Positions 1 to 64,000 of a DNA stretch of 64,000 bases are shown one piece after another. How positions within the stretch are numbered: position 1 is the first letter of the stretch; each line of letters begins with the position of its first letter. Source of the DNA: an uncultured Verrucomicrobiota bacterium (lineage in GTDB: Bacteria; Verrucomicrobiota; Verrucomicrobiia; Limisphaerales; UBA9464); contig CAIVQB010000001.1 of assembly GCA_903907925.1 (NCBI GenBank), forward strand, positions 1 to 64,000. Direction: 5' to 3'. The notes under the pieces are model-generated. The model searched no databases and was not told the origin of the DNA. It saw only the letters and a list, made by a program, of their open reading frames with translations. Made by a program: the position numbers and the translations under genes.

Positions 1-972
1 AATCTCCGCGGCAAAACTCAAATCAAGGAATTCGCCAGCTTCCCGAAACTTGAAGAGCTCCCGATGTGGGGAGTTGACGGCAGCTCGACCCGTCAGGCTG
101 AAGGCCGCACCTCCGACTGCATGCTGAAGCCGGTCGCCGTTTATCCCGACACGACCAAGAAAAACGGCGTGCTGGTTCTGTGCGAAGTCATGATGCCGGA
201 TTGCAAGACCCCGCATCCGAGCAATTCCCGGGCGACCATTCTGGATGACCCCGGTGCTTGGTTCGGCTTCGAACAGGAATATTTTCTCTACAAGAATGGT
301 GCTCCGCTCGGCTTCCCCACCGGCGGTGGTTTTCCGCCGCCCCAGGGTGAATACTACACCGGTGTCGGCTACAAGAACGTGGGCTGCATCGCTCGCGAGA
401 TTGTCGATACCCATCTCGATCTTTGCCTCGACGCCGGCATCAATCACGAAGGCATCAATTCCGAAGTGGCGAAAGGCCAGTGGGAGTTCCAAATCTTCGG
501 CAAGGGCTCCAAGAGCGCTGCCGACCAGGTCTGGATGGCTCGCTACCTCCTCACCCGCCTGTGCGAGAAGTACGGCGTGGATGTGGTCTGGCATTGCAAG
601 CCGCTGGGCAAGGACGTGGATTGGAACGGCTCCGGCATGCACTCCAATTTCTCGACCACTTTCATGCGCGAGATCGGCGGCAAGGCCTACTTCGAAGCGC
701 TCATGGCGGCCTTCGACAAGTACAAGAACGAACACATCGCCGTGTACGGCCCAGACAACCACCTGCGCCTGACCGGTCTCCACGAGACCCAGTCGATCGA
801 CAAATTCAACTACGGCATCGCCAACCGCGGTGCTTCCATTCGCGTGCCCCATAGCTTCGTCAACAACGACTACAAGGGGTACCTGGAAGACCGCCGTCCG
901 AACTCCCAGGGCGATCCGTACAAGATCGCCAGCCGGATTCTGCAGACGATCGCCACCGTGCCGACCAAGTAA
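1..972 (+). CDS. glnII: glutamine synthetase type II, 5' end outside window
   Basis: The frame is open at the left edge, so the extreme N-terminus is missing; 323 residues and the stop are visible. The enzyme makes glutamine from glutamate, ammonia and ATP in the cytoplasm. The visible part begins in the beta-grasp domain (WGVDGSSTRQAEG near residue 23). It carries signatures of the eukaryote-like GSII family rather than the long GlnA: GFEQEYF near residue 89, an NGSGMHSNF substrate loop near residue 209, GLHETQSIDKFNYG, and EDRRPNSQGDPY near residue 296. Size agrees with GSII (about 340-360 residues). A strong terminator follows 48 bases after the stop, so this gene ends its transcription unit. 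The family is secure; the symbol follows rhizobial GSII usage. Confidence 0.95.
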   Translation, partial: NLRGKTQIKEFASFPKLEELPMWGVDGSSTRQAEGRTSDCMLKPVAVYPDTTKKNGVLVLCEVMMPDCKTPHPSNSRATILDDPGAWFGFEQEYFLYKNGAPLGFPTGGGFPPPQGEYYTGVGYKNVGCIAREIVDTHLDLCLDAGINHEGINSEVAKGQWEFQIFGKGSKSAADQVWMARYLLTRLCEKYGVDVVWHCKPLGKDVDWNGSGMHSNFSTTFMREIGGKAYFEALMAAFDKYKNEHIAVYGPDNHLRLTGLHETQSIDKFNYGIANRGASIRVPHSFVNNDYKGYLEDRRPNSQGDPYKIASRILQTIATVPTK

Positions 973-1019
973 CCGGGGCGGGGATTCGTCCCCGAGGAAC
1001 ACGATTCAACATCGCAGCG

Positions 1020-1051
1020 AACGGTGCGGGTTTTTGCCCGCGCCGTTTTTT
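1020..1051 (+). terminator. rho-independent terminator after glutamine synthetase
   Basis: An 11-bp stem (1020-1030 with 1037-1047, one G-T wobble, mostly G/C) closes a 6-nt loop and runs directly into a T tract at 1046-1051. It is correctly placed and oriented to end the glutamine synthetase transcript. Confidence 0.9.
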
Positions 1052-1164
1052 GTGGCGGGCGTAACCAACTCGCCGCGCGGAGGCGACAAACCCCGAACCG
1101 GCGGAAGCCGGAACTCCGAACACGACGGAGTCCCGCCTTCAGGCCGCCGTGATCCCATGGTAAT

Positions 1165-1331
1165 ATCCCAGCGTTTCAACGCTGGGATGGTGATGGAATC
1201 GAAGACAAAGTCCCGTCAGGGACGACAGATTCCCGTGTGGACCCGCGTCCTGCCAGTGGGATCCCTTTCTGCCGTCCCTGGCGGGACTCCGGCGCATCGA
1301 ACACCTTCAAACCCAGCGTTGAAACGCTGGG
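1165..1331. repeat. nested palindromic intergenic repeat cluster
   Basis: The gap of about 390 bases between the glutamine synthetase and the aldehyde dehydrogenase has no credible gene. It holds four hairpins: 1165-1188 (ATCCCAGCGTT with a 2-nt loop), 1210-1223 (GTCCC/GGGAC), 1274-1287 (GTCCC/GGGAC) and 1312-1331 (CCCAGCGTT/AACGCTGGG). The first two mirror the last two, so the whole block is also a large inverted repeat. A related motif (GGAGTCCCGCCTTCAGG) lies just upstream at about 1129-1145. This resembles REP-like non-coding repeats. Confidence 0.75.
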
Positions 1332-1365
1332 CTATTGTCGGAGCACCCCGGCTTCGGACCGTTTT

Positions 1366-2823
1366 TTAGGCCGAATAATCCAAATACACCGTTTTGCTGC
1401 GGGTATAGAAATCGAGCGCGGCCACGCCCTGCTCGCGGAAGGAATCGGTGCTCGAACTCTTCATGCCGCCAAACGGTGCCTGAAGGGCCAGTCCGGTGGA
1501 GATTTGGTTCACCTTCACCACGCCGGCCTCGATGCGCTCGGAATAGAGCATCGCCTTTTTAAAGTCGCGGGTGACCAGCGACGCCGACAATCCGACATCC
1601 ACGCTGTTGGCCACGGTGAGGGCTTCATCGAAGGAATCGACTGCGAGGACGGCGACCACCGGTCCGAAGACTTCCTCGCGCGCGATCCGCATGCCGGGTG
1701 TCACTCCGGTAAGCACGGCGGGTTCCATGAACCAACCGTGTTGCAAATCTCCGTCCGTCAGCCGGGCACCGCCCCAGGCGAGAGTGGCGCCTTCCGCCCG
1801 GGCGATCTGGATCCAGTCGAGGTTGCCCTGCAACTCGACTTCGCTGACCGCCGGTCCCATTTGCACACCGGCGGCGAGGCCGGGTCCGACCTTCCAGGTG
1901 CGGGCAAGGGCAATGAGTTTTTCGGTGAAGGCTTCGACGACCGGGCGTTCGACGATGACGCGGCTGGTGGCGGTGCAGGCCTGTCCGGTCAGTCCGAAAC
2001 CTGCCCGGGCGACCAGATTTGCTGCGAGATCGAGATCCGCATCGGCCAGGACGATCGTCGGGTTTTTGCCGCCCATTTCCATCTGGGCCCGGACCATGCG
2101 CGGAGCCAGGCTTTGGTAGATCGACTTACCCACCGCGGTGGAGCCGGTGAAACTCACTCCCTGCACCACGCGCCGGGCCGCCAGTTCGGCAGCGAAGGGG
2201 CGTCCGTCGCCGGTAACCACGTTCAACACCCCGGGCGGCAGGCCCACCTCGGTGAGAATTGCGGCGAGTTCCAATGCCAGTGCCGGTGCCTGCGATGCCG
2301 GCTTCAGCACCACGGTATTGCCGCAGACCAGGGCGGGCGCGAGTTTCCAGGCGGGAATGGCGATTGGGAAATTCCACGGCGTGATGAGGCCGACCACACC
2401 GAGCGGTTCGCGCCGGGTGTAGAGCAGGTTGCCGGGAAGATCGTGGGGCAATGTCTGGCCGCCGAGTTGAAATCCGAGTCCGCCGTAAAACCGCAGGATG
2501 TCAGCCGTCCGCTGCACTTCGCCGGTGGCCTCGGCCAGCGTTTTGCCTTCTTCGCGGGTCAATAATTCCGCCAGGGCCGCCTTGCGTCCCTCCACGAGCT
2601 GCGAAGCCTTGGCCAGAATGCGACCCCGCGCCGGAGCGGTCTGGGCGGCCCATTTCGGGAAGGCGGCGGCCGCCGCATCCACGGCCGCGGTGGCATCGGC
2701 GGCCCCGCCGAGCGCATATTCGCCCACGATTTCGCGGCGATCGGCCGGGTTGATCGTCCGGAACGTCTGGCCCGAGGCTGCCGGAACCGACTGACCGTTG
2801 ATGTGCAGGGCGTAGTGCTTCAT
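1366..2823 (-). CDS. NAD(P)-dependent aldehyde dehydrogenase
   Basis: A 485-residue protein, full length for the classical ALDH family, which oxidises aldehydes to acids. Visible catalytic features are PWNFP (N151), the general base in MEMGGKNP (E249), the nucleotide-loop FTGST near 225-229, and the nucleophile in GQACTATSR (C283). The overall pattern resembles alpha-ketoglutarate semialdehyde/2,5-dioxovalerate dehydrogenases, but the substrate cannot be read from sequence. The frame is open further upstream; the ATG at 2823 is chosen because homologous sequence begins at MKHYALHING and a TATTCT box sits 6 nt before it. It is divergent from the next ALDH-superfamily gene across a 182-bp gap. 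Confidence 0.93.
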   Translation of the reverse strand: MKHYALHINGQSVPAASGQTFRTINPADRREIVGEYALGGAADATAAVDAAAAAFPKWAAQTAPARGRILAKASQLVEGRKAALAELLTREEGKTLAEATGEVQRTADILRFYGGLGFQLGGQTLPHDLPGNLLYTRREPLGVVGLITPWNFPIAIPAWKLAPALVCGNTVVLKPASQAPALALELAAILTEVGLPPGVLNVVTGDGRPFAAELAARRVVQGVSFTGSTAVGKSIYQSLAPRMVRAQMEMGGKNPTIVLADADLDLAANLVARAGFGLTGQACTATSRVIVERPVVEAFTEKLIALARTWKVGPGLAAGVQMGPAVSEVELQGNLDWIQIARAEGATLAWGGARLTDGDLQHGWFMEPAVLTGVTPGMRIAREEVFGPVVAVLAVDSFDEALTVANSVDVGLSASLVTRDFKKAMLYSERIEAGVVKVNQISTGLALQAPFGGMKSSSTDSFREQGVAALDFYTRSKTVYLDYSA

Positions 2824-3005
2824 GTCCGGAGAATAGGCGCGGCCGGACGCGGGGGAATGCCAAAACGGAGCGGACGCGTCTGGAATCGGAAGGCGGGCCA
2901 CCTTCCATCCCCTCCAAAACTCGGTTTGCCAATTCTACGCAGACGTATCACTTTGGCGGTCGGTTGCCTTTCGGATGATCGGTGGGTGCCGTCGTTTTTC
3001 GTCTT

Positions 3006-4445
3006 ATGTCTGATTCTGTTCCGCATCTTCCCGCGCTGCGCCTGGGTCGCTCCTACGAGTCTCTCGAGAAAATCGAGATCAAGGATCATCGCACTGGCGA
3101 AGTGAAGGCAGTGGTCTCCACCGTCAATGGCGGCATCGTCAAACGCGATCTGGCCCGGATCGGAACGGCACGGGCCGCCCTGAAACGATTCACAGTCGCC
3201 GAATTGATCGCCCTCTCGGCCAAGGCCGGCGACCTCTTCCTCAACGGCACCCTGCCGCTCGGCGACCGCGGACACGTCCAATCGCCGGACGATTACGTCG
3301 CCACGCTGAGCGTCACTTCAGGCCTGCCCCACGTGATGGTCCGCCGCAACATGGCCAAGCTTCACTACGCCCTGACCCATCTCGGCGAAGTGCTCAACGG
3401 CCTGTCACGTGGGCTGGACCTTTCGATTTTGGATCGCGGTTTCGGCGAACAGTTCGGAACCAAGCTGAGTTTCTTTCCCACCGCCTCGGCCTTGGGCCTG
3501 GTGATGCCGAGCAATTCGCCGGCGGTGAATTCGCTGTGGATTCCGGCCATCGCCCTTAAAACGCCGGTGGTCATCAAGCCGGGCAAGGAAGAACCCTGGA
3601 CACCGTTTCGCCTGATCCAAGCCTTCATCACCGCGGGCGTTCCAGCGGAAGCCTTCGGGTTTTACGCCACCGATCATGATGGGGCCGCCACCATTCTGAA
3701 CACCTGCGGACGGGCGTTGATCTTCGGCGACAAGTCGACCACCCAGCAATACGCGAACAATCCGGCCATCCAGGTTCACGGACCGGGCTGGAGCAAGATC
3801 CTCATCGGCGAAGACTGCGTGGACCAGTGGAAGGACTACATTGACGTCATAGTCAGCGCCATCAGCGACAATGGCGGACGCTCCTGCATCAATGCCTCGG
3901 CCATTGTCGTTCCGCGTCACGCCGCGGAAATCGCCGACGCCCTGGCGCAGCGCCTGGGTCCGATCGAGCCAACCGCGCCCGAGGACGAAAACGCCCGCCT
4001 GTCCGGATTCGCCAATCCCAAGATGGCCGACTTCATCGAGGGACAGATTGAAGAAGGGTTGAAAACGCCCGGCGCCCGCGATGTTACCGCCCAGTATCGC
4101 AATGGGCCCCGGAAGGTTGTGCAGCACGGTGGGACCTACATGAGGCCGACCATCGTTCAGTGCGATTCCTTCGCCCATCCGCTGGCGAACCGCGAATTCC
4201 TCTGTCCCTACGCCAGCGTGGTGACCTCGGCGCAAAGCGAGGTGCTCAGCAAAATCGGATATACCCTGGCCTGCACGGCCATCACCAAGGATCCCGCCTT
4301 CATTGAGCAGTTGGAAGCCTACCCGCACATCGAGCGGTTGAACATCGGGCCGGTCAGCACCATGAAGATCTCGTGGGATCAACCCCACGAAGGCAACATG
4401 TTCGAATTCCTCTGGCAGCGCCGCTCCATCGAACGCGCCTGGTAG
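3006..4445 (+). CDS. ALDH-superfamily protein, acyl-CoA reductase-like
   Basis: 479 residues with an ALDH fold. The nucleophile lies in GGRSCINAS (C294). In the stretch where classical ALDHs carry the general-base glutamate, this protein has GPGWSKI (about residues 258-264) instead. Loss of that Glu is typical of acyl-transferring or LuxC-like ALDH relatives that use CoA or reduce acyl substrates, so simple aldehyde oxidation is less likely (inference). The cofactor region reads VMPSNSPAVNS and VVIKPGKEEPW. The ATG at 3006 is preferred over a GTG at 2982 because the upstream residues are not protein-like. It is divergent from the preceding ALDH gene, so a common regulator is possible. Confidence 0.85.
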   Translation: MSDSVPHLPALRLGRSYESLEKIEIKDHRTGEVKAVVSTVNGGIVKRDLARIGTARAALKRFTVAELIALSAKAGDLFLNGTLPLGDRGHVQSPDDYVATLSVTSGLPHVMVRRNMAKLHYALTHLGEVLNGLSRGLDLSILDRGFGEQFGTKLSFFPTASALGLVMPSNSPAVNSLWIPAIALKTPVVIKPGKEEPWTPFRLIQAFITAGVPAEAFGFYATDHDGAATILNTCGRALIFGDKSTTQQYANNPAIQVHGPGWSKILIGEDCVDQWKDYIDVIVSAISDNGGRSCINASAIVVPRHAAEIADALAQRLGPIEPTAPEDENARLSGFANPKMADFIEGQIEEGLKTPGARDVTAQYRNGPRKVVQHGGTYMRPTIVQCDSFAHPLANREFLCPYASVVTSAQSEVLSKIGYTLACTAITKDPAFIEQLEAYPHIERLNIGPVSTMKISWDQPHEGNMFEFLWQRRSIERAW

Positions 4446-4460
4446 GAAGCCGGAGTTCGT

Positions 4461-4520
4461 CGGAGTTCCGCCTTCAGGCGGTCCGTGGCGTACTCCGAAC
4501 CGCCTGAAGGCGGGACTCCG
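4461..4520. repeat. imperfect inverted repeat (GGAGTTCCGCCTTCAGGCGG family)
   Basis: Arms 4461-4485 and 4495-4520 are reverse complements with two mismatches. Each arm itself contains the palindrome CCGCCTTCAGGCGG or its complement. Related single copies occur at about 1129, 14137 and 34981. There is no T tract, so it is not an ordinary terminator, though it lies between a stop codon and the next gene. Confidence 0.8.
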
Positions 4521-4593
4521 GGGATTCCAGGCCGCACCCGAGCGGTTAAAATAACCTGTTACCTTTTCACTCGCGCGTGGATGTAGGGGTGAA

Positions 4594-5742
4594 ATGACGG
4601 GTGATGACATGGATCTCGTGCGGCAGTACGCACGGGACACTTCCGAAGCGGCGTTCACCGCGCTCGTTTCCCGTCATCTCAACCTTGTCTACTCGGTCGC
4701 CGTCCGCCAAACGCGCGATCCACACCTTGCCGAGGACATCGCGCAGGTGGTCTTCCTGATTCTCGCCCGAAAGGCTGCCTCGCTCGATTCCACGACAGTG
4801 GTTTCCGGCTGGCTGTGTCGGACCACCCGATTCGTGTCCGCCAACGCGATGAAGAGGCAGCTTCGTCGACAACACCGCGAACAGGAGGCGTTCATGTCAT
4901 CGGAAGAAGGTTCGGACGAAACCGGGGACTGGAAACAGATCGAACCCCTATTGGACGAGGCGATGGAGCGGTTGGGCGAAAAGGATCACAGCGCCGTCGT
5001 CCTGCGCTTTTTTGAGGGCCGAAGCTTCAGTGAAGTGGCCATCGCGTTGGGCACGAGCGAGGCGGGTGCCAAGATGCGGGTCAACCGGGCCCTCGAAAAA
5101 TTGCGGCGCTCCTTCTCCCGCCGTGGATTCCGCTGTTCAGCCGCGGCGATCGCGGGTGCCGTTTCGGCTCATTCCGTACACGCGGCCCCGGTTGGATTGA
5201 CCGTGTCGGTTACCGCTGCGGTGGTTCAGAAAACCGCTGCGACGGCTTCATCACTCACCCTCCTCGAAACCACACTTAAAATCATGGCCTTGACAAAACT
5301 CAAAACCGTCGCTGTCGCTGGTGTCATCGCGTTGTTTGCGGTTGGCACCGCTGTCTACACCGTTCACCACAGCGCTTTTTCCGGCGGACATCCCGCCTAT
5401 TCCTTTGCTGGCTATGCCACGCCCGAGGCGACGATTCGCTCCAGCCTCTGGGCGGGCAGCCGGGGGGATTTCACAACCTTCCTCGAGGGATGTACCCCGG
5501 AGCAGGTGGAACGGTTCCGCAAGAAAATGGCCGGCAAATCCGAGGATGAGATTCGCCGCGCCACTGTGTCCTGGGCCACCGCACTGGCCGGCTACAGGAT
5601 CACCCAGTCTGAGGCGATCGGGGATGACGAGGTCCATCTCCATATCCGCGCCAAACCTTCGACCGATGGGCTGCGGACCGGCCAGGTGGTAGTGATCATG
5701 AAGCGAATCGGAACGGATTGGAAACAAGCCGGCGACGAGTGA
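4594..5742 (+). CDS. ECF-type sigma-70 factor with membrane-anchored C-terminal extension
   Basis: 382 residues, about twice a normal ECF sigma. Region 2 spans about 15-60 (AFTALVSRHLNLVYSV, then HLAEDIAQVVFLILARKA). Region 4 spans about 127-185 (VVLRFFEGRSFSEVAIALG, then AGAKMRVNRALEKLR), with helix-turn-helix character. An Ala-rich linker (residues 190-225) leads to a transmembrane helix at about 235-259, and a roughly 120-residue soluble domain faces the other side. Such fused sigma factors are frequent in Verrucomicrobiota; the outer part may sense a signal or act as a built-in anti-sigma tether (inference). ATG 4594 is used, with MDLVRQY at 4609 as an alternative. No separate anti-sigma gene is adjacent. 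Confidence 0.88.
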   Translation: MTGDDMDLVRQYARDTSEAAFTALVSRHLNLVYSVAVRQTRDPHLAEDIAQVVFLILARKAASLDSTTVVSGWLCRTTRFVSANAMKRQLRRQHREQEAFMSSEEGSDETGDWKQIEPLLDEAMERLGEKDHSAVVLRFFEGRSFSEVAIALGTSEAGAKMRVNRALEKLRRSFSRRGFRCSAAAIAGAVSAHSVHAAPVGLTVSVTAAVVQKTAATASSLTLLETTLKIMALTKLKTVAVAGVIALFAVGTAVYTVHHSAFSGGHPAYSFAGYATPEATIRSSLWAGSRGDFTTFLEGCTPEQVERFRKKMAGKSEDEIRRATVSWATALAGYRITQSEAIGDDEVHLHIRAKPSTDGLRTGQVVVIMKRIGTDWKQAGDE

Positions 5743-5766
5743 ATCCGTCGGCCGGCCCACAACGAA

Positions 5767-5803
5767 AACGGCAGACCGGGAGGCCTGCCGTTCTTTCCTT
5801 TTT
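5767..5803 (+). terminator. rho-independent terminator between convergent genes
   Basis: An 11-bp stem with one internal mismatch (AACGGCAGACC paired with GGCCTGCCGTT) and a 3-4 nt loop is followed by a pyrimidine/T-rich run. It lies 24 bases after the sigma factor stop and before the convergent gene's end. The A-rich left flank means it may also work on the other strand. Confidence 0.82.
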
Positions 5804-5829
5804 GCCGCGGTCACGGCCGGGCGTGGAAA

Positions 5830-6534
5830 TCAGGTTCCCAGCTTCTTCTTGGCGTCGTCAGGAATCACCACTTCGGTCGAACCGACGTTCTTTACTTCGT
5901 AGGTGGTCGTGCGGGTGACATCGCGGTCTTCGCCCTGAATGGTCATGGTGGCCGAGATCTTGACCTGTACCTTCGCGAGCTTGCCGTCGGTCAGCCAAAC
6001 CTTGATTGAACCCTTGGCATTCTTGGGCTCCGCTCCGCCCGGACGACCGCCGCGGGCCGCCGCTTCTTTGGCACCTTCATCGGTCAAGTCGCCAGCAATG
6101 GCACCGTTGGCCTCCTTCAATTCCTTGGTCTTGTCCGCCAGCTTGATCAGGTCGTCGGCTGGCAGGTGCGTGCGGAGGAGCTGTCCGCCCCGCATGCCGC
6201 CGTTGCCACCGGCCGCCTGGGCCGCGGCGCGGAATTCTTCGGCGGTCTTCCAGCCGTCGTCGGTCTTGATGACACCCTTGTCACCCTTCAACACCGCGGT
6301 GGTGACCGTGCCGTCGCGGTCCGAGGAAATGAGCGCGAATCCGCCTTTTTCCGTCTTCCCGGTGATGACAGGCGGCGTGAAATTGCCCCCTTCGATCTCG
6401 GTCTTGGCGACCCAGGTGTAATTCGGTGCGTCCGAAAGGGTTTTGGCGGCGGCCTTGACGTCGTCGCGGGTGTCGGCGAAGGCCCAGGTGCAGGCCAGGG
6501 TGGTGAGCAGCGAGGTGGTGAGGAATCGTTTCAT
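5830..6534 (-). CDS. secreted hypothetical protein with beta-rich C-terminus
   Basis: 234 residues with a clear Sec signal peptide (MKRFLTTSLLTTLACTWAFA, cleavage near residue 20). The mature protein starts with a helical segment, then alternating hydrophobic strands (ALISSDRDGTVTTAVL), a Gly-rich loop (AAGGNGGMRGG), and a C-terminal block (GSIKVWLTDGKLAKVQVKI) ending in VIPDDAKKKLG. The strand pattern recalls LolA/lipoprotein-carrier-like or outer-membrane lipoprotein-sorting folds found in planctomycetes and verrucomicrobia, but no diagnostic motif is present. Location is probably periplasmic. It is convergent with the sigma factor gene. Confidence 0.8.
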   Translation of the reverse strand: MKRFLTTSLLTTLACTWAFADTRDDVKAAAKTLSDAPNYTWVAKTEIEGGNFTPPVITGKTEKGGFALISSDRDGTVTTAVLKGDKGVIKTDDGWKTAEEFRAAAQAAGGNGGMRGGQLLRTHLPADDLIKLADKTKELKEANGAIAGDLTDEGAKEAAARGGRPGGAEPKNAKGSIKVWLTDGKLAKVQVKISATMTIQGEDRDVTRTTTYEVKNVGSTEVVIPDDAKKKLGT

Positions 6535-6639
6535 GGGACGGGAAGAGGTGTGATGTGCGCGGTGTGAGGGAACGTTAGTAAGACTGCGTAGAACCCGTCC
6601 CGGTTACAACGCGGGGGGACCGTGGGCAGCGTCCTGGAC

Positions 6640-7041
6640 TCAACCGACGCGGAAACTGATCCTCTGGACTGTGGCCTTGCCGGCGGCCAGTTGCAGACGT
6701 TCGAGGATGTCGTGACGCCGATACCGGACGATCTCGGAAAGCCAGGTATTGCTGTCGACGTTCACGAACAGGGTGCCCCGGGCCAGTCCCACCGGATGCG
6801 CGTGGGCGGCGACCACCGGATCGACGATCTTGTGCCAGACGGCCTGGATCTGGGATTCCGCCAGTTTCTGATCGAGCCGAAGCGTGGCCAGCACCTGCGG
6901 CATAAGATCGCCGGCAGTCCGACTGGCGCGTCGTGCTGCGATTTCGGCCCCGGCGAGATTCGCTCCCCGCCAGGCCGCGAGGACCTTTACGCGGGCCTGC
7001 TGGGCAGCGCGGGCGTGGGCGGCGGGGGACTTCGATGCCAT
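6640..7041 (-). CDS. DUF721 / DciA-like protein
   Basis: 133 residues. The C-terminal half shows the DUF721 pattern: a Trp-hydrophobic start (VWHKIVDPVVAAHAHPVGL), GTLFVNVDSNTWLSEI, then a helical end (DILERLQLAAG). DUF721 proteins include DciA, which helps load the replicative helicase in bacteria without DnaC. The N-terminal 40 residues are Ala/Arg-rich. It lies head to head with the following membrane protein gene across a 136-bp gap. A helicase-loading role is a family-based inference. Confidence 0.8.
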   Translation of the reverse strand: MASKSPAAHARAAQQARVKVLAAWRGANLAGAEIAARRASRTAGDLMPQVLATLRLDQKLAESQIQAVWHKIVDPVVAAHAHPVGLARGTLFVNVDSNTWLSEIVRYRRHDILERLQLAAGKATVQRISFRVG

Positions 7042-7177
7042 GACTGGAGGCGAGGCTGGAGGCGGGTTCCGGCAGGGTCAAGGGCGGCGGGTGCCGAAGA
7101 AAATCCGGGGCCGTCGGTTGTCGCTCCGGAAGTTTTTGGTTTCGCGTCGTGGGACCGTTTGCCATTGTGAACCCATC

Positions 7178-8134
7178 ATGCGTTGGTTTCGTCGCGCTTT
7201 CACGTTGGCTGCCGTTGCGTTGTGGGCTGGTGTCGCCCTGGCGGCAGAATTCCACCTGGTGACCGGTGATGTTTACAAAGGTGAGCTCTCCGCGGCGGAC
7301 AAGGACGGAATGATCGTCCGGTTGGAAAGCGGCGATTTCTCGCCCCGCATCGATTGGGCGAAGCTCTCCGACGACACGTTGCGCGATCTGGTGGACAATC
7401 CGAAGGCCCGCAAATATGTCGAGCCGTTCATCGAGCCGCCGGCCGAATCGATCGCCATCCAGCAGGCCAAAGAGATCAAGGTGCGGCAGCCCGCCCGCCT
7501 GGAATTGCCGGAAACCAAGAAAGGCTTGGTGCCCGCGCTGACCACCCCGAACGGACTTATTCTTCTCGGCCTCATTTTTGTCGCCAACCTCTACTCCGGC
7601 TACGAAGTGGCCCGGTTCAAGTGGCGCCCGCCCGCACTGGTGTGCGGCATTTCCGCCGTGTTCCCGGTCCTCGGGCCGCTAATCTTCCTGGTGCTTCCGC
7701 GCAACGTGCCGGTCGAACAGGAGAATGCCACCGAGGCGGCGGTTCAGCAGACCCACCTCTCCGTGGCGCCCGCCACCGCCGGGAGCATTGCGAGTTCGGG
7801 TGGGGCTGCCGCTGCACTGGGCATTTCCAAATCGGCTGGCGGCGGACATGGCGCTCCCTCGGATGCCTTGCCGCGAATTTTCAAGCGGGGCGAAACCACC
7901 TTTAACCGCCGCTTCTTCGAAACCCAATTCCAGAACTTCTTCCGTGTGGTGGCCTCCGAAGCCGAACGGGATCTGGTGATCGATATCTCGGCGGGCAAGA
8001 AGAGCGTGATCGCCTCGCGGATCAGCCGCATCTCCGCTACCGACATCAGTTTCAAGACCCCGACCAATCAGGAAGTCGGCGTCCCGTTTGCCGAAATTTC
8101 GGAGGTCAAACTCCGTCATAAGGATGCCGTCTGA
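7178..8134 (+). CDS. secreted/membrane hypothetical protein
   Basis: 318 residues. A signal peptide (MRWFRRAFTLAAVALWAGVALA) is followed by a short domain recalling host-factor-like 'DVYKGELSAADKDGMIVRLESG' modules (residues about 29-60), which often mark small Sm-like beta folds. Two adjacent membrane segments follow at about 125-145 (NGLILLGLIFVANLY) and 152-172 (PALVCGISAVFPVLGPLIFLVL). After an Ala/Gly/Ser linker comes a second soluble domain (about 245-318, NRRFFETQFQNFFRVV) of similar strand content. ATG 7178 is chosen because it begins the signal peptide; the frame stays open upstream without protein-like sequence. No specific function recognised. Confidence 0.82.
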   Translation: MRWFRRAFTLAAVALWAGVALAAEFHLVTGDVYKGELSAADKDGMIVRLESGDFSPRIDWAKLSDDTLRDLVDNPKARKYVEPFIEPPAESIAIQQAKEIKVRQPARLELPETKKGLVPALTTPNGLILLGLIFVANLYSGYEVARFKWRPPALVCGISAVFPVLGPLIFLVLPRNVPVEQENATEAAVQQTHLSVAPATAGSIASSGGAAAALGISKSAGGGHGAPSDALPRIFKRGETTFNRRFFETQFQNFFRVVASEAERDLVIDISAGKKSVIASRISRISATDISFKTPTNQEVGVPFAEISEVKLRHKDAV

Positions 8135-8177
8135 TCGGGACGGCCCGCGTTGGGGAAACCCTGGCTCCCATGCCTTG

Positions 8178-8813
8178 ATGAAATACCGCGCCATCCTCCT
8201 TTTCGGTGCCCCCGGTGCCGGAAAGGGTACCCAGGGCAAGATCCTCGGTCAGATACCGAACTTCGTTCACTTCTCCTGCGGCGACGCGTTCCGGAATCTC
8301 CGGGTGGATTCGCCGCTGGGCCGGGTCTTCGTCGAATTTGCCTCCAAGGGCAATCTGGTGCCGGACGAGCCGACGATCGAATTGTGGACCACCTCCATCA
8401 CCGGCATGAAGTTGACCGGCCGGTTCAATCCGGAGGCCGATACACTCCTGCTCGACGGGATTCCCCGGAACCCGAACCAAGTCCGGATCATGTCGGAAAT
8501 GGTGGACGTCGTCGCCGTGTTCAACCTGTTCTGTCCACACATCGACAAACTGATCGTCCGGCTCCAACGCCGCGCACTCAAGGAGAACCGGCTCGACGAC
8601 GCCAACGTCGAAACGATTCGTTCCCGGCTGGAGACCTACAAACGCGAGACCCGCGCGGTGCTGGAATGTTATCCGGAGCAGATCATCCACCAGATCGATT
8701 CAACGCAGGAACCCATGCGGGTGCTGCTGGATATTCTTCAAATCATTGCCCGCATTCCCAAACCGGCGATCAGCGACGGCAACACAACCTTTTCCGGCGC
8801 GGGCGGTAGGTAG
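8178..8813 (+). CDS. adenylate kinase family nucleoside monophosphate kinase
   Basis: 211 residues. It transfers phosphate from ATP to an NMP. Visible elements are the Walker A GAPGAGKGT (residues 10-18), the NMP-binding segment with SCGDAFRNL (about 33-41), LDGIPRNPNQ (equivalent of LDGFPR) near residue 95, and the R...RLDD arginine/LID motif near 140. The LID is the short, zinc-free form. Because IPRN departs from the canonical FPRT, this may be a second, diverged copy rather than the housekeeping Adk (inference). It lies 43 bases after the preceding gene and 62 before fmt. Confidence 0.88.
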   Translation: MKYRAILLFGAPGAGKGTQGKILGQIPNFVHFSCGDAFRNLRVDSPLGRVFVEFASKGNLVPDEPTIELWTTSITGMKLTGRFNPEADTLLLDGIPRNPNQVRIMSEMVDVVAVFNLFCPHIDKLIVRLQRRALKENRLDDANVETIRSRLETYKRETRAVLECYPEQIIHQIDSTQEPMRVLLDILQIIARIPKPAISDGNTTFSGAGGR

Positions 8814-8875
8814 GGGATTTAGGATCTGGGATCTCGGGTTGCTGGTTCCTTCGGTCGGTTTGTTTGCCTAGTCCA

Positions 8876-9817
8876 ATGAGTTCCCCGATCCGTCTCGTGT
8901 TTATGGGCACGCCTGAATTGGCGCGGGTTATCCTGGCGCGATTGGTGGACAACCCCGGCTTCGATGTTTGCGCCGTCGTGGCCCAACCGGATCGGCCGGC
9001 CGGTCGATCGCTGGAGTTGCGTCCCCCTGCGGTCAAGGTCGAGGCGCTGGCTCGCGGTCTGCCGGTGTTCCAACCGGAACGCGCCCGCAACCCGGAGTTC
9101 ATCGAACAGGTTCGCGCCTGGGCGCCCGAAGTGTTGGTGGTGGCCGCCTACGGTCAGATCCTTCCGCAGGCGTTGCTCGATGTGCCGCGACACGGTTGCT
9201 TGAACATTCACACCTCGCTCCTGCCGCGCTGGCGGGGGGCGGCACCGATTCAATGGGCGATCGCGTCGGGCGATGCCGAGACGGGCGTCACCCTGATGCG
9301 CATGGACGCCGGGCTCGACACGGGTCCGGTGGTCGCGATGACACGGACGCCGATCGCCGCGGAGGATACCTCGGCCACCATTCACGACCGCCTTGCTGCG
9401 CTGGGTGCCGACCTGTTGGTGGAGACGCTTCCCGCCTATGTGGCGGGCCGTTGCATCCTGGTTCCGCAACCCGCAGCCGGTGTCACCGTTGCGCGAAAAA
9501 TCACCCGGGAAGATGGACGGGTGGACTGGACCCGTCCGGCGATTGAACTGTGGAATCGTTTGCGCGGTTTCACCCCGTGGCCTGGTCTGCACTGCTTCGT
9601 CCCGGCCGAACCGCGACCGCGATTGTTGAAGTTGCTGGCAGCCGTTCCAACCGAGGGCAGTGGCGCACCGGGTTCTGTCATTTCATCCAGCCCGTCCGGT
9701 GTGGTGGTGGCCTGCGGAACTGGTGCACTTCGCGTGACCGAACTGCAACTCGAAGGCGGTCGCCCGCAAACGGCGGCACAGTTCGCGGCGGGGAATCATC
9801 CGGAGCGATTGAACTGA
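8876..9817 (+). CDS. fmt: methionyl-tRNA formyltransferase
   Basis: 313 residues, full length. It formylates initiator Met-tRNA using 10-formyltetrahydrofolate. The N-terminal catalytic domain shows FMGTPELA (residues 8-15), VVAAYGQILP, the active-site block NIHTSLLPRWRGAAPIQ around residue 110, and DAGLDTGP with the catalytic Asp. The C-terminal OB-like domain begins near ARKITREDGRVDW. ATG 8876 gives MSSPIRLVFMGTP; the in-frame codon at 8864 is TTG and is rejected. No def (deformylase) gene is adjacent. Confidence 0.96.
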   Translation: MSSPIRLVFMGTPELARVILARLVDNPGFDVCAVVAQPDRPAGRSLELRPPAVKVEALARGLPVFQPERARNPEFIEQVRAWAPEVLVVAAYGQILPQALLDVPRHGCLNIHTSLLPRWRGAAPIQWAIASGDAETGVTLMRMDAGLDTGPVVAMTRTPIAAEDTSATIHDRLAALGADLLVETLPAYVAGRCILVPQPAAGVTVARKITREDGRVDWTRPAIELWNRLRGFTPWPGLHCFVPAEPRPRLLKLLAAVPTEGSGAPGSVISSSPSGVVVACGTGALRVTELQLEGGRPQTAAQFAAGNHPERLN

Positions 9818-9838
9818 ACGGGAAAACGCTCTTATCAT

Positions 9839-10192
9839 ATGAAGTCGTTGAGCCTGCTGGCACTCGCCCTATCCATCACTCTTGGTGAGTGCAAACAGGC
9901 ATCACCAAGAGACAAGGAGGCGTCCGCGCTTCGGAAGGCCTTGAAGGCTGTTACGCTGGGAGATGGTGTTTCGCAGTCCGAAGCCGACCTGATCGCGAGG
10001 TGTTATTTCAATCAAAACGTCGGTTGCGGACAATTCACCGGCATTCGGGACGGAGGAGATACTTGGATCGTCGACGGGGTATTTGGCTACCGAGGTCGGC
10101 CCATTGTCGGTTTCGAAATCTCCAAAACCAGTGGCAAAATCACATCGCCCGATGGGCCGAGTTACGCGACGCCGTTTCAGATATTTCCGTAG
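9839..10192 (+). CDS. small secreted hypothetical protein
   Basis: 117 residues. An N-terminal hydrophobic segment (MKSLSLLALALSITLGEC) looks like a Sec signal; the Cys is preceded by Glu, so it is not a good lipobox. The mature part has SQSEADLIARCYFNQN, a Cys pair (about 59 and 67), GGDTWIVDGVFG and PIVGFEISKTSGKI, consistent with a small alpha+beta fold like NTF2- or PepSY-type secreted domains. Real coding is supported by the signal peptide and by ordinary composition. It starts 21 bases after the fmt stop and may be cotranscribed. Function unknown. Confidence 0.65.
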   Translation: MKSLSLLALALSITLGECKQASPRDKEASALRKALKAVTLGDGVSQSEADLIARCYFNQNVGCGQFTGIRDGGDTWIVDGVFGYRGRPIVGFEISKTSGKITSPDGPSYATPFQIFP

Positions 10193-10255
10193 CGTGTCGG
10201 AGGCGGTCACCGTTCCCCTGATGCAAACCTCACCGCGTCGGCTAGTGTTGCGGTC

Positions 10256-11191
10256 ATGAAACGCCTCCTCGCGCTGGGGTTGATCGGCTCGGTGCTCCTG
10301 CCGGTTCACGGGCAGGATCCCGCGGTGGATCTCGATGGATTGGTTCGGGCCGGCCAACAATTGGTGCGCCAGCAACTGGACGCCCAAGGATTGCAGTTGG
10401 CGGTGCCGGTCGGTGAAGTGCAAGTGCGGGCCTGGTTGAAGGAATTGCAGACCCGGTTTGCTGGCGAATATGTGTTGGACCTGACCCGGCTCCGACCGGC
10501 CGCCGAGGCGGCGTTGCCCTTTCTGGATGCGTCCGAGGAATTGCAGCCGTATTCGATGTGGCTGCGCACCCGGCTGGATTATCTGAAGGCCGCGGATGAA
10601 CTTGAACTGCTGATTCCCGGCGCGCCGACCCCGAAGCCGGGAGTGCCTGTGCCGCCTCGAGCCCGGCCGACCCCGGAACAACAACGTCGGGTCTGGTCCA
10701 AGGTGGTGGCTCTGGAACCCTGGCCGGAGTCGGCCAATCGTTTCGTGCCGAGGTTGAAGCCGTTGTTCACCGCAGAGCACGTTCCCGCGGAATTGGTGTG
10801 GCTCGCCGAGGTGGAATCGTCCTTTCAACCCGGCGCGCGCAGTCCGGCGGGCGCGGCCGGATTGTTCCAATTGATGCCGCAGACGGCGCGGCAGGAGGGG
10901 CTGAGCCTGTGGCCGATGGATCAGCGTTACGATCCCGACAAAAGCGCCCGGGCCTCGGCGCGTTATCTGAAAACCCTGCACGCCGAGTTCAAGGACTGGT
11001 CACTGGCGCTGGCGGCCTATAACAGCGGTGACGGACACGTCCGCACGCTGATGAAGCGTCATTCGGTTCGCAGTTACGACCGTCTTGCACCCTATTTGCC
11101 GGCCGAAACCCAACTCTACGTTCCCAAGGTGGAAGCCGTCATCCGCCGCCGCGAAGGCAAGGCTTTGGCTGAACTCGCGGTGGCCCGTTGA
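10256..11191 (+). CDS. lytic transglycosylase, SLT/MltD-like
   Basis: 311 residues. A signal peptide (MKRLLALGLIGSVLLPVHG) leads to an N-terminal helical region (25-115), a Pro-rich linker (120-140) and an SLT catalytic domain (165-300). The domain holds the catalytic Glu in AEVESSFQP (E187), then SPAGAAGLFQLMPQTA and AAYNSGDGHV, which are the standard family motifs. It cleaves peptidoglycan glycan strands with 1,6-anhydro product formation in the periplasm. There is no LysM domain, unlike MltD. A TAGTGT box ends 7 nt before the ATG. Confidence 0.92.
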   Translation: MKRLLALGLIGSVLLPVHGQDPAVDLDGLVRAGQQLVRQQLDAQGLQLAVPVGEVQVRAWLKELQTRFAGEYVLDLTRLRPAAEAALPFLDASEELQPYSMWLRTRLDYLKAADELELLIPGAPTPKPGVPVPPRARPTPEQQRRVWSKVVALEPWPESANRFVPRLKPLFTAEHVPAELVWLAEVESSFQPGARSPAGAAGLFQLMPQTARQEGLSLWPMDQRYDPDKSARASARYLKTLHAEFKDWSLALAAYNSGDGHVRTLMKRHSVRSYDRLAPYLPAETQLYVPKVEAVIRRREGKALAELAVAR

Positions 11192-11197
11192 CCGGAC

Positions 11198-11272
11198 GCG
11201 CCGTTGGCGCTTCGTGGCGCGCATTTCAGGGCCAAAGGCCCGCGCCATACCAGCCTGGGGCACCGCCCCAGG
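11198..11272. repeat. three consecutive short hairpins
   Basis: Perfect palindromes at 11198-11210 (GCGCC-GTT-GGCGC), 11229-11241 (GGGCC-AAA-GGCCC) and 11254-11272 (CCTGGGGC-ACC-GCCCCAGG) fill the space between two convergent genes. They may end transcription from either side, but none has a T tract. Confidence 0.7.
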
Positions 11273-11351
11273 ACCCGTGTTTCAGAAGAATCCCGAGAGC
11301 TGAAGGCCCGTTCCATTTTTAATTCGGAATCCGTCCGCCTCCGATCGTCGA

Positions 11352-14075
11352 TCAATCGTTATCTTCGACCTTGGTGATGGCCCATTCGGGATAGGGCAGG
11401 GTGGTTCCCTTCATCGCATGCCAGAGGATTCGGTTCAGGACGTCTTCGGGCGCCTTGTCGACCTCGCGGAAGTTCAACCGTGCCGAAACCTCGGCGTCCC
11501 GCCGCAGGATCGGGTCACGCAACGCCTGCGGTGACGGATTCATCTGGTCCAGGGCGACGTTGTTGGCAACGGCGTTGAACGGGCGCAAATTGGGCACCGG
11601 CATGAAGGCGTCGAACATCGGAGTCGCGCTGGCATCGAACTGGTTCATCGGCGGCAACCCGAGGATCTGTTCCATCGTCCGGATCAGGCTCGTGGTGTTG
11701 TATTGGGTGCCGACAATTTCACCGCGCTTGGTGTAGGGGCTGATGCAATAAGCCGTGGTGCGATAGCCGCTGACATGATCCCAGCCGCCCTGCGGATCGT
11801 CCTCGATGCCGAAGATCACGGTTTCCGGCCAGAACTTGCTGTGGCTGATCGCTTCAACGATGCGGCCGAAGGCGAGGTCATTGTCCGCCACGTGCGATGC
11901 CGGCGTCGGAGAACCGCGGCTGGTGCCGCTGGTGTGATCATTGGGCAGGCAGATGAAGATCATTTCCGGCCACTGCCCGGTGGCCTCCGCCTGCTTCAGT
12001 TCGCGAATAATGAAGTCGGCGCGATATTGATCCGGAACGTTCATCCCCCAACCGACGTAATCGGTGGGAAGATACGGCTTGAGCGAGGCCACCATCGGAT
12101 AGCTTGCGAAGACCACCGAGTTGGTCTCGCCCTTCCAGGTCTGGTAGCAATCGAGGTACTTGGGCTCGCCCTTGCGTTTGGGATCGAGCCAGTGGACGGC
12201 GGGCGCGCCGAATTCGCCGTAGTCGCGAAGTGTCTTCCCGTGCTTCAACACATTATCCCAGAGGAATCCGCTGGGGGCATAGGCCAGCGCGTCGTTTTCA
12301 TCGGTGCCCATGCCGTCGGGATAACTGCGCGGGAAACCGGCGAACGATTTCTCCATGTAGTCGGTGGCGAACGCCGTCGTGCTCCATTGATGGCCGTCGG
12401 CGCTGAGGATTCCGGAACAATAGGTGTTGTCCAACAAGACGAACTCGCGGGCCATCTGATGCTGGTTCGGAGTGATGGATTCCGGGAAGATGCAAAGGCT
12501 CGGATCGCCGTTGCCGGGTTTGAGGTCGCCGAGCACCTGATCGTAGGTCCGGTTCTCCTTGATGATGTAGACCACGTGCTTGAAGACGCTGGGTTCGCCG
12601 ATTCGCTCGGGGACTGGGCGGGCGGGCTGTCCGGGCCGGGCCGGGAGACGGCTCGTCGCGATGGCGTCGCGGCGCATGTTGCGGGCGACGATCTCCGACA
12701 TCGCGGCCAGTGCCTTCTTTTTCGGCAGCGGGATGAGGGACAACGATCCGCTGTATTGATGGGAATTGAAGCCGGTCTTCGCTGCCCCATCGGTCTTGGG
12801 CTGGGTGGCGTGTCCCTTGATATTGGCCACGATCAAGGTGTCGCGGGGCGTGTCCAGAATCAGCGCGCCGGGGAACCAGCCGGTGGGGATCAATCCCTGC
12901 AGCTTGGAATCGCGATCCGACGGATCGAAACCGATCACCGCGACGGCGTTTTGCGTTCCGTTGGCGACGTACAAGACCCTGCCGCGCTTGTCGAAGGCCA
13001 GAGCGTTGGGAGAAGCGCCGAACAACTCCGCCGGCGTCGCCTTGACCCAGATGGTCTCCGCCACGCGATCCGTCCGCGTGTCGATGACGCTCAACGTATC
13101 GGCCGCGGCATTCGCGCAAACGAGATATCGCCGGTTGGGCGAAAGGGCCAGCGCGCTGGCGTGGAGTCCGGTCAGGATTTCGGATGCCACTGGTCCGGCT
13201 TCGAGCGGGATCACACTCACGCTGCCCTCGCTGGCGATGTGACGCACCGGATCGACCCGGACCACCGTGCCGCGTCCGGCCGGTCCGGTCAGGTCTTCCG
13301 CGCCCGGCCGACGGCCACCCCAGTTCGACACGTAAGCTTTCTTGCCAAGGATCACCACATCATACGGTGCCACTCCGGTTGGGAAGGTTCGCAGAACTTC
13401 ACCGGTGGTGGCGTTGAGTTCGAGCAGGGTATTGGAGAGATTGCCGCAAACGTAGAGTCGGTTTCCGTCGGCACTGAACGCGAGTCCGGCGGGGATCTCA
13501 TCCTTGCGCCGCGGGGCCTTCGCCAGGGGAAGGGAGATCGAATGCGACGGGGTGACCGTACCGTCCTGGGCCACCGTGAAAACTTTCAACGACCCGTTGA
13601 CGTTGCTGAGGAGGATCCGCCGTCCGTCTGGTGAAAAAACCAGGCCCGTGAAACTGACCTGTCCGTCCTTGTCGGGCTTGAGAATGTTGGACGAGACCGA
13701 ATCGGGCCGCGGTTCGTTCTGTTCGGCATTGGGCAGGGCGACGCGTTGGCGAATGGCACCGGTGATGGGGTCGAGGACCAGAAGTTCACTGGTTTTGCCG
13801 GTGGCCAGAAGGAGTTTTCCGTCCGGCGACAACGCGATGGCCTGGGGTCGGAGCCCGTTCAGCTCGATCTGTCTGCCGGCGGGTGTAACGGCCTGATTGA
13901 CCGGCAGCACGGTTCGATTGCCATCGTGATGACCGACGGTTTCGGTATTGGCAGCGGGTGCCGGAGCCGGTGCGGCGGCGATCACCTTCGTCACCGGCGC
14001 GAGCAGGAGAAGTACGACCGCCACCGTGGAGATCGATTCGGTGACGGAAAATGATTTCGAAAGGAGCTTCATCAT
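11352..14075 (-). CDS. YncE-type beta-propeller fused to phosphoesterase (AcpA-like)
   Basis: 907 residues, secreted or membrane-anchored (hydrophobic STVAVVLLLLAPVTKVIAA, residues 17-35). Residues about 70-440 form a seven-bladed YncE/YVTN-like propeller with repeated blocks such as AIALSPDGKLLLATG and LVFSPDGRRILLSN. Residues about 510-800 form an alkaline-phosphatase-superfamily phosphoesterase domain of the acid phosphatase/phospholipase C type: HVVYIIKENRTYDQVLGD, then ICLPNDHTSGT and the metal-site GGWDHVSGYRTTA. It likely hydrolyses phosphate esters outside the cytoplasm; the substrate is unknown. Start is the first of two adjacent ATGs. Confidence 0.9.
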   Translation of the reverse strand: MMKLLSKSFSVTESISTVAVVLLLLAPVTKVIAAAPAPAPAANTETVGHHDGNRTVLPVNQAVTPAGRQIELNGLRPQAIALSPDGKLLLATGKTSELLVLDPITGAIRQRVALPNAEQNEPRPDSVSSNILKPDKDGQVSFTGLVFSPDGRRILLSNVNGSLKVFTVAQDGTVTPSHSISLPLAKAPRRKDEIPAGLAFSADGNRLYVCGNLSNTLLELNATTGEVLRTFPTGVAPYDVVILGKKAYVSNWGGRRPGAEDLTGPAGRGTVVRVDPVRHIASEGSVSVIPLEAGPVASEILTGLHASALALSPNRRYLVCANAAADTLSVIDTRTDRVAETIWVKATPAELFGASPNALAFDKRGRVLYVANGTQNAVAVIGFDPSDRDSKLQGLIPTGWFPGALILDTPRDTLIVANIKGHATQPKTDGAAKTGFNSHQYSGSLSLIPLPKKKALAAMSEIVARNMRRDAIATSRLPARPGQPARPVPERIGEPSVFKHVVYIIKENRTYDQVLGDLKPGNGDPSLCIFPESITPNQHQMAREFVLLDNTYCSGILSADGHQWSTTAFATDYMEKSFAGFPRSYPDGMGTDENDALAYAPSGFLWDNVLKHGKTLRDYGEFGAPAVHWLDPKRKGEPKYLDCYQTWKGETNSVVFASYPMVASLKPYLPTDYVGWGMNVPDQYRADFIIRELKQAEATGQWPEMIFICLPNDHTSGTSRGSPTPASHVADNDLAFGRIVEAISHSKFWPETVIFGIEDDPQGGWDHVSGYRTTAYCISPYTKRGEIVGTQYNTTSLIRTMEQILGLPPMNQFDASATPMFDAFMPVPNLRPFNAVANNVALDQMNPSPQALRDPILRRDAEVSARLNFREVDKAPEDVLNRILWHAMKGTTLPYPEWAITKVEDND

Positions 14076-14136
14076 CGTTCTCTGGAGCCTCTCTGCCGTG
14101 GGGTGTTTCGAGCAAGGCGGAAGGCGGTGGATTTGG

Positions 14137-14166
14137 CCCGGAGTCCCGCGTTCACGCGGCTCCGGG
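14137..14166. repeat. palindromic repeat, GGAGTCCCGCGTTCACGCGG family
   Basis: Outer arms CCCGGAG/CTCCGGG and inner arms CCGCG/CGCGG surround TTCA. It matches the copy at 34981-35010 and is a variant of the 4461-4520 element. It lies in the divergent gap upstream of the propeller-phosphoesterase and LOG genes. Confidence 0.7.
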
Positions 14167-14327
14167 AGTCACATCGACTGGGTTTGCGTCGGAAGATTGG
14201 ACACTGATTTCACGAATTCGCACGGATTCCTGAAGTGCCAATTGAGGGTGCTTCGATTTCGCGGACGGTGGGTGGGGCCGACACTTTCGCTGGTGCCGCG
14301 CCGGTCGGGTGTGGACCTTTGGCCGGG

Positions 14328-14909
14328 ATGAAACGTGTCTGCATTTTCTGCGGGTCCAGTCCGGGCACCGACCCGGCATTCGCCACCGCGGCAAGGTCGC
14401 TCGCTTCGGGACTGGCTGCGTCCGGCCTGGAGGTCGTGTACGGCGGGGCTCGATGCGGGTTGATGGGGATCGTGGCGGATGCGGCCTTGGCGGCGGGTGG
14501 ACGGGTGATCGGTGTCCTTCCGCGCGCCCTGGAGGCGAAGGAACTGGCTCATCCCCGGCTGACCCGCCTGCACCTGGTCGATTCCATGCATGAACGAAAG
14601 GCCCTGATGGCGGATTTATCCGATGCCTTTGTCGCGCTCCCGGGCGGGTTCGGAACGCTGGACGAGTTCTGTGAAGTCCTGACTTGGGCACAGCTCGGGA
14701 TTCACGCGAAACCCTGCGGCTTGCTGAACGCGGGCGGCTATTTCGACGGATTTCTGATGCAGATCCGCAGTGCGATTGCCGGAGGACTCACCCGGCCCGA
14801 ACACGCCGCGCTGATCCGAACCGCAACCACGCCGGAGGAACTGATCGGACGACTGTACGAGCCCGTTTCGGCGGTGATCCCGAAGTGGTTGGAATCGGAC
14901 GGAAGATAG
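14328..14909 (+). CDS. LOG family (TIGR00730) Rossmann-fold nucleotide hydrolase
   Basis: 193 residues, the usual length. The family hydrolyses nucleoside 5'-monophosphates, including cytokinin riboside phosphates, to base and ribose 5-phosphate. Hallmarks are VCIFCGSSPGTDP at the N-terminus, VVYGGARCGLMGIVADAA (about residues 35-52), the conserved SMHERKALM, and LPGGFGTLDEFCE, the PGGxGTxxE signature near residue 107. ATG 14328 begins exactly at the first beta strand; the upstream in-frame ATG at 14235 would add 31 unlikely residues. The gene ends 17 bases before the convergent AraC gene's stop. Confidence 0.93.
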   Translation: MKRVCIFCGSSPGTDPAFATAARSLASGLAASGLEVVYGGARCGLMGIVADAALAAGGRVIGVLPRALEAKELAHPRLTRLHLVDSMHERKALMADLSDAFVALPGGFGTLDEFCEVLTWAQLGIHAKPCGLLNAGGYFDGFLMQIRSAIAGGLTRPEHAALIRTATTPEELIGRLYEPVSAVIPKWLESDGR

Positions 14910-14911
14910 TC

Positions 14912-14932
14912 GCGACCCCGGGGCGTCAAGCG
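14912..14932. repeat. 21-bp intergenic box shared with 23884-23904
   Basis: The 21 bases are identical to 23884-23904 and centre on the near-palindrome GACCCCGGGGCGTC. On the minus strand the box begins CGCTTGACG, a -35-like element, and at the second site it forms the front half of a convincing promoter. Here it contains the stop codon of the AraC gene and is followed (minus strand) by TATCTT 15 nt later, pointing antisense into the LOG gene. Confidence 0.6.
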
Positions 14933-15852
14933 ACCCGGCGGCGTTTCACTTCTGTCCGAAGATAGACCTCCGGGGTGACACCGTAAGCGCGCTTGAAGTG
15001 GCGGGCCATGTGGCCCTGATCGGAGAAGCCGACCTTGAGGGCGACATCGACCACTCGACCGCCGGCGACTTGCAGGAGAAGGCGGGCACGTTCCACCCGG
15101 CAGCGCAGGACGTATTGATGCGGGGAAGTTCCGGTGGATTCCTTGAACATCCGGGCAAAGTGATACGCGCTCAGGCCGGCGCGTTGGGCGAGGGCGTTGA
15201 GATTGAGATCTTCGGCGAGGTGCTGCTCAATGTGCTGAAGGACCGCACGCAGGCGTTGCTGGGACAGGCCACCGACGGGAGGATTCAGTTCGGTGGGCTC
15301 CTCGGCGTAGTGATGCACCAGATGCACCGCGAGGGCGGTCGCCAGGGTTTCGCCGTACAGGCGTCCGGAACGGCCGTTCTCGACCTCCTTGCGCAGAGCG
15401 AGGGCGATCCCGGCCAGGAAGCCATCCTTTCTGGCAACGAAGCAGCGCAGTTGCACCGGCCGGCCCTTGGGGAACGAGTTGGCGGCGGCAGCCACGAACG
15501 AGGGGGTCAACGAAACGGTGATGTACCGGCAGGTGGATGGAACCCGGGCGGAATGGACCAGCCCGGCCGGAATCAAACTGACCGTGCCGTTTTCGAGAGT
15601 GAAGCGTTGCCAGGTGCCGTTGCTGGTCCACTCCATCTCGACCTGGGAATTCAGGCAAAGAGCGACGACATGGTTGAGCGGACAGACATCGGTGACCTCG
15701 ACCGACGAAACGGTATGCTCCTCCAACAGAACGCCGTCCCATTGCAGGGACGCGCTGGTCAAGGTGGGCAGCGCAGGTGGGACCGGGACGCGACGCCCGG
15801 ACTTCAAATCAAACATCAACTCGCGATCGGGGGGTGTGACGAGTTCGTGCAC
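14926..15852 (-). CDS. AraC family transcriptional regulator
   Basis: 308 residues. The C-terminal ~100 residues are a double helix-turn-helix AraC domain: RLRAVLQHIEQHLAEDLNL, LAQRAGLSAYHFARMFKEST, GTSPHQYVLRCRVERARLLL, and VVDVALKVGFSDQGHMARHF followed by GVTPEVYL. The N-terminal part (about 40-200) looks like a cupin/AraC ligand-binding domain. The start is a GTG at 15852. A TAGTCT hexamer lies 12 nt upstream. The target is unknown; the neighbouring fumarase operon on the same strand is one candidate, but nothing in sequence ties them together. Confidence 0.9.
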   Translation of the reverse strand: MHELVTPPDRELMFDLKSGRRVPVPPALPTLTSASLQWDGVLLEEHTVSSVEVTDVCPLNHVVALCLNSQVEMEWTSNGTWQRFTLENGTVSLIPAGLVHSARVPSTCRYITVSLTPSFVAAAANSFPKGRPVQLRCFVARKDGFLAGIALALRKEVENGRSGRLYGETLATALAVHLVHHYAEEPTELNPPVGGLSQQRLRAVLQHIEQHLAEDLNLNALAQRAGLSAYHFARMFKESTGTSPHQYVLRCRVERARLLLQVAGGRVVDVALKVGFSDQGHMARHFKRAYGVTPEVYLRTEVKRRRVA

Positions 15853-16150
15853 GGTTGAGTGTCCAGACTAAGGCGTTGTCGACGGGTTACATCGAACTCT
15901 CATACTGAGGGAAGAATCGCTGCTTTTGTGGCCAAGTGGATTCGAACGAGTTTAAAACATGCTTTCAAAACGCATGTTGCGTTCTTTTTGGCGTGAATGA
16001 TGGGTCTCGGACGTGGGGTCTGGGATCTCGGGTCTGGGATATTGGGTGGGGAGCGGGTGCACGATGGCGTGGACCGCGCATGGGTTGCGCGGCGAAGGCG
16101 ACAGGGTGCGGGGTGCGGAGCCGGTCGGAGTGGCGACCTACGGCCGACTC
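15853..16150. other. intergenic region with GGATCTGGGATCTCGGGT-type direct repeats
   Basis: No gene is seen in these 298 bases. It holds an AT-richer patch with a 7-bp inverted repeat (AACATGC/GCATGTT, 15956-15978) that on the minus strand is followed by TTTT and could end the fumarase transcript. A run of degenerate direct repeats of the type GGTCTGGGATCTCGGGTCTG lies at about 16005-16048. A similar stretch occurs at 8816-8842, before fmt. Confidence 0.55.
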
Positions 16151-16726
16151 TTACAAACGGCTTTGGAGCGCGGCTTCGCTCGCGGCGAAGACTTCGCGAT
16201 GGAGCGATTCGCCGTGGGCATCCATGGTGACGACTGCTGGAAATTCACTCACTTCCAGTTCCCAGATCGCTTCAGGGGATCCGAATTTCTCCAGGAAATA
16301 GACGCCGCGAACCCGGGTGACGCACTCCGCCAACACTTGGGCAGCCCCGCCGATGGCATGGAGGTACACACAACCGTGCTCCTTGCAGCCGGCCAGGGTT
16401 CGGTCGCCCATGCCGCCTTTGCCGATGACGCCCCGGACACCGAAATGCCCGATGATCTCCGCCTGATACGGCTCTTCCCGGATCGAAGTGGTCGGGCCGG
16501 CCGCGGTGCAGTTCCACGAACCATCCGCCTGCTTCATCATCACCGGTCCGCAGTGGTAGATGATTCCGCCCTTCAAATCGACCCCGGGCGGAAGTTCACC
16601 GCCTTCGTGCAGGTATTTGTGCACCGCGTCACGGCCGGTGAAGATCACGCCGTTGATTTGGACTTCGTCGCCCACTTTGAGGGCGCGAACGGCCTCTTCT
16701 GTGATGGGTGTGGTCAGGGAAATCAT
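16151..16726 (-). CDS. class I fumarate hydratase, beta subunit (C-terminal domain)
   Basis: 191 residues matching the Fumerase_C domain: RALKVGDEVQINGVIFTGRDAVHK, LKGGIIYHCGPVM, AAGPTTSIREEPYQ, GVRGVIGKGGMGDRTL and AIGGAAQVLAECV. With the alpha subunit it forms an oxygen-sensitive [4Fe-4S] hydro-lyase interconverting fumarate and malate; a tartrate dehydratase role cannot be excluded. A GGAG Shine-Dalgarno lies about 9 nt before the ATG and 31 bases separate it from the alpha stop, consistent with an operon. The last residues (ASEAALQSRL) are encoded by sequence resembling the intergenic repeat at 20541-20615, so the C-terminus may have been reshaped by a repeat. Confidence 0.93.
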   Translation of the reverse strand: MISLTTPITEEAVRALKVGDEVQINGVIFTGRDAVHKYLHEGGELPPGVDLKGGIIYHCGPVMMKQADGSWNCTAAGPTTSIREEPYQAEIIGHFGVRGVIGKGGMGDRTLAGCKEHGCVYLHAIGGAAQVLAECVTRVRGVYFLEKFGSPEAIWELEVSEFPAVVTMDAHGESLHREVFAASEAALQSRL

Positions 16727-16757
16727 GGTTCAATCTCCAAAAAAGGGGCGACCCGGT

Positions 16758-17636
16758 TCAATACAGCCAACTGCCGATGGTTTGGCCGGCAGTGAGGACC
16801 ACGCCTTGCCGCCGGTAGGCCCAGCACATGTAGCTGATGCTGACGAAGAACGAGGCCGGGACCCGGTTGGCGGCGCAGATCTTGACGCCCAGCAACGTGG
16901 TCTTGCCGCCGAAACCCATCGGACCAATGCCCAGCTCGTTGGCCGTTTTCAGGATGTCCTGCTCCAAGGCGTCGAGCTTCGGATCCGGATTCCGGTCGTC
17001 GAGTTTGCGGAGGAACTGTTGCTTGCTGAATTCATAGCCGGTGGCGCGGTCGCCCCCGATGCAGACACCCAGGATTCCCGGTCCGCAGCCCCTGCCTTGG
17101 GCCTGCAGGACGGCATCCAGGATCACTCGCCGGCAGCCGTCGAGATCGCGGTTGGCATGGAGGGATTCCGCAGGCAGCGAATACTGCGCTCCGACATTCT
17201 CGCAACCGCCGCCCTTGAGGATCAGCCGGATTTCGATCGTCGATTCCCGATGCTGATGAAAATGAACCGTCGGCGCCCCGGGCCCAAGGTTGGTGCCGTC
17301 GTTCTTGCCGGTGATGGAATCGACGGAATTCTGCCGCAGGAATCCTTTCCGGGTCGCCTCCTTCACCGCCTCGCGCGCCGTTGCTTCACACTCGATCTGA
17401 TCGAATCCGACCGGGCAATCGACGTAGAAAATGACGCTGCCGGTATCCTGGCAGATGGGCTGGGACTTCCGCTTAGCGAGCTCGATGTTGCGCTCGATGA
17501 TCTTGAGGGCGCTTTCGGCAATGGTGCCCTTTTTCTCCTGTTCCAACGACCGGACCAGCGCGGCGTTGACGTCGTCGGGCAGCTCGGCAGACGCGCGTCG
17601 GATGAGTTCGATCAATGACTCCAGCAGTGCGGACAT
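16758..17636 (-). CDS. class I fumarate hydratase, alpha subunit (N-terminal domain)
   Basis: 292 residues matching the Fumerase domain. Candidate [4Fe-4S] ligands are C62 in PICQDTGSVIF and Cys in KGGGCENVG (145) and GRGCGPGILGVCIGG (184, 192). Also visible are GPGAPTVHFHQH and the C-terminal GPMGFGGKTTLLGVKIC. Separate alpha and beta subunits are the arrangement seen in many anaerobes, archaea and some aerobes, unlike the fused FumA. ATG 17636 begins MSALLESLIELIRR; a longer frame to 17702 lacks family similarity and would run through the predicted promoter. First gene of a two-gene operon. Confidence 0.94.
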   Translation of the reverse strand: MSALLESLIELIRRASAELPDDVNAALVRSLEQEKKGTIAESALKIIERNIELAKRKSQPICQDTGSVIFYVDCPVGFDQIECEATAREAVKEATRKGFLRQNSVDSITGKNDGTNLGPGAPTVHFHQHRESTIEIRLILKGGGCENVGAQYSLPAESLHANRDLDGCRRVILDAVLQAQGRGCGPGILGVCIGGDRATGYEFSKQQFLRKLDDRNPDPKLDALEQDILKTANELGIGPMGFGGKTTLLGVKICAANRVPASFFVSISYMCWAYRRQGVVLTAGQTIGSWLY

Positions 17637-17645
17637 GGCGGCCGA

Positions 17646-17674
17646 ATCATGTGACCCGGCAACGCAGGCGTCAA
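17646..17674 (-). promoter_or_regulatory. sigma-70-like promoter of fumarase operon
   Basis: On the minus strand TTGACG (17674-17669), a 17-nt spacer and CATGAT (17651-17646) are followed by 9 nt and then the ATG. The predicted transcript would start at or next to the start codon, with no room for a Shine-Dalgarno. Confidence 0.55.
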
Positions 17675-17860
17675 CCGGACCGATCCACGATGGGAATCGC
17701 ACGGAACTTGCTCCCGGAATGAATTCCCTTATGAAGAACAGTGTTGAGAGTGGGTTGGATGGAAACAGACTCGACGCCGGACGGTCCCGGTCGAAGCAAG
17801 AACGCCGTTCACTCTTCCTTGTGGCCCTGAAACGTGTCGGCCGGTAGAGAAAATCACTGC

Positions 17861-20503
17861 ATGAAAACGCCGGTACGGAAGATTTTGGGATGGTTGATGT
17901 GTCTCGTGTCGGTGCTGGCGTGGACTGCCGATTCGCCCGCCTTGGCGCTGGGCGTGCGGGTCGCCAACACCACCTTGCGGCTTCCTCAAAACCCCGCGCA
18001 ACTCGGCTACTCCCTCGTTGACGCCTTCCCGGGTGTGACGTTCTCCGAGCCGGTCTGCATCGCCTCGCCGCCGGGTGAAACCAACCGCCTGTTCATCCTC
18101 GAAAAGGGCGGAACAATGGTGGTCATCACCAACCTCGCGCATCCCACCCGGACGGTGTTCATGCAGCTCACGGTGATGTCCGACAGTGAATCGGGCCTGC
18201 TCGGCCTCGCGTTTCATCCCGGGTACGCCACCAACCGACTCTTCTTCCTCTCGCTGACCCGCAACCTGACCACAACGCTCGGATCTGGCCGGCATCAGGG
18301 CATCGCCCGATTCGAATGCTCCCCGACCAATTCAAACCAGGGCCTTCCCGGTTCCGAGGTTCCGCTTCTCAATCAGTACGACACCGCCGGGAATCATCAG
18401 GGCGGTGACCTGCACTTTGGTCCCGATGGCTATCTCTACGCGTCGATGGGCGATGAAGGTCCGCAATACGACGGCGGAAATAATTCGCAGAACATCACCA
18501 AGAACTACTTTTCGGCGATCCTCCGACTCGATGTCGACAAACGGCCCGGCAATCTCCTTCCCAACGTTCATCCTGCCGTCACGACCAATTACTTCGTCCC
18601 GGCCGACAATCCGTACGTCGGTGCCACCAACTTCAACGGAAAGACCGTCGATCCCACGAAGGTGCGAACGGAATTCTACGCCGTCGGGTTTCGCAATCCC
18701 TGGCGGATGTCGTTCGACAGCGTGACCGGCCAGCTCTATGTCGGCGATGTGGGACAGGATCTCTGGGAATGGGTCGATGTAGTGGTGAAGGGCGGAAACT
18801 ACGGCTGGGCTTTTTTTGAAGGCTTGCATCCGGGGTTCAAAACTCCACCCGCCGGATTCACCCGCATCAATCCGATCCATGAATATCCGCACGGAACCGG
18901 ACCGAGCCGCGGCAATGCCATCATCGGCGGGGTCGTGTATCGCGGGAAACACCTGTCTCAGCTCTATGGCACCTATGTGTTTTCCGACAACGGGACGGGC
19001 AACGTGTGGATCCTCCGACCGAACGGCACCAACTTCGTGACCTCCGAACGGATCACCGGTGCCGCGGGACCTTCAGCGATTGGAATCGATCCTTCCAACG
19101 GCGACGTGTTGATCGCTCAAACCGGCGGACAGATCGCGCGGTTGCAATACAATGCGACTCCTGTGGGAACTCCGTTGCCGCCGACGCTCGCCGATGCGGG
19201 TGCGTTCGGTGATCTGGCCGCCCTCACGCCCCAGCCCGGCGTCGTTCCCTACGATCTCAACGTGCCGTTCTGGTCGGATGGCGCTCTCAAGCGCCGCTGG
19301 TTCTCGATTCCCGATCTCACTGCGCAGATGGGCTTCAACCGCGACGGCAACTGGCAGTTTCCGGCGGGATCGGTTTGGGTGAAACACTTCGACTTGGAAC
19401 TTACCAACGGCGTTCCGGCATCGCGTCGCCGGCTGGAAACACGGTTCATCGTCAAGACCACCAACGATCTCTACGGCGTGACCTATCGCTGGGACGACAC
19501 TCAGAAGAACGCCACGCTTGTGCCCGAGGTGGGTCTCGACGAAACGTTCGTCATCCACGACGGGTCCACAGTTCGGACCCAGGTCTGGCACTATCCCGGC
19601 CGCGCGGAATGCCTGACGTGCCACACGGCGGTGGGTGGCGGCGCATTGGGCTTCAACACACCGCAGTTGAATCGTGACTTTGATTCCGGTGATGGATTGG
19701 AGAATCAGATCCTGGCGTTGAACCGGGCGGGATACTTCTCAAGCCCGGCCACTGGACTTCAAACCCTGCGCGCACTCGTTCCTGCGACCGATCGCACGGC
19801 CAGTGCCGAGGCCCGCGTGCGATCGTATCTCGCCGCGAATTGCTCCCAATGCCATCAGCCGGGCGGTCCGACGACGGCCGCCTTTGATACCCGCATCGCC
19901 ACCCCGACTAGCCTGGCTGGACTGATCAATGGACATTTGAATGTCTCCGGTGGAGGAGATGCCTTCCACGTCATCAGTCCGGGAGCGCCAGAGGCTTCAG
20001 AAATGTTGGAGCGCATTTCAAAGCGCGGCTCCGAACAGATGCCGCCGTTGGCATCGAATGTCGTCGACACCAACGCCGTGGCCCTGTTGACCGAATGGAT
20101 CAACGGTGATGCCGTGACCTTCCAGAGTTTTGCCGACTGGCAGGTGGTTCATTTCGGCGATCCCAAACTGCCCCAGGCCGCGGCCACTGCCGATCCGGAT
20201 GCCGACGGCCAGTCGAACGAGCTCGAATTCCTCGTCGGCACCGATCCACTGGCCGCTTTGGATCCGTGGCGGGTTTCGGCCCGGCTTGGCAACGGCGTGG
20301 TGCAGATCCGTTTTCCCCGGATCGCCCGGCGCGGATTTGAAGTGCAGGTCAGCGGGAATTTCGCGGACCCGCTCGGCTGGCAGCCGTTGGATGTCCCGTC
20401 GAACCGGCCTTTCTTCTCCGCCGCAACGGCGGATGCGATCGTGGAAGATCCGATCGTCGATTCGCACCCGCGCTTTTATCGGGTGCGGGTGTTCGAACAG
20501 TGA
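17861..20503 (+). CDS. secreted PQQ-type sugar dehydrogenase fused to a di-heme cytochrome region
   Basis: 880 residues. A signal peptide (VRKILGWLMCLVSVLAW...) precedes a six-bladed soluble-glucose-dehydrogenase propeller (about 40-430) with ESGLLGLAFHPGY, GGDLHFGPDGYLYASMGD, VGFRNPWRMSFD, GDVGQDLWEWVDVV and GGNYGWAFFEG. A linker domain then leads to two CxxCH heme c sites, C584LTCH and C661SQCH. The tail contains DPDADGQSNELEFLVGTDPL, a thrombospondin-3/calcium-loop type motif, and a final beta domain ending in FYRVRVFEQ. Likely role: periplasmic oxidation of a sugar or aldose with electrons passed to the attached hemes; the substrate is unknown. ATG 17861 starts the signal peptide. Confidence 0.9.
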   Translation: MKTPVRKILGWLMCLVSVLAWTADSPALALGVRVANTTLRLPQNPAQLGYSLVDAFPGVTFSEPVCIASPPGETNRLFILEKGGTMVVITNLAHPTRTVFMQLTVMSDSESGLLGLAFHPGYATNRLFFLSLTRNLTTTLGSGRHQGIARFECSPTNSNQGLPGSEVPLLNQYDTAGNHQGGDLHFGPDGYLYASMGDEGPQYDGGNNSQNITKNYFSAILRLDVDKRPGNLLPNVHPAVTTNYFVPADNPYVGATNFNGKTVDPTKVRTEFYAVGFRNPWRMSFDSVTGQLYVGDVGQDLWEWVDVVVKGGNYGWAFFEGLHPGFKTPPAGFTRINPIHEYPHGTGPSRGNAIIGGVVYRGKHLSQLYGTYVFSDNGTGNVWILRPNGTNFVTSERITGAAGPSAIGIDPSNGDVLIAQTGGQIARLQYNATPVGTPLPPTLADAGAFGDLAALTPQPGVVPYDLNVPFWSDGALKRRWFSIPDLTAQMGFNRDGNWQFPAGSVWVKHFDLELTNGVPASRRRLETRFIVKTTNDLYGVTYRWDDTQKNATLVPEVGLDETFVIHDGSTVRTQVWHYPGRAECLTCHTAVGGGALGFNTPQLNRDFDSGDGLENQILALNRAGYFSSPATGLQTLRALVPATDRTASAEARVRSYLAANCSQCHQPGGPTTAAFDTRIATPTSLAGLINGHLNVSGGGDAFHVISPGAPEASEMLERISKRGSEQMPPLASNVVDTNAVALLTEWINGDAVTFQSFADWQVVHFGDPKLPQAAATADPDADGQSNELEFLVGTDPLAALDPWRVSARLGNGVVQIRFPRIARRGFEVQVSGNFADPLGWQPLDVPSNRPFFSAATADAIVEDPIVDSHPRFYRVRVFEQ

Positions 20504-20540
20504 TTCGAGCGGTCCCGTCGGCGTGAGGCTTCAGAAAACG

Positions 20541-20615
20541 CTTGCCGTCGTGGAGTGCGGCGGCAGAGCGAAGCGTCGACACCGCTTTGGAACGGGGCTT
20601 CGATTCGCGAGCCAC
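20541..20615. repeat. dispersed repeat (GAGTGCGGCGGCAGAGCGAAGCG ... CCGCTTTGG type)
   Basis: This stretch follows the sugar dehydrogenase stop and shows the pattern GTGGAGTGCGGCGGCAGAGC, GAAGCGTCGACACCGCTTTGG, then GGGGCTTCGATTCGCG. A degenerate partner (CGGCTTTGGAGCGCGGCTTCG) occurs at about 16155-16185, inside the 3' end of the fumarase beta gene. The rest of 20504-20721 has no recognisable gene. Confidence 0.5.
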
Positions 20616-20721
20616 GGATCCATTCACCACGCTCGACTGAAGTTCGCGCCCGTCCGGCAAGGCGGCGGCTCCGCCGTGCTCAGTCCAGGACGCAGTCGCG
20701 ACTGCCAATGCCACCGGCGAA

Positions 20722-21429
20722 TCAACCGGCGACCGGACGTTGTTTCGGAGGGATCGGCATCAGCCAGGCGAGGATGAGTCCGGCCGGGATGTAACCCGAG
20801 ACCCCGAAGAGAAAGCTCATCCCAAAGGCATGCCAGTTGTTGTATCCATAGAAATGGGGTCGAGAAGTCGAAATGATGGCCCACTGGAATAGGGCGTCTA
20901 TCGCGATTCCAGCAATGATGACAACTGCAGCAGCGCGCAGGCGAGTTGCCACCATCGGAACCCATCGATTCAGCCCCGATTTCCAGCGCCCTCTTGCCAA
21001 CTGGATCGCGACAACCAGTGGGATCATTCCGATCAAGAAATAAACCGAGATGACGAACGCATTTACGAATTGAACGGGTATCTTTTGCGCAAGATTGGCG
21101 ACAGAAAACCGCGCCAGATTGGCAATCGATCCCCAGAGGTGAGCCGCGACCCAGCCGACCAAAATCCAAAAAACTCGACGGCGCCAGACGGCGGCCGGAT
21201 CGGACTGCCCGAATTCCCCAGCCAACGCCGTAGGCGATCCCAACCGCCGGAACGCGATCAGGAACGATTCCTCTTCCGAAAGCCCCCGCTGACCAAGGTC
21301 GGCGAGCGCGGTGCGAAGGTGTTCCTCCAGTTCGGAAATGGTGTCGCCGCCGGCCGGGAGTTCCTCGACGAGTCGTTGCCGCCAACTCCGGATGGCGTTT
21401 TCTAAATCGAAACGGGTCGAAGGTTCCAT
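20722..21429 (-). CDS. PadR-linked membrane protein with permease-prefix-like N-terminus
   Basis: 235 residues. The N-terminal ~75 residues (FDLENAIRSWRQRL, ISELEEHLRTALADLGQRGLSEEESFLIAFRRLG) match the 'permease prefix 1'/HAAS-like segment found in membrane proteins encoded beside PadR regulators. Four or five hydrophobic segments follow: VFWILVGWVAAHLWGS, FVNAFVISVYFLIGMIPLVVAI, AAAVVIIAGIAIDALF, and the C-terminal FLFGVSGYIPAGLILAWLM. The gene overlaps the 3' end of padR by 28 bp, implying translational coupling. ATG 21429 is used; 11 more in-frame codons upstream lie inside padR. Function unknown, probably part of a PadR-sensed membrane or stress module. Confidence 0.82.
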   Translation of the reverse strand: MEPSTRFDLENAIRSWRQRLVEELPAGGDTISELEEHLRTALADLGQRGLSEEESFLIAFRRLGSPTALAGEFGQSDPAAVWRRRVFWILVGWVAAHLWGSIANLARFSVANLAQKIPVQFVNAFVISVYFLIGMIPLVVAIQLARGRWKSGLNRWVPMVATRLRAAAVVIIAGIAIDALFQWAIISTSRPHFYGYNNWHAFGMSFLFGVSGYIPAGLILAWLMPIPPKQRPVAG

Positions 21430-21740
21430 AGTTTCCCCAGGGTGTTGTGGACGGCCAGCCAATTGGCTTTCTCCGTGTTGAGAGTCTTCCCGCCCTTGCT
21501 CGTCAGGCGGTAATATTTCCGTTCACGACCGGTTTCTGATTTCCGCCATTCCGCGACGATCAACTTGTCCCGTTCGAGTCGGTGCAGGACCGGATAGAGC
21601 ATGCCGTCGGTCCACTGCATCTCCGCGCCGGACAATTCCCTGACCCGCTGGATGATCGCGTAACCGTAGCTCTCATTCTCCGCCAGGATGGACAAGACCA
21701 GCGGCGTCGACGAAGCGGCAATTAGATCACGTGGCAGCAC
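21402..21740 (-). CDS. PadR family transcriptional regulator (module 1)
   Basis: 112 residues with a winged helix: STPLVLSILAENESYGYAI (recognition region), then MQWTDGMLYPVLHRLERDKLI and the wing GRERKYYRLTSKGGKTL. These are hallmark PadR-s1 motifs (YxIxQ, GTLYPxLxRLExxGL). The start is a GTG at 21740 giving (M)LPRDLIAASSTP, the family's usual N-terminus; the upstream open frame is not homologous and runs through the promoter. A consensus promoter and a perfect palindrome lie immediately upstream, so the mRNA probably begins at the GTG and the gene is autoregulated. First gene of a two-gene operon. Confidence 0.9.
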   Translation of the reverse strand: MLPRDLIAASSTPLVLSILAENESYGYAIIQRVRELSGAEMQWTDGMLYPVLHRLERDKLIVAEWRKSETGRERKYYRLTSKGGKTLNTEKANWLAVHNTLGKLWNLRPVSI

Positions 21741-21747
21741 GAACGAG

Positions 21748-21775
21748 ATTATACATAACCGAGCTATGTATTCAA
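21748..21775 (-). promoter_or_regulatory. PadR promoter overlapped by palindromic operator
   Basis: On the minus strand TTGAAT (21775-21770), a 16-nt spacer and a perfect TATAAT (21753-21748) form a strong promoter. A perfect palindrome, ATACATA - 7 nt - TATGTAT (21751-21771), covers the spacer and touches both hexamers. The arrangement fits repression by PadR, whose family favours ATGT/ACAT dyads. The predicted transcription start falls on or next to the GTG start codon. Confidence 0.75.
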
Positions 21776-21859
21776 TCGAAAACGAAACCGAAAATGGCCT
21801 GGACGGGTCGAAACGGGGAATGCGGTCCGCGGGTAGGGTCGAGGCTCCCGCCGAGCCGG

Positions 21860-21955
21860 GAACGTGGTAGGACGTGGGACGCACCTGGACAGAGTTGAAT
21901 CCGTCCGTCCACCTGGGTCACTCGGAAGTTCGCCCTACCGACGCTGGTTCCGCGT
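21860..21955. repeat. dispersed ~100-bp repeat, copy 1
   Basis: Roughly 75% or more identical by eye to 34893-34990. Shared blocks include GTGGTAxGAyGTGG, TCCGTCCGTCCAC, GGAxxTTCGCCyTACCG and GGxxTTCCGCGT. Part of this copy encodes the last ~13 residues of the VOC protein, including its stop. Confidence 0.75.
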
Positions 21956-22340
21956 CGACGATGGATCCGTGCGGGCTGGCGAGCACCAGGGTGTATCCAT
22001 CGGGATCGCGCAGCCAGCATTCCCAGTAGGCGTTCTCACTCCGGTGTTTTGGCTTGAAGATGTCGGCCTTCAGCTCCACGGCGCGCGCGACTGCGGCGTC
22101 GAAATCGACGAGTTCGAACCAGAGTAGAACTCCGTTTCCATACGGACGAAGTTCGGGATCGCCGAGCCGACCGTGGTGGTGCTCCACGTCCCAGTTGTGC
22201 AATTGAAGAATCAACGTTCCCTGCGACACGAGCCGTTCATAATCCGGTCCACCGTGATCGCTCTGGACACCGAGCAGCCGTTGATACCACCGACTGCTGG
22301 CCTCGACATTGCGGACGCAAATGAGGGGCTGGAGATGCAT
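21918..22340 (-). CDS. VOC (glyoxalase/bleomycin resistance) superfamily protein
   Basis: 140 residues with two beta-alpha-beta-beta-beta modules: LQPLICVRNVEASSRWYQRLLG, LHNWDVEHHH, GNGVLLWFELVDFDAAVARAVEL, and ECWLRDPDGYTLVLASPHG. The motif WxRDPDGYxLVL is typical of the family. Likely a metal-dependent lyase, dioxygenase or small-molecule binder; the substrate is unknown. ATG 22340 starts at the first strand; the upstream open frame lies in a different gene's territory. The C-terminal tail (about IVDAEPASVGRTSE) is encoded by a dispersed repeat. Confidence 0.85.
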   Translation of the reverse strand: MHLQPLICVRNVEASSRWYQRLLGVQSDHGGPDYERLVSQGTLILQLHNWDVEHHHGRLGDPELRPYGNGVLLWFELVDFDAAVARAVELKADIFKPKHRSENAYWECWLRDPDGYTLVLASPHGSIVDAEPASVGRTSE

Positions 22341-22422
22341 ATGAAATCGGTGCCCGTCGGAAAACGTCGGGATTCGGCGCCGGCGCCAGGCCGACTTGTC
22401 GGAGCTCCAGATCGTCGTGTGC

Positions 22423-23865
22423 TCATCCCGACACCGGCAGGAGTTCGTCGATGGGTTGGCCGAAGGGAAGGATCGGCATCGGGCGGCCGGTGAAATCGAG
22501 CAGCGAATCAGTGTAGTCGATTCCAAGATGCCGATAGACCGTTGCCCAAAGATCATTCGGAGTCAGGGGGCGATGGTCGGGATGTTCGCCTCTGGAATTG
22601 GTGGCCCCGATGATCTGACCTGTTCGCATGCCGCCTCCCGCGACGATGAACGACATCGCCTGAGGCCAATGATCGCGGCCAGGTTGCAAGACCCCGGTCT
22701 GGGTCCCCTTGTTGCGTTCGAGCCGCGGAGTGCGGCCGAACTCACCCGTGACCACCAGCAGCACCCGCTTGTCGAGACCGCGGGAGTAGAGATCCTCGAT
22801 CAGCGCCGAAACTGCCCGATCGTAGGGAGGGAATCGCCATTTCGAGTCTTCAAAGATGTGGCAGTTGACGGCGTGGGAATCCCAGTTGTAACAGCATCCC
22901 GCGGGCATTGGTTTGCTGGGAAATGGATTCTCCCAGACCATGGTTACGAAGGGACATCCGGCCTCGACCAAGCGCCGGGCCATTAGTCCGCGCTGGCCAT
23001 ACGCGCTCCAGCCGTACCGTTCGCGGACTGCCGCCGGCTCCAGCGAGAGGTCAAACGCATCACGCACCCCTGGACTGGTCAGCATCGTCACCGCCCGCTG
23101 ACTGAAATGATCCATCGCCCCCATCAATCCACTGCCGTCCAGATCACGGCGCAACCGATCCATGCCCTGAAGCAAATGGACCCGGTCATCGAGCCGGGTC
23201 GCCATGTCCGGTGTCAGGCCGAGGTTCTGGACCTTGAAATCTTTGGCGCTGGGATCACCGACCACCATGAAGGGCGTATAGGCGGACCCCAGGTAGGCCG
23301 GGCCGAGACTGAAGACGTCAATCTGGCTGCGGCCGTTGTCGACCCCGGCGACGCACGACGCCATGCCGGCGCTGTTCCGGCTTTCGAGCGATTTGGTGAT
23401 GATCGAGGCGACCGACGGGGCATCGTTGACGAACTCGGTGGGCGTGGCGGGGATGCGACCGGTCATGAACCGTTTGTGGGCGCCGCCATGGTCGGCAAAC
23501 TCGTGGGAAACTGATCGGATGATGTTGAACTTGTCGGCGATTTTCGCCTGACGTTGGAACAGTTCGCAGATCTCGATCCCGGGAACATTGGTGCGGATGG
23601 GCCTGAAATCGCCTCGAATCTCGGCCGGCGCATCCGGCTTCATATCGTAGGTGTCGAGATGGGCTGGACCCCCAGGCAACCAGACGAAGATGACGGCAGC
23701 GTCCTGGGACGCGCGGGCAGCTGGGGATGTCTGGCCACCGATCGCTCGGAGTTTGAGCAGATCGGTCAGGCCCAATCCCGCCGCACTCAGGGCGCCGGCC
23801 TCCAGGAAACTGCGGCGCGACATTGGGCCACCGCACAGCGAGGACTGGGGGCGGAATCCGAGCAT
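22423..23865 (-). CDS. DUF1501 Tat-exported protein (sulfatase-like fold)
   Basis: 480 residues. A twin-arginine signal, SRRSFLEAGALSAAGLGL, lies near residues 16-33. DUF1501 motifs follow: VIFVWLPGGPAHLDTYDMKPDAP, FNIIRSVSHEFADHGGAHKRFMTG, YGQRGLMARRLVEAGCPFVTM, YDRAVSALIEDLYSRGL, VTGEFGRTPRLERN and GRDHWPQAMSFIVAGGGM. The family shares the alkaline phosphatase/sulfatase fold and is abundant in Planctomycetes and Verrucomicrobia, with no firm biochemical role. ATG 23865 is chosen because a TTGACG-16-TAGCGT promoter ends 8 nt before it. It lies 66 bases downstream of the PVC heme protein and may act with it. Confidence 0.9.
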   Translation of the reverse strand: MLGFRPQSSLCGGPMSRRSFLEAGALSAAGLGLTDLLKLRAIGGQTSPAARASQDAAVIFVWLPGGPAHLDTYDMKPDAPAEIRGDFRPIRTNVPGIEICELFQRQAKIADKFNIIRSVSHEFADHGGAHKRFMTGRIPATPTEFVNDAPSVASIITKSLESRNSAGMASCVAGVDNGRSQIDVFSLGPAYLGSAYTPFMVVGDPSAKDFKVQNLGLTPDMATRLDDRVHLLQGMDRLRRDLDGSGLMGAMDHFSQRAVTMLTSPGVRDAFDLSLEPAAVRERYGWSAYGQRGLMARRLVEAGCPFVTMVWENPFPSKPMPAGCCYNWDSHAVNCHIFEDSKWRFPPYDRAVSALIEDLYSRGLDKRVLLVVTGEFGRTPRLERNKGTQTGVLQPGRDHWPQAMSFIVAGGGMRTGQIIGATNSRGEHPDHRPLTPNDLWATVYRHLGIDYTDSLLDFTGRPMPILPFGQPIDELLPVSG

Positions 23866-23873
23866 AATGGGTG

Positions 23874-23901
23874 ACGCTACGCTGCGACCCCGGGGCGTCA
23901 A
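23874..23901 (-). promoter_or_regulatory. promoter of the DUF1501 gene
   Basis: On the minus strand TTGACG (23901-23896), 16 nt, then TAGCGT (23879-23874) and 8 nt to the ATG. The -35 half lies in a 21-bp box (23884-23904) identical to 14912-14932. Confidence 0.6.
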
Positions 23902-23931
23902 GCGGTGCGATCCGGTTGAATCGCTTCCGAC

Positions 23932-26574
23932 TCAGTTTGTCGCGAGCACCCGGAGTTCATGAATGCTCCAGAACAGGCCGTTCACAGCACCGGTCTGGGT
24001 GATGCGGATGAATCGGGCTTTCGCTGGTGGAAAGGTGATGTCGGTGATGGCTCCGGTTCCTTTGCCTTCGGCGACCGGCTGGCTCCAGCGGCTGCCGTCG
24101 GTGCTCAACTCCACCTTGTATCCGCGCGGATAATCCTGGGGCGATTGGAGCGTATCGAGTCGCAGTCCGCCGACGTTGGCCTCGGCGGGCAATTCGATGG
24201 CGAACCATTGTCCCGGGGTCTGGCTCGCACCGGTGTCCCAGCGGGTGTCGCTCTTGCCGTCGGCGGCGGCGGAGCATTGGTTGGTCGAGGCGCTGGCGGT
24301 GAGTTTCCAGGTGGCGGAATTGGTCAGTGCGCGGGGCAGGGTGGATCGCAATTCCTGTTCGGTCCAGGGATCGGTCCGGGCAGCGTACGCGGCGCGCAAC
24401 CGTTGAACCGCCTCGGGTTGGACGAACCCGCCGCGATTCCCGAAGTTGTTGCGGACATAGCTGGCAGCTGCGGCGATCCAGTCGTCGGGATTGCTGGCCA
24501 TCGAGACCATCTGGGCTTCGTACGGCTTGCCGTTCACCGGTCCGGCGAGGCCGTTGAGCAGGACCATGACCGGTCCGTCAGGATGGCCGTTGACCGTCTT
24601 CGAGCCCGAGAGCGGTGGTCCCAGCGTAGATCCGGGGACGGCGCCCTGCTGGGCCATGCCCTTGCCATCGATGCCGTGACAGGCGAAACACAATTCGCGA
24701 TAGATGGCTTCGCCCTTCTTGAGAATATCCACTTCCGCTGCGGTGAAGACATTGCTGCGGGGCTTGGGTGCGGTGACCAATCCGCCGCCAATCTGTTTGA
24801 CACCTTCGCTGGTGCTGGCGGCGATCACCCCATCCGCCCAGACCGGCCAGGCGGGGAGATTCAATCGCTTCACCGTGCCGATCGCCTGGATCACCACGTT
24901 GGGATCACGGTCTTTGGCCATCGCCATCACGTCGTTGGTCAGCGAGGCGTCTCCAATCTTGATCAACGATTCACTCACCCGGATGGCATTTTCACGAACC
25001 CGCGGATGCTCGTCTCGAAACGCGGACCGCACCAACGAGGCGTCGAGGCTGCCGAGACCTTCCAGGGTCCAGAGGGCATGAGCGCGGGCCAGCGGATTGC
25101 TGCTGGTGCGAACCAGCCGGGTCAGCGCTGGAACCACACTCTTGTCCTGACGCACCACGAGCAGGCGTTGGGCACTGTCCCGCCACCAGCCATTGGGATG
25201 CTCAAGATGGGCGACCAATTGAGCACTGGTTTCTTCCAGCATCCGAGGTTGGGGGCCGGGCTTGAAATCCCGATGAGTGAGGCGCCAGATGCGGCCGTGG
25301 CCGGTGTTCTTGTCGAGTCCCCAGCGTTGAATCTGGGGACGCAGGAAGGAATCGGACCGCGTCCAATTGCCTTCCTGAATGATGCCCCGGTAGACGTCGA
25401 CAATGTAGAGACAGCCGTCGGGGGCGGTGATCATGTTGACCGGACGGAAATTGGCGTCCGTGCTCCGGATGAACTCGGACTGCGGGTACGGATTCCGCAG
25501 CGTGGTGATGCCGTCCTTCACCTCCACGATCCCACGGCGGATCAGGCGTCCGACCGGTTCCGGCAGAAACACGTTCCCGCGGAGTTCGACGGGGAGACGG
25601 TCGCCCCGAAAGATCTGCTGACCGCAGGTGGCGGTGAAATGATTCAGGGTTCCATCCGGACGCAGCCGACCGGTGCCGCCCTGGACATCGCCGAGACCGA
25701 TGGCGGGCCAGACGGCGTTCCAATCTTCCGACCATTGCGAAGGGACGTTGATCGCGCCGTAGGCAATGTGGGTCTGAAAATTCCAGACACCGATTTCACC
25801 GCCCGCATTGCTGAACCAGAGCTTTCCCCAATCGTCTTGGGCGAGCCCCCACTGCCCGCCGTTCGGAGCGGTGGGTTCGTTCAACGCCATGCCATTCGGC
25901 GTCCAGCGAAGGCGATAGGCGTTGTAGGTGGTGTAGATCCAATTATCCATCGCCCACACCAATCCACTTGGCTGATGTTCCATGTTCCCGCCGCGCGGGC
26001 CGCCCTTGTAAAAGAGACGGTTGGTGTCGGCGGTTCCGTCACCGTTCTGATCACGCCAGGCCACGATGTCGCTGGTGTCGGTCAGGCCGATGAGGACCTC
26101 ATCCTGCAGTGGCAACACCATGCGGGGGAGCAGCAGATTGTCGGCGAACACGACGTGTTGATCGAAGATGCCGTCGCGTTTGCTGGATTCGTGGCGCGAC
26201 ACCCGGGACTTGGGCTGAAGTTCACCGGTGCCCTCGATGTCCTGCATGTAGGTGCGCATTTCCACCACGTACATGCGGCCATTGCCATCGAAAGCGATGG
26301 CCATGGGTTCCTTGATGTCCGGCTCGCTGAGAACGAGTTCCAGTCGATAGCCGTCCGGGAGCTGAATCATCTTCAATTCGTCGGCCGGAGACAGGGCCTC
26401 CAAATGCCGCTCCACGGCGGCCGGTTTGCCAGCGGGGAGTGGTTCAAACGGCGCGGAGAACACCGTGACGCGCGGCGCGATCAACATCGCAACCGCCAGC
26501 ATCAAGGATTCGGAGTGGCGCGCCAGGCGGTTGGGAATGCCGCAGCCGGGCTGAAAGGATTTCGGGAACTGCAT
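23932..26574 (-). CDS. PVC-type heme-binding CxxCH protein with HEAT and discoidin-like domains
   Basis: 880 residues, exported (hydrophobic LMLAVAMLIAPRVTVFS near 25-41). The N-terminal membrane-bound-dehydrogenase propeller (about 60-440) shows LPDGYRLELVLSEPDIKEPMAIAFD, GNGRMYVVEMRTYMQD and GCLYIVDVYRG. HEAT-like repeats span about 450-590. A heme c domain carries C629FACH. The last ~130 residues look like an F5/8 type C (discoidin) carbohydrate-binding domain (TRWDTGASQTPGQWFAIELP). Inferred role: periplasmic oxidation of a carbohydrate or alcohol coupled to heme c, with substrate binding by the discoidin domain. It heads a likely unit with the DUF1501 gene. Confidence 0.9.
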   Translation of the reverse strand: MQFPKSFQPGCGIPNRLARHSESLMLAVAMLIAPRVTVFSAPFEPLPAGKPAAVERHLEALSPADELKMIQLPDGYRLELVLSEPDIKEPMAIAFDGNGRMYVVEMRTYMQDIEGTGELQPKSRVSRHESSKRDGIFDQHVVFADNLLLPRMVLPLQDEVLIGLTDTSDIVAWRDQNGDGTADTNRLFYKGGPRGGNMEHQPSGLVWAMDNWIYTTYNAYRLRWTPNGMALNEPTAPNGGQWGLAQDDWGKLWFSNAGGEIGVWNFQTHIAYGAINVPSQWSEDWNAVWPAIGLGDVQGGTGRLRPDGTLNHFTATCGQQIFRGDRLPVELRGNVFLPEPVGRLIRRGIVEVKDGITTLRNPYPQSEFIRSTDANFRPVNMITAPDGCLYIVDVYRGIIQEGNWTRSDSFLRPQIQRWGLDKNTGHGRIWRLTHRDFKPGPQPRMLEETSAQLVAHLEHPNGWWRDSAQRLLVVRQDKSVVPALTRLVRTSSNPLARAHALWTLEGLGSLDASLVRSAFRDEHPRVRENAIRVSESLIKIGDASLTNDVMAMAKDRDPNVVIQAIGTVKRLNLPAWPVWADGVIAASTSEGVKQIGGGLVTAPKPRSNVFTAAEVDILKKGEAIYRELCFACHGIDGKGMAQQGAVPGSTLGPPLSGSKTVNGHPDGPVMVLLNGLAGPVNGKPYEAQMVSMASNPDDWIAAAASYVRNNFGNRGGFVQPEAVQRLRAAYAARTDPWTEQELRSTLPRALTNSATWKLTASASTNQCSAAADGKSDTRWDTGASQTPGQWFAIELPAEANVGGLRLDTLQSPQDYPRGYKVELSTDGSRWSQPVAEGKGTGAITDITFPPAKARFIRITQTGAVNGLFWSIHELRVLATN

Positions 26575-26960
26575 TCAAGAAAGGGATCAAACCCTGCGCC
26601 CGCTTGTAAAGACCGCAGGACGTTAAGGACTGTCCGCTGACATCAGACGTGCCCGTAGAAAGAACAACCTTGGGCCGAAAACGCACCCAATCGACTTCCC
26701 TCGCCCTGCGGAGCGGGGAGAGGGCCAGGGTGAGGGGTGCCGAGCGGTGCCGGACCGGCGTGTGGTGACATCACGTTCGGTTGTTTGAGTCAGGCTGCGA
26801 AGACACGGTCACGCCACCTGCCCGGCCCTCACCTCTGTCGGCAACGGAGGGGAGGGAGATCGGCGGGCGAGAGTGGCAGGGCGTCGCGGCTGATCTGGCG
26901 GGGTTGGAACTGCAAGGATGCCTGGTCCGAGGTTTCACGAATCCAGAATCCGAATCCCAC
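26575..26960. other. non-coding gap with GGGAGAGGGCCAGGGTGAGG-type sequence
   Basis: No credible gene is seen between the divergent PVC protein and PadR genes. The segment 26697-26740 has the low-complexity pattern GGGGAGAGGGCCAGGGTGAG. A partly complementary block (GGCCCTCACC...GGAGGGGAGGG) follows at 26823-26860, so the region can fold on itself. It also holds the unidentified promoter of the PVC protein gene. Confidence 0.5.
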
Positions 26961-26986
26961 TTGACTATATCCGTAGTGGATATAAC
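26961..26986 (+). promoter_or_regulatory. PadR module 2 operator/promoter region
   Basis: A perfect palindrome, TATATCC - GTAGT - GGATATA (26966-26984), lies 25 bases upstream of the padR ATG at 27010. TTGACT (26961-26966) abuts its left arm and TATAAC (26981-26986) its right arm; their 14-nt spacing is short, so the exact promoter is unsure. The dyad is a good candidate for PadR autoregulation. Confidence 0.6.
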
Positions 26987-27009
26987 TGTGACGGACGTAA
27001 TTCGATTCC

Positions 27010-27408
27010 ATGGGTATTTCGAGACAGACGGCAGGAGGTGGGGGCGGTTCGGCGGATTCGGGTCCGTTGACCCCCGCTGTGTTTCATATTCTGGTCGCGC
27101 TCGCCGAGGGGGAGCGTCACGGATATGCCATCATGCAGGATGTACTGGAGACCACCGAGGGACGGATCCGCATGGGACCGGGGACGCTTTACGGCACTTT
27201 GAAACGCTTGCTGGAAGCCGGCCTGATTGCCGAGGCCGGGGAACGGCCGGATCCCGAACCGGGTGAGGAACGTCGCCGCTATTATCGACTGACCGCGCAA
27301 GGCAGCCGGGCGGCAACAGCGGAGACCCATCGCCTGAACCAGATCGTCCGCGCTGCGTCGCGTCGTGGATTGGGCCGGCCGCCATTGGGATCGCCGGGCC
27401 CCGCCTGA
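27010..27408 (+). CDS. PadR family transcriptional regulator (module 2)
   Basis: 132 residues. A Gly/Ser-rich N-terminus is followed by a PadR winged helix: LTPAVFHILVALAEGERHGYAIMQDV, then IRMGPGTLYGTLKRLLEAGLI, and the wing PGEERRRYYRLTAQGSRAATAE. It binds DNA as a dimer and usually represses adjacent membrane-protein genes. Its stop is 8 bases before the start of the Wzz-like chimera, so the two are almost certainly cotranscribed. Its own operator-like palindrome lies upstream. Signal unknown. Confidence 0.92.
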   Translation: MGISRQTAGGGGGSADSGPLTPAVFHILVALAEGERHGYAIMQDVLETTEGRIRMGPGTLYGTLKRLLEAGLIAEAGERPDPEPGEERRRYYRLTAQGSRAATAETHRLNQIVRAASRRGLGRPPLGSPGPA

Positions 27409-27416
27409 TCGTTGCC

Positions 27417-28892
27417 ATGACACCGCGCGACACCCTCCAAAGGATCCAACGCCACGCGGGCGTTTACCGCCGTTTGACGCGCCTGTTCCCGGCCGGGTTC
27501 CGCAGCGAGTACGAGGAACCGATGGTCCAGTTGTTCCGCGATCATTGCCGCGAGGCGATGGAATCCGATCGAACCACCGACTGGCTGGCGCTGTGGAGCC
27601 GGACCCTGGCCGATGCTGGAGTCTCGCTCATCCGCGAACACGCCTCCGCCCTGCGTCGCCGTTTTCAAAACTGGGGCCGGAAAGTCCCTTCTGCCGCTGC
27701 TCTTATGACTGCCTCCAAGACTTCTCGTCGCTTTCCGTGGTGCTGCATTCCCCTATTGGCGGTGGTGGGCGGGGTCGTGGCCGGAGGGATCAGCGCAACG
27801 ATGCCCAATCGTTACCGGGCCACCTCGACATTGGTCAGCGTTCCCAGGCTTGCAGCGTTGCCGCCGGCAAATCAGGTGAGTCCGATGTCGGCCGATAGCA
27901 TCCTGGCTTCGATGACTCAGGAGGCGGTCATTCAGCGGACGCTGGGCAAACTGCAGGAAGGTCACGGCAATACCAACAAGTTGATCCGCCCGGCGCTTTC
28001 CGCACGTTCCGGTTTCGGCGGAACGTTTGTCATGGAGGTCACCAGTACCGAGTTCGACTATTCGCGGAGATTCGCGGCCAAGTGGGCGAATGAATTCGTT
28101 GATTTCACCCGGGAGGTACGAAGAAACCAGATAGGGAACAGTGAGGCGCAGACAACCTCCCTGATTCTGACATTTCAACGAAAATGGGAGTCGGCGCAAC
28201 AGGCGTTGGATGATTTTCAGAAAAAGAACAGCACGATCGTGGCGACCGATTCCGAAAGTGTTCAGGAAACATTGAAGGCGCACCGTGCGACGCTGGCTGG
28301 GTTAAGACAGGAACGGATGCGGCTGGAAACCGCGCCGCGCTTGACGCTTGGGACCGTGAGTTCCGGGAATCCCGCATTTGATCTCAAATTTGAAATCCGG
28401 AAACTCGAGAACCGGCTGGCGGGGCATCCCGAGGATGCTGGGTTGAAATCCGAACTCGCCCTCAAGAAAGCGGACCTTGAATCCTATTCCGAACTCGTGA
28501 AGGAGGATCTTCAGGCACGAATCGCGGAAACGGAACGGTTGGAAAAGCTCGTGGAAATGCAGATGCGTGAAGAGCAACAGGCGGTCTTCGAGACGGCGGC
28601 ACTTGTCGTTGAAGAACGCCGCCTCCGGGAGGAAATGGACCGGTATAAACAGCAGTTGGATGCCCTGAACAACCAACTGGTTCAAATGGGGCGATTTACC
28701 GTCGACGAAGACCCGTTCCAGATTGTCGCGGTCGGCACCGGTTCACCCATCCCCATCGGTCCCAATCGCCCACTGAACGTCGCGGTGGGCATCGGCTGCG
28801 GTGGACTCGCGGGCATGATCGTCATGATTCTGTTGGTGGGTGCACGCCGGCTTCGTTCCACGCCCACCGCGCCGGGACTGGCACCCGGTTGA
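27417..28892 (+). CDS. chimeric membrane protein: PadR-linked N-terminal segment plus Wzz/GNVR-like region
   Basis: 491 residues in two parts. Residues 1-90 (RLTRLFPAGFRSEYEEPMVQLF, then TLADAGVSLIREHASALRRRF) match the cytoplasmic N-terminal segment of membrane proteins and permeases encoded beside PadR genes. Residues 106-491 have the layout of polysaccharide co-polymerases: a transmembrane helix (CCIPLLAVVGGVVAGGISA, 109-127), NRYRATSTLVSVPR just outside it, a long coiled coil (about 240-430, e.g. LENRLAGHPEDAGLKSELAL), and a Pro-rich SPIPIGPNRPL before a second helix (VAVGIGCGGLAGMIVMILLV). No C-terminal tyrosine-kinase domain. An internal ATG at 27705 could start the Wzz-like part alone. 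Role inferred: PadR-controlled, chain-length-like membrane scaffold. Confidence 0.8.
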   Translation: MTPRDTLQRIQRHAGVYRRLTRLFPAGFRSEYEEPMVQLFRDHCREAMESDRTTDWLALWSRTLADAGVSLIREHASALRRRFQNWGRKVPSAAALMTASKTSRRFPWCCIPLLAVVGGVVAGGISATMPNRYRATSTLVSVPRLAALPPANQVSPMSADSILASMTQEAVIQRTLGKLQEGHGNTNKLIRPALSARSGFGGTFVMEVTSTEFDYSRRFAAKWANEFVDFTREVRRNQIGNSEAQTTSLILTFQRKWESAQQALDDFQKKNSTIVATDSESVQETLKAHRATLAGLRQERMRLETAPRLTLGTVSSGNPAFDLKFEIRKLENRLAGHPEDAGLKSELALKKADLESYSELVKEDLQARIAETERLEKLVEMQMREEQQAVFETAALVVEERRLREEMDRYKQQLDALNNQLVQMGRFTVDEDPFQIVAVGTGSPIPIGPNRPLNVAVGIGCGGLAGMIVMILLVGARRLRSTPTAPGLAPG

Positions 28893-28911
28893 ACGGCACC
28901 GTGCCCCCCCT

Positions 28912-29002
28912 GGGAGCGCCGTCATCTTGACGGCCCGGTGGTTTTCGCCGGCTTTGTAGCGGGGCTTGGATTCCTCCTTGCCGGCAGGATGACGGCGCTC
29001 CC
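28912..29002. repeat. REPIN-like element with perfect 15-bp inverted ends
   Basis: GGGAGCGCCGTCATC at 28912-28926 is exactly mirrored at 28988-29002. Each end also folds by itself (GCCGTCA-TCT-TGACGGC at the left; an imperfect version at the right). The ~60-bp centre contains a further hairpin (CCGGTGG...CGCCGG). Two REP-like palindromes in inverted order are the structure of REPINs or tiny MITEs. No target-site duplication is obvious. Confidence 0.75.
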
Positions 29003-29037
29003 GGTGGATTCCCCCCAATGTGTCCGTAGTGCACAAC

Positions 29038-29134
29038 TTGACCGGATGGCCGATAGATACGGTAGCGTAGCGAACCGGCTGTTTTCAGGGCGCTGAGAGT
29101 CTCACTTCGTCCGCAACAACCGGATCGAAGGAGG
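29038..29134 (+). promoter_or_regulatory. promoter and strong Shine-Dalgarno of the Ig-fold gene
   Basis: TTGACC (29038-29043) and TAGCGT (29063-29068) are 19 nt apart, a weak spacing. A full AGGAGG (29129-29134) lies 4 nt before the ATG at 29139. This is the clearest Shine-Dalgarno in the window and contrasts with the many starts lacking one. Confidence 0.5.
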
Positions 29135-29138
29135 TTCC

Positions 29139-30290
29139 ATGAAGCGTTGTTTCAGCCGTGGAGTTGGATGCGGTGTTGGGTTCCGCTCGTCGTTGTTCCC
29201 CGGTGTTATGCTGTGGATCTACGTGTGGCTGAGTTTCGGGTCCGTCTCAGCCGCAGTGCTGGCGCAGTGGGATTTCAACGCAACCACCGATACCAATCAT
29301 CCCGCCACATCCTCGGGTGAAGGAATAGCGACCGTTCTCGGCGGTCTGAACGTACAGTTCGCTTCCGGCACGGGATCGAGTGATCCGGCAGTGACCGATG
29401 ACTTCGCGTTGGCCTTGTCGCGGTTTCCCGCGCAGGGAATGGCTGCACGCAGTGCCGGTGTCCAATTGGCCGTCAGCACGGCGGGCTACAATTCGATCGG
29501 CCTGAAATTCGATATTCGGGCATCAGCGACTGCCAGTCGAAAAGGGGTCGTCCTCGTTTCCGGCGACGGGATTACCTTCTCCGAGGCCGTGAGTTTTTTC
29601 ATCGCCGCGGATGGCTCCTTCACCAACGGGATAACCATTCCACTCACAGCATTTGCCGGAGCTTCGAACAATCCACGATTCACCCTCCGCATCGTTTCAG
29701 ATTTCTCCACCGGAACCAATTATATCGCGGTCAAATCCGGATCGAACTACGGAACGACCGGCACCTGGCGACTCGACCGGGTGACCGTCACCGGCGAGCC
29801 CACGACGCCCGCTCAGGAAGCCCCGCGAATCACACACCAACCGGAATCCCAATCCGTCGCCGCGGGTGCGGCGGTGCAATTTCAAGTGACGGCGAGCGGC
29901 ACGGAGCCCTTGCAGTACCAATGGCTCTATCAGGATGCCGAACTCGACGGCGAGACGGCATCGAGTCTCGTTCTTCCGGAGGTCACACCCGATCGGGCCG
30001 GTGTGTATCGGGTGAAGATTTCGAATGCCGCGGGCTTCGTCGTCAGCGAGCCCGCGGTTCTCGCGATCGACGTTGCGGACGTGCCGATTGTTGCCCGGGT
30101 GGAGGTGACGTCCGCCGGGAGGATTCGCGTTCATTGGAATGCGGTTCCGGGTGTTTGGTACCGGGTCGAACGATCGTCCACGGCATCTGGTCCCTTCACC
30201 GAGGTGATGTCCTCCGCGGAGATCGACGCGTTCGAGGAGGATTTTGGACCAGAGGAATCGACAGCGTTCTACCGGGTTCGAACACCATGA
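29139..30290 (+). CDS. secreted Ig-like domain protein
   Basis: 383 residues. The signal segment is [20 protein letters not shown] (about residues 23-42). The N-terminal beta-sandwich (about 43-225) begins [18 protein letters not shown] and ends [12 protein letters not shown], a pattern seen in verrucomicrobial lamin-tail/choice-of-anchor-like surface proteins. An immunoglobulin-like domain follows (about 230-310: [50 protein letters not shown]). The last 65 residues are fibronectin-III-like ([17 protein letters not shown]). Likely exported surface protein. Its stop overlaps the start of the pseudopilin gene (ATGA), so the two are translationally coupled. Confidence 0.85.
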
Positions 30291-30976
30291 TAGGCACCGC
30301 GAAAACCCTCCGAGCGGCGGGCTTCACGCTCGTTGAGTTGCTGGTGGTGATGGCGATCATCGCGGTGCTCGGCGGATTGTTGCTGCCGGCATTCACGCGG
30401 GCGCTGGCGCAGGGGCGTGGTGCGTCGTGCATTTCCAATCTCCGCCAATGGGGAATCGCCACCCACGAATACGCGGCGGACAACGCCGACTTCCTTCCAC
30501 CCGACGGCGCACCGAACGGAGCCTCCACCGAGGCGGGTTGGTATGTCGACCTGGCGCGGACGTTGGCGGCGGTTCCGTATCATGAGGTCCCGTGGCGGAC
30601 CAATCCCGCAGTGACCTTGCCGCGTTCAGTGTGGCTGTGCCCGGCCAATCGTCGTCGCAGCAATGGAATCAATCTCTTCCACTATTGCCTGAATGAAAAC
30701 GTGAACGGGCAGGGGACCGGGCGTCAGATCCGCTTGGGCAACGTTCCCGATCCAGCGCTCACGGTCTGGATGTTCGACAATGGGCGACTCGCGGCGGTGG
30801 CTTCGTTGAACAATCCGCACACCAACCTGCATTCGGGTGGGTGCCATTTCCTCTTCCTCGACGGGCATGTCACCCGATGGCCTGCGCGCGTCTTTTGGGA
30901 TTTCAAACTCGATCGGGGACGACCGGATGTTCCCGGGCTGATGTGGAATCCGTTCCCGGACGGTCCGTCGTCCTGA
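30287..30976 (+). CDS. type II secretion/pilin-like pseudopilin (prepilin N-terminal domain)
   Basis: 229 residues. The prepilin peptidase site is G-F in [19 protein letters not shown] (residues 11-29), which is both the cleavage/methylation motif and the hydrophobic helix. The globular part contains [25 protein letters not shown] and ends with [18 protein letters not shown], the H-x(n)-DG motif of the DUF1559-like family abundant in Planctomycetes and Verrucomicrobia. The ATG overlaps the stop of the Ig-fold gene. Such proteins probably assemble on or pass through a type IV pilus-like machine; the specific role is unknown. Confidence 0.92.
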
Positions 30977-31070
30977 ACCCGCCGCGCTCGAGGTGCGGGT
31001 TGCAAATCTCATGGACGCACCGCGTTGCCTGTGCTTCGTTCCGTCAACAACCGGTCCCCCCCTGCCTCCC

Positions 31071-32300
31071 ATGTTCCTTGTCGCCTCCATCCTCGTTGGC
31101 CTCGCCGGCGGGTTCATTCTTTTGGCGCTCACCGCCTTCCTGTTCTGGCGCATCAGCAAGGCGGGAAGCGCGCAGGACGCGATTGACCTGCCGAGCAAGC
31201 TGATCATTACGGCCATTTTGCTGGGAGGTGGGATATGGGCATTCAAGAGCGGGAATCCGTTCATGGCTTTGGTCGCGGTCCTGGTGGCTGCCGTCCCGCT
31301 GTGCGCTCTCTGGGTCCCTTCCGTGATCGCTCTCGTCCTCGGCCCGATTCTCGGTTCGATGACCGGGGGATCGGAATCGGTCGAGCCGCGGCCGTTCTAT
31401 TCCCGGGCCACAGCGTATCGGAAGCGTGGGGATTATCCGGCGGCGGTCGCCGAGGTGGAGGCGCAATTGGTCCGGTTTCCGGGCGATCCGGAAGGCCTGT
31501 TGATGCTGGCGGATATCCACGCCGATGATTTGAAGGACGTGAACACGGCGTCCGCGGTGCTGGCCGAAATGATTTCGCTACCCGGGATGGACACCTCGGC
31601 GGTGGCGCGGGCGATGAGCCGGTTGGCGGATTTGAAGCTCAATCGGATGGGCGATGTTGCCGGTGCCCGCGAGCTGTTCACGCGGATCGTTACCAACTTT
31701 CCCGGAAGCGAAGCTGCATTCACCGCCACCCAGCGCCTGGCGCATCTTCCCGATCCCGACGATATGGCCCGACGCGCCGAAGCGGCACCGCTGAAGATGG
31801 CCCACCATGAGGAGCGATTGGGACTAACTGAGGACTTTGGCGCGGGCCAGCTCCCCGGGGAGGATTTCGAGGCGCAGACCCGCGACTGGGTGGCTCGCAT
31901 GGAGGAATTCCCGGATGACTGGGAAACGCGTGAAAAACTGGCCCGGCTTTATGTCGAACGCTGGGGGCGGATCGATCTGGCGACAGACCTTCTGGAATAC
32001 CTCATCCGCCATCCTGGAATGGCACCGAAGCAGGTGGCGCGATGGTTGAATGAACTGGCCGACCTGCAGCTCAAGTCCACGGACGGTGCCTCAGTGGCGC
32101 GGTTGACCCTGGAGCGGATCATGCAGCTTTTCCCGGGTACACCCTGGGCGCAGCAGGCGGAGTCGAGGATCAGTCTCCTGGGCCTGGATCGCCGTGCGAA
32201 AACCGTTCCTCGCACCGTCAAACTTGGTACCTACGAATCGAACATCGGATTGAAACGCGGTGATCCCACAATTCCCGATCCGTCGCAGCACGCAGTGTGA
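31071..32300 (+). CDS. membrane-anchored tetratricopeptide-repeat protein
   Basis: 409 residues. Three or four hydrophobic segments occupy residues 1-100 (VASILVGLAGGFILLALTAFLF, KLIITAILLGGGIWAF, ALVAVLVAAVPLCALWVPSVIALVLGPILG). From about residue 115 come TPR-type helical pairs: YSRATAYRKRGDYPAAVAEVEAQL, PGDPEGLLMLADIHAD, ARELFTRIVTNFPGSEAAFTA, and a second block after 270 (WETREKLARLYVERWG, ARLTLERIMQLFPGTPWAQQA). This is a scaffold-like cytoplasmic or periplasmic repeat domain. ATG 31071 begins the first membrane helix. No specific function recognised. Confidence 0.85.
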   Translation: MFLVASILVGLAGGFILLALTAFLFWRISKAGSAQDAIDLPSKLIITAILLGGGIWAFKSGNPFMALVAVLVAAVPLCALWVPSVIALVLGPILGSMTGGSESVEPRPFYSRATAYRKRGDYPAAVAEVEAQLVRFPGDPEGLLMLADIHADDLKDVNTASAVLAEMISLPGMDTSAVARAMSRLADLKLNRMGDVAGARELFTRIVTNFPGSEAAFTATQRLAHLPDPDDMARRAEAAPLKMAHHEERLGLTEDFGAGQLPGEDFEAQTRDWVARMEEFPDDWETREKLARLYVERWGRIDLATDLLEYLIRHPGMAPKQVARWLNELADLQLKSTDGASVARLTLERIMQLFPGTPWAQQAESRISLLGLDRRAKTVPRTVKLGTYESNIGLKRGDPTIPDPSQHAV

Positions 32301-32497
32301 TTAGGGGGCGTCCGACCGGAAACCGCAGACGCGCTCTAATGGTTCTCCCGAGTTTTCAGACGGGATGAACCGAATAAACTGGATCCGATCCATTCATCAG
32401 AACCCCGTGCGGGTCCTGCCGATGCGTCGCGTCCTGTCGCCGGCCCCGAACTCGGAAAAACGACACCCACGATACCGATTGTTGCAGCTTCCTGAGG

Positions 32498-32556
32498 GGC
32501 CGATCCCATTCAGTTGATTCTGTCCATTCCGTCTCAATCAGTGAATCCGCGTCCCT
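32498..32556. repeat. dispersed repeat ATTCAGTTxATTCTGTyCAT, copy 1
   Basis: Aligned by eye with 35082-35142, roughly 80% identical. Shared blocks include GCCGATC, ATTCAGTT, ATTCTGT, CAATCAGTGAAT/CAATAGGTGAAT and CGTGTCC/CGCGTCC. It lies in a 282-bp intergenic gap that otherwise shows no gene. Confidence 0.7.
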
Positions 32557-32582
32557 CGTTGGCCTCTTCTGCGTCGTCGCGG

Positions 32583-33740
32583 TCAGGGGCGTCGTCCGGA
32601 ACGAAATTCACTGGCATTGATGCCGGTGTGGCGCTTGAACGCGACGCTCAGGTATTCCACGTGGGTGAAACCGGTCCGTTCGGCAATCGCCGCCAGAGGC
32701 AGATCCGTTTCGGCCAGGAGACGTTTCACGCGATCCAGTTTCACGTTGAGGATCTGTTCGTGGGGTGAACGGCCCAGAAGCTTTCGAAATCGGGTTTCCA
32801 ACACCCGGCGTGACATCGGAACCGCCTTCAGCACTTCGCGAACGCCGATGCCGCTGCAGGCGTGTTCGCGGATGAAGCGGACCGCGTCGGAGATGTTTTT
32901 GTCGGCGACGGCGACGACGTCGGTGGATTGCCGCGTGGCGACGCCCTGCGGGGCGAACAGCCGGCCTTCACCGCGAATCTTTTCACCCCGCATCAGGCGC
33001 GCGAGGAGCGCGGCCGCCTCGTATCCCGTCCGGCGGACGTCGGGGATCACGCTGGACAGCGGAGGGTCCGCGAGGTCACAGAGCAGTTCGTCATTGTCCA
33101 CTCCGATCACCGCGACCGCGTCGGGCACGGCCACACCCAGCCGGCGGCAGGCCTCCAGGATTTGAACGCCGCGAATGTCGTAGCCGGCAAAGATGCCGAC
33201 CGGTTTGGGCAGTTCCTGGATCCAGTCGGCGAGGGACGAGAGTTCAGTTTCCCAATCCGTGGTGCGGATCTTTGAACCCGCAGCTTCAGGGAACAGGGCA
33301 CAATCGAAATCGTGTCCCGCCAGATGAGCGCGGAACGCTTCGCCCCGCCAGCGTGACCAGTTGAACCGGGCATCGCCGCAATAGCCGAAGCTTTGAAACC
33401 CGCGTTCCCGCAGGTGTTCGGCGGCCATGTGGGCGATCGCGCGATCATCGGTTTCCAACCAGGGAAGATCGTGGAGAAGACGTGCGGCACTGACGTCGAC
33501 GGTGGGCAGTCCGGTGGCGGCGACGGCGCGCGCGATGGCCGGGGTTTCCACGCGGGCGATGATTCCGTCGCCCTTCCAATCGCGCAGCCATCCCGGCGGT
33601 GCGGCGCCACGTCCCGCCTCGGCCAGCCACAAAACCCAGGGGCCGTGTTCCCGGAGCCAGGCGCGGACGCCATGGAGCAGTTCCCGGGCGTAGGCGTTGG
33701 ACGTCTCCACCAGCAGAGCCACTTTCGGGGGGCGATGCAC
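32583..33740 (-). CDS. XylR-like regulator (LacI-type sensor fused to AraC DNA-binding domain)
   Basis: 385 residues. Residues 1-270 form a periplasmic-binding-protein-like sensor: VALLVETSNAYARELLHGVRAWL, GDGIIARVETPAIARAV, VAVIGVDNDELLCDLADPPLSSV, and RTGYEAAALLARLM. The C-terminal ~100 residues are an AraC domain: ISDAVRFIREHACSGI, VPMSRRVLETRFRKLLGRSPHEQI, and ERTGFTHVEYLSVAFKRHTG. This is the XylR layout, usually sensing a sugar or sugar derivative. The start is a GTG at 33740. No sugar operon is adjacent, so the target is unknown. Confidence 0.93.
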   Translation of the reverse strand: MHRPPKVALLVETSNAYARELLHGVRAWLREHGPWVLWLAEAGRGAAPPGWLRDWKGDGIIARVETPAIARAVAATGLPTVDVSAARLLHDLPWLETDDRAIAHMAAEHLRERGFQSFGYCGDARFNWSRWRGEAFRAHLAGHDFDCALFPEAAGSKIRTTDWETELSSLADWIQELPKPVGIFAGYDIRGVQILEACRRLGVAVPDAVAVIGVDNDELLCDLADPPLSSVIPDVRRTGYEAAALLARLMRGEKIRGEGRLFAPQGVATRQSTDVVAVADKNISDAVRFIREHACSGIGVREVLKAVPMSRRVLETRFRKLLGRSPHEQILNVKLDRVKRLLAETDLPLAAIAERTGFTHVEYLSVAFKRHTGINASEFRSGRRP

Positions 33741-33941
33741 AGGGACACCGTATCGGGATCCGGATCGGTTGAATACGGCGGTTTGCCGAACCGACGAGTG
33801 TGAAAAACCTCAATTCAAACGCGCGCAACTTCATGGACTGTGCCTGGCATTGGTGGTTGTGTATGCACACCACCTTCCTGCCGTACGGCGACGCCCGCAC
33901 TTTTGATGCGCTGTTCCCTTGGGATGTGTGGTGTGCCCGTT

Positions 33942-34706
33942 ATGAACACCCCTATCTCTTCGTCCCGTCGGTGCTTCACTGCCCGAGGGTTCACCCTTAT
34001 TGAGCTTCTGGTGGTGATCGCCATCATCGCCATCCTGGCCGGCATGTTGTTGCCCGCGTTGGCCAAAGCCAAATCCAAGGCCATCCAGGTCAAGTGCAGC
34101 AGCAACCTGCGCCAATTGGGCATCGCCGTCCGCATGTACGCCGACGACAACAAGGAAAACTTTCCGGACTGCTCGGGCGCGGTGTGGCCTTGGGACATTC
34201 CGGCCATGGCCGCCAACGCACTGGTTCGTAACGGTGGTCAGCGCCACATTCTTTACGATCCCGCCTTCGCCAAGCAGGACAACGACACGCTCTGGAGTTT
34301 TACGACTGGAACCACCAACGAGTTGACCAAGGAAGGTAACACGGGCTACCGGGTGATCGGCTATGCCGTCGCCTTCAAGGGAGCCGGCCGGGTTGTGGCC
34401 ACCAACATCACCGAATCACTCAATCCCAAGCCCTGGAAAATCGCCGGCGAAGACGTCAACCCCGGTTCCTCCGAGCGGGTGATCGTTGCCGACGGTACTC
34501 TTTCGAGCGGAAACAACATGGTGGACCGCACCAAGAATCGTTATGTGGGTATCGATGGCGGCTGGAAGGGCCACCAATCACCCCATCTCAACGGAAAACT
34601 GCCCGCCGGTGGCAACGCCCTGATGCTGGATGGCCACGTGGAATGGCGGAAATTCCAACGTCTGGTGGTGCGGACCGATGGTTCGGATCCCAGCTTCTGG
34701 TGGTGA
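33942..34706 (+). CDS. pseudopilin, prepilin N-terminal domain / DUF1559-like
   Basis: 254 residues. Prepilin motif [21 protein letters not shown] (residues 15-35), nearly the consensus. Then a globular part with [25 protein letters not shown] and the C-terminal [19 protein letters not shown]. The ATG at 33942 gives a 16-residue leader before the Gly-Phe cleavage site; the open frame to 33840 lacks homology. It is the paralogue of the gene at 30287. It stands alone, followed by the tandem-repeat region. Confidence 0.92.
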
Positions 34707-34762
34707 GCTTTTCGCCGGGTTCGCCACGGCGGGAAAGAAGGGGACAGGTTAAAATGCCGAGA

Positions 34763-34874
34763 GGTTGAAGGGTTGAGGGGTTGAGGGGTTGAGGGGTTGA
34801 GGGGTTGAGGGGTTGAGGGGTTGAGGGGTTGAGGGGTTGAGGGGTTGAGGGGTTGAGGGGTTGAAGGGTTGAAG
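34763..34874. repeat. 8-bp tandem repeat, 14 units
   Basis: Fourteen contiguous units: GGTTGAAG, then eleven perfect GGTTGAGG, then two GGTTGAAG. The reverse frame would read as repeating PLNPSTPQ, but there is no gene support. Near-perfect identity suggests recent expansion by slippage. The whole 34707-35213 gap (507 bases) contains only this array and the repeats below. Confidence 0.95.
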
Positions 34875-34892
34875 AGGGGACGCAGTCCAAGC

Positions 34893-35010
34893 CGTGAATG
34901 TGGTAAGATGTGGCACGCCGCCGTGCGTGGTGAAATCCGTCCGTCCACTCGGCTCATCAGGAGATTCGCCTTACCGCGGTCGGAGTTCCGCGTTCACGCG
35001 GTTCGGGGAG
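34893..35010. repeat. dispersed ~100-bp repeat, copy 2, joined to a palindrome
   Basis: 34893-34990 aligns with 21860-21955. It runs straight into the palindrome GGAGTTCCGCGTTCACGCGG (34982-35001), a member of the family at 14137 and 4461. The two families therefore occur as a composite here. Confidence 0.75.
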
Positions 35011-35081
35011 CCAGGTTTCCTCGGTTCCGCGCGGAATTCGCCGTGGGGAGGCGGAAGAAAATCGGACACCGATTTCACGAA

Positions 35082-35142
35082 GAGCCGATCGGATTCAGTT
35101 CATTCTGTTCATCCTGTCTCTCAATAGGTGAATTCGTGTCCC
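35082..35142. repeat. dispersed repeat ATTCAGTTxATTCTGTyCAT, copy 2
   Basis: Partner of 32498-32556. The preceding bases (ATCGGACACCGATTTCACGAA, 35061-35081) resemble 14197-14217 (TTGGACACTGATTTCACGAA), so the element may be longer with several partial copies. Confidence 0.7.
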
Positions 35143-35213
35143 CCCTGTGCAGCCCTGTTGATCATGCATTGACCGCCGGGGCTTTCCCGTCAGTTTAGCC
35201 GTCGTCACCCCGC

Positions 35214-38200
35214 ATGAACCTGCCGATTCTTCTCCTTGTAGCCGGCGTTGCCACCGCCTCCGTTGCCGTCGCCGATGAATCCGCCACGCCGCACCCGCGC
35301 TTCGGTTTCCCGGTCTACAAAAACCGGCCCGCCGGACGGCAATTGACCGGTCAACACGCACCCGCCGGCACGCCCGCTCTTTCGCCGGAGGAGGAACAGA
35401 AAACCTTCAAGGTTCCGCCGGGATTCGAAGTGCGGCTCTTCGCGTCGGAGCCGGATATTTCCAACCCGGTGGCCATGTCCTTCGATGAACGCGGACGGTT
35501 GTGGGTCCTGGAACTCTACGAATATCCGCTGGGGGCCAAGCCGGGCGAAAAAGGGCGGGACCGCATCAAGATCCTCGAAGACACCGATGGCGATGGACGG
35601 GTCGACAAGGTGACGGTGTTTGCCGACGGCATGAGCCTCGCCACGGGTTTATTGGTCGGAAACGGCGGGGTGTACGTTGGCGAAGCACCGCATCTGTGGT
35701 TCCTGGAAGACACCGATGGCGACGGAGTTGCCGATCGCAAGACCGAGGTCCTGACGGGATTCGGCAAGGAGGACCGCCATGAATTGTTGAATGGATTCAC
35801 CTGGGGGCCGGATGGGCAGCTCTACATGACCCACGGCGTGTTCACCCGGACCGAAGCCCGCGACCCGTCCAATCCCAATGCCCGTCCGGCAATGATTTCG
35901 GCCGGTGTGGCGCGGTTGAATCCAGCCACCCGGGGCATCGAAGTGTTCGCCGAGGGCACCAGCAATCCCTGGGGCGTCGATTTTGACGCCCGCGGAAATG
36001 CTTTCGTCAGCGCCTGCGTGATTGATCATCTGTTTCATCTCGCCCCTGGCGGCATCTACAACCGACAGGCGGGGCAGCCGCCCTTTCAATACGCGTACGG
36101 CGAATTGAAGAGCATCGTCGATCATCGCCACCACATGGCCGCGTATGCCGGTGTCGATGTGTATCAGGGCGACCAGTGGCCGGGCTCGTGGAAGGGTGAA
36201 ATCCTGATGGGCAACATCCACCAGAACGCCATCAACCACGATCATGTGGATCCCGCCGGAGCGTCGTTCAAGGCCACGGGAAAACCCGATTTTCTCACCA
36301 CGACCGATGGCTGGTTCATGCCCGTCAGCACCCAGACCGGTCCCGACGGCGCGGTCTGGATCATGGATTGGTATGATCGTTATCCCTGCTATCAGAACGC
36401 GAATGCTGATCCTGACGGTGTGGATCGAGAACGCGGGCGCATCTGGCGGGTGGTGTGGGTCGGGGATCAACCGGGCAAACCGGTCGCATCGCGTCCGTCG
36501 CGGGACATGGATCTGGCGAAACTGTCGAGTGACGCGCTTTCGGCGACGTTGACCCACCCCAATATCTGGCAGCGCCGGACCGCCCAGCGGATTCTATCGG
36601 GACGCGGCGAAACGGCGTTCGGACCGCGCAGCCTTCATCACACGACGCCGGTTCACGAACTGGTTCGGCACGGAGCGACTCCGGAAATCCGGCTCAGCGC
36701 GTTGTGGACGCTGCACGGAATGGGCCTTTTGGAAGATGAACTGTTGGATGACGTGGCGAAGGATGCCGATCCGGGCGTGCGGGCTTGGGCGGCGCGGTTG
36801 ACGGGTGAACGCGGGTTTCCGTTGGGTGCGGCTCTCAAGCGTTTGTCGTCCCTGGCAGAGGATCCCGATCCGACGGTGCGTCTCGGCGTCACCGTCGCGG
36901 CGCGTCAATTCGTTTCGGGCACCCTCACTCTCGACAGCCCTCCGCGGGTTCCGATTCCCGAGGTCATTACCGGACCCATCCTCACCGCACTGTTCCTCGG
37001 TCATCGCGATGCCGCAAAAAAACAGCCCGATCCGACGCTCGACCTTCTCTACTGGATGGCGCTGGAACCGATCGTGGCCTACGACCCGGTTCATGCCGTC
37101 TCCGCCTACGAGAAAGATGGCGCTCGGGCGGAACTTCCGTTTTCCGCGATGCTCCTTACCAAGATCGTGCGGCGTGCCTGTGATTTGCGGGATGACGCGC
37201 TTCTCGGGCGGGTGGTCCTCGCGTTCGGAAAAATCCCCGACACCGCGGTTCCGGCTCAACTCGCCGGATTGCGCGGTTTGATGGACGGCCAGCGTGGTCG
37301 CGCCTCCAACCCGGGACCGGAAGCGGTCGCCGTGATCTCTCGGCTCACCGGTTCGAAGGATGCGGAAGTGGCGCAGGCGGCGCGACAGCTTGGTGCGCTG
37401 TGGGGCGATGCCGTTTCGCTCGCGGCCAGCCTGGCGCGGGTCAACGATCCTTCGGCTCCCGAGGCCGAACGCATCGCGGGAATCCGCGCGGCGCGGACGG
37501 CCCGCGGCGAGGATGTCCGCCGCTCATTGCTCGCGATGATCACTTCGTCGTCCTCGGAATCCTTGAAAATCGAAGCCATCCGGGCGCTGGCCGACACCGG
37601 CGTGGACGACAGCGGCCGGCAGGTCCTGTCGGCATGGGCGGGTATGTCTCCGGTGCTGCGCCGCGCCGCCGCGGAGCTCTGCACCACGCGCAGTGCCTGG
37701 CGATGGTCGTTGTTCCAGGCGATTGAAAAGGGCGACGTGAAGCGGGGTGATTTGCCGCCGACGGTGGTGCGGACTTTGGCGACGTCGAAGGACGACGATC
37801 AACGGATGAAGGCGCAGCGATTGTTCGGTCGCGTCAATGCGTCCTCCGCGGAGAAACTCAAGTTGATCTCCGACAAGCGCCGAGTGGTGATCAACGGCCC
37901 GGTGGATCTCGCGGCGGGTCATGAGGTCGCCAAACGGACCTGTTTCGTCTGCCACAAGATGTATGGCGAAGGGGCCGAGATCGGTCCGGATCTCACCGGC
38001 GTCGGCCGAAGCTCGCTCGATGCCCTGTTGCACAACGTCATCAATCCGAACGAAATCATCGGCCAGGGTTATGAGAATGTTGAGGTCGAGACGAAGGACG
38101 ACCGGCAGCTCAGCGGGCGCATGGTTGAAAACAACGACCGCATCGTCCGTTTGATGATCGCCGGGCCGTCCGAGGTGGTGGTTTCGAAGGCCGACGTCAA

Positions 38201-38825
38201 ATCGCTTCGGGTGACGGAGAATTCCGTGATGCCCGAGGGATTGGAGCAGATTCCTGAGGCCGATTTCCGGAATCTGATCTGGTATATTTTGGCACCGCCC
38301 GGGGATGCGAAGCCCCTGACCGAGGAGCGTCGACGCGAATTGATGGGGGGGAGCGACGACCGTGCATCGGTGGATCCGGCCGGCAGTTCGGACGGCGAAA
38401 GCGTGGCGCTTTGGAATCCCGAATGGCAGGTCAGCAATCGAGCCTTTGGCGATGCGCCACGGAAACTCCCCGAATTCCGCGGCCGCCACAACGTGCTGGT
38501 CACCCATCCTCCTGATTCCCAATCACCCGCGGCTCTGGTGCAGGTGCTTGAAATCCCGGCGGGTGCCCGGAAAACGCTGGAATTCTGGGTGTCGGCCCGG
38601 AATCGGGAACCCTGGGACCTGCGGATCCTGGCGGATGGTGAAGTCCTGCAGCGTCAGCGGATTGGGGCTGAGAACGTTCCGTGGCGGAAGATGGAGATCG
38701 ATCTCAGCCGGCTCGCGGGTCGTCGAATCGTGCTTCGATTGGAGCACTTGATGGGCGACGGCGACGGCGCGTACGGATATTGGAGTGATTTACGGCTCAC
38801 TAACCGCGATTTGGTAAAACGGTGA
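35214..38825 (+). CDS. large PVC-type heme-binding CxxCH protein
   Basis: 1203 residues, exported (ILLLVAGVATASVAVADES). The membrane-bound-dehydrogenase propeller (about 60-410) shows VPPGFEVRLFASEPDISNPVAMSFD, RGRLWVLELYEYPLG, Asp-rich calcium-type loops (DTDGDGRVDK, DTDGDGVADR) and WIMDWYDRYPC. HEAT-like repeats run about 420-880 (RLSALWTLHGMG, VRAWAARLTGE). A heme c domain carries C910FVCH with YGEGAEIGPDLTGVGR and the GYENVEVETKDDRQLSGRMVENND segment. The final ~130 residues form a beta domain of unknown role. Inferred periplasmic heme-coupled dehydrogenase-like protein; no enzyme activity is established for the family. It has no obvious operon partner. Confidence 0.92.
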   Translation: MNLPILLLVAGVATASVAVADESATPHPRFGFPVYKNRPAGRQLTGQHAPAGTPALSPEEEQKTFKVPPGFEVRLFASEPDISNPVAMSFDERGRLWVLELYEYPLGAKPGEKGRDRIKILEDTDGDGRVDKVTVFADGMSLATGLLVGNGGVYVGEAPHLWFLEDTDGDGVADRKTEVLTGFGKEDRHELLNGFTWGPDGQLYMTHGVFTRTEARDPSNPNARPAMISAGVARLNPATRGIEVFAEGTSNPWGVDFDARGNAFVSACVIDHLFHLAPGGIYNRQAGQPPFQYAYGELKSIVDHRHHMAAYAGVDVYQGDQWPGSWKGEILMGNIHQNAINHDHVDPAGASFKATGKPDFLTTTDGWFMPVSTQTGPDGAVWIMDWYDRYPCYQNANADPDGVDRERGRIWRVVWVGDQPGKPVASRPSRDMDLAKLSSDALSATLTHPNIWQRRTAQRILSGRGETAFGPRSLHHTTPVHELVRHGATPEIRLSALWTLHGMGLLEDELLDDVAKDADPGVRAWAARLTGERGFPLGAALKRLSSLAEDPDPTVRLGVTVAARQFVSGTLTLDSPPRVPIPEVITGPILTALFLGHRDAAKKQPDPTLDLLYWMALEPIVAYDPVHAVSAYEKDGARAELPFSAMLLTKIVRRACDLRDDALLGRVVLAFGKIPDTAVPAQLAGLRGLMDGQRGRASNPGPEAVAVISRLTGSKDAEVAQAARQLGALWGDAVSLAASLARVNDPSAPEAERIAGIRAARTARGEDVRRSLLAMITSSSSESLKIEAIRALADTGVDDSGRQVLSAWAGMSPVLRRAAAELCTTRSAWRWSLFQAIEKGDVKRGDLPPTVVRTLATSKDDDQRMKAQRLFGRVNASSAEKLKLISDKRRVVINGPVDLAAGHEVAKRTCFVCHKMYGEGAEIGPDLTGVGRSSLDALLHNVINPNEIIGQGYENVEVETKDDRQLSGRMVENNDRIVRLMIAGPSEVVVSKADVKSLRVTENSVMPEGLEQIPEADFRNLIWYILAPPGDAKPLTEERRRELMGGSDDRASVDPAGSSDGESVALWNPEWQVSNRAFGDAPRKLPEFRGRHNVLVTHPPDSQSPAALVQVLEIPAGARKTLEFWVSARNREPWDLRILADGEVLQRQRIGAENVPWRKMEIDLSRLAGRRIVLRLEHLMGDGDGAYGYWSDLRLTNRDLVKR

Positions 38826-39035
38826 ATTTGGACTGTGGGATTGCGCTGGAGCGCTCCCGCAGAGATAGTTGGAAGGCTGCCAAGACGGTTGATGGACAAA
38901 CGATGATTCGGGATGAGTCACGTTGTTGCGTGATTTCCATCGCGGTGGAGCGTTGGGGATTGCTCCGCGGTCGTCCGCCAAGGTCCGGAATGGCAGGTTT
39001 GGAAGGATGCGGTTCATTTTTTGAACCAGGGGAAC

Positions 39036-40754
39036 ATGGGTTTGTTCGGCAAAGACGCAGGTGAGGTGCAGATTTCTTCGGGTCCCGAGTTCAGGGACAC
39101 GTCGAAATACTTCGTCATCGGGCTGGTCCTCGTCGCCGCGCTGGCGATTGGTGGCTGGATGTCCGCCCGCCCGGTTTATCGGATGGTGAAGCGGTATCGC
39201 GCCCTGGGAATGACGGCTGCTGTGGCGGCGGATATCGACGCCGGGAAGTGGGTCGAGGCCGGACGCTCCCTGAAGGTCTTGTTGGAAATGGCACCGGCGG
39301 AGCCCCGGGTGCTGCGGCTGGCCGCCCGTTTTTGCACCAAGCGCGCCTTGCCTGAGGGGATCAACTACTGGCAACTCTTGCTCGCGAGTCCCGAGGCCAC
39401 CGCCGAAGACCATCTGGGTTACGCCGAGCTGGCGGTGAATTTCAACCGTGCGGATATTGCCGGCCCCGAGCTGCGGTCGCTCATTTCGACCAACCGGACT
39501 GACGAAGCGTTGCTCCGGCTGTATGTTCGTTTCCTTCGCAACACGGATTCTCCGGCGGCGACCATCATCGCCGCCCGGTTCTGGCTGGAGAACTGCCCTT
39601 CGAGCGAAGAGGCGGAAATGAGCCTCGGATTTCTCCTCATCGCGTCGATCAATCCCGACGAACGAGCCGAGGGCCGCCGCCTGCTCTGGCCGCTGGCGGT
39701 CGGCCATGGCCCCTTTCAATCGCAGGCCGTCGACGCGCTGGTTCCGAGCCGTGAACTGAATTCCGCCGAAAACCAGATCCTCTTGAATTCGCTGGCCGAC
39801 CGGACGGACCGAAAGGCCTGGGTGGTGGAATTGAAGACCAAGCTCAAGCCGGATGAGCGGGTCGCGATTCTGGACAATTACGAGGTGGAGGCGCGTCAGT
39901 CGACCAATGTCGCGGTCCTCGCCGAGGCGGTGGCCTGGTTTTCCGAACACAGTGAGCCCAAGCGCGCCCTGGCGTTGCTCCCGGTCGATGTGGTGAAGAA
40001 GTATCCCTCCCTTCTCAGTGCCCGGTTGCAGGTCCTGCTGGAACTCGACCGGCCGGAAGAGGTGCGTCCGTTTCTGGAAAGCGAGAAATCCGGTGTCGAC
40101 CCGTACATCGCGCACTGCCTGCAAGCCCTCTCCGCCCTCAAGGCCGGGCAATACCAGATGGTGACCGTGCATTTCATGAGCGCCATCGCCGCCTGCACCA
40201 ATCAACCCGCGCGGCTTCAGTTCGTCGCCGGTTATGCCGAACGCATCGGACAACCGATGGCGGCCGTCGCGGCCTACGAACGGCTGATGACCTGGCCGCC
40301 CGCGACCTACACTGCCGGCCGCGAGGTGCTGCGTCTGCTGTCCGCCATCGATGACACCAAGCGGGCGTGGGAAGCCCTCAACCGCCTCACCCAGTTCATG
40401 CCCGGCGATGAATCGCTCTTCAGCTCCAGCGCCTATTTTGGATTTTTACTCGGTGAACGCCTTCCCTCCGCAAAGGCCCGGCTGGAAAAACTGGTCCTCG
40501 CCAACGGAAAGGATCCGCTCTACCCGCTCATTCTCGCGCTGGCTGAATATCGGGACGGCAATGCCGCCAAGGCGCTGGCGTTGATTGAGGGTTCGGAGGT
40601 GGATTGGAGCCGCGCCGAGCCGCGAATGAAGGCGTTGTACGCGGCGGTGTTGAACGCCAACGACCAGCGTGCCGCCGCCCGCGAAATGGCCCGCCGAATC
40701 GATACCGCGACCCTCCGTCCCGAGGAACGCGAATTGGTCAAAGCGGCGCTCTGA
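39036..40754 (+). CDS. single-pass membrane TPR-like protein
   Basis: 572 residues. A short cytoplasmic start (MGLFGKDAGEVQ) leads to one membrane helix (YFVIGLVLVAALAIGGWMS, about 25-43). The rest is helical-hairpin repeat sequence: AADIDAGKWVEAGRSLKVLLEMAPAEP, YAELAVNFNRADIAGPELRSL, RLQVLLELDRPEEVRPFLES, LQFVAGYAERIGQPMAAVAAYERL. This fits degenerate TPRs. ATG 39036 follows CAGGGGAAC, a modest Shine-Dalgarno; just upstream is a small hairpin GGTTCA-TTTTT-TGAACC (39011-39027). It is convergent with the polysaccharide operon, and a role in polysaccharide secretion is possible but unsupported. Confidence 0.85.
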   Translation: MGLFGKDAGEVQISSGPEFRDTSKYFVIGLVLVAALAIGGWMSARPVYRMVKRYRALGMTAAVAADIDAGKWVEAGRSLKVLLEMAPAEPRVLRLAARFCTKRALPEGINYWQLLLASPEATAEDHLGYAELAVNFNRADIAGPELRSLISTNRTDEALLRLYVRFLRNTDSPAATIIAARFWLENCPSSEEAEMSLGFLLIASINPDERAEGRRLLWPLAVGHGPFQSQAVDALVPSRELNSAENQILLNSLADRTDRKAWVVELKTKLKPDERVAILDNYEVEARQSTNVAVLAEAVAWFSEHSEPKRALALLPVDVVKKYPSLLSARLQVLLELDRPEEVRPFLESEKSGVDPYIAHCLQALSALKAGQYQMVTVHFMSAIAACTNQPARLQFVAGYAERIGQPMAAVAAYERLMTWPPATYTAGREVLRLLSAIDDTKRAWEALNRLTQFMPGDESLFSSSAYFGFLLGERLPSAKARLEKLVLANGKDPLYPLILALAEYRDGNAAKALALIEGSEVDWSRAEPRMKALYAAVLNANDQRAAAREMARRIDTATLRPEERELVKAAL

Positions 40755-40798
40755 CGACTGACCGGTAAGGCGGCTCAGACCCCTTCCCGGCACCCGGT

Positions 40799-41608
40799 TT
40801 ATCGGCAGTCGGGAACTCGTCGCAGTCCGGTGAGCTGCCCGGCAATCCTCCACACAAAGCGCGGATTGTTTCGCAGGTAACGCCGCCAGAGCCGCCGCGG
40901 TTCCTTGAACAGGCGGTACAGCCATTCGAAACCGCTGCGTTGAATCCAGCGCGGTGCCTGCGCCACCCGGCCGGCATGGAAATCGAACGCCGCGCCGACC
41001 CCCACCAAAATGCGGGCCTCCAAACGGTCGAGTTCGGCCGACATGAACCGTTCCTGTTTCGGCGTGCTCAGACCGACCCACAGAAAATCCGGTTGCGCCC
41101 GGCGCACCTGTTCCGCTAGGTCCGCGTGTTCCGCGTCGGTGAGCGGCCGGAACGGTGGCGTGTAGGTGCCCACCACCAGCAGCCCCGGATGTTTTTGCTG
41201 CATTCGATTCCGCAATTCCTCCGCCACGCCCGGGTTTCCGCCGTAGAAAAAGTGGGTCTTTCCCATCCCCGCACTCCAGGCGAACACCACTTCCATCAAG
41301 TCCGGTCCGTACACCCGTCCCATCGTCGCATGACCGGCCAGCCGCCCCATCCACACCATCGGCATCCCGTCGGGCGTCGACAGCAACGAGCGGTTGTGGA
41401 TGGCGCGCAGGTCGGGATCATCCTGCGACTCGATGACCCCATGAACGCCGGTCACCGTGACGTATCCGCGTTGCCCTGATTCCAACGCCGCCGCCAGAGT
41501 GGAGACGACGGTCGACAGGTTCAGCACGGAAATGCCGACGCCGAGCACGTTGACGCGCGGAGGCGGCAGGAACTCGGTCGGGTTCAGCGGTGTCGAAAGG
41601 GGTGCCAT
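40799..41608 (-). CDS. WecB/TagA/CpsF family glycosyltransferase
   Basis: 269 residues, GT26 family. These enzymes add an N-acetyl-mannosamine or related sugar to an undecaprenyl-PP-GlcNAc acceptor. Motifs: VNVLGVGISVLNLSTVV, TPDGMPMVWMGRLAGH, the conserved RVYGPDLMEVVF, FFYGGNPGVAEEL, FLWVGLSTPKQERFM, and the C-terminal GFEWLYRLFKEPRRLWRRYLRNNP. It is the last gene of the minus-strand polysaccharide operon and begins 15 bases after moeA. The partner lipid-carrier transferase lies two genes upstream. Confidence 0.93.
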   Translation of the reverse strand: MAPLSTPLNPTEFLPPPRVNVLGVGISVLNLSTVVSTLAAALESGQRGYVTVTGVHGVIESQDDPDLRAIHNRSLLSTPDGMPMVWMGRLAGHATMGRVYGPDLMEVVFAWSAGMGKTHFFYGGNPGVAEELRNRMQQKHPGLLVVGTYTPPFRPLTDAEHADLAEQVRRAQPDFLWVGLSTPKQERFMSAELDRLEARILVGVGAAFDFHAGRVAQAPRWIQRSGFEWLYRLFKEPRRLWRRYLRNNPRFVWRIAGQLTGLRRVPDCR

Positions 41609-41623
41609 CTTTCAGACGGGCTC

Positions 41624-42820
41624 TTACCAGCGAATCACCCGTGCGGTGGACCCGGCCTCCAGGTGGGAATTCGGTGCCAAATCCACCAGTCCGTCCGCCG
41701 CCGCCAGTGAAGCCATCCGATGAGACGCCTGCTGGCCTGACAGGCGGATTCGGCCTCCCTCATCGGTCACCACCCGGACAAAATGGCGGCGCGAATCCGG
41801 ATTGTCGACCGCGGTCAGCCAGGTGGCGGAATCCATGGGCGGCCGGCAATCGATCGTCCCTTGCAGGCGGCGCAATGCGGGAAGCAGCAGGACGACGGCG
41901 GTCACGAAGGCAGAGACCGGATTCCCAGGAAGGCCGAACAGCGGTGTTCCGTGAAGCTGACCGTGCAGAAACGGTTTGCCCGGCTTGATGTCAACGCGCC
42001 AGAACTCAAGGGTTCCCCCCGCTGCCGACAACGCGGTTCGGACGAGGTCATGGTCCCCAGCCGAGGCACCGCCCACTGTGATCACCGCGTCCGCCTCGCC
42101 GACCGCCGTCTCGATTGCGTTTCGGAGGCGAGCCAGATCGTCCGCCACACAATGAACGCCGACCGGGACCGCTCCGACCCGCCGGATGAGACTGGCCAGC
42201 ATTGCCGTGTTGCTTTCGTAGATTTGGCCCGCTGCCAGCGAACTTCCCGGCGGTCGAAGTTCCGATCCGTTGGCGATCAAGACCACGCGTGGAGCGCGGT
42301 GCACCTCGATCCGATCCATTCCCGAAGCCAGCAGGACGGCGAGATGTTGGGGTCCGAGGGGAACGCCCGCCGACACCAGTTGAGCGCCCACCGCAACATC
42401 CTCGCCGCGGAAGCGGACGTTCTCCCAGGGCGCAACAGGCTCCAAGACCTGGATGTGGAGACCGTCCGGATCTGGCTTCACATCCTCCTGCATCACCACT
42501 GCATCGGCTCCGGGAGGGAGCGGAGCGCCGGTGAAAATCCGGATGGCAGTTCCCGTCAACACCGTTCCCGGATCGGAGACTCCGGCGGCGGATATGCCAA
42601 CGAGCCGCAGGCGGGCCGGGAGTTGCTTCAGGTCGGCGGACCGCACGGCATAGCCATCCATCGCCGAGTTGTCGAACGACGGAACTTCAATGGCAGCGAA
42701 GCAGGGGTGGACGGGACAGCGTCCGGCAGCGTCCCGCACGGGAATGGATTCGCCGGGAAGGGGGACGAGCCCCGTGAGCAGGCAGGCAACGGCGGTTTCG
42801 AGCGAAACCGGCGGATTCAC
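41624..42820 (-). CDS. moeA: molybdopterin molybdenumtransferase MoeA
   Basis: 398 residues. MoeA inserts molybdate into adenylated molybdopterin. Motifs: SFDNSAMDGYAVR (about 48-60), GTAIRIFTGAPLPPGADAVVMQED, PRVVLIANGSELRPPGSSLAAGQIYESN, ITVGGASAGDHDLV, DIKPGKPFLHG and GLPGNPVSAF. The start is a GTG at 42820 that shares bases with the stop of the preceding wecA-like gene (GTGA), so translation is coupled. No other molybdenum cofactor gene is nearby. Its place in the middle of a polysaccharide operon is unusual. Confidence 0.95.
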   Translation of the reverse strand: MNPPVSLETAVACLLTGLVPLPGESIPVRDAAGRCPVHPCFAAIEVPSFDNSAMDGYAVRSADLKQLPARLRLVGISAAGVSDPGTVLTGTAIRIFTGAPLPPGADAVVMQEDVKPDPDGLHIQVLEPVAPWENVRFRGEDVAVGAQLVSAGVPLGPQHLAVLLASGMDRIEVHRAPRVVLIANGSELRPPGSSLAAGQIYESNTAMLASLIRRVGAVPVGVHCVADDLARLRNAIETAVGEADAVITVGGASAGDHDLVRTALSAAGGTLEFWRVDIKPGKPFLHGQLHGTPLFGLPGNPVSAFVTAVVLLLPALRRLQGTIDCRPPMDSATWLTAVDNPDSRRHFVRVVTDEGGRIRLSGQQASHRMASLAAADGLVDLAPNSHLEAGSTARVIRW

Positions 42821-43929
42821 CGGGGACGATCCTCTGGGGTGGGTTCGTCCGAATGCCGGTTGCCGCCATCCTGACTGCGCGCCCAGCGTTTCCAGACAAA
42901 TCCGGCGGCGAGACTCAGGAAGCAGAACAACAGGGTGAACGGCAGTTGCCGGTGGGTGCCGACCAGCACCAGCGCGATGGAAAAGGAGCCGGTGATGATG
43001 GCGATGGCGTAGAGGAACCAGGCGGCCTGCCGGTGATTGAACCCCAGCTCCAGCAGTCGGTGATGCACGTGTCCCTTGTCGGCCTGAAAAATGGACACTC
43101 CGCGTCGCCACCGCTTGAACATCACCCGGCAGGTGTCAAAGACCGGCAGACCCAACAGGATGAGCGGAACCGAAATCAACGGACTGGCGGCATGGTGGGA
43201 GTCCTGAAAAAAGGAGGCGATGCCGACACAGGCGAGCACCAGGCCGATGGTGAGACTCCCCGAATCCCCGAGGAAAATCCGCGCCGGTGAATGGTTGTAG
43301 GGCAGGAATCCGAAGCAGGCGCCGGCCAGCGAGACGGTCAGCAGCGCCACCACCACATGGCCGCCGATGGCGTTGATGATGGCGAGGGCGATGGCCATGA
43401 AGGCGGTCACGCCGGTGACCAGGCCGTCGATGCCATCCAGGAGATTGATGGCGTTGGTGATTCCCACGATCCACAGGACGGTGATGGGCAGGCCCACCCA
43501 GCCGAGGTCGATCGCGTGGCCCCAGGGATTCTGCAACGCGGTGATGCGGAAATGGGCCAGCCACATGCCGACGGCGATGAAGGATTGCGCGAGCAGCTTC
43601 TTGAGGGCGTTGGCGCCCTTGATGTCGTCGTAAACGCCGAGCGTGAGCATCGCCGTCGCCCCGAGCACCAGGGACAGGAACTGTTTTTCGCTGTTTTGGA
43701 ATTCGTCGGTGATGAGGTTGTGAAGAATATACAGGCCGGCCCACGGCAGGAGAAAACCGAGGTAGACGGCGACGCCACCCATCCGCGGCATGGGGCGCGC
43801 GTGCAGCTTTCGCGGTCCGGGAAGATCGATGGCTCCGTAGCGATGGGCGAGCCATGCGGCGAGGGGGGTCAGCCAGAAGGCCCCCAGTCCGGACAGCACG
43901 AACATTGCAATGTAGGTTTTGTAACTCAT
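42817..43929 (-). CDS. WecA/MraY-type undecaprenyl-phosphate sugar-1-phosphate transferase
   Basis: 370 residues with ten or eleven membrane helices. Diagnostic motifs are the N-terminal KLHARPMPRMGGVAVYLGF, LGVYDDIKGANALKKLLAQ, the catalytic-loop NAINLLDGIDGLVTGVTAF, RIFLGDSGSLTIGLVLA, and the C-terminal DKGHVHHRLLELGFNHRQA, which is the WecA HIHH-like loop rather than that of MraY. It starts glycan assembly on the lipid carrier at the inner membrane, consistent with the neighbouring glycosyltransferases. ATGA overlap with the upstream GT4 gene. Confidence 0.94.
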   Translation of the reverse strand: MSYKTYIAMFVLSGLGAFWLTPLAAWLAHRYGAIDLPGPRKLHARPMPRMGGVAVYLGFLLPWAGLYILHNLITDEFQNSEKQFLSLVLGATAMLTLGVYDDIKGANALKKLLAQSFIAVGMWLAHFRITALQNPWGHAIDLGWVGLPITVLWIVGITNAINLLDGIDGLVTGVTAFMAIALAIINAIGGHVVVALLTVSLAGACFGFLPYNHSPARIFLGDSGSLTIGLVLACVGIASFFQDSHHAASPLISVPLILLGLPVFDTCRVMFKRWRRGVSIFQADKGHVHHRLLELGFNHRQAAWFLYAIAIITGSFSIALVLVGTHRQLPFTLLFCFLSLAAGFVWKRWARSQDGGNRHSDEPTPEDRPR

Positions 43930-45056
43930 TCCGCTTCGTCCGCGACGACCAGGCCGGCGAACAGTTGTCGATACCGCTGGATCATCACCGGTGCCGAGAA
44001 TTCGGCATACGCCCGTGCCCGGCCGGCTTCACCCATCCGCCGGCGGAGGCATTCGTCGCCGAGAAGCGGTTCCAGTGCAAGTGCAAGGCTCCGTCCGCTT
44101 TCCGGCGGGACCACCCGCCCGGTCTCGCCGTCGCGACAGACCCAGGGAACCCCGCTCTTCAAATCGGTGGCCACAACCGGCTTGGAGCAGGACATGGCTT
44201 CCACCTGAACCAGTCCAAACGCCTCGTTGGGTGAGATCGAGGGAAACACGAAAATATCGCAGGCCTGAAAAAAACAGGGCAGTTCGGAATCCGGAACGTC
44301 CCCCCAAAAAATCACCCGATCGGTCACACCCAACTGCGCCGCGTGCCGATGCAGTTCCTCCTCCAGTGGGCCTGTGCCCACCAGCCACAGCAGGGTCCCG
44401 GGGAGATCCTTCAACGCTTCGATCGCGTAGCGCTGCCCCTTGTAGCCGACCAGTCGTCCGACGTTGAGGAGCACCGGCCGCCCGGCGGCGCTGTGCTTGA
44501 GGTCCGCCACCCGTTGCTGGTTCACCGATTGGGGTTCAAACCGCCGCAGATCCAGGCCGAAGGGAATCACCACCACCTTGTCGGCAAACGCCGGGAGACA
44601 ATCGGAGTAGGTGAGGTGATTCGGAGTGGCCACGACGATTCGCGTGGCCCGTCGGAGCAGGGCGTCCTGCAGGGGACGATACAGTCGCAGGACCGATTTC
44701 TGACGGACGATGTCGCTGTGCCAGGTGACGACGATGGGAAGCTTGGGCGGTGCCATCACGCAGGCGACGTCGGCCAGCGGATTGGGGAAATGGGCGTGAA
44801 TCAGATCGGCCGGGTAGCGGTAGGGTGTGGTCGGATACGACGGGCAGATGGACGTGCTCATCGCCATACCCAGGCTGGCCAGTCGATGAACCCTCACGCC
44901 GTTGATCCGCGACCGCTCGGTCCGCGCGGAACGGTTGGCCACCACGCAGTCCACTTCATCGCCGGCCGCGACAAAACCCTCACACCAGATTCGAAGGAGG
45001 GTTTCGATTCCACCGCGATCGGGCGGATAGAATTTTCCCAACTCGAGGATCCTCAT
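43926..45056 (-). CDS. GT4 family glycosyltransferase
   Basis: 376 residues with the two-Rossmann GT-B fold. The N-terminus is MRILELGKFYPPDRGGIETLLRI. The acceptor domain has IVVTWHSDIVRQKSVLRLYRP and VVIPFGLDLRRFEP. The nucleotide-sugar domain has VLLNVGRLVGYKGQRYAIEAL, VIFWGDVPDSELPCFFQACDIFVFPS and NEAFGLVQVEAMSCSKPVVAT (the E-x7-E type motif). Sugar specificity is unknown. Its start overlaps the stop of the upstream GT gene by ATGA and its stop overlaps the wecA-like start. Confidence 0.93.
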   Translation of the reverse strand: MRILELGKFYPPDRGGIETLLRIWCEGFVAAGDEVDCVVANRSARTERSRINGVRVHRLASLGMAMSTSICPSYPTTPYRYPADLIHAHFPNPLADVACVMAPPKLPIVVTWHSDIVRQKSVLRLYRPLQDALLRRATRIVVATPNHLTYSDCLPAFADKVVVIPFGLDLRRFEPQSVNQQRVADLKHSAAGRPVLLNVGRLVGYKGQRYAIEALKDLPGTLLWLVGTGPLEEELHRHAAQLGVTDRVIFWGDVPDSELPCFFQACDIFVFPSISPNEAFGLVQVEAMSCSKPVVATDLKSGVPWVCRDGETGRVVPPESGRSLALALEPLLGDECLRRRMGEAGRARAYAEFSAPVMIQRYRQLFAGLVVADEAE

Positions 45057-46279
45057 CGAAGACCTCCCGGCCAGCCCGCGGTTCCGACTTCATCAAACGC
45101 CCGCTCGATCGCGTCAGCCGGGCGGTCCCATCGGAATTCGGCGCGAGCATATTGGGCGCAGTGCGCGCGGCCGGGCAGGATTGTTTCTCCCGACAGGATC
45201 CGCTCCAGAATGGCCGAAATCGAACCCGGATCTCCCGGCTCGAAAAGCAATCCAGCGCCGAGGGGCGAAATTAGTTCCGGATTCGCCCCCGCCCGTGACG
45301 CCACCACGGGAGTGCCGCAGGCCAGCGATTCCGCGGTGGAGAGACCGAATCCCTCCAGATCGAGCGAAGGCATCAGGGTGCAGTCGGCCACGCCGTAGAT
45401 CCGGGGAAGTTCCTCCTCGGTCACAAAGCCCAACAGACGCACGCGATCACCCAATCCAGCGGCGTCAATCCGGGCCTGTAATGCCTCCTTCTGCGCCCCT
45501 TTTCCTGCAATCCACAACCGTACCTCCGGATGGCGCACGGCCACCGGGGCGAATCCCTCCACAAGGTCCATCAACCCCATCCGTGGGTCGAGTCGTCGAA
45601 CCGCCAGAAACACCCTGTCGGCCGGGCTGAGTCCCCGGGCTGCTCGCAGGGCCGCCCGGTCGTCGGGCGGATGAAACCGTGAAAAGTCCGCACCACCTCC
45701 GATCACTTCGGCAGTCCGGTGGATTCCGGAATGCCATTTCGGAAGGCAGGTACGCGAGTAGTCGCTGGCGACGAACAATTTTCGGGCGGAGATCAGGGCG
45801 CGGCGTTCGATCTGAGTCATGGCCGTGACCGAAAGACGGTCGATCCACCGTCGCGGCCATGACCGCGATAGTGCCTGTTGGGCGAACCGGTGTTCAAGAC
45901 CCCATGGGCCCTGTAGAATCATAGCGTAGGGCAACCCTCGCAGCGCTGGAGAAAGGTAGGCCTGGTGTAGGAACAGCAGCGTGCGCACCGGTGAATCGCT
46001 CAACAGTCCGCGCACGACGGTGCGGGCGGACCGGTTGGCGGCGCGAAATCCAGAGATGAATCCGCCCCCGCCCTTGCTCACCCGATGCAACTCCACGCCC
46101 CGCCGCCGTTCTCGTGCGGGAAAGGCATCCCGCGGGTTGGGATAGATGGCGTGAACCTCATTTCCTCGTTCTGCCAACAGTTCCGCCACCTCGGTGGCAT
46201 AGCGGTACCCGCCGCCGTCGAGGTCCGGCGTGTAGCCCAGGGTCAGGAAGACCAGCCGTTGGTGTGCCGGTGCACTCAT
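45053..46279 (-). CDS. GT4 family glycosyltransferase
   Basis: 408 residues, GT-B fold. Features: LVFLTLGYTPDLDGGGYRYATEVAELLAERG at the N-terminus (the GGG acceptor loop), AEVIGGGADFSRFHPPDDR at the domain joint, DRVFLAVRRLDPRMGLMDLVEGF, VRLLGFVTEEELPRIYGVADCTLMPS and EGFGLSTAESLACGTPVVASRAG. Specificity unknown. It shares one base with the preceding gene (TGATG) and overlaps the next (ATGA). Confidence 0.93.
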   Translation of the reverse strand: MSAPAHQRLVFLTLGYTPDLDGGGYRYATEVAELLAERGNEVHAIYPNPRDAFPARERRRGVELHRVSKGGGGFISGFRAANRSARTVVRGLLSDSPVRTLLFLHQAYLSPALRGLPYAMILQGPWGLEHRFAQQALSRSWPRRWIDRLSVTAMTQIERRALISARKLFVASDYSRTCLPKWHSGIHRTAEVIGGGADFSRFHPPDDRAALRAARGLSPADRVFLAVRRLDPRMGLMDLVEGFAPVAVRHPEVRLWIAGKGAQKEALQARIDAAGLGDRVRLLGFVTEEELPRIYGVADCTLMPSLDLEGFGLSTAESLACGTPVVASRAGANPELISPLGAGLLFEPGDPGSISAILERILSGETILPGRAHCAQYARAEFRWDRPADAIERAFDEVGTAGWPGGLR

Positions 46280-47496
46280 CAGCGATCTTTGGATTCAACC
46301 GCGGCGGCGGCTTGGATCACGTGGACGAAATCGGCGACGACCCGTTCCACGGTGAAACGTCGGGCCACCGTTTGGCGTCCGTTCGCGGTCAATGTGGCGC
46401 GCAGATCGGGATCCAGGGTTACTCGTTCGAGGGCGTCAAGATAGGCCTTCCGATCGCCGGGGGCGACGAGGATGCCGTCGATGCCATCGGTGATGATTTC
46501 AGGCACCCCGCCGGCGTGGGCTGCGATCACCGGCACTCCGACTGCCATTGCTTCGATGATCACCCGGCCGAACGGTTCCGGCCGGGTCGAGCAGTGCAGC
46601 AGAATGTCCATCGCCGAAAGCGCCGCCGCGATGTCCTTTTGGAAGGCGAGGAATTCGACCCGATCCTGGAGTCCTTGCGCTTCAATAAAGGACCGCAGTT
46701 CCGCCTCGAACGGGGCGTCTTCGTTGAAGGCACGGCCCAGAATAACAAAGCGACCAGGCCGTCCGCGGCGCACCCAGTCGGCGGCAATTTCGAGGAACAA
46801 CCGCTGCCCCTTCCACGCGGTGATGCGTCCGGCAATGCCGATCACCGGACCGGATTCCGGTGATCGGGTTGATCCTGCCGGTGATTCCGGTCGGCGATAG
46901 TGGTCGAGTGGAATTCCGTTGTGCACCGTGACACAACGATCCGGCGGGACGCCTTCCCGGATGAGAGCGGATCGGCAGTAGTCTGAAACGGGGGCCAGCC
47001 GTTTCGCCCACTGGCGTGCGCGGAGGGCGAACAGCTTCCGCACCGGCCAGGGAAAGAAATCGGCGGAAATCACGTCGTTGATCCACCAAATCGACGGGAT
47101 CTGTGCGGCGTGACTGGCGGCACCGGCGGCGAAGTGATCCTTGTTGGTGCATGAGACCACGGCGTCGGGTCGTACCGCCTGGAGGAGTCCGGCCAGTCGT
47201 TCCGAGCCCCGGCGGACTTCGCGCCAGCCGCGGATCTTTGCCGCCGGATTGAAGCGGCGGCCCACCACCCGCAATTCGTTGAGCGCCGGCGCGAAGGCGT
47301 GCGGGTGCCGGGTGAGGGTGACGTTGAGCCGGCTCAGGGCGAGGTCCAGCGGACTTTCCGGAGCGCAGGCGACGTGGAGTTCCCAAGCTGCCGCCGCTGC
47401 GGGGGTGGCGAGGAGCTCGAGCAGATTGATCTCCGCCCCGCCGAGCACCTTGCTGACGTGGTTGACGAAGAGGATGCGATTCCGACGGGCGGCCAT
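46279..47496 (-). CDS. GT4 family glycosyltransferase, first gene of polysaccharide operon
   Basis: 405 residues, GT-B fold. Features: RILFVNHVSKVLGGAEINLLELL, a mid-protein VTVHNGIPLDHYRRPE, IGIAGRITAWKGQRLFLEIAADWV, VEFLAFQKDIAAALSAMDILLHCSTRPEPFGRVIIEAMAVGVPVIA, and AHAGGVPEIITDGIDGILV. ATG 47496 begins MAARRNRILFVNH; the open frame further upstream runs into the divergent ubiE gene and is rejected. Divergent from ubiE across a 117-bp gap that must hold both promoters. The three GTs, the lipid-carrier transferase and the WecB-type enzyme suffice to build a short lipid-linked glycan; no flippase, polymerase or export gene is in the operon. Confidence 0.92.
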   Translation of the reverse strand: MAARRNRILFVNHVSKVLGGAEINLLELLATPAAAAAWELHVACAPESPLDLALSRLNVTLTRHPHAFAPALNELRVVGRRFNPAAKIRGWREVRRGSERLAGLLQAVRPDAVVSCTNKDHFAAGAASHAAQIPSIWWINDVISADFFPWPVRKLFALRARQWAKRLAPVSDYCRSALIREGVPPDRCVTVHNGIPLDHYRRPESPAGSTRSPESGPVIGIAGRITAWKGQRLFLEIAADWVRRGRPGRFVILGRAFNEDAPFEAELRSFIEAQGLQDRVEFLAFQKDIAAALSAMDILLHCSTRPEPFGRVIIEAMAVGVPVIAAHAGGVPEIITDGIDGILVAPGDRKAYLDALERVTLDPDLRATLTANGRQTVARRFTVERVVADFVHVIQAAAAVESKDR

Positions 47497-47613
47497 GTGG
47501 CGTCGGCAGCATGAAAGGAAGGGCGCACCGGCACCAAGCCCCAAACACAGCGCGATGACAATCCGCGGCGGGCCCCGCTGGGATTCGGGACGGTCCCGGT
47601 CTATGCTGGTCCG

Positions 47614-48384
47614 GTGCCGGGAAAATATCATGTGGTCGGCGAGGACCCGACGGCCCGGGCTGCCCGGGTCGGCGATCTCTTCGCGGCGGTCGCCCCGCGG
47701 TATGACCTGATCAACGATCTGCAGAGTTTTGGACTGCACCGATGGTGGAAACGGCGGTTGGTCCGTGAATCCGGAGCGGGTCCCGGTGTTCGGGCGTTGG
47801 ATGTCTGTTGTGGGACCGGGGATGTCGCGTTTGCCCTCGCCCGCGCGGGTGCCGAAACCATCGGCATCGATTTCAGCGACGCCATGCTGGAGGTGGCGCG
47901 CCGTCGGACGTTGAAAGGGGAAGGCGGTGCTTCACCCCCGCGTTTTCAACAGGGGGATGCACTGGCGCTTCCTTTCGCGGAGGCGTCCTTTGACGTGGTG
48001 ACGATCAGCTACGGTCTCCGCAACCTGGCCAATCTGGATGATGGACTCGCGGAACTGAGGCGGGTTCTTTGCCCCGGTGGACGCCTGCTGATCCTCGACT
48101 TCGGGAAACCCGATTTCGGTCCCTGGCGCTGGGTGTATTTCCAGTATCTGCGGTGGTTTGTTCCGGTGTTGGGGCGGTTGTTCTGTGGTGATCGCGACAC
48201 CCACGGCTACATTTTGGAGTCGTTGCAGGCCTACCCGGGTCAGCGTGGGGTCGATTCCCGGCTGCGGGCGATGGGTTTTGCCGACACCCGCGTCCGCCAG
48301 CTTCTGGGGGGCGTGATGGCAATCAATCGCGGCGTCCGGCCGTCCGATGCCGTGGTTCCGAAGCCGGAACCTGCCGTTCGTTGA
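47614..48384 (+). CDS. ubiE: demethylmenaquinone/ubiquinone methyltransferase UbiE/MenG
   Basis: 256 residues. It methylates the quinone ring using SAM. Motifs: VGDLFAAVAPRYDLINDLQSFGLHRWWKR (family-specific N-terminus), SAM motif I ALDVCCGTGDVAFAL, GIDFSDAMLEVARRR, GLRNLANLDDGLAELRRVLCPGGRLLILDF, and the C-terminal GGVMAINRGVRP. The start is a GTG at 47614 with a TATGCT hexamer 6 nt before it. A 13-bp palindrome, CGGGAC-G-GTCCCG, lies at 47586-47598 between this gene and the divergent polysaccharide operon. In this phylum the product is more likely MenG (menaquinone) than UbiE (inference). Confidence 0.93.
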   Translation: MPGKYHVVGEDPTARAARVGDLFAAVAPRYDLINDLQSFGLHRWWKRRLVRESGAGPGVRALDVCCGTGDVAFALARAGAETIGIDFSDAMLEVARRRTLKGEGGASPPRFQQGDALALPFAEASFDVVTISYGLRNLANLDDGLAELRRVLCPGGRLLILDFGKPDFGPWRWVYFQYLRWFVPVLGRLFCGDRDTHGYILESLQAYPGQRGVDSRLRAMGFADTRVRQLLGGVMAINRGVRPSDAVVPKPEPAVR

Positions 48385-48433
48385 AAATTCCGGCTGCACC
48401 TTTCGAAAAGCGCAGGCTAGCTTCATCCCTGTC

Positions 48434-51400
48434 GTGGCCACGGACAGGAACCGCAGCACGAGTCCGGAGAGCGCCGTCACCGCTTTCCTTCTCCGTCGTG
48501 GACCGGTCGCCCGGCTGATGGTGTTGATGGCCGGGTTGCTGTTGGGGATTCCCAACTCCCAGGCCCTGAACCCGTCCAAGCGCCTCACGCAGTTCCTTCG
48601 CAGTCAGTGGCAGGTCCAGGCCGGGTTTCCACAGAACTCGGTCGCGTGTCTGGCGCAGTCGCCGGAGGGCTTTCTTTGGATCGGGACCGGCGATGGTGTT
48701 TCCCGGTTTGATGGGGCCAATTTCACCGCCTTCGAGGACCGCTCGGCAGTGGCCAATCGCAATCTGTCCATCCGCGCCCTGTGTGCCGCGCGGGATGGAT
48801 CGGTGTGGTTCGGGACCAAGGGCGGGTTGAACCGGATCGTCGGAGACCGGGTGACCGCCCGCTACACCCGCGCTGACGGCCTGCCCTCAGAACACATACA
48901 GGCCCTGCACGAGGACGTTGCGGGTCAGTTGTGGATTGGTTCCGCTGGTGGTGTCACCCGGGTGGACAAGGATTCCTTCACCACCTTCACCCTGTCCAAG
49001 GACGAGACCCCCTGTTCGGTCTGGTCGATTGCCGACGCGCGGGGAGGCGGGTTGTGGCTGGCGACCGACCATGGACTCATCCTGTTCGATGGGGCCCGAT
49101 GGTTGAGTTACGGAGAGGCGGAGGGAATGCCCGAGGGGGACCTGCTGAGCGTGACGTTGGATGCCGCGGGGAATCCGTGGGTGGGTTCCGACAACGGTTT
49201 CATCGCCCAGTTCGCCAATGGAAAGTTCACCTCCCACAGGCCTCCGGATGGATTGGAAGCGCGGAGCTTCAGTTACATGGCCTTCGATCGGGACGGCAGC
49301 CTTTGGATCGCCACTTATGGTGCCGGAGTGCTTCGATTTCGGGAGGGAAAATTCGAATCCCTGGGCCGGGCGGAGGGATTCGCGCGCGACATCGAATGCG
49401 TGTGGATGGATGCGCGGGATGAGTTGTGGATCGGTGCCTCCAACAATGGATTGATCCAACTGCGCGACGCACCCTTCACCCCGTTCGGTCCGCCGGAAGG
49501 GTTGTCGGACCCGCTGACCGACCTGGTGTTTGAGGACCGTGAAGGCGCGATCTGGGTTGGCACCGGTGAGGAGAATGGCGCCGACCGGATCAAAAATGGA
49601 ACGGTGACTCACTTTGGATTCCGCGAGGGCCTGCCGTCCCTCGACGTTCTGACCTTCAGCGATCGGCGGGTCGGCGGCATCTGGATCGGGACCGATCACG
49701 GGATTGTGTCCTGGAATGCAGGGGTGATACAGCCGTTCACGCTTCCGGGTCTGCCACCGAAGGCGGATTATTTTGTCGTTCTCGAGGACGGTCCGGACCG
49801 CACCTGGTACGGAACCGATCTCGGACTGTGGGAGAGGCAGGGAGACACGTTGGTTCACCACACAGCCACCAATGGATTGCCGTCCGACCAGGTGCGGAGC
49901 GTGGTGTCCGACGGATCGAACGGAGTGTGGGTGGGCACTTACGACGGCGGCGTGGCGCACTTTTCGTCGAATCGCGTCTGGCGGACGTGGTCCACGCGGG
50001 ATGGGTTGGGGGGCAATTTCATCCGGTCGTTGCTACGTGATACGGATGGAACACTGTGGATCGGTTCCAACGGCGGTGGATTGGCGCGCCTGCGCGGGAC
50101 CAATTTGTTCGTGTTCAACGAGGCCAACGGTCTTCCGAATGATCAGGTGTTTCAGGTGCTGGACGATGGTCTGGGCAATCTCTGGCTGCCGTCGCTTCGG
50201 GGCATTCACCGGGTATCGCGGGCGCAGTTGGATGGCGTCGTCGCCGGCCAAAATCCACGGGTGCTGGCCCGGAGTTTTGGCACCAGCCATGGATTGCGCA
50301 GCCGCGAAGGCGGTGGTGGCGTTCAGCCCGCAGCCTGCCGCGCCCGCGATGGACGTTTATGGTTTTCCGGCGGCGGTGGTGTGGCGGTGGTCGATCCCGG
50401 GACGGTGCTCGCGCCACCGCCGGCCCCGCGCATTGTCATCACCCAGGTCCGGATCGATTCGCAGATCCTGCCCACCAGCGTGCCGGCTCGATTGCTGCCC
50501 CGGATCGGAAATCTGGAGATCAGCTACACCGCGCTGGAACTGTCGATGGCCGATCTCGTTCGCTACCGCTTTCGCTTGGAGGGCCTGGAAGGTGATTGGG
50601 TCGACCCGGGATTGCGCAAGACGGCGTACTACACCCACGTAGCTCCGGGCACCTACCGGTTCGTCGTTGAAACCGCGCTGGACGGCGGCAAGTGGGGCGA
50701 TTCCGGCGCGGTTTTCCAATTGGAGATCCTCCCGCACTTTTATCAGACGATCTGGTTTCAACTGGCCCTGATTGCAACGGCCGGGTTGCTGGTGCTGCTG
50801 TCCGTCCATTGGCGGATGCAATCGCTCGTCAGGCGCAGGACCGTTCTCGCCGGTCTGGTGGCCCAACGCACCCGTGAGCTCGAACGCTCGGTGCGTGTGC
50901 TGGAACAAACCAACGCGGAACTGGCCCGTGCGACCCGGGTGAAGTCGGAGTTCCTCGCCAACATGAGTCACGAGATCCGCACGCCCCTCAATGCGGTCCT
51001 CGGCTTTTCCCAACTGCTCCTCGCCAGCGGACTCAACCGGATCCAGCGCGACTACGCCGAACATGTGCGAACCAGCGGCGAGGCGTTGCTCGGTCTTATT
51101 TCCGACATTCTCGACCTGACCAAGATCGAGAGCGGGCGGTTGGAATTGGAATCCATTCCGTTCGACGCCGGCGAATCGGTGGAACAGGCGCTGGAAGTGT
51201 TCACTCTCGCGATCGGTGAAAAACGATTGGAGCTGGTGTACCGGCCGGCGCCCGGCAGCCACACCGGGTTCGTCGGTGATCCCACACGCCTGCGGCAGGT
51301 TCTCATCAATCTCGTCGGCAATGCGGTGAAGTTCACCCGCTCCGGCGAGGTGGTGGTGACCCTGCGTTCCACTGATCTTCCGGAGGGCCGCCGCCGGCTG

Positions 51401-52468
51401 GAGTTTGAGGTCCGCGACACCGGAATCGGAATCGCTCCCGATCGTCTGGATCGATTGTTTCAGCCGTTCAGTCAGGTGGATTCCTCCAACACCCGCGAGT
51501 TTGGAGGCTCCGGCCTCGGTCTGGTGATCAGCCGGCGGCTCGTTGACCTCATGGGCGGCGCGATCACGGTCGAAAGTCAGGCGGGTGTGGGATCGATCTT
51601 CCGGTTCACACTGGTGGGAGGCATTCCCACCTCGCTTCCAGATCCCGCTGTCGTCACTCCGGTCCTTGAAGGGCTGCGGGCTCTGATCCTGGAGCCGAAC
51701 ATCTCGCAGCGGGAACGGCTGGTGGAATTGGCACGTCAGACGGGACTCCAGGTCACCGCGGCGGCGGATCCATCCGGACTCGTCGGGTCGTTGGAAAGCG
51801 CGGTGGGGAGTGCCGACGTGGTGATCGCCGAAGTAAAGAGCTTTGGTCCGGCACTGGCGGCCCTCGCCTCGGCGACGCCCGCGTTGGCCGGGAAGATTCT
51901 TTGGTTGGATCATCGTCAGGGCGACACGACCGCGGAGGGCCTGCTTGCCTCGCGTCCCACCGTGGTCAAGCCGGTGCGGGCCACGCGATTCTTCGAGGCG
52001 TTGGTTCGGGTCGCTCACACACCGGCGAACCGCCCGGGCCCCCGGACTCCGTTCATTCCCCTGCCAGCCCTGCGGATCCTGGTGGGTGAGGACAATCCGG
52101 TGAACCAGCACCTTGCCCATGCCATGCTCGCGGCATTGGGCCAGAAGTGCGAACTGCTGGCCGACGGCGCACTCCTGTTGAACGCCATTCGAAAGGGTGA
52201 CTGCGATGTGGTCATTGCCGATCTCCAGATGCCGGTTCTCGACGGATCCGAAGTGGCGCGACGGGTCCATCAGGAAATGACCGACGCCACCCGTCCGTAC
52301 CTGATCACTCTGACGGCGGCCGTGACTCTGGCGGATCGGCAGCGGTGTCTCGAGGCGGGCATGGACGATTTTCTGACCAAACCGCTTCGCATGGCCACGT
52401 TGCGCGAAGCCCTGGCGCGTGCCGATCAATGGCTCGGCCGTCACCGGAACGGCTACGGCAGTGATTGA
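48434..52468 (+). CDS. two-component propeller hybrid sensor histidine kinase/response regulator
   Basis: 1344 residues. A signal-like segment (LMVLMAGLLLGIPNSQA) precedes about twelve two-component-regulator propeller repeats (about 45-640, e.g. GFLWIGTGDGVSRFDG and GTLWIGSNGGGLARL). A Y_Y_Y domain follows (about 690-760, ITQVRIDSQILP), then a transmembrane helix (FQLALIATAGLLVLLSVHW, about 774-792). The HisKA domain has SHEIRTPLNAVLGFSQ (H846). The HATPase has NLVGNAVKFT, DTGIGIAPD and GSGLGLVI. Two receiver domains follow: the first is degenerate (VVIAEVKSF, no phospho-Asp), the second intact (D1263 in IADLQMPVLDG, then K in FLTKPL). No HPt domain. Start uncertain: GTG 48434 (TAGCTT box 10 nt upstream), ATG 48347 or ATG 48518. 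Confidence 0.93.
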   Translation: MATDRNRSTSPESAVTAFLLRRGPVARLMVLMAGLLLGIPNSQALNPSKRLTQFLRSQWQVQAGFPQNSVACLAQSPEGFLWIGTGDGVSRFDGANFTAFEDRSAVANRNLSIRALCAARDGSVWFGTKGGLNRIVGDRVTARYTRADGLPSEHIQALHEDVAGQLWIGSAGGVTRVDKDSFTTFTLSKDETPCSVWSIADARGGGLWLATDHGLILFDGARWLSYGEAEGMPEGDLLSVTLDAAGNPWVGSDNGFIAQFANGKFTSHRPPDGLEARSFSYMAFDRDGSLWIATYGAGVLRFREGKFESLGRAEGFARDIECVWMDARDELWIGASNNGLIQLRDAPFTPFGPPEGLSDPLTDLVFEDREGAIWVGTGEENGADRIKNGTVTHFGFREGLPSLDVLTFSDRRVGGIWIGTDHGIVSWNAGVIQPFTLPGLPPKADYFVVLEDGPDRTWYGTDLGLWERQGDTLVHHTATNGLPSDQVRSVVSDGSNGVWVGTYDGGVAHFSSNRVWRTWSTRDGLGGNFIRSLLRDTDGTLWIGSNGGGLARLRGTNLFVFNEANGLPNDQVFQVLDDGLGNLWLPSLRGIHRVSRAQLDGVVAGQNPRVLARSFGTSHGLRSREGGGGVQPAACRARDGRLWFSGGGGVAVVDPGTVLAPPPAPRIVITQVRIDSQILPTSVPARLLPRIGNLEISYTALELSMADLVRYRFRLEGLEGDWVDPGLRKTAYYTHVAPGTYRFVVETALDGGKWGDSGAVFQLEILPHFYQTIWFQLALIATAGLLVLLSVHWRMQSLVRRRTVLAGLVAQRTRELERSVRVLEQTNAELARATRVKSEFLANMSHEIRTPLNAVLGFSQLLLASGLNRIQRDYAEHVRTSGEALLGLISDILDLTKIESGRLELESIPFDAGESVEQALEVFTLAIGEKRLELVYRPAPGSHTGFVGDPTRLRQVLINLVGNAVKFTRSGEVVVTLRSTDLPEGRRRLEFEVRDTGIGIAPDRLDRLFQPFSQVDSSNTREFGGSGLGLVISRRLVDLMGGAITVESQAGVGSIFRFTLVGGIPTSLPDPAVVTPVLEGLRALILEPNISQRERLVELARQTGLQVTAAADPSGLVGSLESAVGSADVVIAEVKSFGPALAALASATPALAGKILWLDHRQGDTTAEGLLASRPTVVKPVRATRFFEALVRVAHTPANRPGPRTPFIPLPALRILVGEDNPVNQHLAHAMLAALGQKCELLADGALLLNAIRKGDCDVVIADLQMPVLDGSEVARRVHQEMTDATRPYLITLTAAVTLADRQRCLEAGMDDFLTKPLRMATLREALARADQWLGRHRNGYGSD

Positions 52469-52917
52469 CGGGCGGCGGGTTCCGAACGGCGGGAGGAGCG
52501 TCGCCAGACCTGCTGGACCTTGACCGGCGAGAAGCTCAGCGCCTCGTAAAAAGCCTGTCCGTCGCCGCGGACCACGTTGCAGCGGACGGTCACAATCGGT
52601 GTCCGCTGTTCTTCAGCCCAATCGAACACCCGCCCGACCAGAAGTCGACCGATGCCCTGCCGTCGGGCGGTGTTCGACACGATCAGCCCCCCGATCTCGG
52701 TGGAGGATTCCGATTCGAGCGACGGGCGGACGAAGGCGTGGATCCAACCGACCACGGAACCATCGATGGTCTCGGCCACCCACACGGAAGAATCGGGCCG
52801 CTGCAGCAGGCGGGTGAGGCGTTGCGAAAACTCACGATCACCGACCGGGTAGCCCAATTGCCCGGTCAACGCGACCAGAGCGGATGCATCGGTCTCGGTG
52901 GCGGGACGAATCGTCAT
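52453..52917 (-). CDS. GNAT family N-acetyltransferase
   Basis: 154 residues. MTIRPATETDASALVALTGQL at the N-terminus, VVGWIHAFVRPS in mid-protein, EIGGLIVSNTARRQGIGRLLVGRV containing the acetyl-CoA loop RRQGIG (residues about 90-95), and FYEALSFSPVKV at the C-terminus. The substrate is unknown. Its start overlaps the gmhB stop (ATGA), and its 3' end overlaps the convergent histidine kinase gene by 16 bp. Confidence 0.92.
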   Translation of the reverse strand: MTIRPATETDASALVALTGQLGYPVGDREFSQRLTRLLQRPDSSVWVAETIDGSVVGWIHAFVRPSLESESSTEIGGLIVSNTARRQGIGRLLVGRVFDWAEEQRTPIVTVRCNVVRGDGQAFYEALSFSPVKVQQVWRRSSRRSEPAARQSLP

Positions 52918-53462
52918 GGTTCCTGTTTCAGAATCCAGTCGGCGGCTGCCTCCAATCCGTCGACCACGATGGCACCGCGCAGTTTCCCGGCTTCCCGGCG
53001 TTCGGTCTCGGCCCCGTAACCGGTTCGCACCAGGATGCTGGCGGCGACCTTCGCATTCCAACCGGCCTCCAGATCGATCCGTTTGTCGCCGATCATGTAA
53101 CTCCGGCTGAGGTCCACTTCGAAGGCCTCTTGCGCTTCCAGGAGGAATCCAGGCGATGGCTTGCGGCCGTGGCTGGGTTGATCGGGCGCCTCCGGGGCGA
53201 CGTAAATGGCGGTGAAGGTGACATCCTCCGCCGCGAGCTCCGCTTCGAGATGGGCATGAACCCGGGTGACATCCTCCAGCGTGAAATACCCGCGGCCCAC
53301 GCCGGACTGGTTGGTGACGATGAACAGGAGGAATCCGGTGTCCTGAAGTCGTCGCAACGCGTGGGCCGCCCCGGCGAGGATTTCCACCTCCTCCGGTTGG
53401 TGGAGATAATGTTTGTCGACGATCAGGGTGCCGTCGCGATCCAGGAAAATGGCGCGGTTCAT
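52914..53462 (-). CDS. gmhB: D,D-heptose 1,7-bisphosphate phosphatase (GmhB-like, HAD-IIIA)
   Basis: 182 residues. HAD motif I is FLDRDGTLI (residues 6-14, catalytic Asp pair) with VDKHYLHQPEEVEILAG after it; motif II is FIVTNQSGVGRGYF; motif III/IV is MIGDKRIDLEAGWNA. The Cys zinc loop of canonical GmhB is replaced by APEAPDQPSHGRKPSPG, so it is the zinc-less type. It removes the 7-phosphate in ADP-heptose synthesis for lipopolysaccharide. ATGA overlaps with both neighbours place it in the rfaE1-gmhB-GNAT operon. Confidence 0.92.
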   Translation of the reverse strand: MNRAIFLDRDGTLIVDKHYLHQPEEVEILAGAAHALRRLQDTGFLLFIVTNQSGVGRGYFTLEDVTRVHAHLEAELAAEDVTFTAIYVAPEAPDQPSHGRKPSPGFLLEAQEAFEVDLSRSYMIGDKRIDLEAGWNAKVAASILVRTGYGAETERREAGKLRGAIVVDGLEAAADWILKQEP

Positions 53463-54472
53463 TTCCCGGGGAGAAAGCTGGAGGCCAGTTCCTCGGGCGA
53501 AACCGTCGCGGTCCCGACCTTGCCGACGACCACTCCGGCGGCGTGATTGGAAAAAATCGCCGCCTCGATCGGTGAAGCTCCCGCCGCAATGGCCAGAGTG
53601 AAGCTGGCGATCACGGTGTCGCCGGCACCTGAGACGTCGAACACTTCCTGGGCGACCGTCGGGATGTGGAACGGTTTTTGTCCGCGCTGACACAGCAGCA
53701 GGCCCAGCTCGCCCAGCGTGATGAGCAACAGCGCCGGTGAGAGATCCGCCAACAGGGCGTCGGCGGCCTTCATCAATTGGGAATCGGCGAACGGATCGGG
53801 GTTGCGGGTGGTGTCCTGCAGCCCCGCCAGTTCGAAAGTCTCCTTCCGGTTGGGCGTGATGAGGGACAATCCCCGAAGTTGAAGCTGATGAACAGGTTTC
53901 GGATCGAGGCTCAACCATTTGGCCTGGGCCCGGCATCGCTCGCGGATGCCATCCAACAATTCCTGGGTGACCACTCCCTTGCCGTAGTCGCCCACGCTCA
54001 CGGCATCGGCCTGCGGCAGCAGCGCATCGATTCGGCGAAGCAGCGCGGCCGTGGTGTTTTTGCTGACCTCTCCGCGGGTCTCCCGGTCGACGCGGACGAC
54101 CTGTTGTTGATGGGCGACGATCCGGGTTTTGGTGGCGGTGAACCGACCCCGCACCGGTGTCAGTCCCGAACACCCCACCTGTTGTTCGGCGAGCAGGTGC
54201 CGGAGATGCCGCGCATTGGCGTCGGCTCCCACGACTCCGCAGAGATCGGCCGCGGCACCGAGGGAAGTCAGGTTGCGGGCGACATTGGCCGCACCGCCGG
54301 GCATGAAGCTTTCCCGGTCGAATTCCACCACCGGCACCGGCGCTTCGGGGGAGATCCGCGAAACATGGCCCCAGACGAACTGATCGAGCATCACGTCACC
54401 CACCACCAGGATGCGGGCCCGGGTGGCCCGGTCGAGAAGCTGGCGGACGCGTTGCGGACTGATCGAACCCAT
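53459..54472 (-). CDS. rfaE1: heptose 7-phosphate kinase (RfaE1/HldE kinase domain)
   Basis: 337 residues, PfkB/ribokinase family. Motifs: ARILVVGDVMLDQFVWGHVSRISPEAPVPVV (family-specific start), PGGAANVARNLTSLGAAADLCGVVG, TKTRIVAHQQQVVRVDRE, and the PfkB signature DVSGAGDTVIASFTLAIAAG with catalytic Asp. The adenylyltransferase (HldE C-terminal) domain is absent, so an rfaE2 gene must lie elsewhere. ATG 54472 is chosen, with a TAGCGT hexamer 8 nt upstream; the longer frame to 54538 is not homologous. Upstream is the interrupted HEAT gene. Confidence 0.94.
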   Translation of the reverse strand: MGSISPQRVRQLLDRATRARILVVGDVMLDQFVWGHVSRISPEAPVPVVEFDRESFMPGGAANVARNLTSLGAAADLCGVVGADANARHLRHLLAEQQVGCSGLTPVRGRFTATKTRIVAHQQQVVRVDRETRGEVSKNTTAALLRRIDALLPQADAVSVGDYGKGVVTQELLDGIRERCRAQAKWLSLDPKPVHQLQLRGLSLITPNRKETFELAGLQDTTRNPDPFADSQLMKAADALLADLSPALLLITLGELGLLLCQRGQKPFHIPTVAQEVFDVSGAGDTVIASFTLAIAAGASPIEAAIFSNHAAGVVVGKVGTATVSPEELASSFLPGK

Positions 54473-54534
54473 GGGCGCGGACGCTAGCCGGGCCGAAGGC
54501 AGAGGGGCCAGCCCAGAAAGTGTATTGAGGCGGG

Positions 54535-55227
54535 TCACTTCACGCCTGCCCTGGCCGCGGCCTCGGGATCGATCTGCTTCAGCGCCCGCGGGACGGCGAT
54601 GATGATTTCCTTCGAGCTCCGGTCGGTGAGCAGCTTCACCAGGATGGGCACGGCGGCCCTGGCTTTTGAGCCATATTCCGCCAGCGCCTCGACGACGTCG
54701 GTCCGTCCGCGTCCGTCATCGGTGACCAGACACGGGATCAGGGCAGGGACGGCGACCCCGGGATCGGTCTGCATCTTCACCAGCGCATCCGCCGTGGGGC
54801 CGATCAAGAGCTCGTCCTTGGAAGCCAGAACGCCGAGCAATGTTGGAATGGCGGTCTGCGCCGCCGGACCGAAACGGGCAAGATCCTACACCGCCTGCAC
54901 GCGGCGAGCGTCCGCCCCGGTGAAATCAACGCGGATCCCCGGCAGTTGATCGAGGTGTTCGACCAGCCACAGTGTCGATGGCGAATCGTTGGTGTCAGAG
55001 AGGATCCTGCGCGTGAGTTGAGGAAGGATCAGGTCGCGCAAAACTCCCGCGGCCTCGTTGCTCGATCCCGGACCGCGCGGGTTCAAGTGATCGGCCCAGA
55101 AATCGGCCGGCTGTCCCCGGTACAAGGGCTCCTGACTGGCGAGGGACCGCGTGAGAATCACGATGGCTCCGACCACCGCGCCCAAGCCCAGCGCGATGCT
55201 GATGAGGAATCGGGGCAGGGATTTCAC
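54535..55227 (-). pseudogene. HEAT-repeat protein gene interrupted by one in-frame TAG
   Basis: The frame reads through 55227-54889 (signal/anchor LPRFLISIALGLGAVVGAIVIL, then TRSLASQEPLYRGQPADFW), meets TAG at 54888-54886, and continues in the same frame for 116 codons to 54535. The residues across the stop, ARRVQAV-stop-DLARFGPAAQTAIPTLL, form one HEAT repeat, and more repeats follow (VAVPALIPCL, AAVPILVKLL). Without the stop the product would be a 230-residue membrane-anchored HEAT protein. The upstream 113-residue fragment could still be made. A sequencing error, recent nonsense mutation or readthrough are all possible. It lies 20 bases downstream of thiG. Confidence 0.8.
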
Positions 55228-55247
55228 GGTGTCCCGGCGGCGGGATG

Positions 55248-56030
55248 CTAGTTCAGAAATGCCGTCAGCGGACTGGTCGGACTGGCGTGATCGAGGGGCG
55301 CGCCGAGTCCCAGTTCGTAGGCCGTTCGCCCTGCTTCGACTGCCTGCCGGAATGCGATGGCCATCAGGTTCGGATCCGAAGCGACCGCGATCGCCGTGTT
55401 CACCAGGACAGCGTCGGCACCGAGTTCCATGGCTTCGGCGGCGTGGCTCGGCGCGCCGATGCCGGCGTCCACCACCACCGGTACGGTCGCCTGTTCGATG
55501 ATGATGCGAATCTGGTCACGGGTCTGGATGCCGCGGTGCGAACCAATCGGGGATCCGAGGGGCATCACCGTGGCAGTTCCCACTTCCTGGAGGCGTTTCG
55601 CCAGGACCGGGTCGGCATTGATGTAGGGCAGGACCACGAAGCCTTCCTTCACCAATTGTTCCGCCGCCGCGAGGGTTTCGATCGGGTCGGGAAGCAGGTA
55701 GCGGGGATCCGGATGGATTTCGAGTTTCACCCACTTCGGCAGGCCCGCGGCGACGGCAAGCCGGGCAAGCCGGACCGCCTCGGCCGCGTTCATCGCGCCG
55801 CTGGTGTTGGGCAGGAGCAGGTATTTGTCGGGATCGATGAAGTCGAGGATGTTGGCGAAGGGATCCCGGGTGCCGGTGAGATCCGCCCGCCGCAACGCAA
55901 CAGTCACGATCTGGGTACCGCTGGCCGCCAGGGCGTCCCGCATCGATTCCGGCGACGGGAACTTGCCCGTGCCCAGAAACAGGCGGGAGGCAAAGGTGCG
56001 GCCGGCAATGACGAGCGGTCGAGCGGACAT
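55248..56030 (-). CDS. thiG: thiazole synthase ThiG
   Basis: 260 residues. It forms the thiazole phosphate of thiamine from DXP, dehydroglycine/iminoglycine and ThiS-thiocarboxylate. The TIM barrel shows [47 protein letters not shown], the Schiff-base Lys in WVKLEIHPD (K102), [59 protein letters not shown] 56030 gives [10 protein letters not shown]. No thiS, thiC or thiE is nearby and no TPP riboswitch was seen upstream. Confidence 0.96.
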
Positions 56031-56135
56031 GTCGGGTGATTGAACAACAAAGGCGCGAAGTAACAAAGCGGAAGGCGGCTTTGTTTCGGCGGGCAGTTGG
56101 TGTTAATTATTCCCTGCTTGAGCGCCGCAACGTCC

Positions 56136-58811
56136 ATGGTTTCCCCGCCCGCCCGGGTCAAACTCCCCGAACTTCTCTCCCCGGCCGGGGATTGGGAATG
56201 CGCGCGTGCCGCCGTCGAGAACGGGGCGGACGCGATCTACTTCGGTCTCGACCGCTTCAATGCCCGGATGCGGGCCCACAATTTCACCGAGGCGGATCTC
56301 CCCGGGCTGATGGAGTTTCTGCACCGGCGCGGCGTGCGGGGCTATGTCACCTTCAACACGCTGGTGTTCGCCGACGAACTGCCCGCGGCAGCCGAGTATC
56401 TCCGCAGCATCATCGCCGCCGGGGTCGATGCGGCCATCGTGCAGGACATCGGCGTGTGCCGCCTGATTCGATCCCTATCGCCCGATTTTCCGATCCATGC
56501 CTCGACCCAAATGACCGTCTCGAGTGCGGCCGGCGTGGAATTCGCCAAGGACCTTGGATGCAATCTAGTGGTCCTCGCGCGGGAAAACTCGTTGAAAGAC
56601 ATCGTGGCGATTCGGAATTCTGAAAGTCCAAAGTCCGAAGTCCAAAGTTTAAAGTCTCAGGTTCCAAGTTCAACGGGGGCGGGCGAGTCGGTTGACCTTA
56701 AACCTGAAACTTTGAACTTCGAACTTCCGATCGAAGTCTTCGTTCACGGTGCTCTTTGCGTCGCGTACTCCGGTCAATGCCTGACCAGCGAGGCGCTCGG
56801 CGGACGTAGCGCGAACCGGGGAGAGTGCGCGCAGGCCTGCCGGATGCCTTACGAATTGGTTTCCGACGGCCAGGTCGTTCCCTTGGGCGATCGGCGGTAC
56901 CTCCTCAGTCCGCAGGATCTTTCCGGTCTGGACGTCCTGCCCGATCTGGTGGCAGCCGGGGTTTCTTCGCTGAAAATCGAAGGGCGTCTCAAATCGCCGG
57001 AATACGTGGCCAGCATCACCCGGGTGTATCGCCAGGCGCTCGACCGACTGGCCGGGGATCGGGCCCCGCAGGGAATGGCTCGCACCTCGGGTTCGTCCGA
57101 CCCGGCCGCGCCGGACCCGGCCCGGATTGCGGCGGACGATCGTTACACCCTGGAGATGGCGTTTTCCCGCGGCCTCTACACCGGCTGGTTCCGCGGCATC
57201 AACAATCAGGAACTGGCCCACGCCCGTTTCGGCAAAAAGCGCGGCGTGTATCTCGGCGAAGTCGTCCGGGTGGATCGGGACCGCGTCTGGCTCCGCCTCG
57301 AAGGTCCGTTGAAACCCGGCGACGGCGTGGTGTTCGATGCCGGTCGTCCCGATGAAAAAGAGGAAGGCGGCCGGGTCTATACGATCGACGAACGGGCCGG
57401 GCTTCACTCGATGACCTTCGGGCCGGAGGCGGTCGATTTTCGCCGGGTTCTGCAGGGTCACAAAGTGTGGAAGACCGATGATCCGGCGTTCAATCGCGAG
57501 GTGCGGCGAACCTTTGAAGGCGAGACTGTGAACTGGACGCGTCCTGTGACGCTGGAGGTCCACGGGCATGCGGGCAGTCCGTTGACCGTGATCCTTCGCG
57601 ACGACGTGGGACATGTCGTTCAGGTGGCGTCCTCGGTGCCGCTGGCGGTGGCGGAGAAACGGCCGATGACCGCCGAGTCGCTCCGGGAGTCCCTCGGTCG
57701 ATTGGGCGGGACGCCGTTTCATCTGGGGGAAGTTCGCTGTCATCTGGAAGGGCCGGTGATCGTGCCGGTGAGCGAATTGAACCGGATGCGCCGCGAAGCC
57801 GTGGCCCAGTTGGACGGGCTGCGCACCCAGCCGAGGCGTTGGACGACGGTGGAGGGCGCGCCAAGCATCGAAGTGGTGGTGACGCGCGAAGAAACCGTGT
57901 CCCCGGATCCCGGCGCCAGGATTGAGGAACCCTCTCTCAAGGTTCTGGTGCGCACGCTTCCTCAATTGGAGGCGGCCTTGCGCTGCGGAACTCACGAGGT
58001 CTACTGCGATTTCGAAGATCCGAAAAAGTACCGCGATGCGGTCCGGATTGTCCGGGAAACCGGTACCTGTTCGCTCCCGGCGAAAACCATCTGGGTGGCG
58101 CCTCCGCGCATCACCAAGCCGGGTGAGGAATGGATTCTGCGTCAGGTCCGTTCGTGCGACGCCGACGGCTACCTGATCCGGAATTATGATCATCTGAAGT
58201 TTTTTGCCGGCGACCGGCGGATCGCCGATTTTTCGTTCAACGTGGCCAATCCGTTGACGGCGGACTACCTGATGAAGCGCTACGGCGTGGAGCGGGTGAC
58301 GGCCAGCTACGATCTGAATCTGGCCCAGTTGGAAGGGTTGCTGCAGGGGGCGCCGCCGGAGTGGTTTGAGGTCACGGTGCACCAGCACATGCCGATGTTT
58401 CACATGGAGCACTGCGTGTTCTGCGCCTTTCTCTCCAAGGGAACCGACTACACCAATTGCGGCCGGCCCTGCGACACGCATGACGTGAAGCTGCGCGACC
58501 GGGTGGGAATGGAGCATCCGTTGAAGGCGGATTCCGGATGTCGCAACACGGTGTTCAATGCGCGGGCCCAGACCGGTGCGGAGTTTGTCGACCGGCTGCT
58601 GACGCTCGGATTGAAGGCGTTCCGGGTGGAGTTTGTGAACGAGACTCCGGAAGAGGTGGAAACGACCCTGGCGCGCTACCGGGCCCTGCTGCGCGGCGAA
58701 ATCACCGGAGGCCAGTTGTGGCGCGAACTCAAGCTGCAGAGCCAGCTCGGTGTCACCCGTGGCCAGTTGGAACTCAGCGGCGATCGCAAGGTGTTTCCCA
58801 AGGCCGGTTGA
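56136..58811 (+). CDS. U32 peptidase-family protein (RlhA-like RNA hydroxylation family)
   Basis: 891 residues, longer than E. coli family members (about 450-650). The N-terminal U32 domain has ELLSPAGDWECARAAVENGADAIYFGL, NARMRAHNFTEADL, VQDIGVCRLIRSLSPDFPIHASTQM. After an odd insert, it has the Cys-rich ECAQACRMPYEL and SSLKIEGRLKSPEYV. The middle is DUF3656-like. The C-terminal third is a second TIM-like part with CVFCAFLSKGTDYTNCGRPC and DSGCRNTVFN. Family members (RlhA, TrhP) hydroxylate rRNA or tRNA bases; proteolysis is doubtful. Residues about 162-197 are encoded by a repeat that is absent from the family consensus. ATG 56136 is chosen; the upstream GTG at 56097 gives non-homologous residues. 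Confidence 0.9.
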   Translation: MVSPPARVKLPELLSPAGDWECARAAVENGADAIYFGLDRFNARMRAHNFTEADLPGLMEFLHRRGVRGYVTFNTLVFADELPAAAEYLRSIIAAGVDAAIVQDIGVCRLIRSLSPDFPIHASTQMTVSSAAGVEFAKDLGCNLVVLARENSLKDIVAIRNSESPKSEVQSLKSQVPSSTGAGESVDLKPETLNFELPIEVFVHGALCVAYSGQCLTSEALGGRSANRGECAQACRMPYELVSDGQVVPLGDRRYLLSPQDLSGLDVLPDLVAAGVSSLKIEGRLKSPEYVASITRVYRQALDRLAGDRAPQGMARTSGSSDPAAPDPARIAADDRYTLEMAFSRGLYTGWFRGINNQELAHARFGKKRGVYLGEVVRVDRDRVWLRLEGPLKPGDGVVFDAGRPDEKEEGGRVYTIDERAGLHSMTFGPEAVDFRRVLQGHKVWKTDDPAFNREVRRTFEGETVNWTRPVTLEVHGHAGSPLTVILRDDVGHVVQVASSVPLAVAEKRPMTAESLRESLGRLGGTPFHLGEVRCHLEGPVIVPVSELNRMRREAVAQLDGLRTQPRRWTTVEGAPSIEVVVTREETVSPDPGARIEEPSLKVLVRTLPQLEAALRCGTHEVYCDFEDPKKYRDAVRIVRETGTCSLPAKTIWVAPPRITKPGEEWILRQVRSCDADGYLIRNYDHLKFFAGDRRIADFSFNVANPLTADYLMKRYGVERVTASYDLNLAQLEGLLQGAPPEWFEVTVHQHMPMFHMEHCVFCAFLSKGTDYTNCGRPCDTHDVKLRDRVGMEHPLKADSGCRNTVFNARAQTGAEFVDRLLTLGLKAFRVEFVNETPEEVETTLARYRALLRGEITGGQLWRELKLQSQLGVTRGQLELSGDRKVFPKAG
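56615..56732. repeat. in-frame inserted inverted repeat (AAGTCCAAAGT type) within the U32 gene
   Basis: A run of AAGTCCAAAGTCCGAAGTCC and AAAGTTTAAAGTCTCAGGTT (about 56625-56662) is mirrored by AACCTGAAACTTTGAACTTC (56701-56720). It encodes the low-complexity SPKSEVQSLKSQVPSSTGAG and LKPETLNFELP. Base composition is clearly lower in GC than the flanks. The insert keeps the reading frame. Confidence 0.75.
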
Positions 58812-58820
58812 TCCGGCGGC

Positions 58821-59942
58821 TCATCCCATTTTCTGCCGGAACCGGACCACGCAGAGGGCGAACAATCCCGCCCCCATGCCGATGAGGATCACCAGATGCG
58901 GCGCGAATTCGCCCAGCGTCGCGCCACGAAGAATGATGGCCCGCGCGAGCTCGATGAAATAGGTCGTCGGCAGACAGGCGCCGATCCACCAGAACACCGG
59001 CGGCATCGTCTCCCGCGGAAAAATAAATCCGCTGAAGAACACCGATGGCATGATGAACACCATGGTCATCTGGAGGGCCTGCATCTGGTTTTGCGCGCGC
59101 GTGGAGAGCAACAACCCGAGGCTCAACAGGCAGAACAAATAGACAACCGTGGCGGCGGCGAGGGCGGTCAGGCTGCCCACGATCGGGACATCGAACAGCC
59201 AGTACATGATCGCGTACAAACCCGCGGCCATCGTTCCGCCGATGCAGAGATACGGGATCAGTTTCCCGAGCATCAATCCCCAGCGCGACAACGGACTGAC
59301 CAGCAATTGTTCGAGCGTGCCGCGTTCGCGTTCACGCACCAGGGACATCGCGGTGGCAAAGGTCGTCGCGATCTGGAGCACCACACCGATCACGCCGGGC
59401 ACGAAGAAATTCGGACTCCGCATCGCCGGGTTGTAGAGGATTTGCGGTCGGACCTCGACCGGCAGATCCGTGCGACCCGATGCGGCCAGCAGCGACACGA
59501 CGGATTCCCGGAGGGCGATTGCCACCGCCGTGTTGAGCGCCGAGCCGGCGATGGTCGAACTGGATCCGTCGATCAACAGTTGAACGCGGGCGGTGCGGCC
59601 GGCGTGAAGATTCCGGGTGAAATCGGGGGGGATCTGAAGTCCGACATACGCCCGGCCCCGGCGCAACATCGCGGCAAGTTCGACCGGGTTGTTGACGGTG
59701 CCGGTGACCCGGAAGGTTTGGGTGTTGACGAAGCGCTGGAGGATCTGGCGGCTTTCCGCGGTGCGATCCTCGTCGAGAACCACCATCGACATGTGTTTCA
59801 CGTCATTGTCGAGGGCGTAGCCGAAGGCGATCATTTCCATCAACGGCGGGAACAGCATGAAGAACAGCGTGAGGGGATCGCGCAGTACGACCAGGAACTC
59901 CTTGTAGAGGATGGCGGTAAAACCGCGAAAGGGATGGCTCAT
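58821..59942 (-). CDS. ABC-2 type transporter permease
   Basis: 373 residues, layout of the YhhJ/YbhS/YbhR family: one N-terminal helix (LFFMLFPPLMEMIAFGYAL), a large soluble loop (about 50-175, MSMVVLDEDRTAESRQILQRF), and five C-terminal helices (VPGVIGVVLQIATTFATAMSL, CIGGTMAAGLYAIMYWLF, ALAAATVVYLFCLLSLGLLL, FIMPSVFFSGFIFP, LVILIGMGAGLFALCVV). The conserved SLVRERERGTLEQLLVSPL motif contacts the ATPase. ATG 59942 overlaps the ATPase stop (ATGA). With the ATPase and the HlyD protein it forms a tripartite exporter; the cargo is unknown. Confidence 0.93.
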   Translation of the reverse strand: MSHPFRGFTAILYKEFLVVLRDPLTLFFMLFPPLMEMIAFGYALDNDVKHMSMVVLDEDRTAESRQILQRFVNTQTFRVTGTVNNPVELAAMLRRGRAYVGLQIPPDFTRNLHAGRTARVQLLIDGSSSTIAGSALNTAVAIALRESVVSLLAASGRTDLPVEVRPQILYNPAMRSPNFFVPGVIGVVLQIATTFATAMSLVRERERGTLEQLLVSPLSRWGLMLGKLIPYLCIGGTMAAGLYAIMYWLFDVPIVGSLTALAAATVVYLFCLLSLGLLLSTRAQNQMQALQMTMVFIMPSVFFSGFIFPRETMPPVFWWIGACLPTTYFIELARAIILRGATLGEFAPHLVILIGMGAGLFALCVVRFRQKMG

Positions 59943-60898
59943 GGGAGGCTGGATGCGGGGGAATCCTGCGCGTCGGTCAGAGCGACGAAGACATCCTCCA
60001 GTGAGGGTGCAATCGGGCGGATGTCGGCGCCGGTGATTCCGGCGCGCTCCAGTTCCGCACGCAGTCGTGTCTCCTGAAGCGAATCGTCGACCAACAGGTG
60101 CATCGATTGCCCGAAGACCGTGGCGGCCCGGACCCCGTCGAGGTGGCGGAGCGCCTGCAATCCCGACATCACGTGGGCGCAGGTCACGTCGAGGCGCCGC
60201 GTCCCGGGTGGATTCACCAGCGGCAGCTCCTTCAACCGGTCGGGTTCGCCGCAGACAATGAGCCGGGACATATGAATGTATCCCACCTGGGAACAGCGTT
60301 CCGCTTCGTCCATGTAGTGGGTGGTGACGAACAACGTCATGCCGAGCGCGGCGAATTCGAACAACAAATCCCACAACTCGCGGCGGGCCACTGGATCAAT
60401 TCCAGCGGTCGGTTCATCGAGGAAGAGTACCTGCGGTCGGTGGACCAGCGAGCACGCCATCGCCAACCGCTGCCGCCACCCTCCCGACAGCAAAGCGGCC
60501 CGCCGGTGGAGATAGGGACTGAGATGGGTCAGCTCCACCAATTCAGCGTATCGCCGTTGAAGCGCGGCACCGGACAAACCGTACAGGCGACCGTAGAACT
60601 GGAGGTTCTCATGGACGGTCAATTCATCGTAGAGCGAGAACTTCTGCGACATGTAGCCGATCAACGACTTGATCCGGTTGGATTCCCGCGCGGTGTCGAT
60701 TCCGGCGATCCGCGCGGTCCCGGCGGTCGGTTCCAACAGTCCACACAACATCCGGATGACCGTGGATTTACCGGAACCGTTCGGTCCCAGAAATCCAAAG
60801 ATTCCACCCTTCGCGACGGAAAACGAAACGCGATCAACCGCGGTGAACTGCCCGAACCGCTTGGTCAGGTCCCGGCATTCGATCATGGGTTCGGTCAT
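59939..60898 (-). CDS. ABC transporter ATP-binding protein
   Basis: 319 residues. Walker A GPNGSGKST (about 40-48), Q-loop QKFSLYDELTV, signature LLSGGWRQRLAMACSL (LSGGW variant of LSGGQ), Walker B VLFLDEPTAGID, and H-loop VTTHYMDEAERC. The C-terminal ~80 residues (RRLDVTCAHVMSGLQALRHLDGV and PSLEDVFVALTDA) are a drug-exporter type accessory domain, as in YbhF-like ATPases. Its stop overlaps the permease start; it begins 68 bases after the small upstream gene. Confidence 0.95.
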   Translation of the reverse strand: MTEPMIECRDLTKRFGQFTAVDRVSFSVAKGGIFGFLGPNGSGKSTVIRMLCGLLEPTAGTARIAGIDTARESNRIKSLIGYMSQKFSLYDELTVHENLQFYGRLYGLSGAALQRRYAELVELTHLSPYLHRRAALLSGGWRQRLAMACSLVHRPQVLFLDEPTAGIDPVARRELWDLLFEFAALGMTLFVTTHYMDEAERCSQVGYIHMSRLIVCGEPDRLKELPLVNPPGTRRLDVTCAHVMSGLQALRHLDGVRAATVFGQSMHLLVDDSLQETRLRAELERAGITGADIRPIAPSLEDVFVALTDAQDSPASSLP

Positions 60899-60966
60899 GG
60901 AACCTCGGAGGCGGGATCAGGACGCCACGAGCCGCAGACGTTCGTAGACGGCTTCAATGAGGTGTT

Positions 60967-61281
60967 TCAATGCCGATAGCCGCATAGCTCCTTTGCTCTC
61001 CGCCGTTCCTCACGGGTGAGGATGCCGGCCAGTGGGTGGAATTCCCTCAGTCGCGCACCGGCTTCGTCGTCGCCAAGCAGCACCCCGCGCAATCGTGCCA
61101 ATCCCGATTCGCCTGCCTGGGCTTCCGCGAGCAGTGCATCCCATTCGTTCAGGCGGCGGGCTCCGCTGTGGCCCTCGCGCAACCAGCGGGCGCAGTTTTC
61201 ACGGGCAACGGCCAACAGCTCCGGATGCGACGACAGTTTGTCGGCAAACAACTCCCACAAGCTGGGCAAGGCGTCGCTCAT
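60967..61281 (-). CDS. small hypothetical protein inside exporter operon
   Basis: 104 residues, soluble and helical, no signal or membrane segment. Sequence highlights: PSLWELFADKLSSHPELLAVARENCARW, RRLNEWDALLAEAQAG, FHPLAGILTREERRRAKELCGYRH. Its ATG overlaps the HlyD stop (ATGA), so it is translated with the exporter. No family is recognised; a chaperone or regulator of the exporter is one guess without direct support. Confidence 0.78.
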   Translation of the reverse strand: MSDALPSLWELFADKLSSHPELLAVARENCARWLREGHSGARRLNEWDALLAEAQAGESGLARLRGVLLGDDEAGARLREFHPLAGILTREERRRAKELCGYRH

Positions 61282-62213
61282 GGCGTGGGCTGTGGAAATC
61301 GCACTTCGGCGGACATCCCTGCCCGGAGTGCGCCGGCAGGATCGGTCAGGCGTACCTTGACGGCGAACACCTGCTGGATGCGATCGGCCGGCGTTTGCAC
61401 ATTTCGCGGGGTGAATTCCGCCTCGCGGGCAACCTGCTCGATGACCCCGGGAAAATCGCGCCCGGGAATGGCATCGGTTCGGACGGACACGTTTTGTCCG
61501 GGCTTGATCCGAACCAACCAGGGTTGCGGCACGTACACCCGGACCCATAGGTGATCGGTGAGCAACAGCGTCAATGCTTCGCGGCCGGGCTCGAGCACGT
61601 CACCGGGCTTCACCGCGAGCACCTCGACGGAGCCGGCGGAGGGTGCGGCGAGATGGAGTTCCGCCAGTTCGGATTCGACCTCGGCGAGTTGGGCCTCGGC
61701 GAGCGTCACCCGCTCGCGTCGGGTGCCAGCCAGCAGCAGATCCAGTCGGGCTTGTGCGGTGGCCGCCGTTTTTTCCAGCGTCGTGGCATGGGCGGCGGCA
61801 CGATCCAAATCGGTCTCAGAGACGGCCCGCTTGGCAAACAGGGCCTGTGTCCGGCGCAGCTCCGTGCGGGCGAGCTGAAGTTCGGCGGTCTGGGCGTCGA
61901 GTTCCGCGCGCGCGACCGCGATCTCCTCCGGACGCGGGCCCACCTTCAACTCGGTGAGCTGGGCCCGGATCTGATCCCGCCGGGCCTGAAGTTCCGGGGC
62001 CTCCAGTTCGAGCAACGCCGCGCCGGAAGTCACCAAATCCCCTTCGTGCACGAGAATCTTGATCACCCGCCCGCCGTGACGGGATGCGATCCGGACGTGA
62101 TCGACTTCGAGGGTGCCGGTCGGCGGACCTCCATCCGGCGATGAGGGATGGCAGCCCGCCAGCAGTCCTGCCAGTGCGGCGACCCAGACCCGCCGGGCTG
62201 CGGTTCCTTTCAT
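61278..62213 (-). CDS. HlyD-family periplasmic adaptor lipoprotein
   Basis: 311 residues. Lipobox LAGLLAGC (Cys about 20) directs lipidation. The barrel-sandwich half-motif DHVRIASRHGGRVIKILVHEGDLVTSGAALLELEAPEL and its partner LAAPSAGSVEVLAVKPGDVLEPG flank a coiled coil (about 75-185, AQLTELKVGPRPEEIAVARAEL). The beta-barrel part follows (VRVYVPQPWLVRIKPGQNVSV) and the end is ALRAGMSAEVRF. It would link the ABC-2 permease to an outer-membrane channel; no TolC gene is in the window. ATG 62213 is supported by a promoter just upstream. Confidence 0.93.
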   Translation of the reverse strand: MKGTAARRVWVAALAGLLAGCHPSSPDGGPPTGTLEVDHVRIASRHGGRVIKILVHEGDLVTSGAALLELEAPELQARRDQIRAQLTELKVGPRPEEIAVARAELDAQTAELQLARTELRRTQALFAKRAVSETDLDRAAAHATTLEKTAATAQARLDLLLAGTRRERVTLAEAQLAEVESELAELHLAAPSAGSVEVLAVKPGDVLEPGREALTLLLTDHLWVRVYVPQPWLVRIKPGQNVSVRTDAIPGRDFPGVIEQVAREAEFTPRNVQTPADRIQQVFAVKVRLTDPAGALRAGMSAEVRFPQPTP

Positions 62214-62220
62214 TGGCCGC

Positions 62221-62249
62221 AGCCTAGTCGGATTTCGGCCGGGTGCCAA
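62221..62249 (-). promoter_or_regulatory. promoter of the exporter operon
   Basis: On the minus strand TTGGCA (62249-62244), a 17-nt spacer, TAGGCT (62226-62221), then 7 nt to the ATG. Close to the sigma-70 consensus at -35. The predicted mRNA is leaderless or nearly so. Confidence 0.6.
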
Positions 62250-62300
62250 TCCGACAACCGTGCACGAGGCAGACGCCGGTGCTGAATCTGAGAGGACCGG

Positions 62301-62495
62301 TCAACCTCCCAGAATTCGGGCCGGGAGAAACAGGAGGGCGCGGACCAGACGCAGCCCGGCTTCGACGGAAATGAAGACCAACCGGAACGGCAGGGTGATC
62401 AGCCAGAGAATCGGGATGACGATCAACAACAGCAGCGCGAGCGGCCAGAACAGGACCAGCACCACGCACGCCGCGAGAAAAAGGATCGGTTTCAT
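62301..62495 (-). CDS. small membrane protein
   Basis: 64 residues, two hydrophobic segments almost in tandem (ILFLAACVVLVLFWPLALLLLIVIPILWLITLPF) and a basic amphipathic end (RLVRALLFLPARILGG). The ATG at 62495 begins MKPILFLA. Such short, very hydrophobic genes are easily false positives, but the codon pattern and membrane signature support it. It lies downstream of the DUF1844 gene on the same strand. Function unknown. Confidence 0.6.
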   Translation of the reverse strand: MKPILFLAACVVLVLFWPLALLLLIVIPILWLITLPFRLVFISVEAGLRLVRALLFLPARILGG

Positions 62496-62547
62496 GGTGG
62501 GAGAGAAATCGCGCTGTGGGTTTAACCCGGGAATCATGCCTGGAGTT

Positions 62548-62904
62548 TCACGGAACTGCCGCCTCTTCCGGCGGGGCGGGTGAGACGCCATCGGTCACCT
62601 GACTGTCCATGACCGTGACAAACTCCAACCGGACCGAGTTGAGCAATTCGGAAAGCCGGCTGGTTTCCTCGGGGGTACGATTGCCTTTGGTCTTCGCCTC
62701 GATCATTTCCAACTGGTCGATGAACATCTTGGCGGCCTCCAGATTGACCGGCTCGAGTTCGTTGGTGTGAAGGTTGGGAAGCTTCCCAAGCAGCATCAGC
62801 GCCATCTGGGCGTGACCGGTCACCAGTTGGACAAACAGAGCCGAGTGGATTTCTTCCAACGTGGCGGTGCCCAGGGTGTCTTCATCCAGCGGAGGCGGGT
62901 TCAT
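62548..62904 (-). CDS. DUF1844 domain protein
   Basis: 118 residues. The block TLEEIHSALFVQLVTGHAQMALMLLGKLPN, then EPVNLEAAKMFIDQLEMIEAKTKGNRTPEETSRLSELLNSVRLEFV matches the DUF1844 pattern (L-F-x-x-L-V, QM-A-M-LLGK, A-K-x-x-IDxLexLxxKTkGN). These small helical proteins are common in Planctomycetes, Verrucomicrobia and Acidobacteria and have no known role. Its start overlaps the LON-domain gene stop (ATGA). Confidence 0.85.
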   Translation of the reverse strand: MNPPPLDEDTLGTATLEEIHSALFVQLVTGHAQMALMLLGKLPNLHTNELEPVNLEAAKMFIDQLEMIEAKTKGNRTPEETSRLSELLNSVRLEFVTVMDSQVTDGVSPAPPEEAAVP

Positions 62905-63575
62905 TCGATGGGATCCTTTTGAGCGCGGACGATTTCGGCCGTGAGAAAGCGGTTGAGGTGGCGGAGGCGTTCCTCGATGTCGAGGGACTGGAGGATGGTC
63001 TGCCGGGCGCCGCCATCCGACAACAGCAGAGATGCGATGAGATCGGCCAAGGCACCGCGGCATTCGATTTCGCGCAGGGCGTTCATGCAATCCTCGACCC
63101 GCACGGCACCGTCTACCGCCGCCTTCGGCACGAGCGGGTGGAGCAGGGCCGCGGGCAGGTGGGTCGCCATCTGCAGGCGCTGTTCGACCAGATCCAGAGC
63201 GCGTTCCGCAAGTGCATCCGCGGCGAGGCTTTCCGTTTCCGGAGCCGCGACCGGCTCGATCAGGTGTTGCCGATAGGGTTTGGTTTGGACCAGCCGGCCG
63301 AGTCGGACCCGGGTGATTCCCAGCAGGACTAGGTGCGAGGTTCCGTTCTCGTTGAGGACGGAGGCTCGGATCAGGCCGAGTCCGGCAATGGGGCAGGGCG
63401 ACTCCCGTTTGGCGTCCGGTTTCTGCATGGCGATGCAGAACATCCGCTGACCTTCCAGCGCCTCGGCCAGCAGGGTGCGATACCGCGGTTCAAAGATGAA
63501 CAACGGCAGCAGGGACTGCGGGAACAGGTTGCATCCCCCGAGAATCATCACGCCGGCACGGTCCGGAATCTCCAT
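62901..63575 (-). CDS. LON substrate-binding domain protein
   Basis: 224 residues, only the N-terminal (LON/PUA-like) domain without ATPase or protease. Motifs: GVMILGGCNLFPQSLLPLFIFEPRYRTLLAEALEG at the start, FCIAMQKPDA, CPIAGLGLIRASVLNENGTSHLVLLGITRVRL, followed by a helical C-terminus ending LDIEERLRHLNRFL. Stand-alone LON-domain proteins are found widely; their role is unclear. ATG 63575 is chosen with a promoter immediately upstream. Confidence 0.9.
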   Translation of the reverse strand: MEIPDRAGVMILGGCNLFPQSLLPLFIFEPRYRTLLAEALEGQRMFCIAMQKPDAKRESPCPIAGLGLIRASVLNENGTSHLVLLGITRVRLGRLVQTKPYRQHLIEPVAAPETESLAADALAERALDLVEQRLQMATHLPAALLHPLVPKAAVDGAVRVEDCMNALREIECRGALADLIASLLLSDGGARQTILQSLDIEERLRHLNRFLTAEIVRAQKDPIE

Positions 63576-63581
63576 GAATTC

Positions 63582-63609
63582 AGCGTACTCCGCGGCGGTC
63601 GTATCGCAA
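63582..63609 (-). promoter_or_regulatory. promoter of the LON-domain/DUF1844 unit
   Basis: On the minus strand TTGCGA (63609-63604), 16 nt, TACGCT (63587-63582), then 6 nt to the ATG. No Shine-Dalgarno fits between. Same layout as the promoters at 17646, 23874 and 62221. Confidence 0.5.
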
Positions 63610-63680
63610 GCGGCGGCGTGGGGGTTGTCACCCCTGTCACTTGCCAATGGCGGATCTCATGCGCAGGGTGAGGCTGATTT

Positions 63681-64000
63681 ATGAACTCGAAAACACTCAC
63701 GGTTCTTCTGGTGGTGGGGATCGCTGGCTTGGCGGCCGGCTGGATCTACACCAGCAAGCAGGCCTCCGAGGAACGGGTGATGGCTTATTCCCGGATCTCG
63801 ACCCTGTCCAATGAACTGGTCCAAACCACCGTGCAGTTGACCGATCAGAAATCGGTGAACGGGCGGTTGAACACCGACCTGTCGCAGCGTGAATCGGAAC
63901 TGTCCGCGATTTCGAACAAATGGACGACGGTCACCGGCGAACTCGTCAAGACCGAGGCCGAGGCCAAGGCGGCCTCCGAGGCGGCCAAGGCCGAAATCGA
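63681..64000 (+). CDS. membrane-anchored coiled-coil protein, 3' end outside window
   Basis: 106 codons are visible and the frame is open at the right edge. An N-terminal anchor or uncleaved signal (TLTVLLVVGIAGLAAGWIY, residues 5-23) is followed by a heptad-rich helix (VMAYSRISTLSNELVQTTVQL, RLNTDLSQRESELSAISN, then an EAEAKAASEAAKAE stretch). It is divergent from the LON-domain gene. Family unknown because the rest is missing. Confidence 0.8.
   Translation, partial: MNSKTLTVLLVVGIAGLAAGWIYTSKQASEERVMAYSRISTLSNELVQTTVQLTDQKSVNGRLNTDLSQRESELSAISNKWTTVTGELVKTEAEAKAASEAAKAEI

Follow-up and report, generated by a model that had tools for sequence, protein, structure and literature searches.

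Polysaccharide co-polymerases (PCPs) that lack a kinase, such as the Wzz, EpsF and XrtA proteins (PF02706, TIGR03017 and TIGR03007), usually lie in polysaccharide operons without a prefix or PadR, and cells with two Wzz proteins can make alternative chain lengths. On the regulatory side, the HAAS-PadR dyad has been proposed, in PMC11237479, as an alternative two-component system, and the words 'Wzz', 'polysaccharide' and 'chain length' are absent from its main text. A search of the open-access PMC literature found nothing joining PadR with 'polysaccharide co-polymerase'. When PadR was searched with polysaccharide and chain length, or with Verrucomicrobia, a padR-PCP pair was absent among the matches listed, and the combination of PadR, permease and Acidobacteria gave nothing on topic, judged by title.

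The locus described here lies in a 64-kb stretch of DNA (the window) from an uncultured Verrucomicrobiota bacterium. A padR gene (27010..27408, + strand) encodes a winged-helix repressor of 132 amino acids (PF03551, E 2.9e-17; NCBIfam TIGR03433 padR_acidobact, 1e-15, under the model cut-off). After 8 bases it is followed on its 3′ side, on the same strand, by an open reading frame of 491 residues (P0001; 27417..28892, +), as the earlier note had described, and full-length relatives of the encoded protein are known. An AlphaFold2 model of the full protein, built from an alignment of 18 sequences, reached a pLDDT of 84. The features that it predicts, all on the + strand, are a cytoplasmic prefix (residues 1-85, 27417..27671) with helices at 4-21, 26-49 and 53-85; a first membrane helix (residues 101-128, 27717..27800); the N-terminal part of a periplasmic alpha/beta base (residues 129-212, 27801..28052), in which the match to the genome's own kinase is strong; and a coiled-coil arm (residues 213-430, 28053..28706) that is 46 residues shorter than that of this kinase. 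The last base strand follows with most of the proline motif PIPIGPNRP, itself at 444-452 (residues 431-449, 28707..28763), and then the second membrane helix (residues 451-480, 28767..28856). The base strands were modelled at 132-141, 193-198, 203-210 and 434-442, and two long helices (213-305 and 341-426) form the arm. The protein stops 11 residues past the second helix, and the C-terminal P-loop kinase of Wzc-type proteins is absent. No polysaccharide gene was found with Pfam among 14 larger ORFs between 16.5 and 40.8 kb of the window (two of the 14 matched no family at all), and an ORF at 11.4-14.1 kb showed no polysaccharide family either; the claim that such genes are missing within 10 kb thus holds for the larger ORFs tested in the 16.5-40.8 kb interval. 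A second padR gene (21402-21884, within 20722-21884 on the - strand) lies 5 kb from the first, and its partner, of a different type, has 246 residues and matches the NCBIfam permease prefix domain 1.

To which family does the larger part of the fusion belong? Taken alone, the 491-residue protein matched no Pfam family above cut-off; among the Wzz, EpsF and TIGR03007 models it matches only the last, the XrtA chain-length family, at 1.7e-6, far under the cut-off. A profile of 22 family members reached Wzc at 2.2e-16 and PslE at 4e-10, and at E <= 0.01 these members matched Wzz (PF02706) in 10 cases, GNVR in 10, EpsF (TIGR03017) in 14 and TIGR03007 in 18, so that the sequence relationship is seen at the family level, with the window protein singly below the cut-offs. 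The predicted model has the PCP fold: its best solved match was Wzc (Foldseek 8.9e-9), and VIA-align placed Wzc first (Z 14.6, rmsd 4.6, 199 aligned), followed by KpsE (11.9) and WzzE (11.7). Its layout is likewise that of a PCP, with two membrane helices flanking a periplasmic domain and the proline motif at the second helix. The Wzz/GNVR layout that the earlier note had read into residues 100-491 is therefore borne out by family profile and structure comparison, and we conclude from the sequence and the predicted model that residues 101-480 are a PCP of the Wzz/Wzc type without a kinase. When the protein was searched against its own genome, residues 108-301 and 353-472 were 55% and 47% identical, respectively, to a protein of 770 residues encoded on contig 132. 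This protein belongs to the polysaccharide tyrosine autokinases (TIGR01007, 4.8e-44, exceeding the cut-off) and adjoins an export-protein homologue (TIGR03027, 5.5e-9, under cut-off). The window gene thus carries the periplasmic portion that is typical of a Wzc-like protein, devoid of the kinase.

The prefix matched no model in the Pfam and NCBIfam scans. Modelled alone, it reached a moderate pLDDT (70.7), and Foldseek against the PDB gave no match up to an E of 10, which by itself is no evidence for a new fold. The permease prefix 1 model, which we take to be HAAS-like, had no match in the window protein or in P0003, and the GxP motif is absent from the third (residues 53-85) of the three predicted helices. 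Two other padR partners in this genome match NF038403 (permease prefix domain 1), unlike the window fusion. With a profile of residues 12-84, the prefix was detected in 30 of 245 genomes of the order Limisphaerales. These 30 loci, one per genome, comprise 25 prefix-PCP fusions in a single ORF, four in which the prefix stands on another membrane protein and one broken copy. The fusion count is partly circular, given that the profile used for it contains 20 of the 25 fusions as rows (all but L068, L081, L085, L086 and L088); the fusion layout was additionally read directly from the loci. A padR gene, recognised by motif or by eye, lies beside the prefix ORF at 28 of the 30 loci and at 24 of the 25 fusions. 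A wider profile found the prefix in 3 of 387 genomes drawn from the phylum, including the present genome and one weak match (7e-4), so the prefix seems to be concentrated in the order; a match in the same class (L093) carries the prefix without a PCP.

Among named genomes, 27 prefix loci were found, 26 of which aligned with the window prefix. Most belong to Verrucomicrobia, many of those to 'subdivision 3' or Limisphaerales, and the set also includes five Chloroflexi/Anaerolineae, one Rubrobacter and one Acidobacteria. The Chloroflexi/Anaerolineae proteins (L109, L114, L117, L118 and L120) have 5-10 hydrophobic helices by hydropathy and lie beside padR; in the Acidobacteria locus L119, the prefix precedes an ADOP permease with a padR-like gene adjacent. 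Such a gene is located upstream at 25 of the 27 loci, with none seen at L101 and L112. The suggestion that the first 90 or so residues resemble the N-terminus of PadR-adjacent membrane proteins was thus confirmed for residues 12-84. Within the genus, the search for further fusions beside padR found the fusion in six of eight genomes, full-length in G004, G005, G007 and G010 and cut by a contig end in G009, and two members carry the kinase but not the PadR-fusion module. Because the genus holds five complete copies of the fusion and many more occur outside it, we ruled out an assembly artefact; the fusion is not unique to this assembly, which the earlier note had named as a refuting outcome. 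The present genome also encodes a second prefix protein beside padR (contig 121, L007:1809-3145; 323 residues), which looks PCP-like without an arm; it is included in the family alignment and by itself matches nothing in Pfam or NCBIfam.

Several loci depart from the common arrangement. L068 and L101 each have a prefix-PCP frame of 419 residues, with no padR seen in the adjacent DNA, and L084 (G125:C8) has two consecutive prefix-PCP open frames. L091 (G174:C68) is a broken copy with a stop within the prefix, a PCP fragment and no padR seen nearby. L041 (G012:C190) is a lone PCP-like frame with an internal stop, next to which neither padR nor the prefix was noticed.

How might the module be regulated? 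The operator-like palindrome that the earlier note had pointed out 5′ of padR is present as TATATCCGTAGTGGATATA (26966..26984, unstranded), with seven-base arms (TATATCC and GGATATA, around GTAGT) that pair without a mismatch, 25 bases 5′ of the padR ATG. It differs at two positions from the family consensus TATATCCGTNACGGATATA. At up to three mismatches, this consensus was found in none of 100 shuffles of the window (chance 0.00), and a scan of the whole genome found only the copy at 26966-26984. Across 37 distinct loci, 14-18 of the 18 fixed positions were found 5′ of padR in 32, and shuffles of each upstream region gave about 10 positions on average and 15 at most. Five loci fell below 14: L066, L112, L101 (9 of 18), L119 (11) and that of contig 121 (12). 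All 13 further genomes with the module have the operator at the padR operon, in a single copy in 11 and in two copies in G116 and G187, and neither of the two genus members that lack the module has a match anywhere in its genome; as a control, the reversed pattern was seen in five of these 15 genomes, once in each. The operator is also present at all five Chloroflexi/Anaerolineae loci (L117, 18 positions; L109, 17; L114, L118 and L120, 15). This sharing of operator and prefix with Verrucomicrobia suggests that the cassette has been transferred between phyla. Because the genome holds a single operator copy, PadR probably controls this operon alone, that is, the operon is probably autoregulated. 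As for the PadR control claimed by the earlier note, the operator itself is conserved, and it is from this conservation that we infer the control of the fusion gene.

The new observation of this study is a likeness between the PCP half and the Wzc-like kinase encoded in the same genome, mainly in the periplasmic part. We aligned the six fusions of the genus with the kinases of the same genomes. Over residues 108-290, identity between the window fusion and its own kinase is 57%, as against 45-51% with the five remaining kinases and 37-48% with the remaining fusions. For the G005 fusion, identity is 63% with its own kinase, 62% with the kinase of the sister genome G007 and 43-44% with the four kinases from the other clade. 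Residues 291-352 show a different pattern; here the window fusion shares 55-61% identity with the other fusions of clade 1 and 21-26% with the kinases. Among 14 further fusion genomes, 13 yielded a close relative of kinase size, with open frames of 720-745 residues, and G274 has tandem PCPs in its place. There, at L166 (G274:C1), a PadR-PCP pair is accompanied on its strand by two further matches to the PCP profile, perhaps as a three-gene operon. An 18 × 18 identity matrix over 209 columns comprised 13 genomes outside the genus and five within it, leaving out G274, which has no kinase of 720-745 residues, and G009, in which fusion and kinase are cut by contig ends; G009 was kept in the genus alignment and genus tree. 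The own kinase was the top match among 18 in 14 genomes (G010 and G007 tied with the sister's kinase) and ranked lower in four (G154, 2; G229, 4; G061, 6; G064, 12). Mean identity in the 13 non-genus genomes, including G153, was 42.1% to the own kinase versus 33.6% to others, and none of 20000 permutations was as high; for the five genus genomes, the excess gave p 0.008.

Where in the protein does this excess reside? For the base (129-212 plus 431-449), it was 8.7 points in the 12 non-genus genomes without G153 (0 of 5000 permutations) and 7.7 points in the genus (p 0.0096), and it was likewise present in the arm region. At the two membrane helices, it was absent in the genus (-0.2 and -1.0) and weak in the 12 other genomes (2.1 and 1.6; p 0.07 and 0.056). 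As a control, a second kinase paralogue was compared in 11 genomes, with L165 and L166 left out and G228 (a doubtful match of 1510 residues) and G187 (461 residues only) retained; the excess was 1.7-1.9 for the fusion and 1.4 for the kinase, versus 5.5-8.3 for the own kinase, and this background was itself above chance (p 0.007-0.017). The G228 match (L164; G228:C142) is a 1510-residue frame with an unusual N-terminus (PCP profile, 9.7e-48), and could represent either a large chimera or a chance match through coiled coil.

In the genus tree of residues 108-290 plus 421-472, the fusions fall at two spots among the kinases, and one fusion clade is rejected (p-AU 0.0032); in that of residues 291-420, they form one clade (99/97). 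The order tree, which contains long branches and drew a program warning, rejects a single fusion clade (p-AU 0.0002), and its starred branches force at least three label changes, although three changes may equal one gain and two losses. That the PCP half arose once and then simply diverged was therefore rejected by the AU tests, with the long branches as a caution. At fourfold sites, the G153 fusion is identical to its own kinase at 28 of 38 compared with 82 of 278 for other kinases; we accept from this that the fusion shares recent DNA with its kinase, and the order tree nests the pair among kinases. Elsewhere, fourfold-site identity is slightly raised in the main group (0.424 own versus 0.368 other) and hardly raised in the genus (0.477 versus 0.459). 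A recent whole-gene duplication in each genome was rejected for most, because silent sites lie near the level seen between mismatched pairs and there is hardly any match in the membrane helices. In 17 of 18 genomes the fusion has a shorter coiled-coil arm than the own kinase, by 6 to 218 residues, and in one the two arms are equal. The deficit is 43-46 residues in the genus, and in seven of the 18 fusions the arm is nearly gone (26-56 residues versus 243-247 in the kinase). The small deficit of 6-12 residues in three genomes, and none in one, counts against the short-armed subunit proposed below.

What might such a module do? The regulatory cassette of operator, PadR and prefix is conserved, and it is joined to a PCP half that stays matched to the resident kinase or is renewed from it and that lacks the kinase domain and much of the arm. 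Such a combination would be expected of a subunit that fits the resident ring or its polymer. The reading to which we lean, tentatively and with somewhat less than even confidence, is that of an autoregulated PadR module that supplies a kinase-less, short-armed PCP matched to the resident exopolysaccharide kinase ring. PadR would occupy the operator at 26966-26984 and repress its own operon; once this repression is lifted, the PCP, with its short or nearly missing arm and with a periplasmic part that stays matched to that of the resident Wzc-like tyrosine kinase, would be produced and might enter the kinase ring, or compete with the kinase for the same polymer and polymerase. Either course could change the length or the export of the exopolysaccharide, and the cytoplasmic prefix might bind PadR and signal the state of the kinase/PCP assembly. 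A more far-reaching version, which we consider possible but rather doubtful, is that the PadR-prefix cassette has repeatedly taken up the periplasmic half of the own kinase, dropped the kinase domain and arm and entered the ring, thereby coupling PadR to the ring without phosphorylation. Some of the data speak against these proposals. A shared ring would predict matching membrane helices, and these hardly match; the four genomes in which another kinase matches better count against a matched subunit, as do the two kinase-bearing genus members without the module against the proposal as a whole. The moderate model of the prefix, which had no counterpart in the PDB, the small background match of the second paralogue and the long branches in the trees weigh on the same side.

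Other explanations of the same data can be imagined. The fusion might be a self-standing second co-polymerase that forms its own rings and sets another chain length once PadR is lifted, its base being matched simply to the same polymerase and polymer. The PCP family and fold, the periplasmic match to the kinase and the existence of kinase-less PCPs (WzzE and KpsE among the structure matches) fit this explanation, whereas the near loss of the arm in seven of 18 genomes and the lack of a polysaccharide gene nearby among the larger window ORFs tested do not; we consider it unlikely, although by no means far-fetched. Somewhat less probable still is that the PCP serves as a sensor in a HAAS-PadR-like dyad, perceiving the polymer or the envelope and freeing PadR, with its own level as the output and no structural role in export. 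The prefix does occupy the HAAS position beside padR, on otherwise unrelated membrane proteins including the ADOP permease. Nevertheless, with one operator copy here and in 11 of the 13 other genomes, a sensor without further targets would have little to do, and the prefix has neither a match to the HAAS-type model nor the GxP kink.

The match to the own kinase could also have arisen incidentally, from gene conversion that now and then joined the paralogues, without any joint function. The recently shared DNA in G153 and the two placements in the genus tree, which resemble clade-level replacement, are consistent with this explanation, and the slightly raised fourfold sites mean that the matching could be the trace of an old conversion. 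However, the excess is found in the 12 further genomes although silent sites rise so little, it fades at the membrane helices, and it is far weaker for the second kinase paralogue; we therefore regard gene conversion as an improbable explanation of the whole pattern, and retain the matched, kinase-less PCP as the reading to which we lean.

These observations bear on how capsule and exopolysaccharide machines might be adjusted by routes other than kinase and phosphatase. A look-alike that, throughout an order, is copied anew from the resident kinase or stays matched to it constitutes a natural experiment on which surface must match, and the fusion-kinase pairs offer a direct test for mixed rings. 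The observations also bring out a cytoplasmic domain associated with PadR, in many cases accompanied by a conserved operator of its own and beyond the Pfam and NCBIfam models scanned, through which PCPs, an ADOP permease and membrane proteins of Chloroflexi are connected to a single type of switch.

How, then, does the module compare with known systems? The Wzc-type kinases (TIGR01007/TIGR01005) are its nearest relatives by sequence and share the two membrane helices, base, coiled-coil arm and proline motif; in contrast to them, the fusion lacks the kinase, has an extra prefix and a shorter arm, and lies beside padR, away from export genes in the window. With the Wzz, EpsF and XrtA proteins it has in common that it is a kinase-less PCP. 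ADOP permeases (TIGR03434) resemble it in the similar prefix found ahead of the ADOP model at L119, beside a padR-like gene, but there an FtsX/MacB-like permease replaces the PCP and this type of operator is missing. HAAS-PadR dyads, as described in PMC11237479, likewise combine a helical cytoplasmic segment on a membrane protein with an adjacent stand-alone PadR gene, and differ in the permease prefix 1 match and the kink in the third helix. Listeria LstR and LltR, according to PMC6624303, are PadR proteins that mainly regulate their own operon with membrane proteins, although these membrane proteins are different and the host is Gram-positive. The HAAS-PadR dyads (PMC11237479) and the self-regulating PadR proteins of membrane-protein operons (PMC6624303) are the nearest regulatory precedents for the module.
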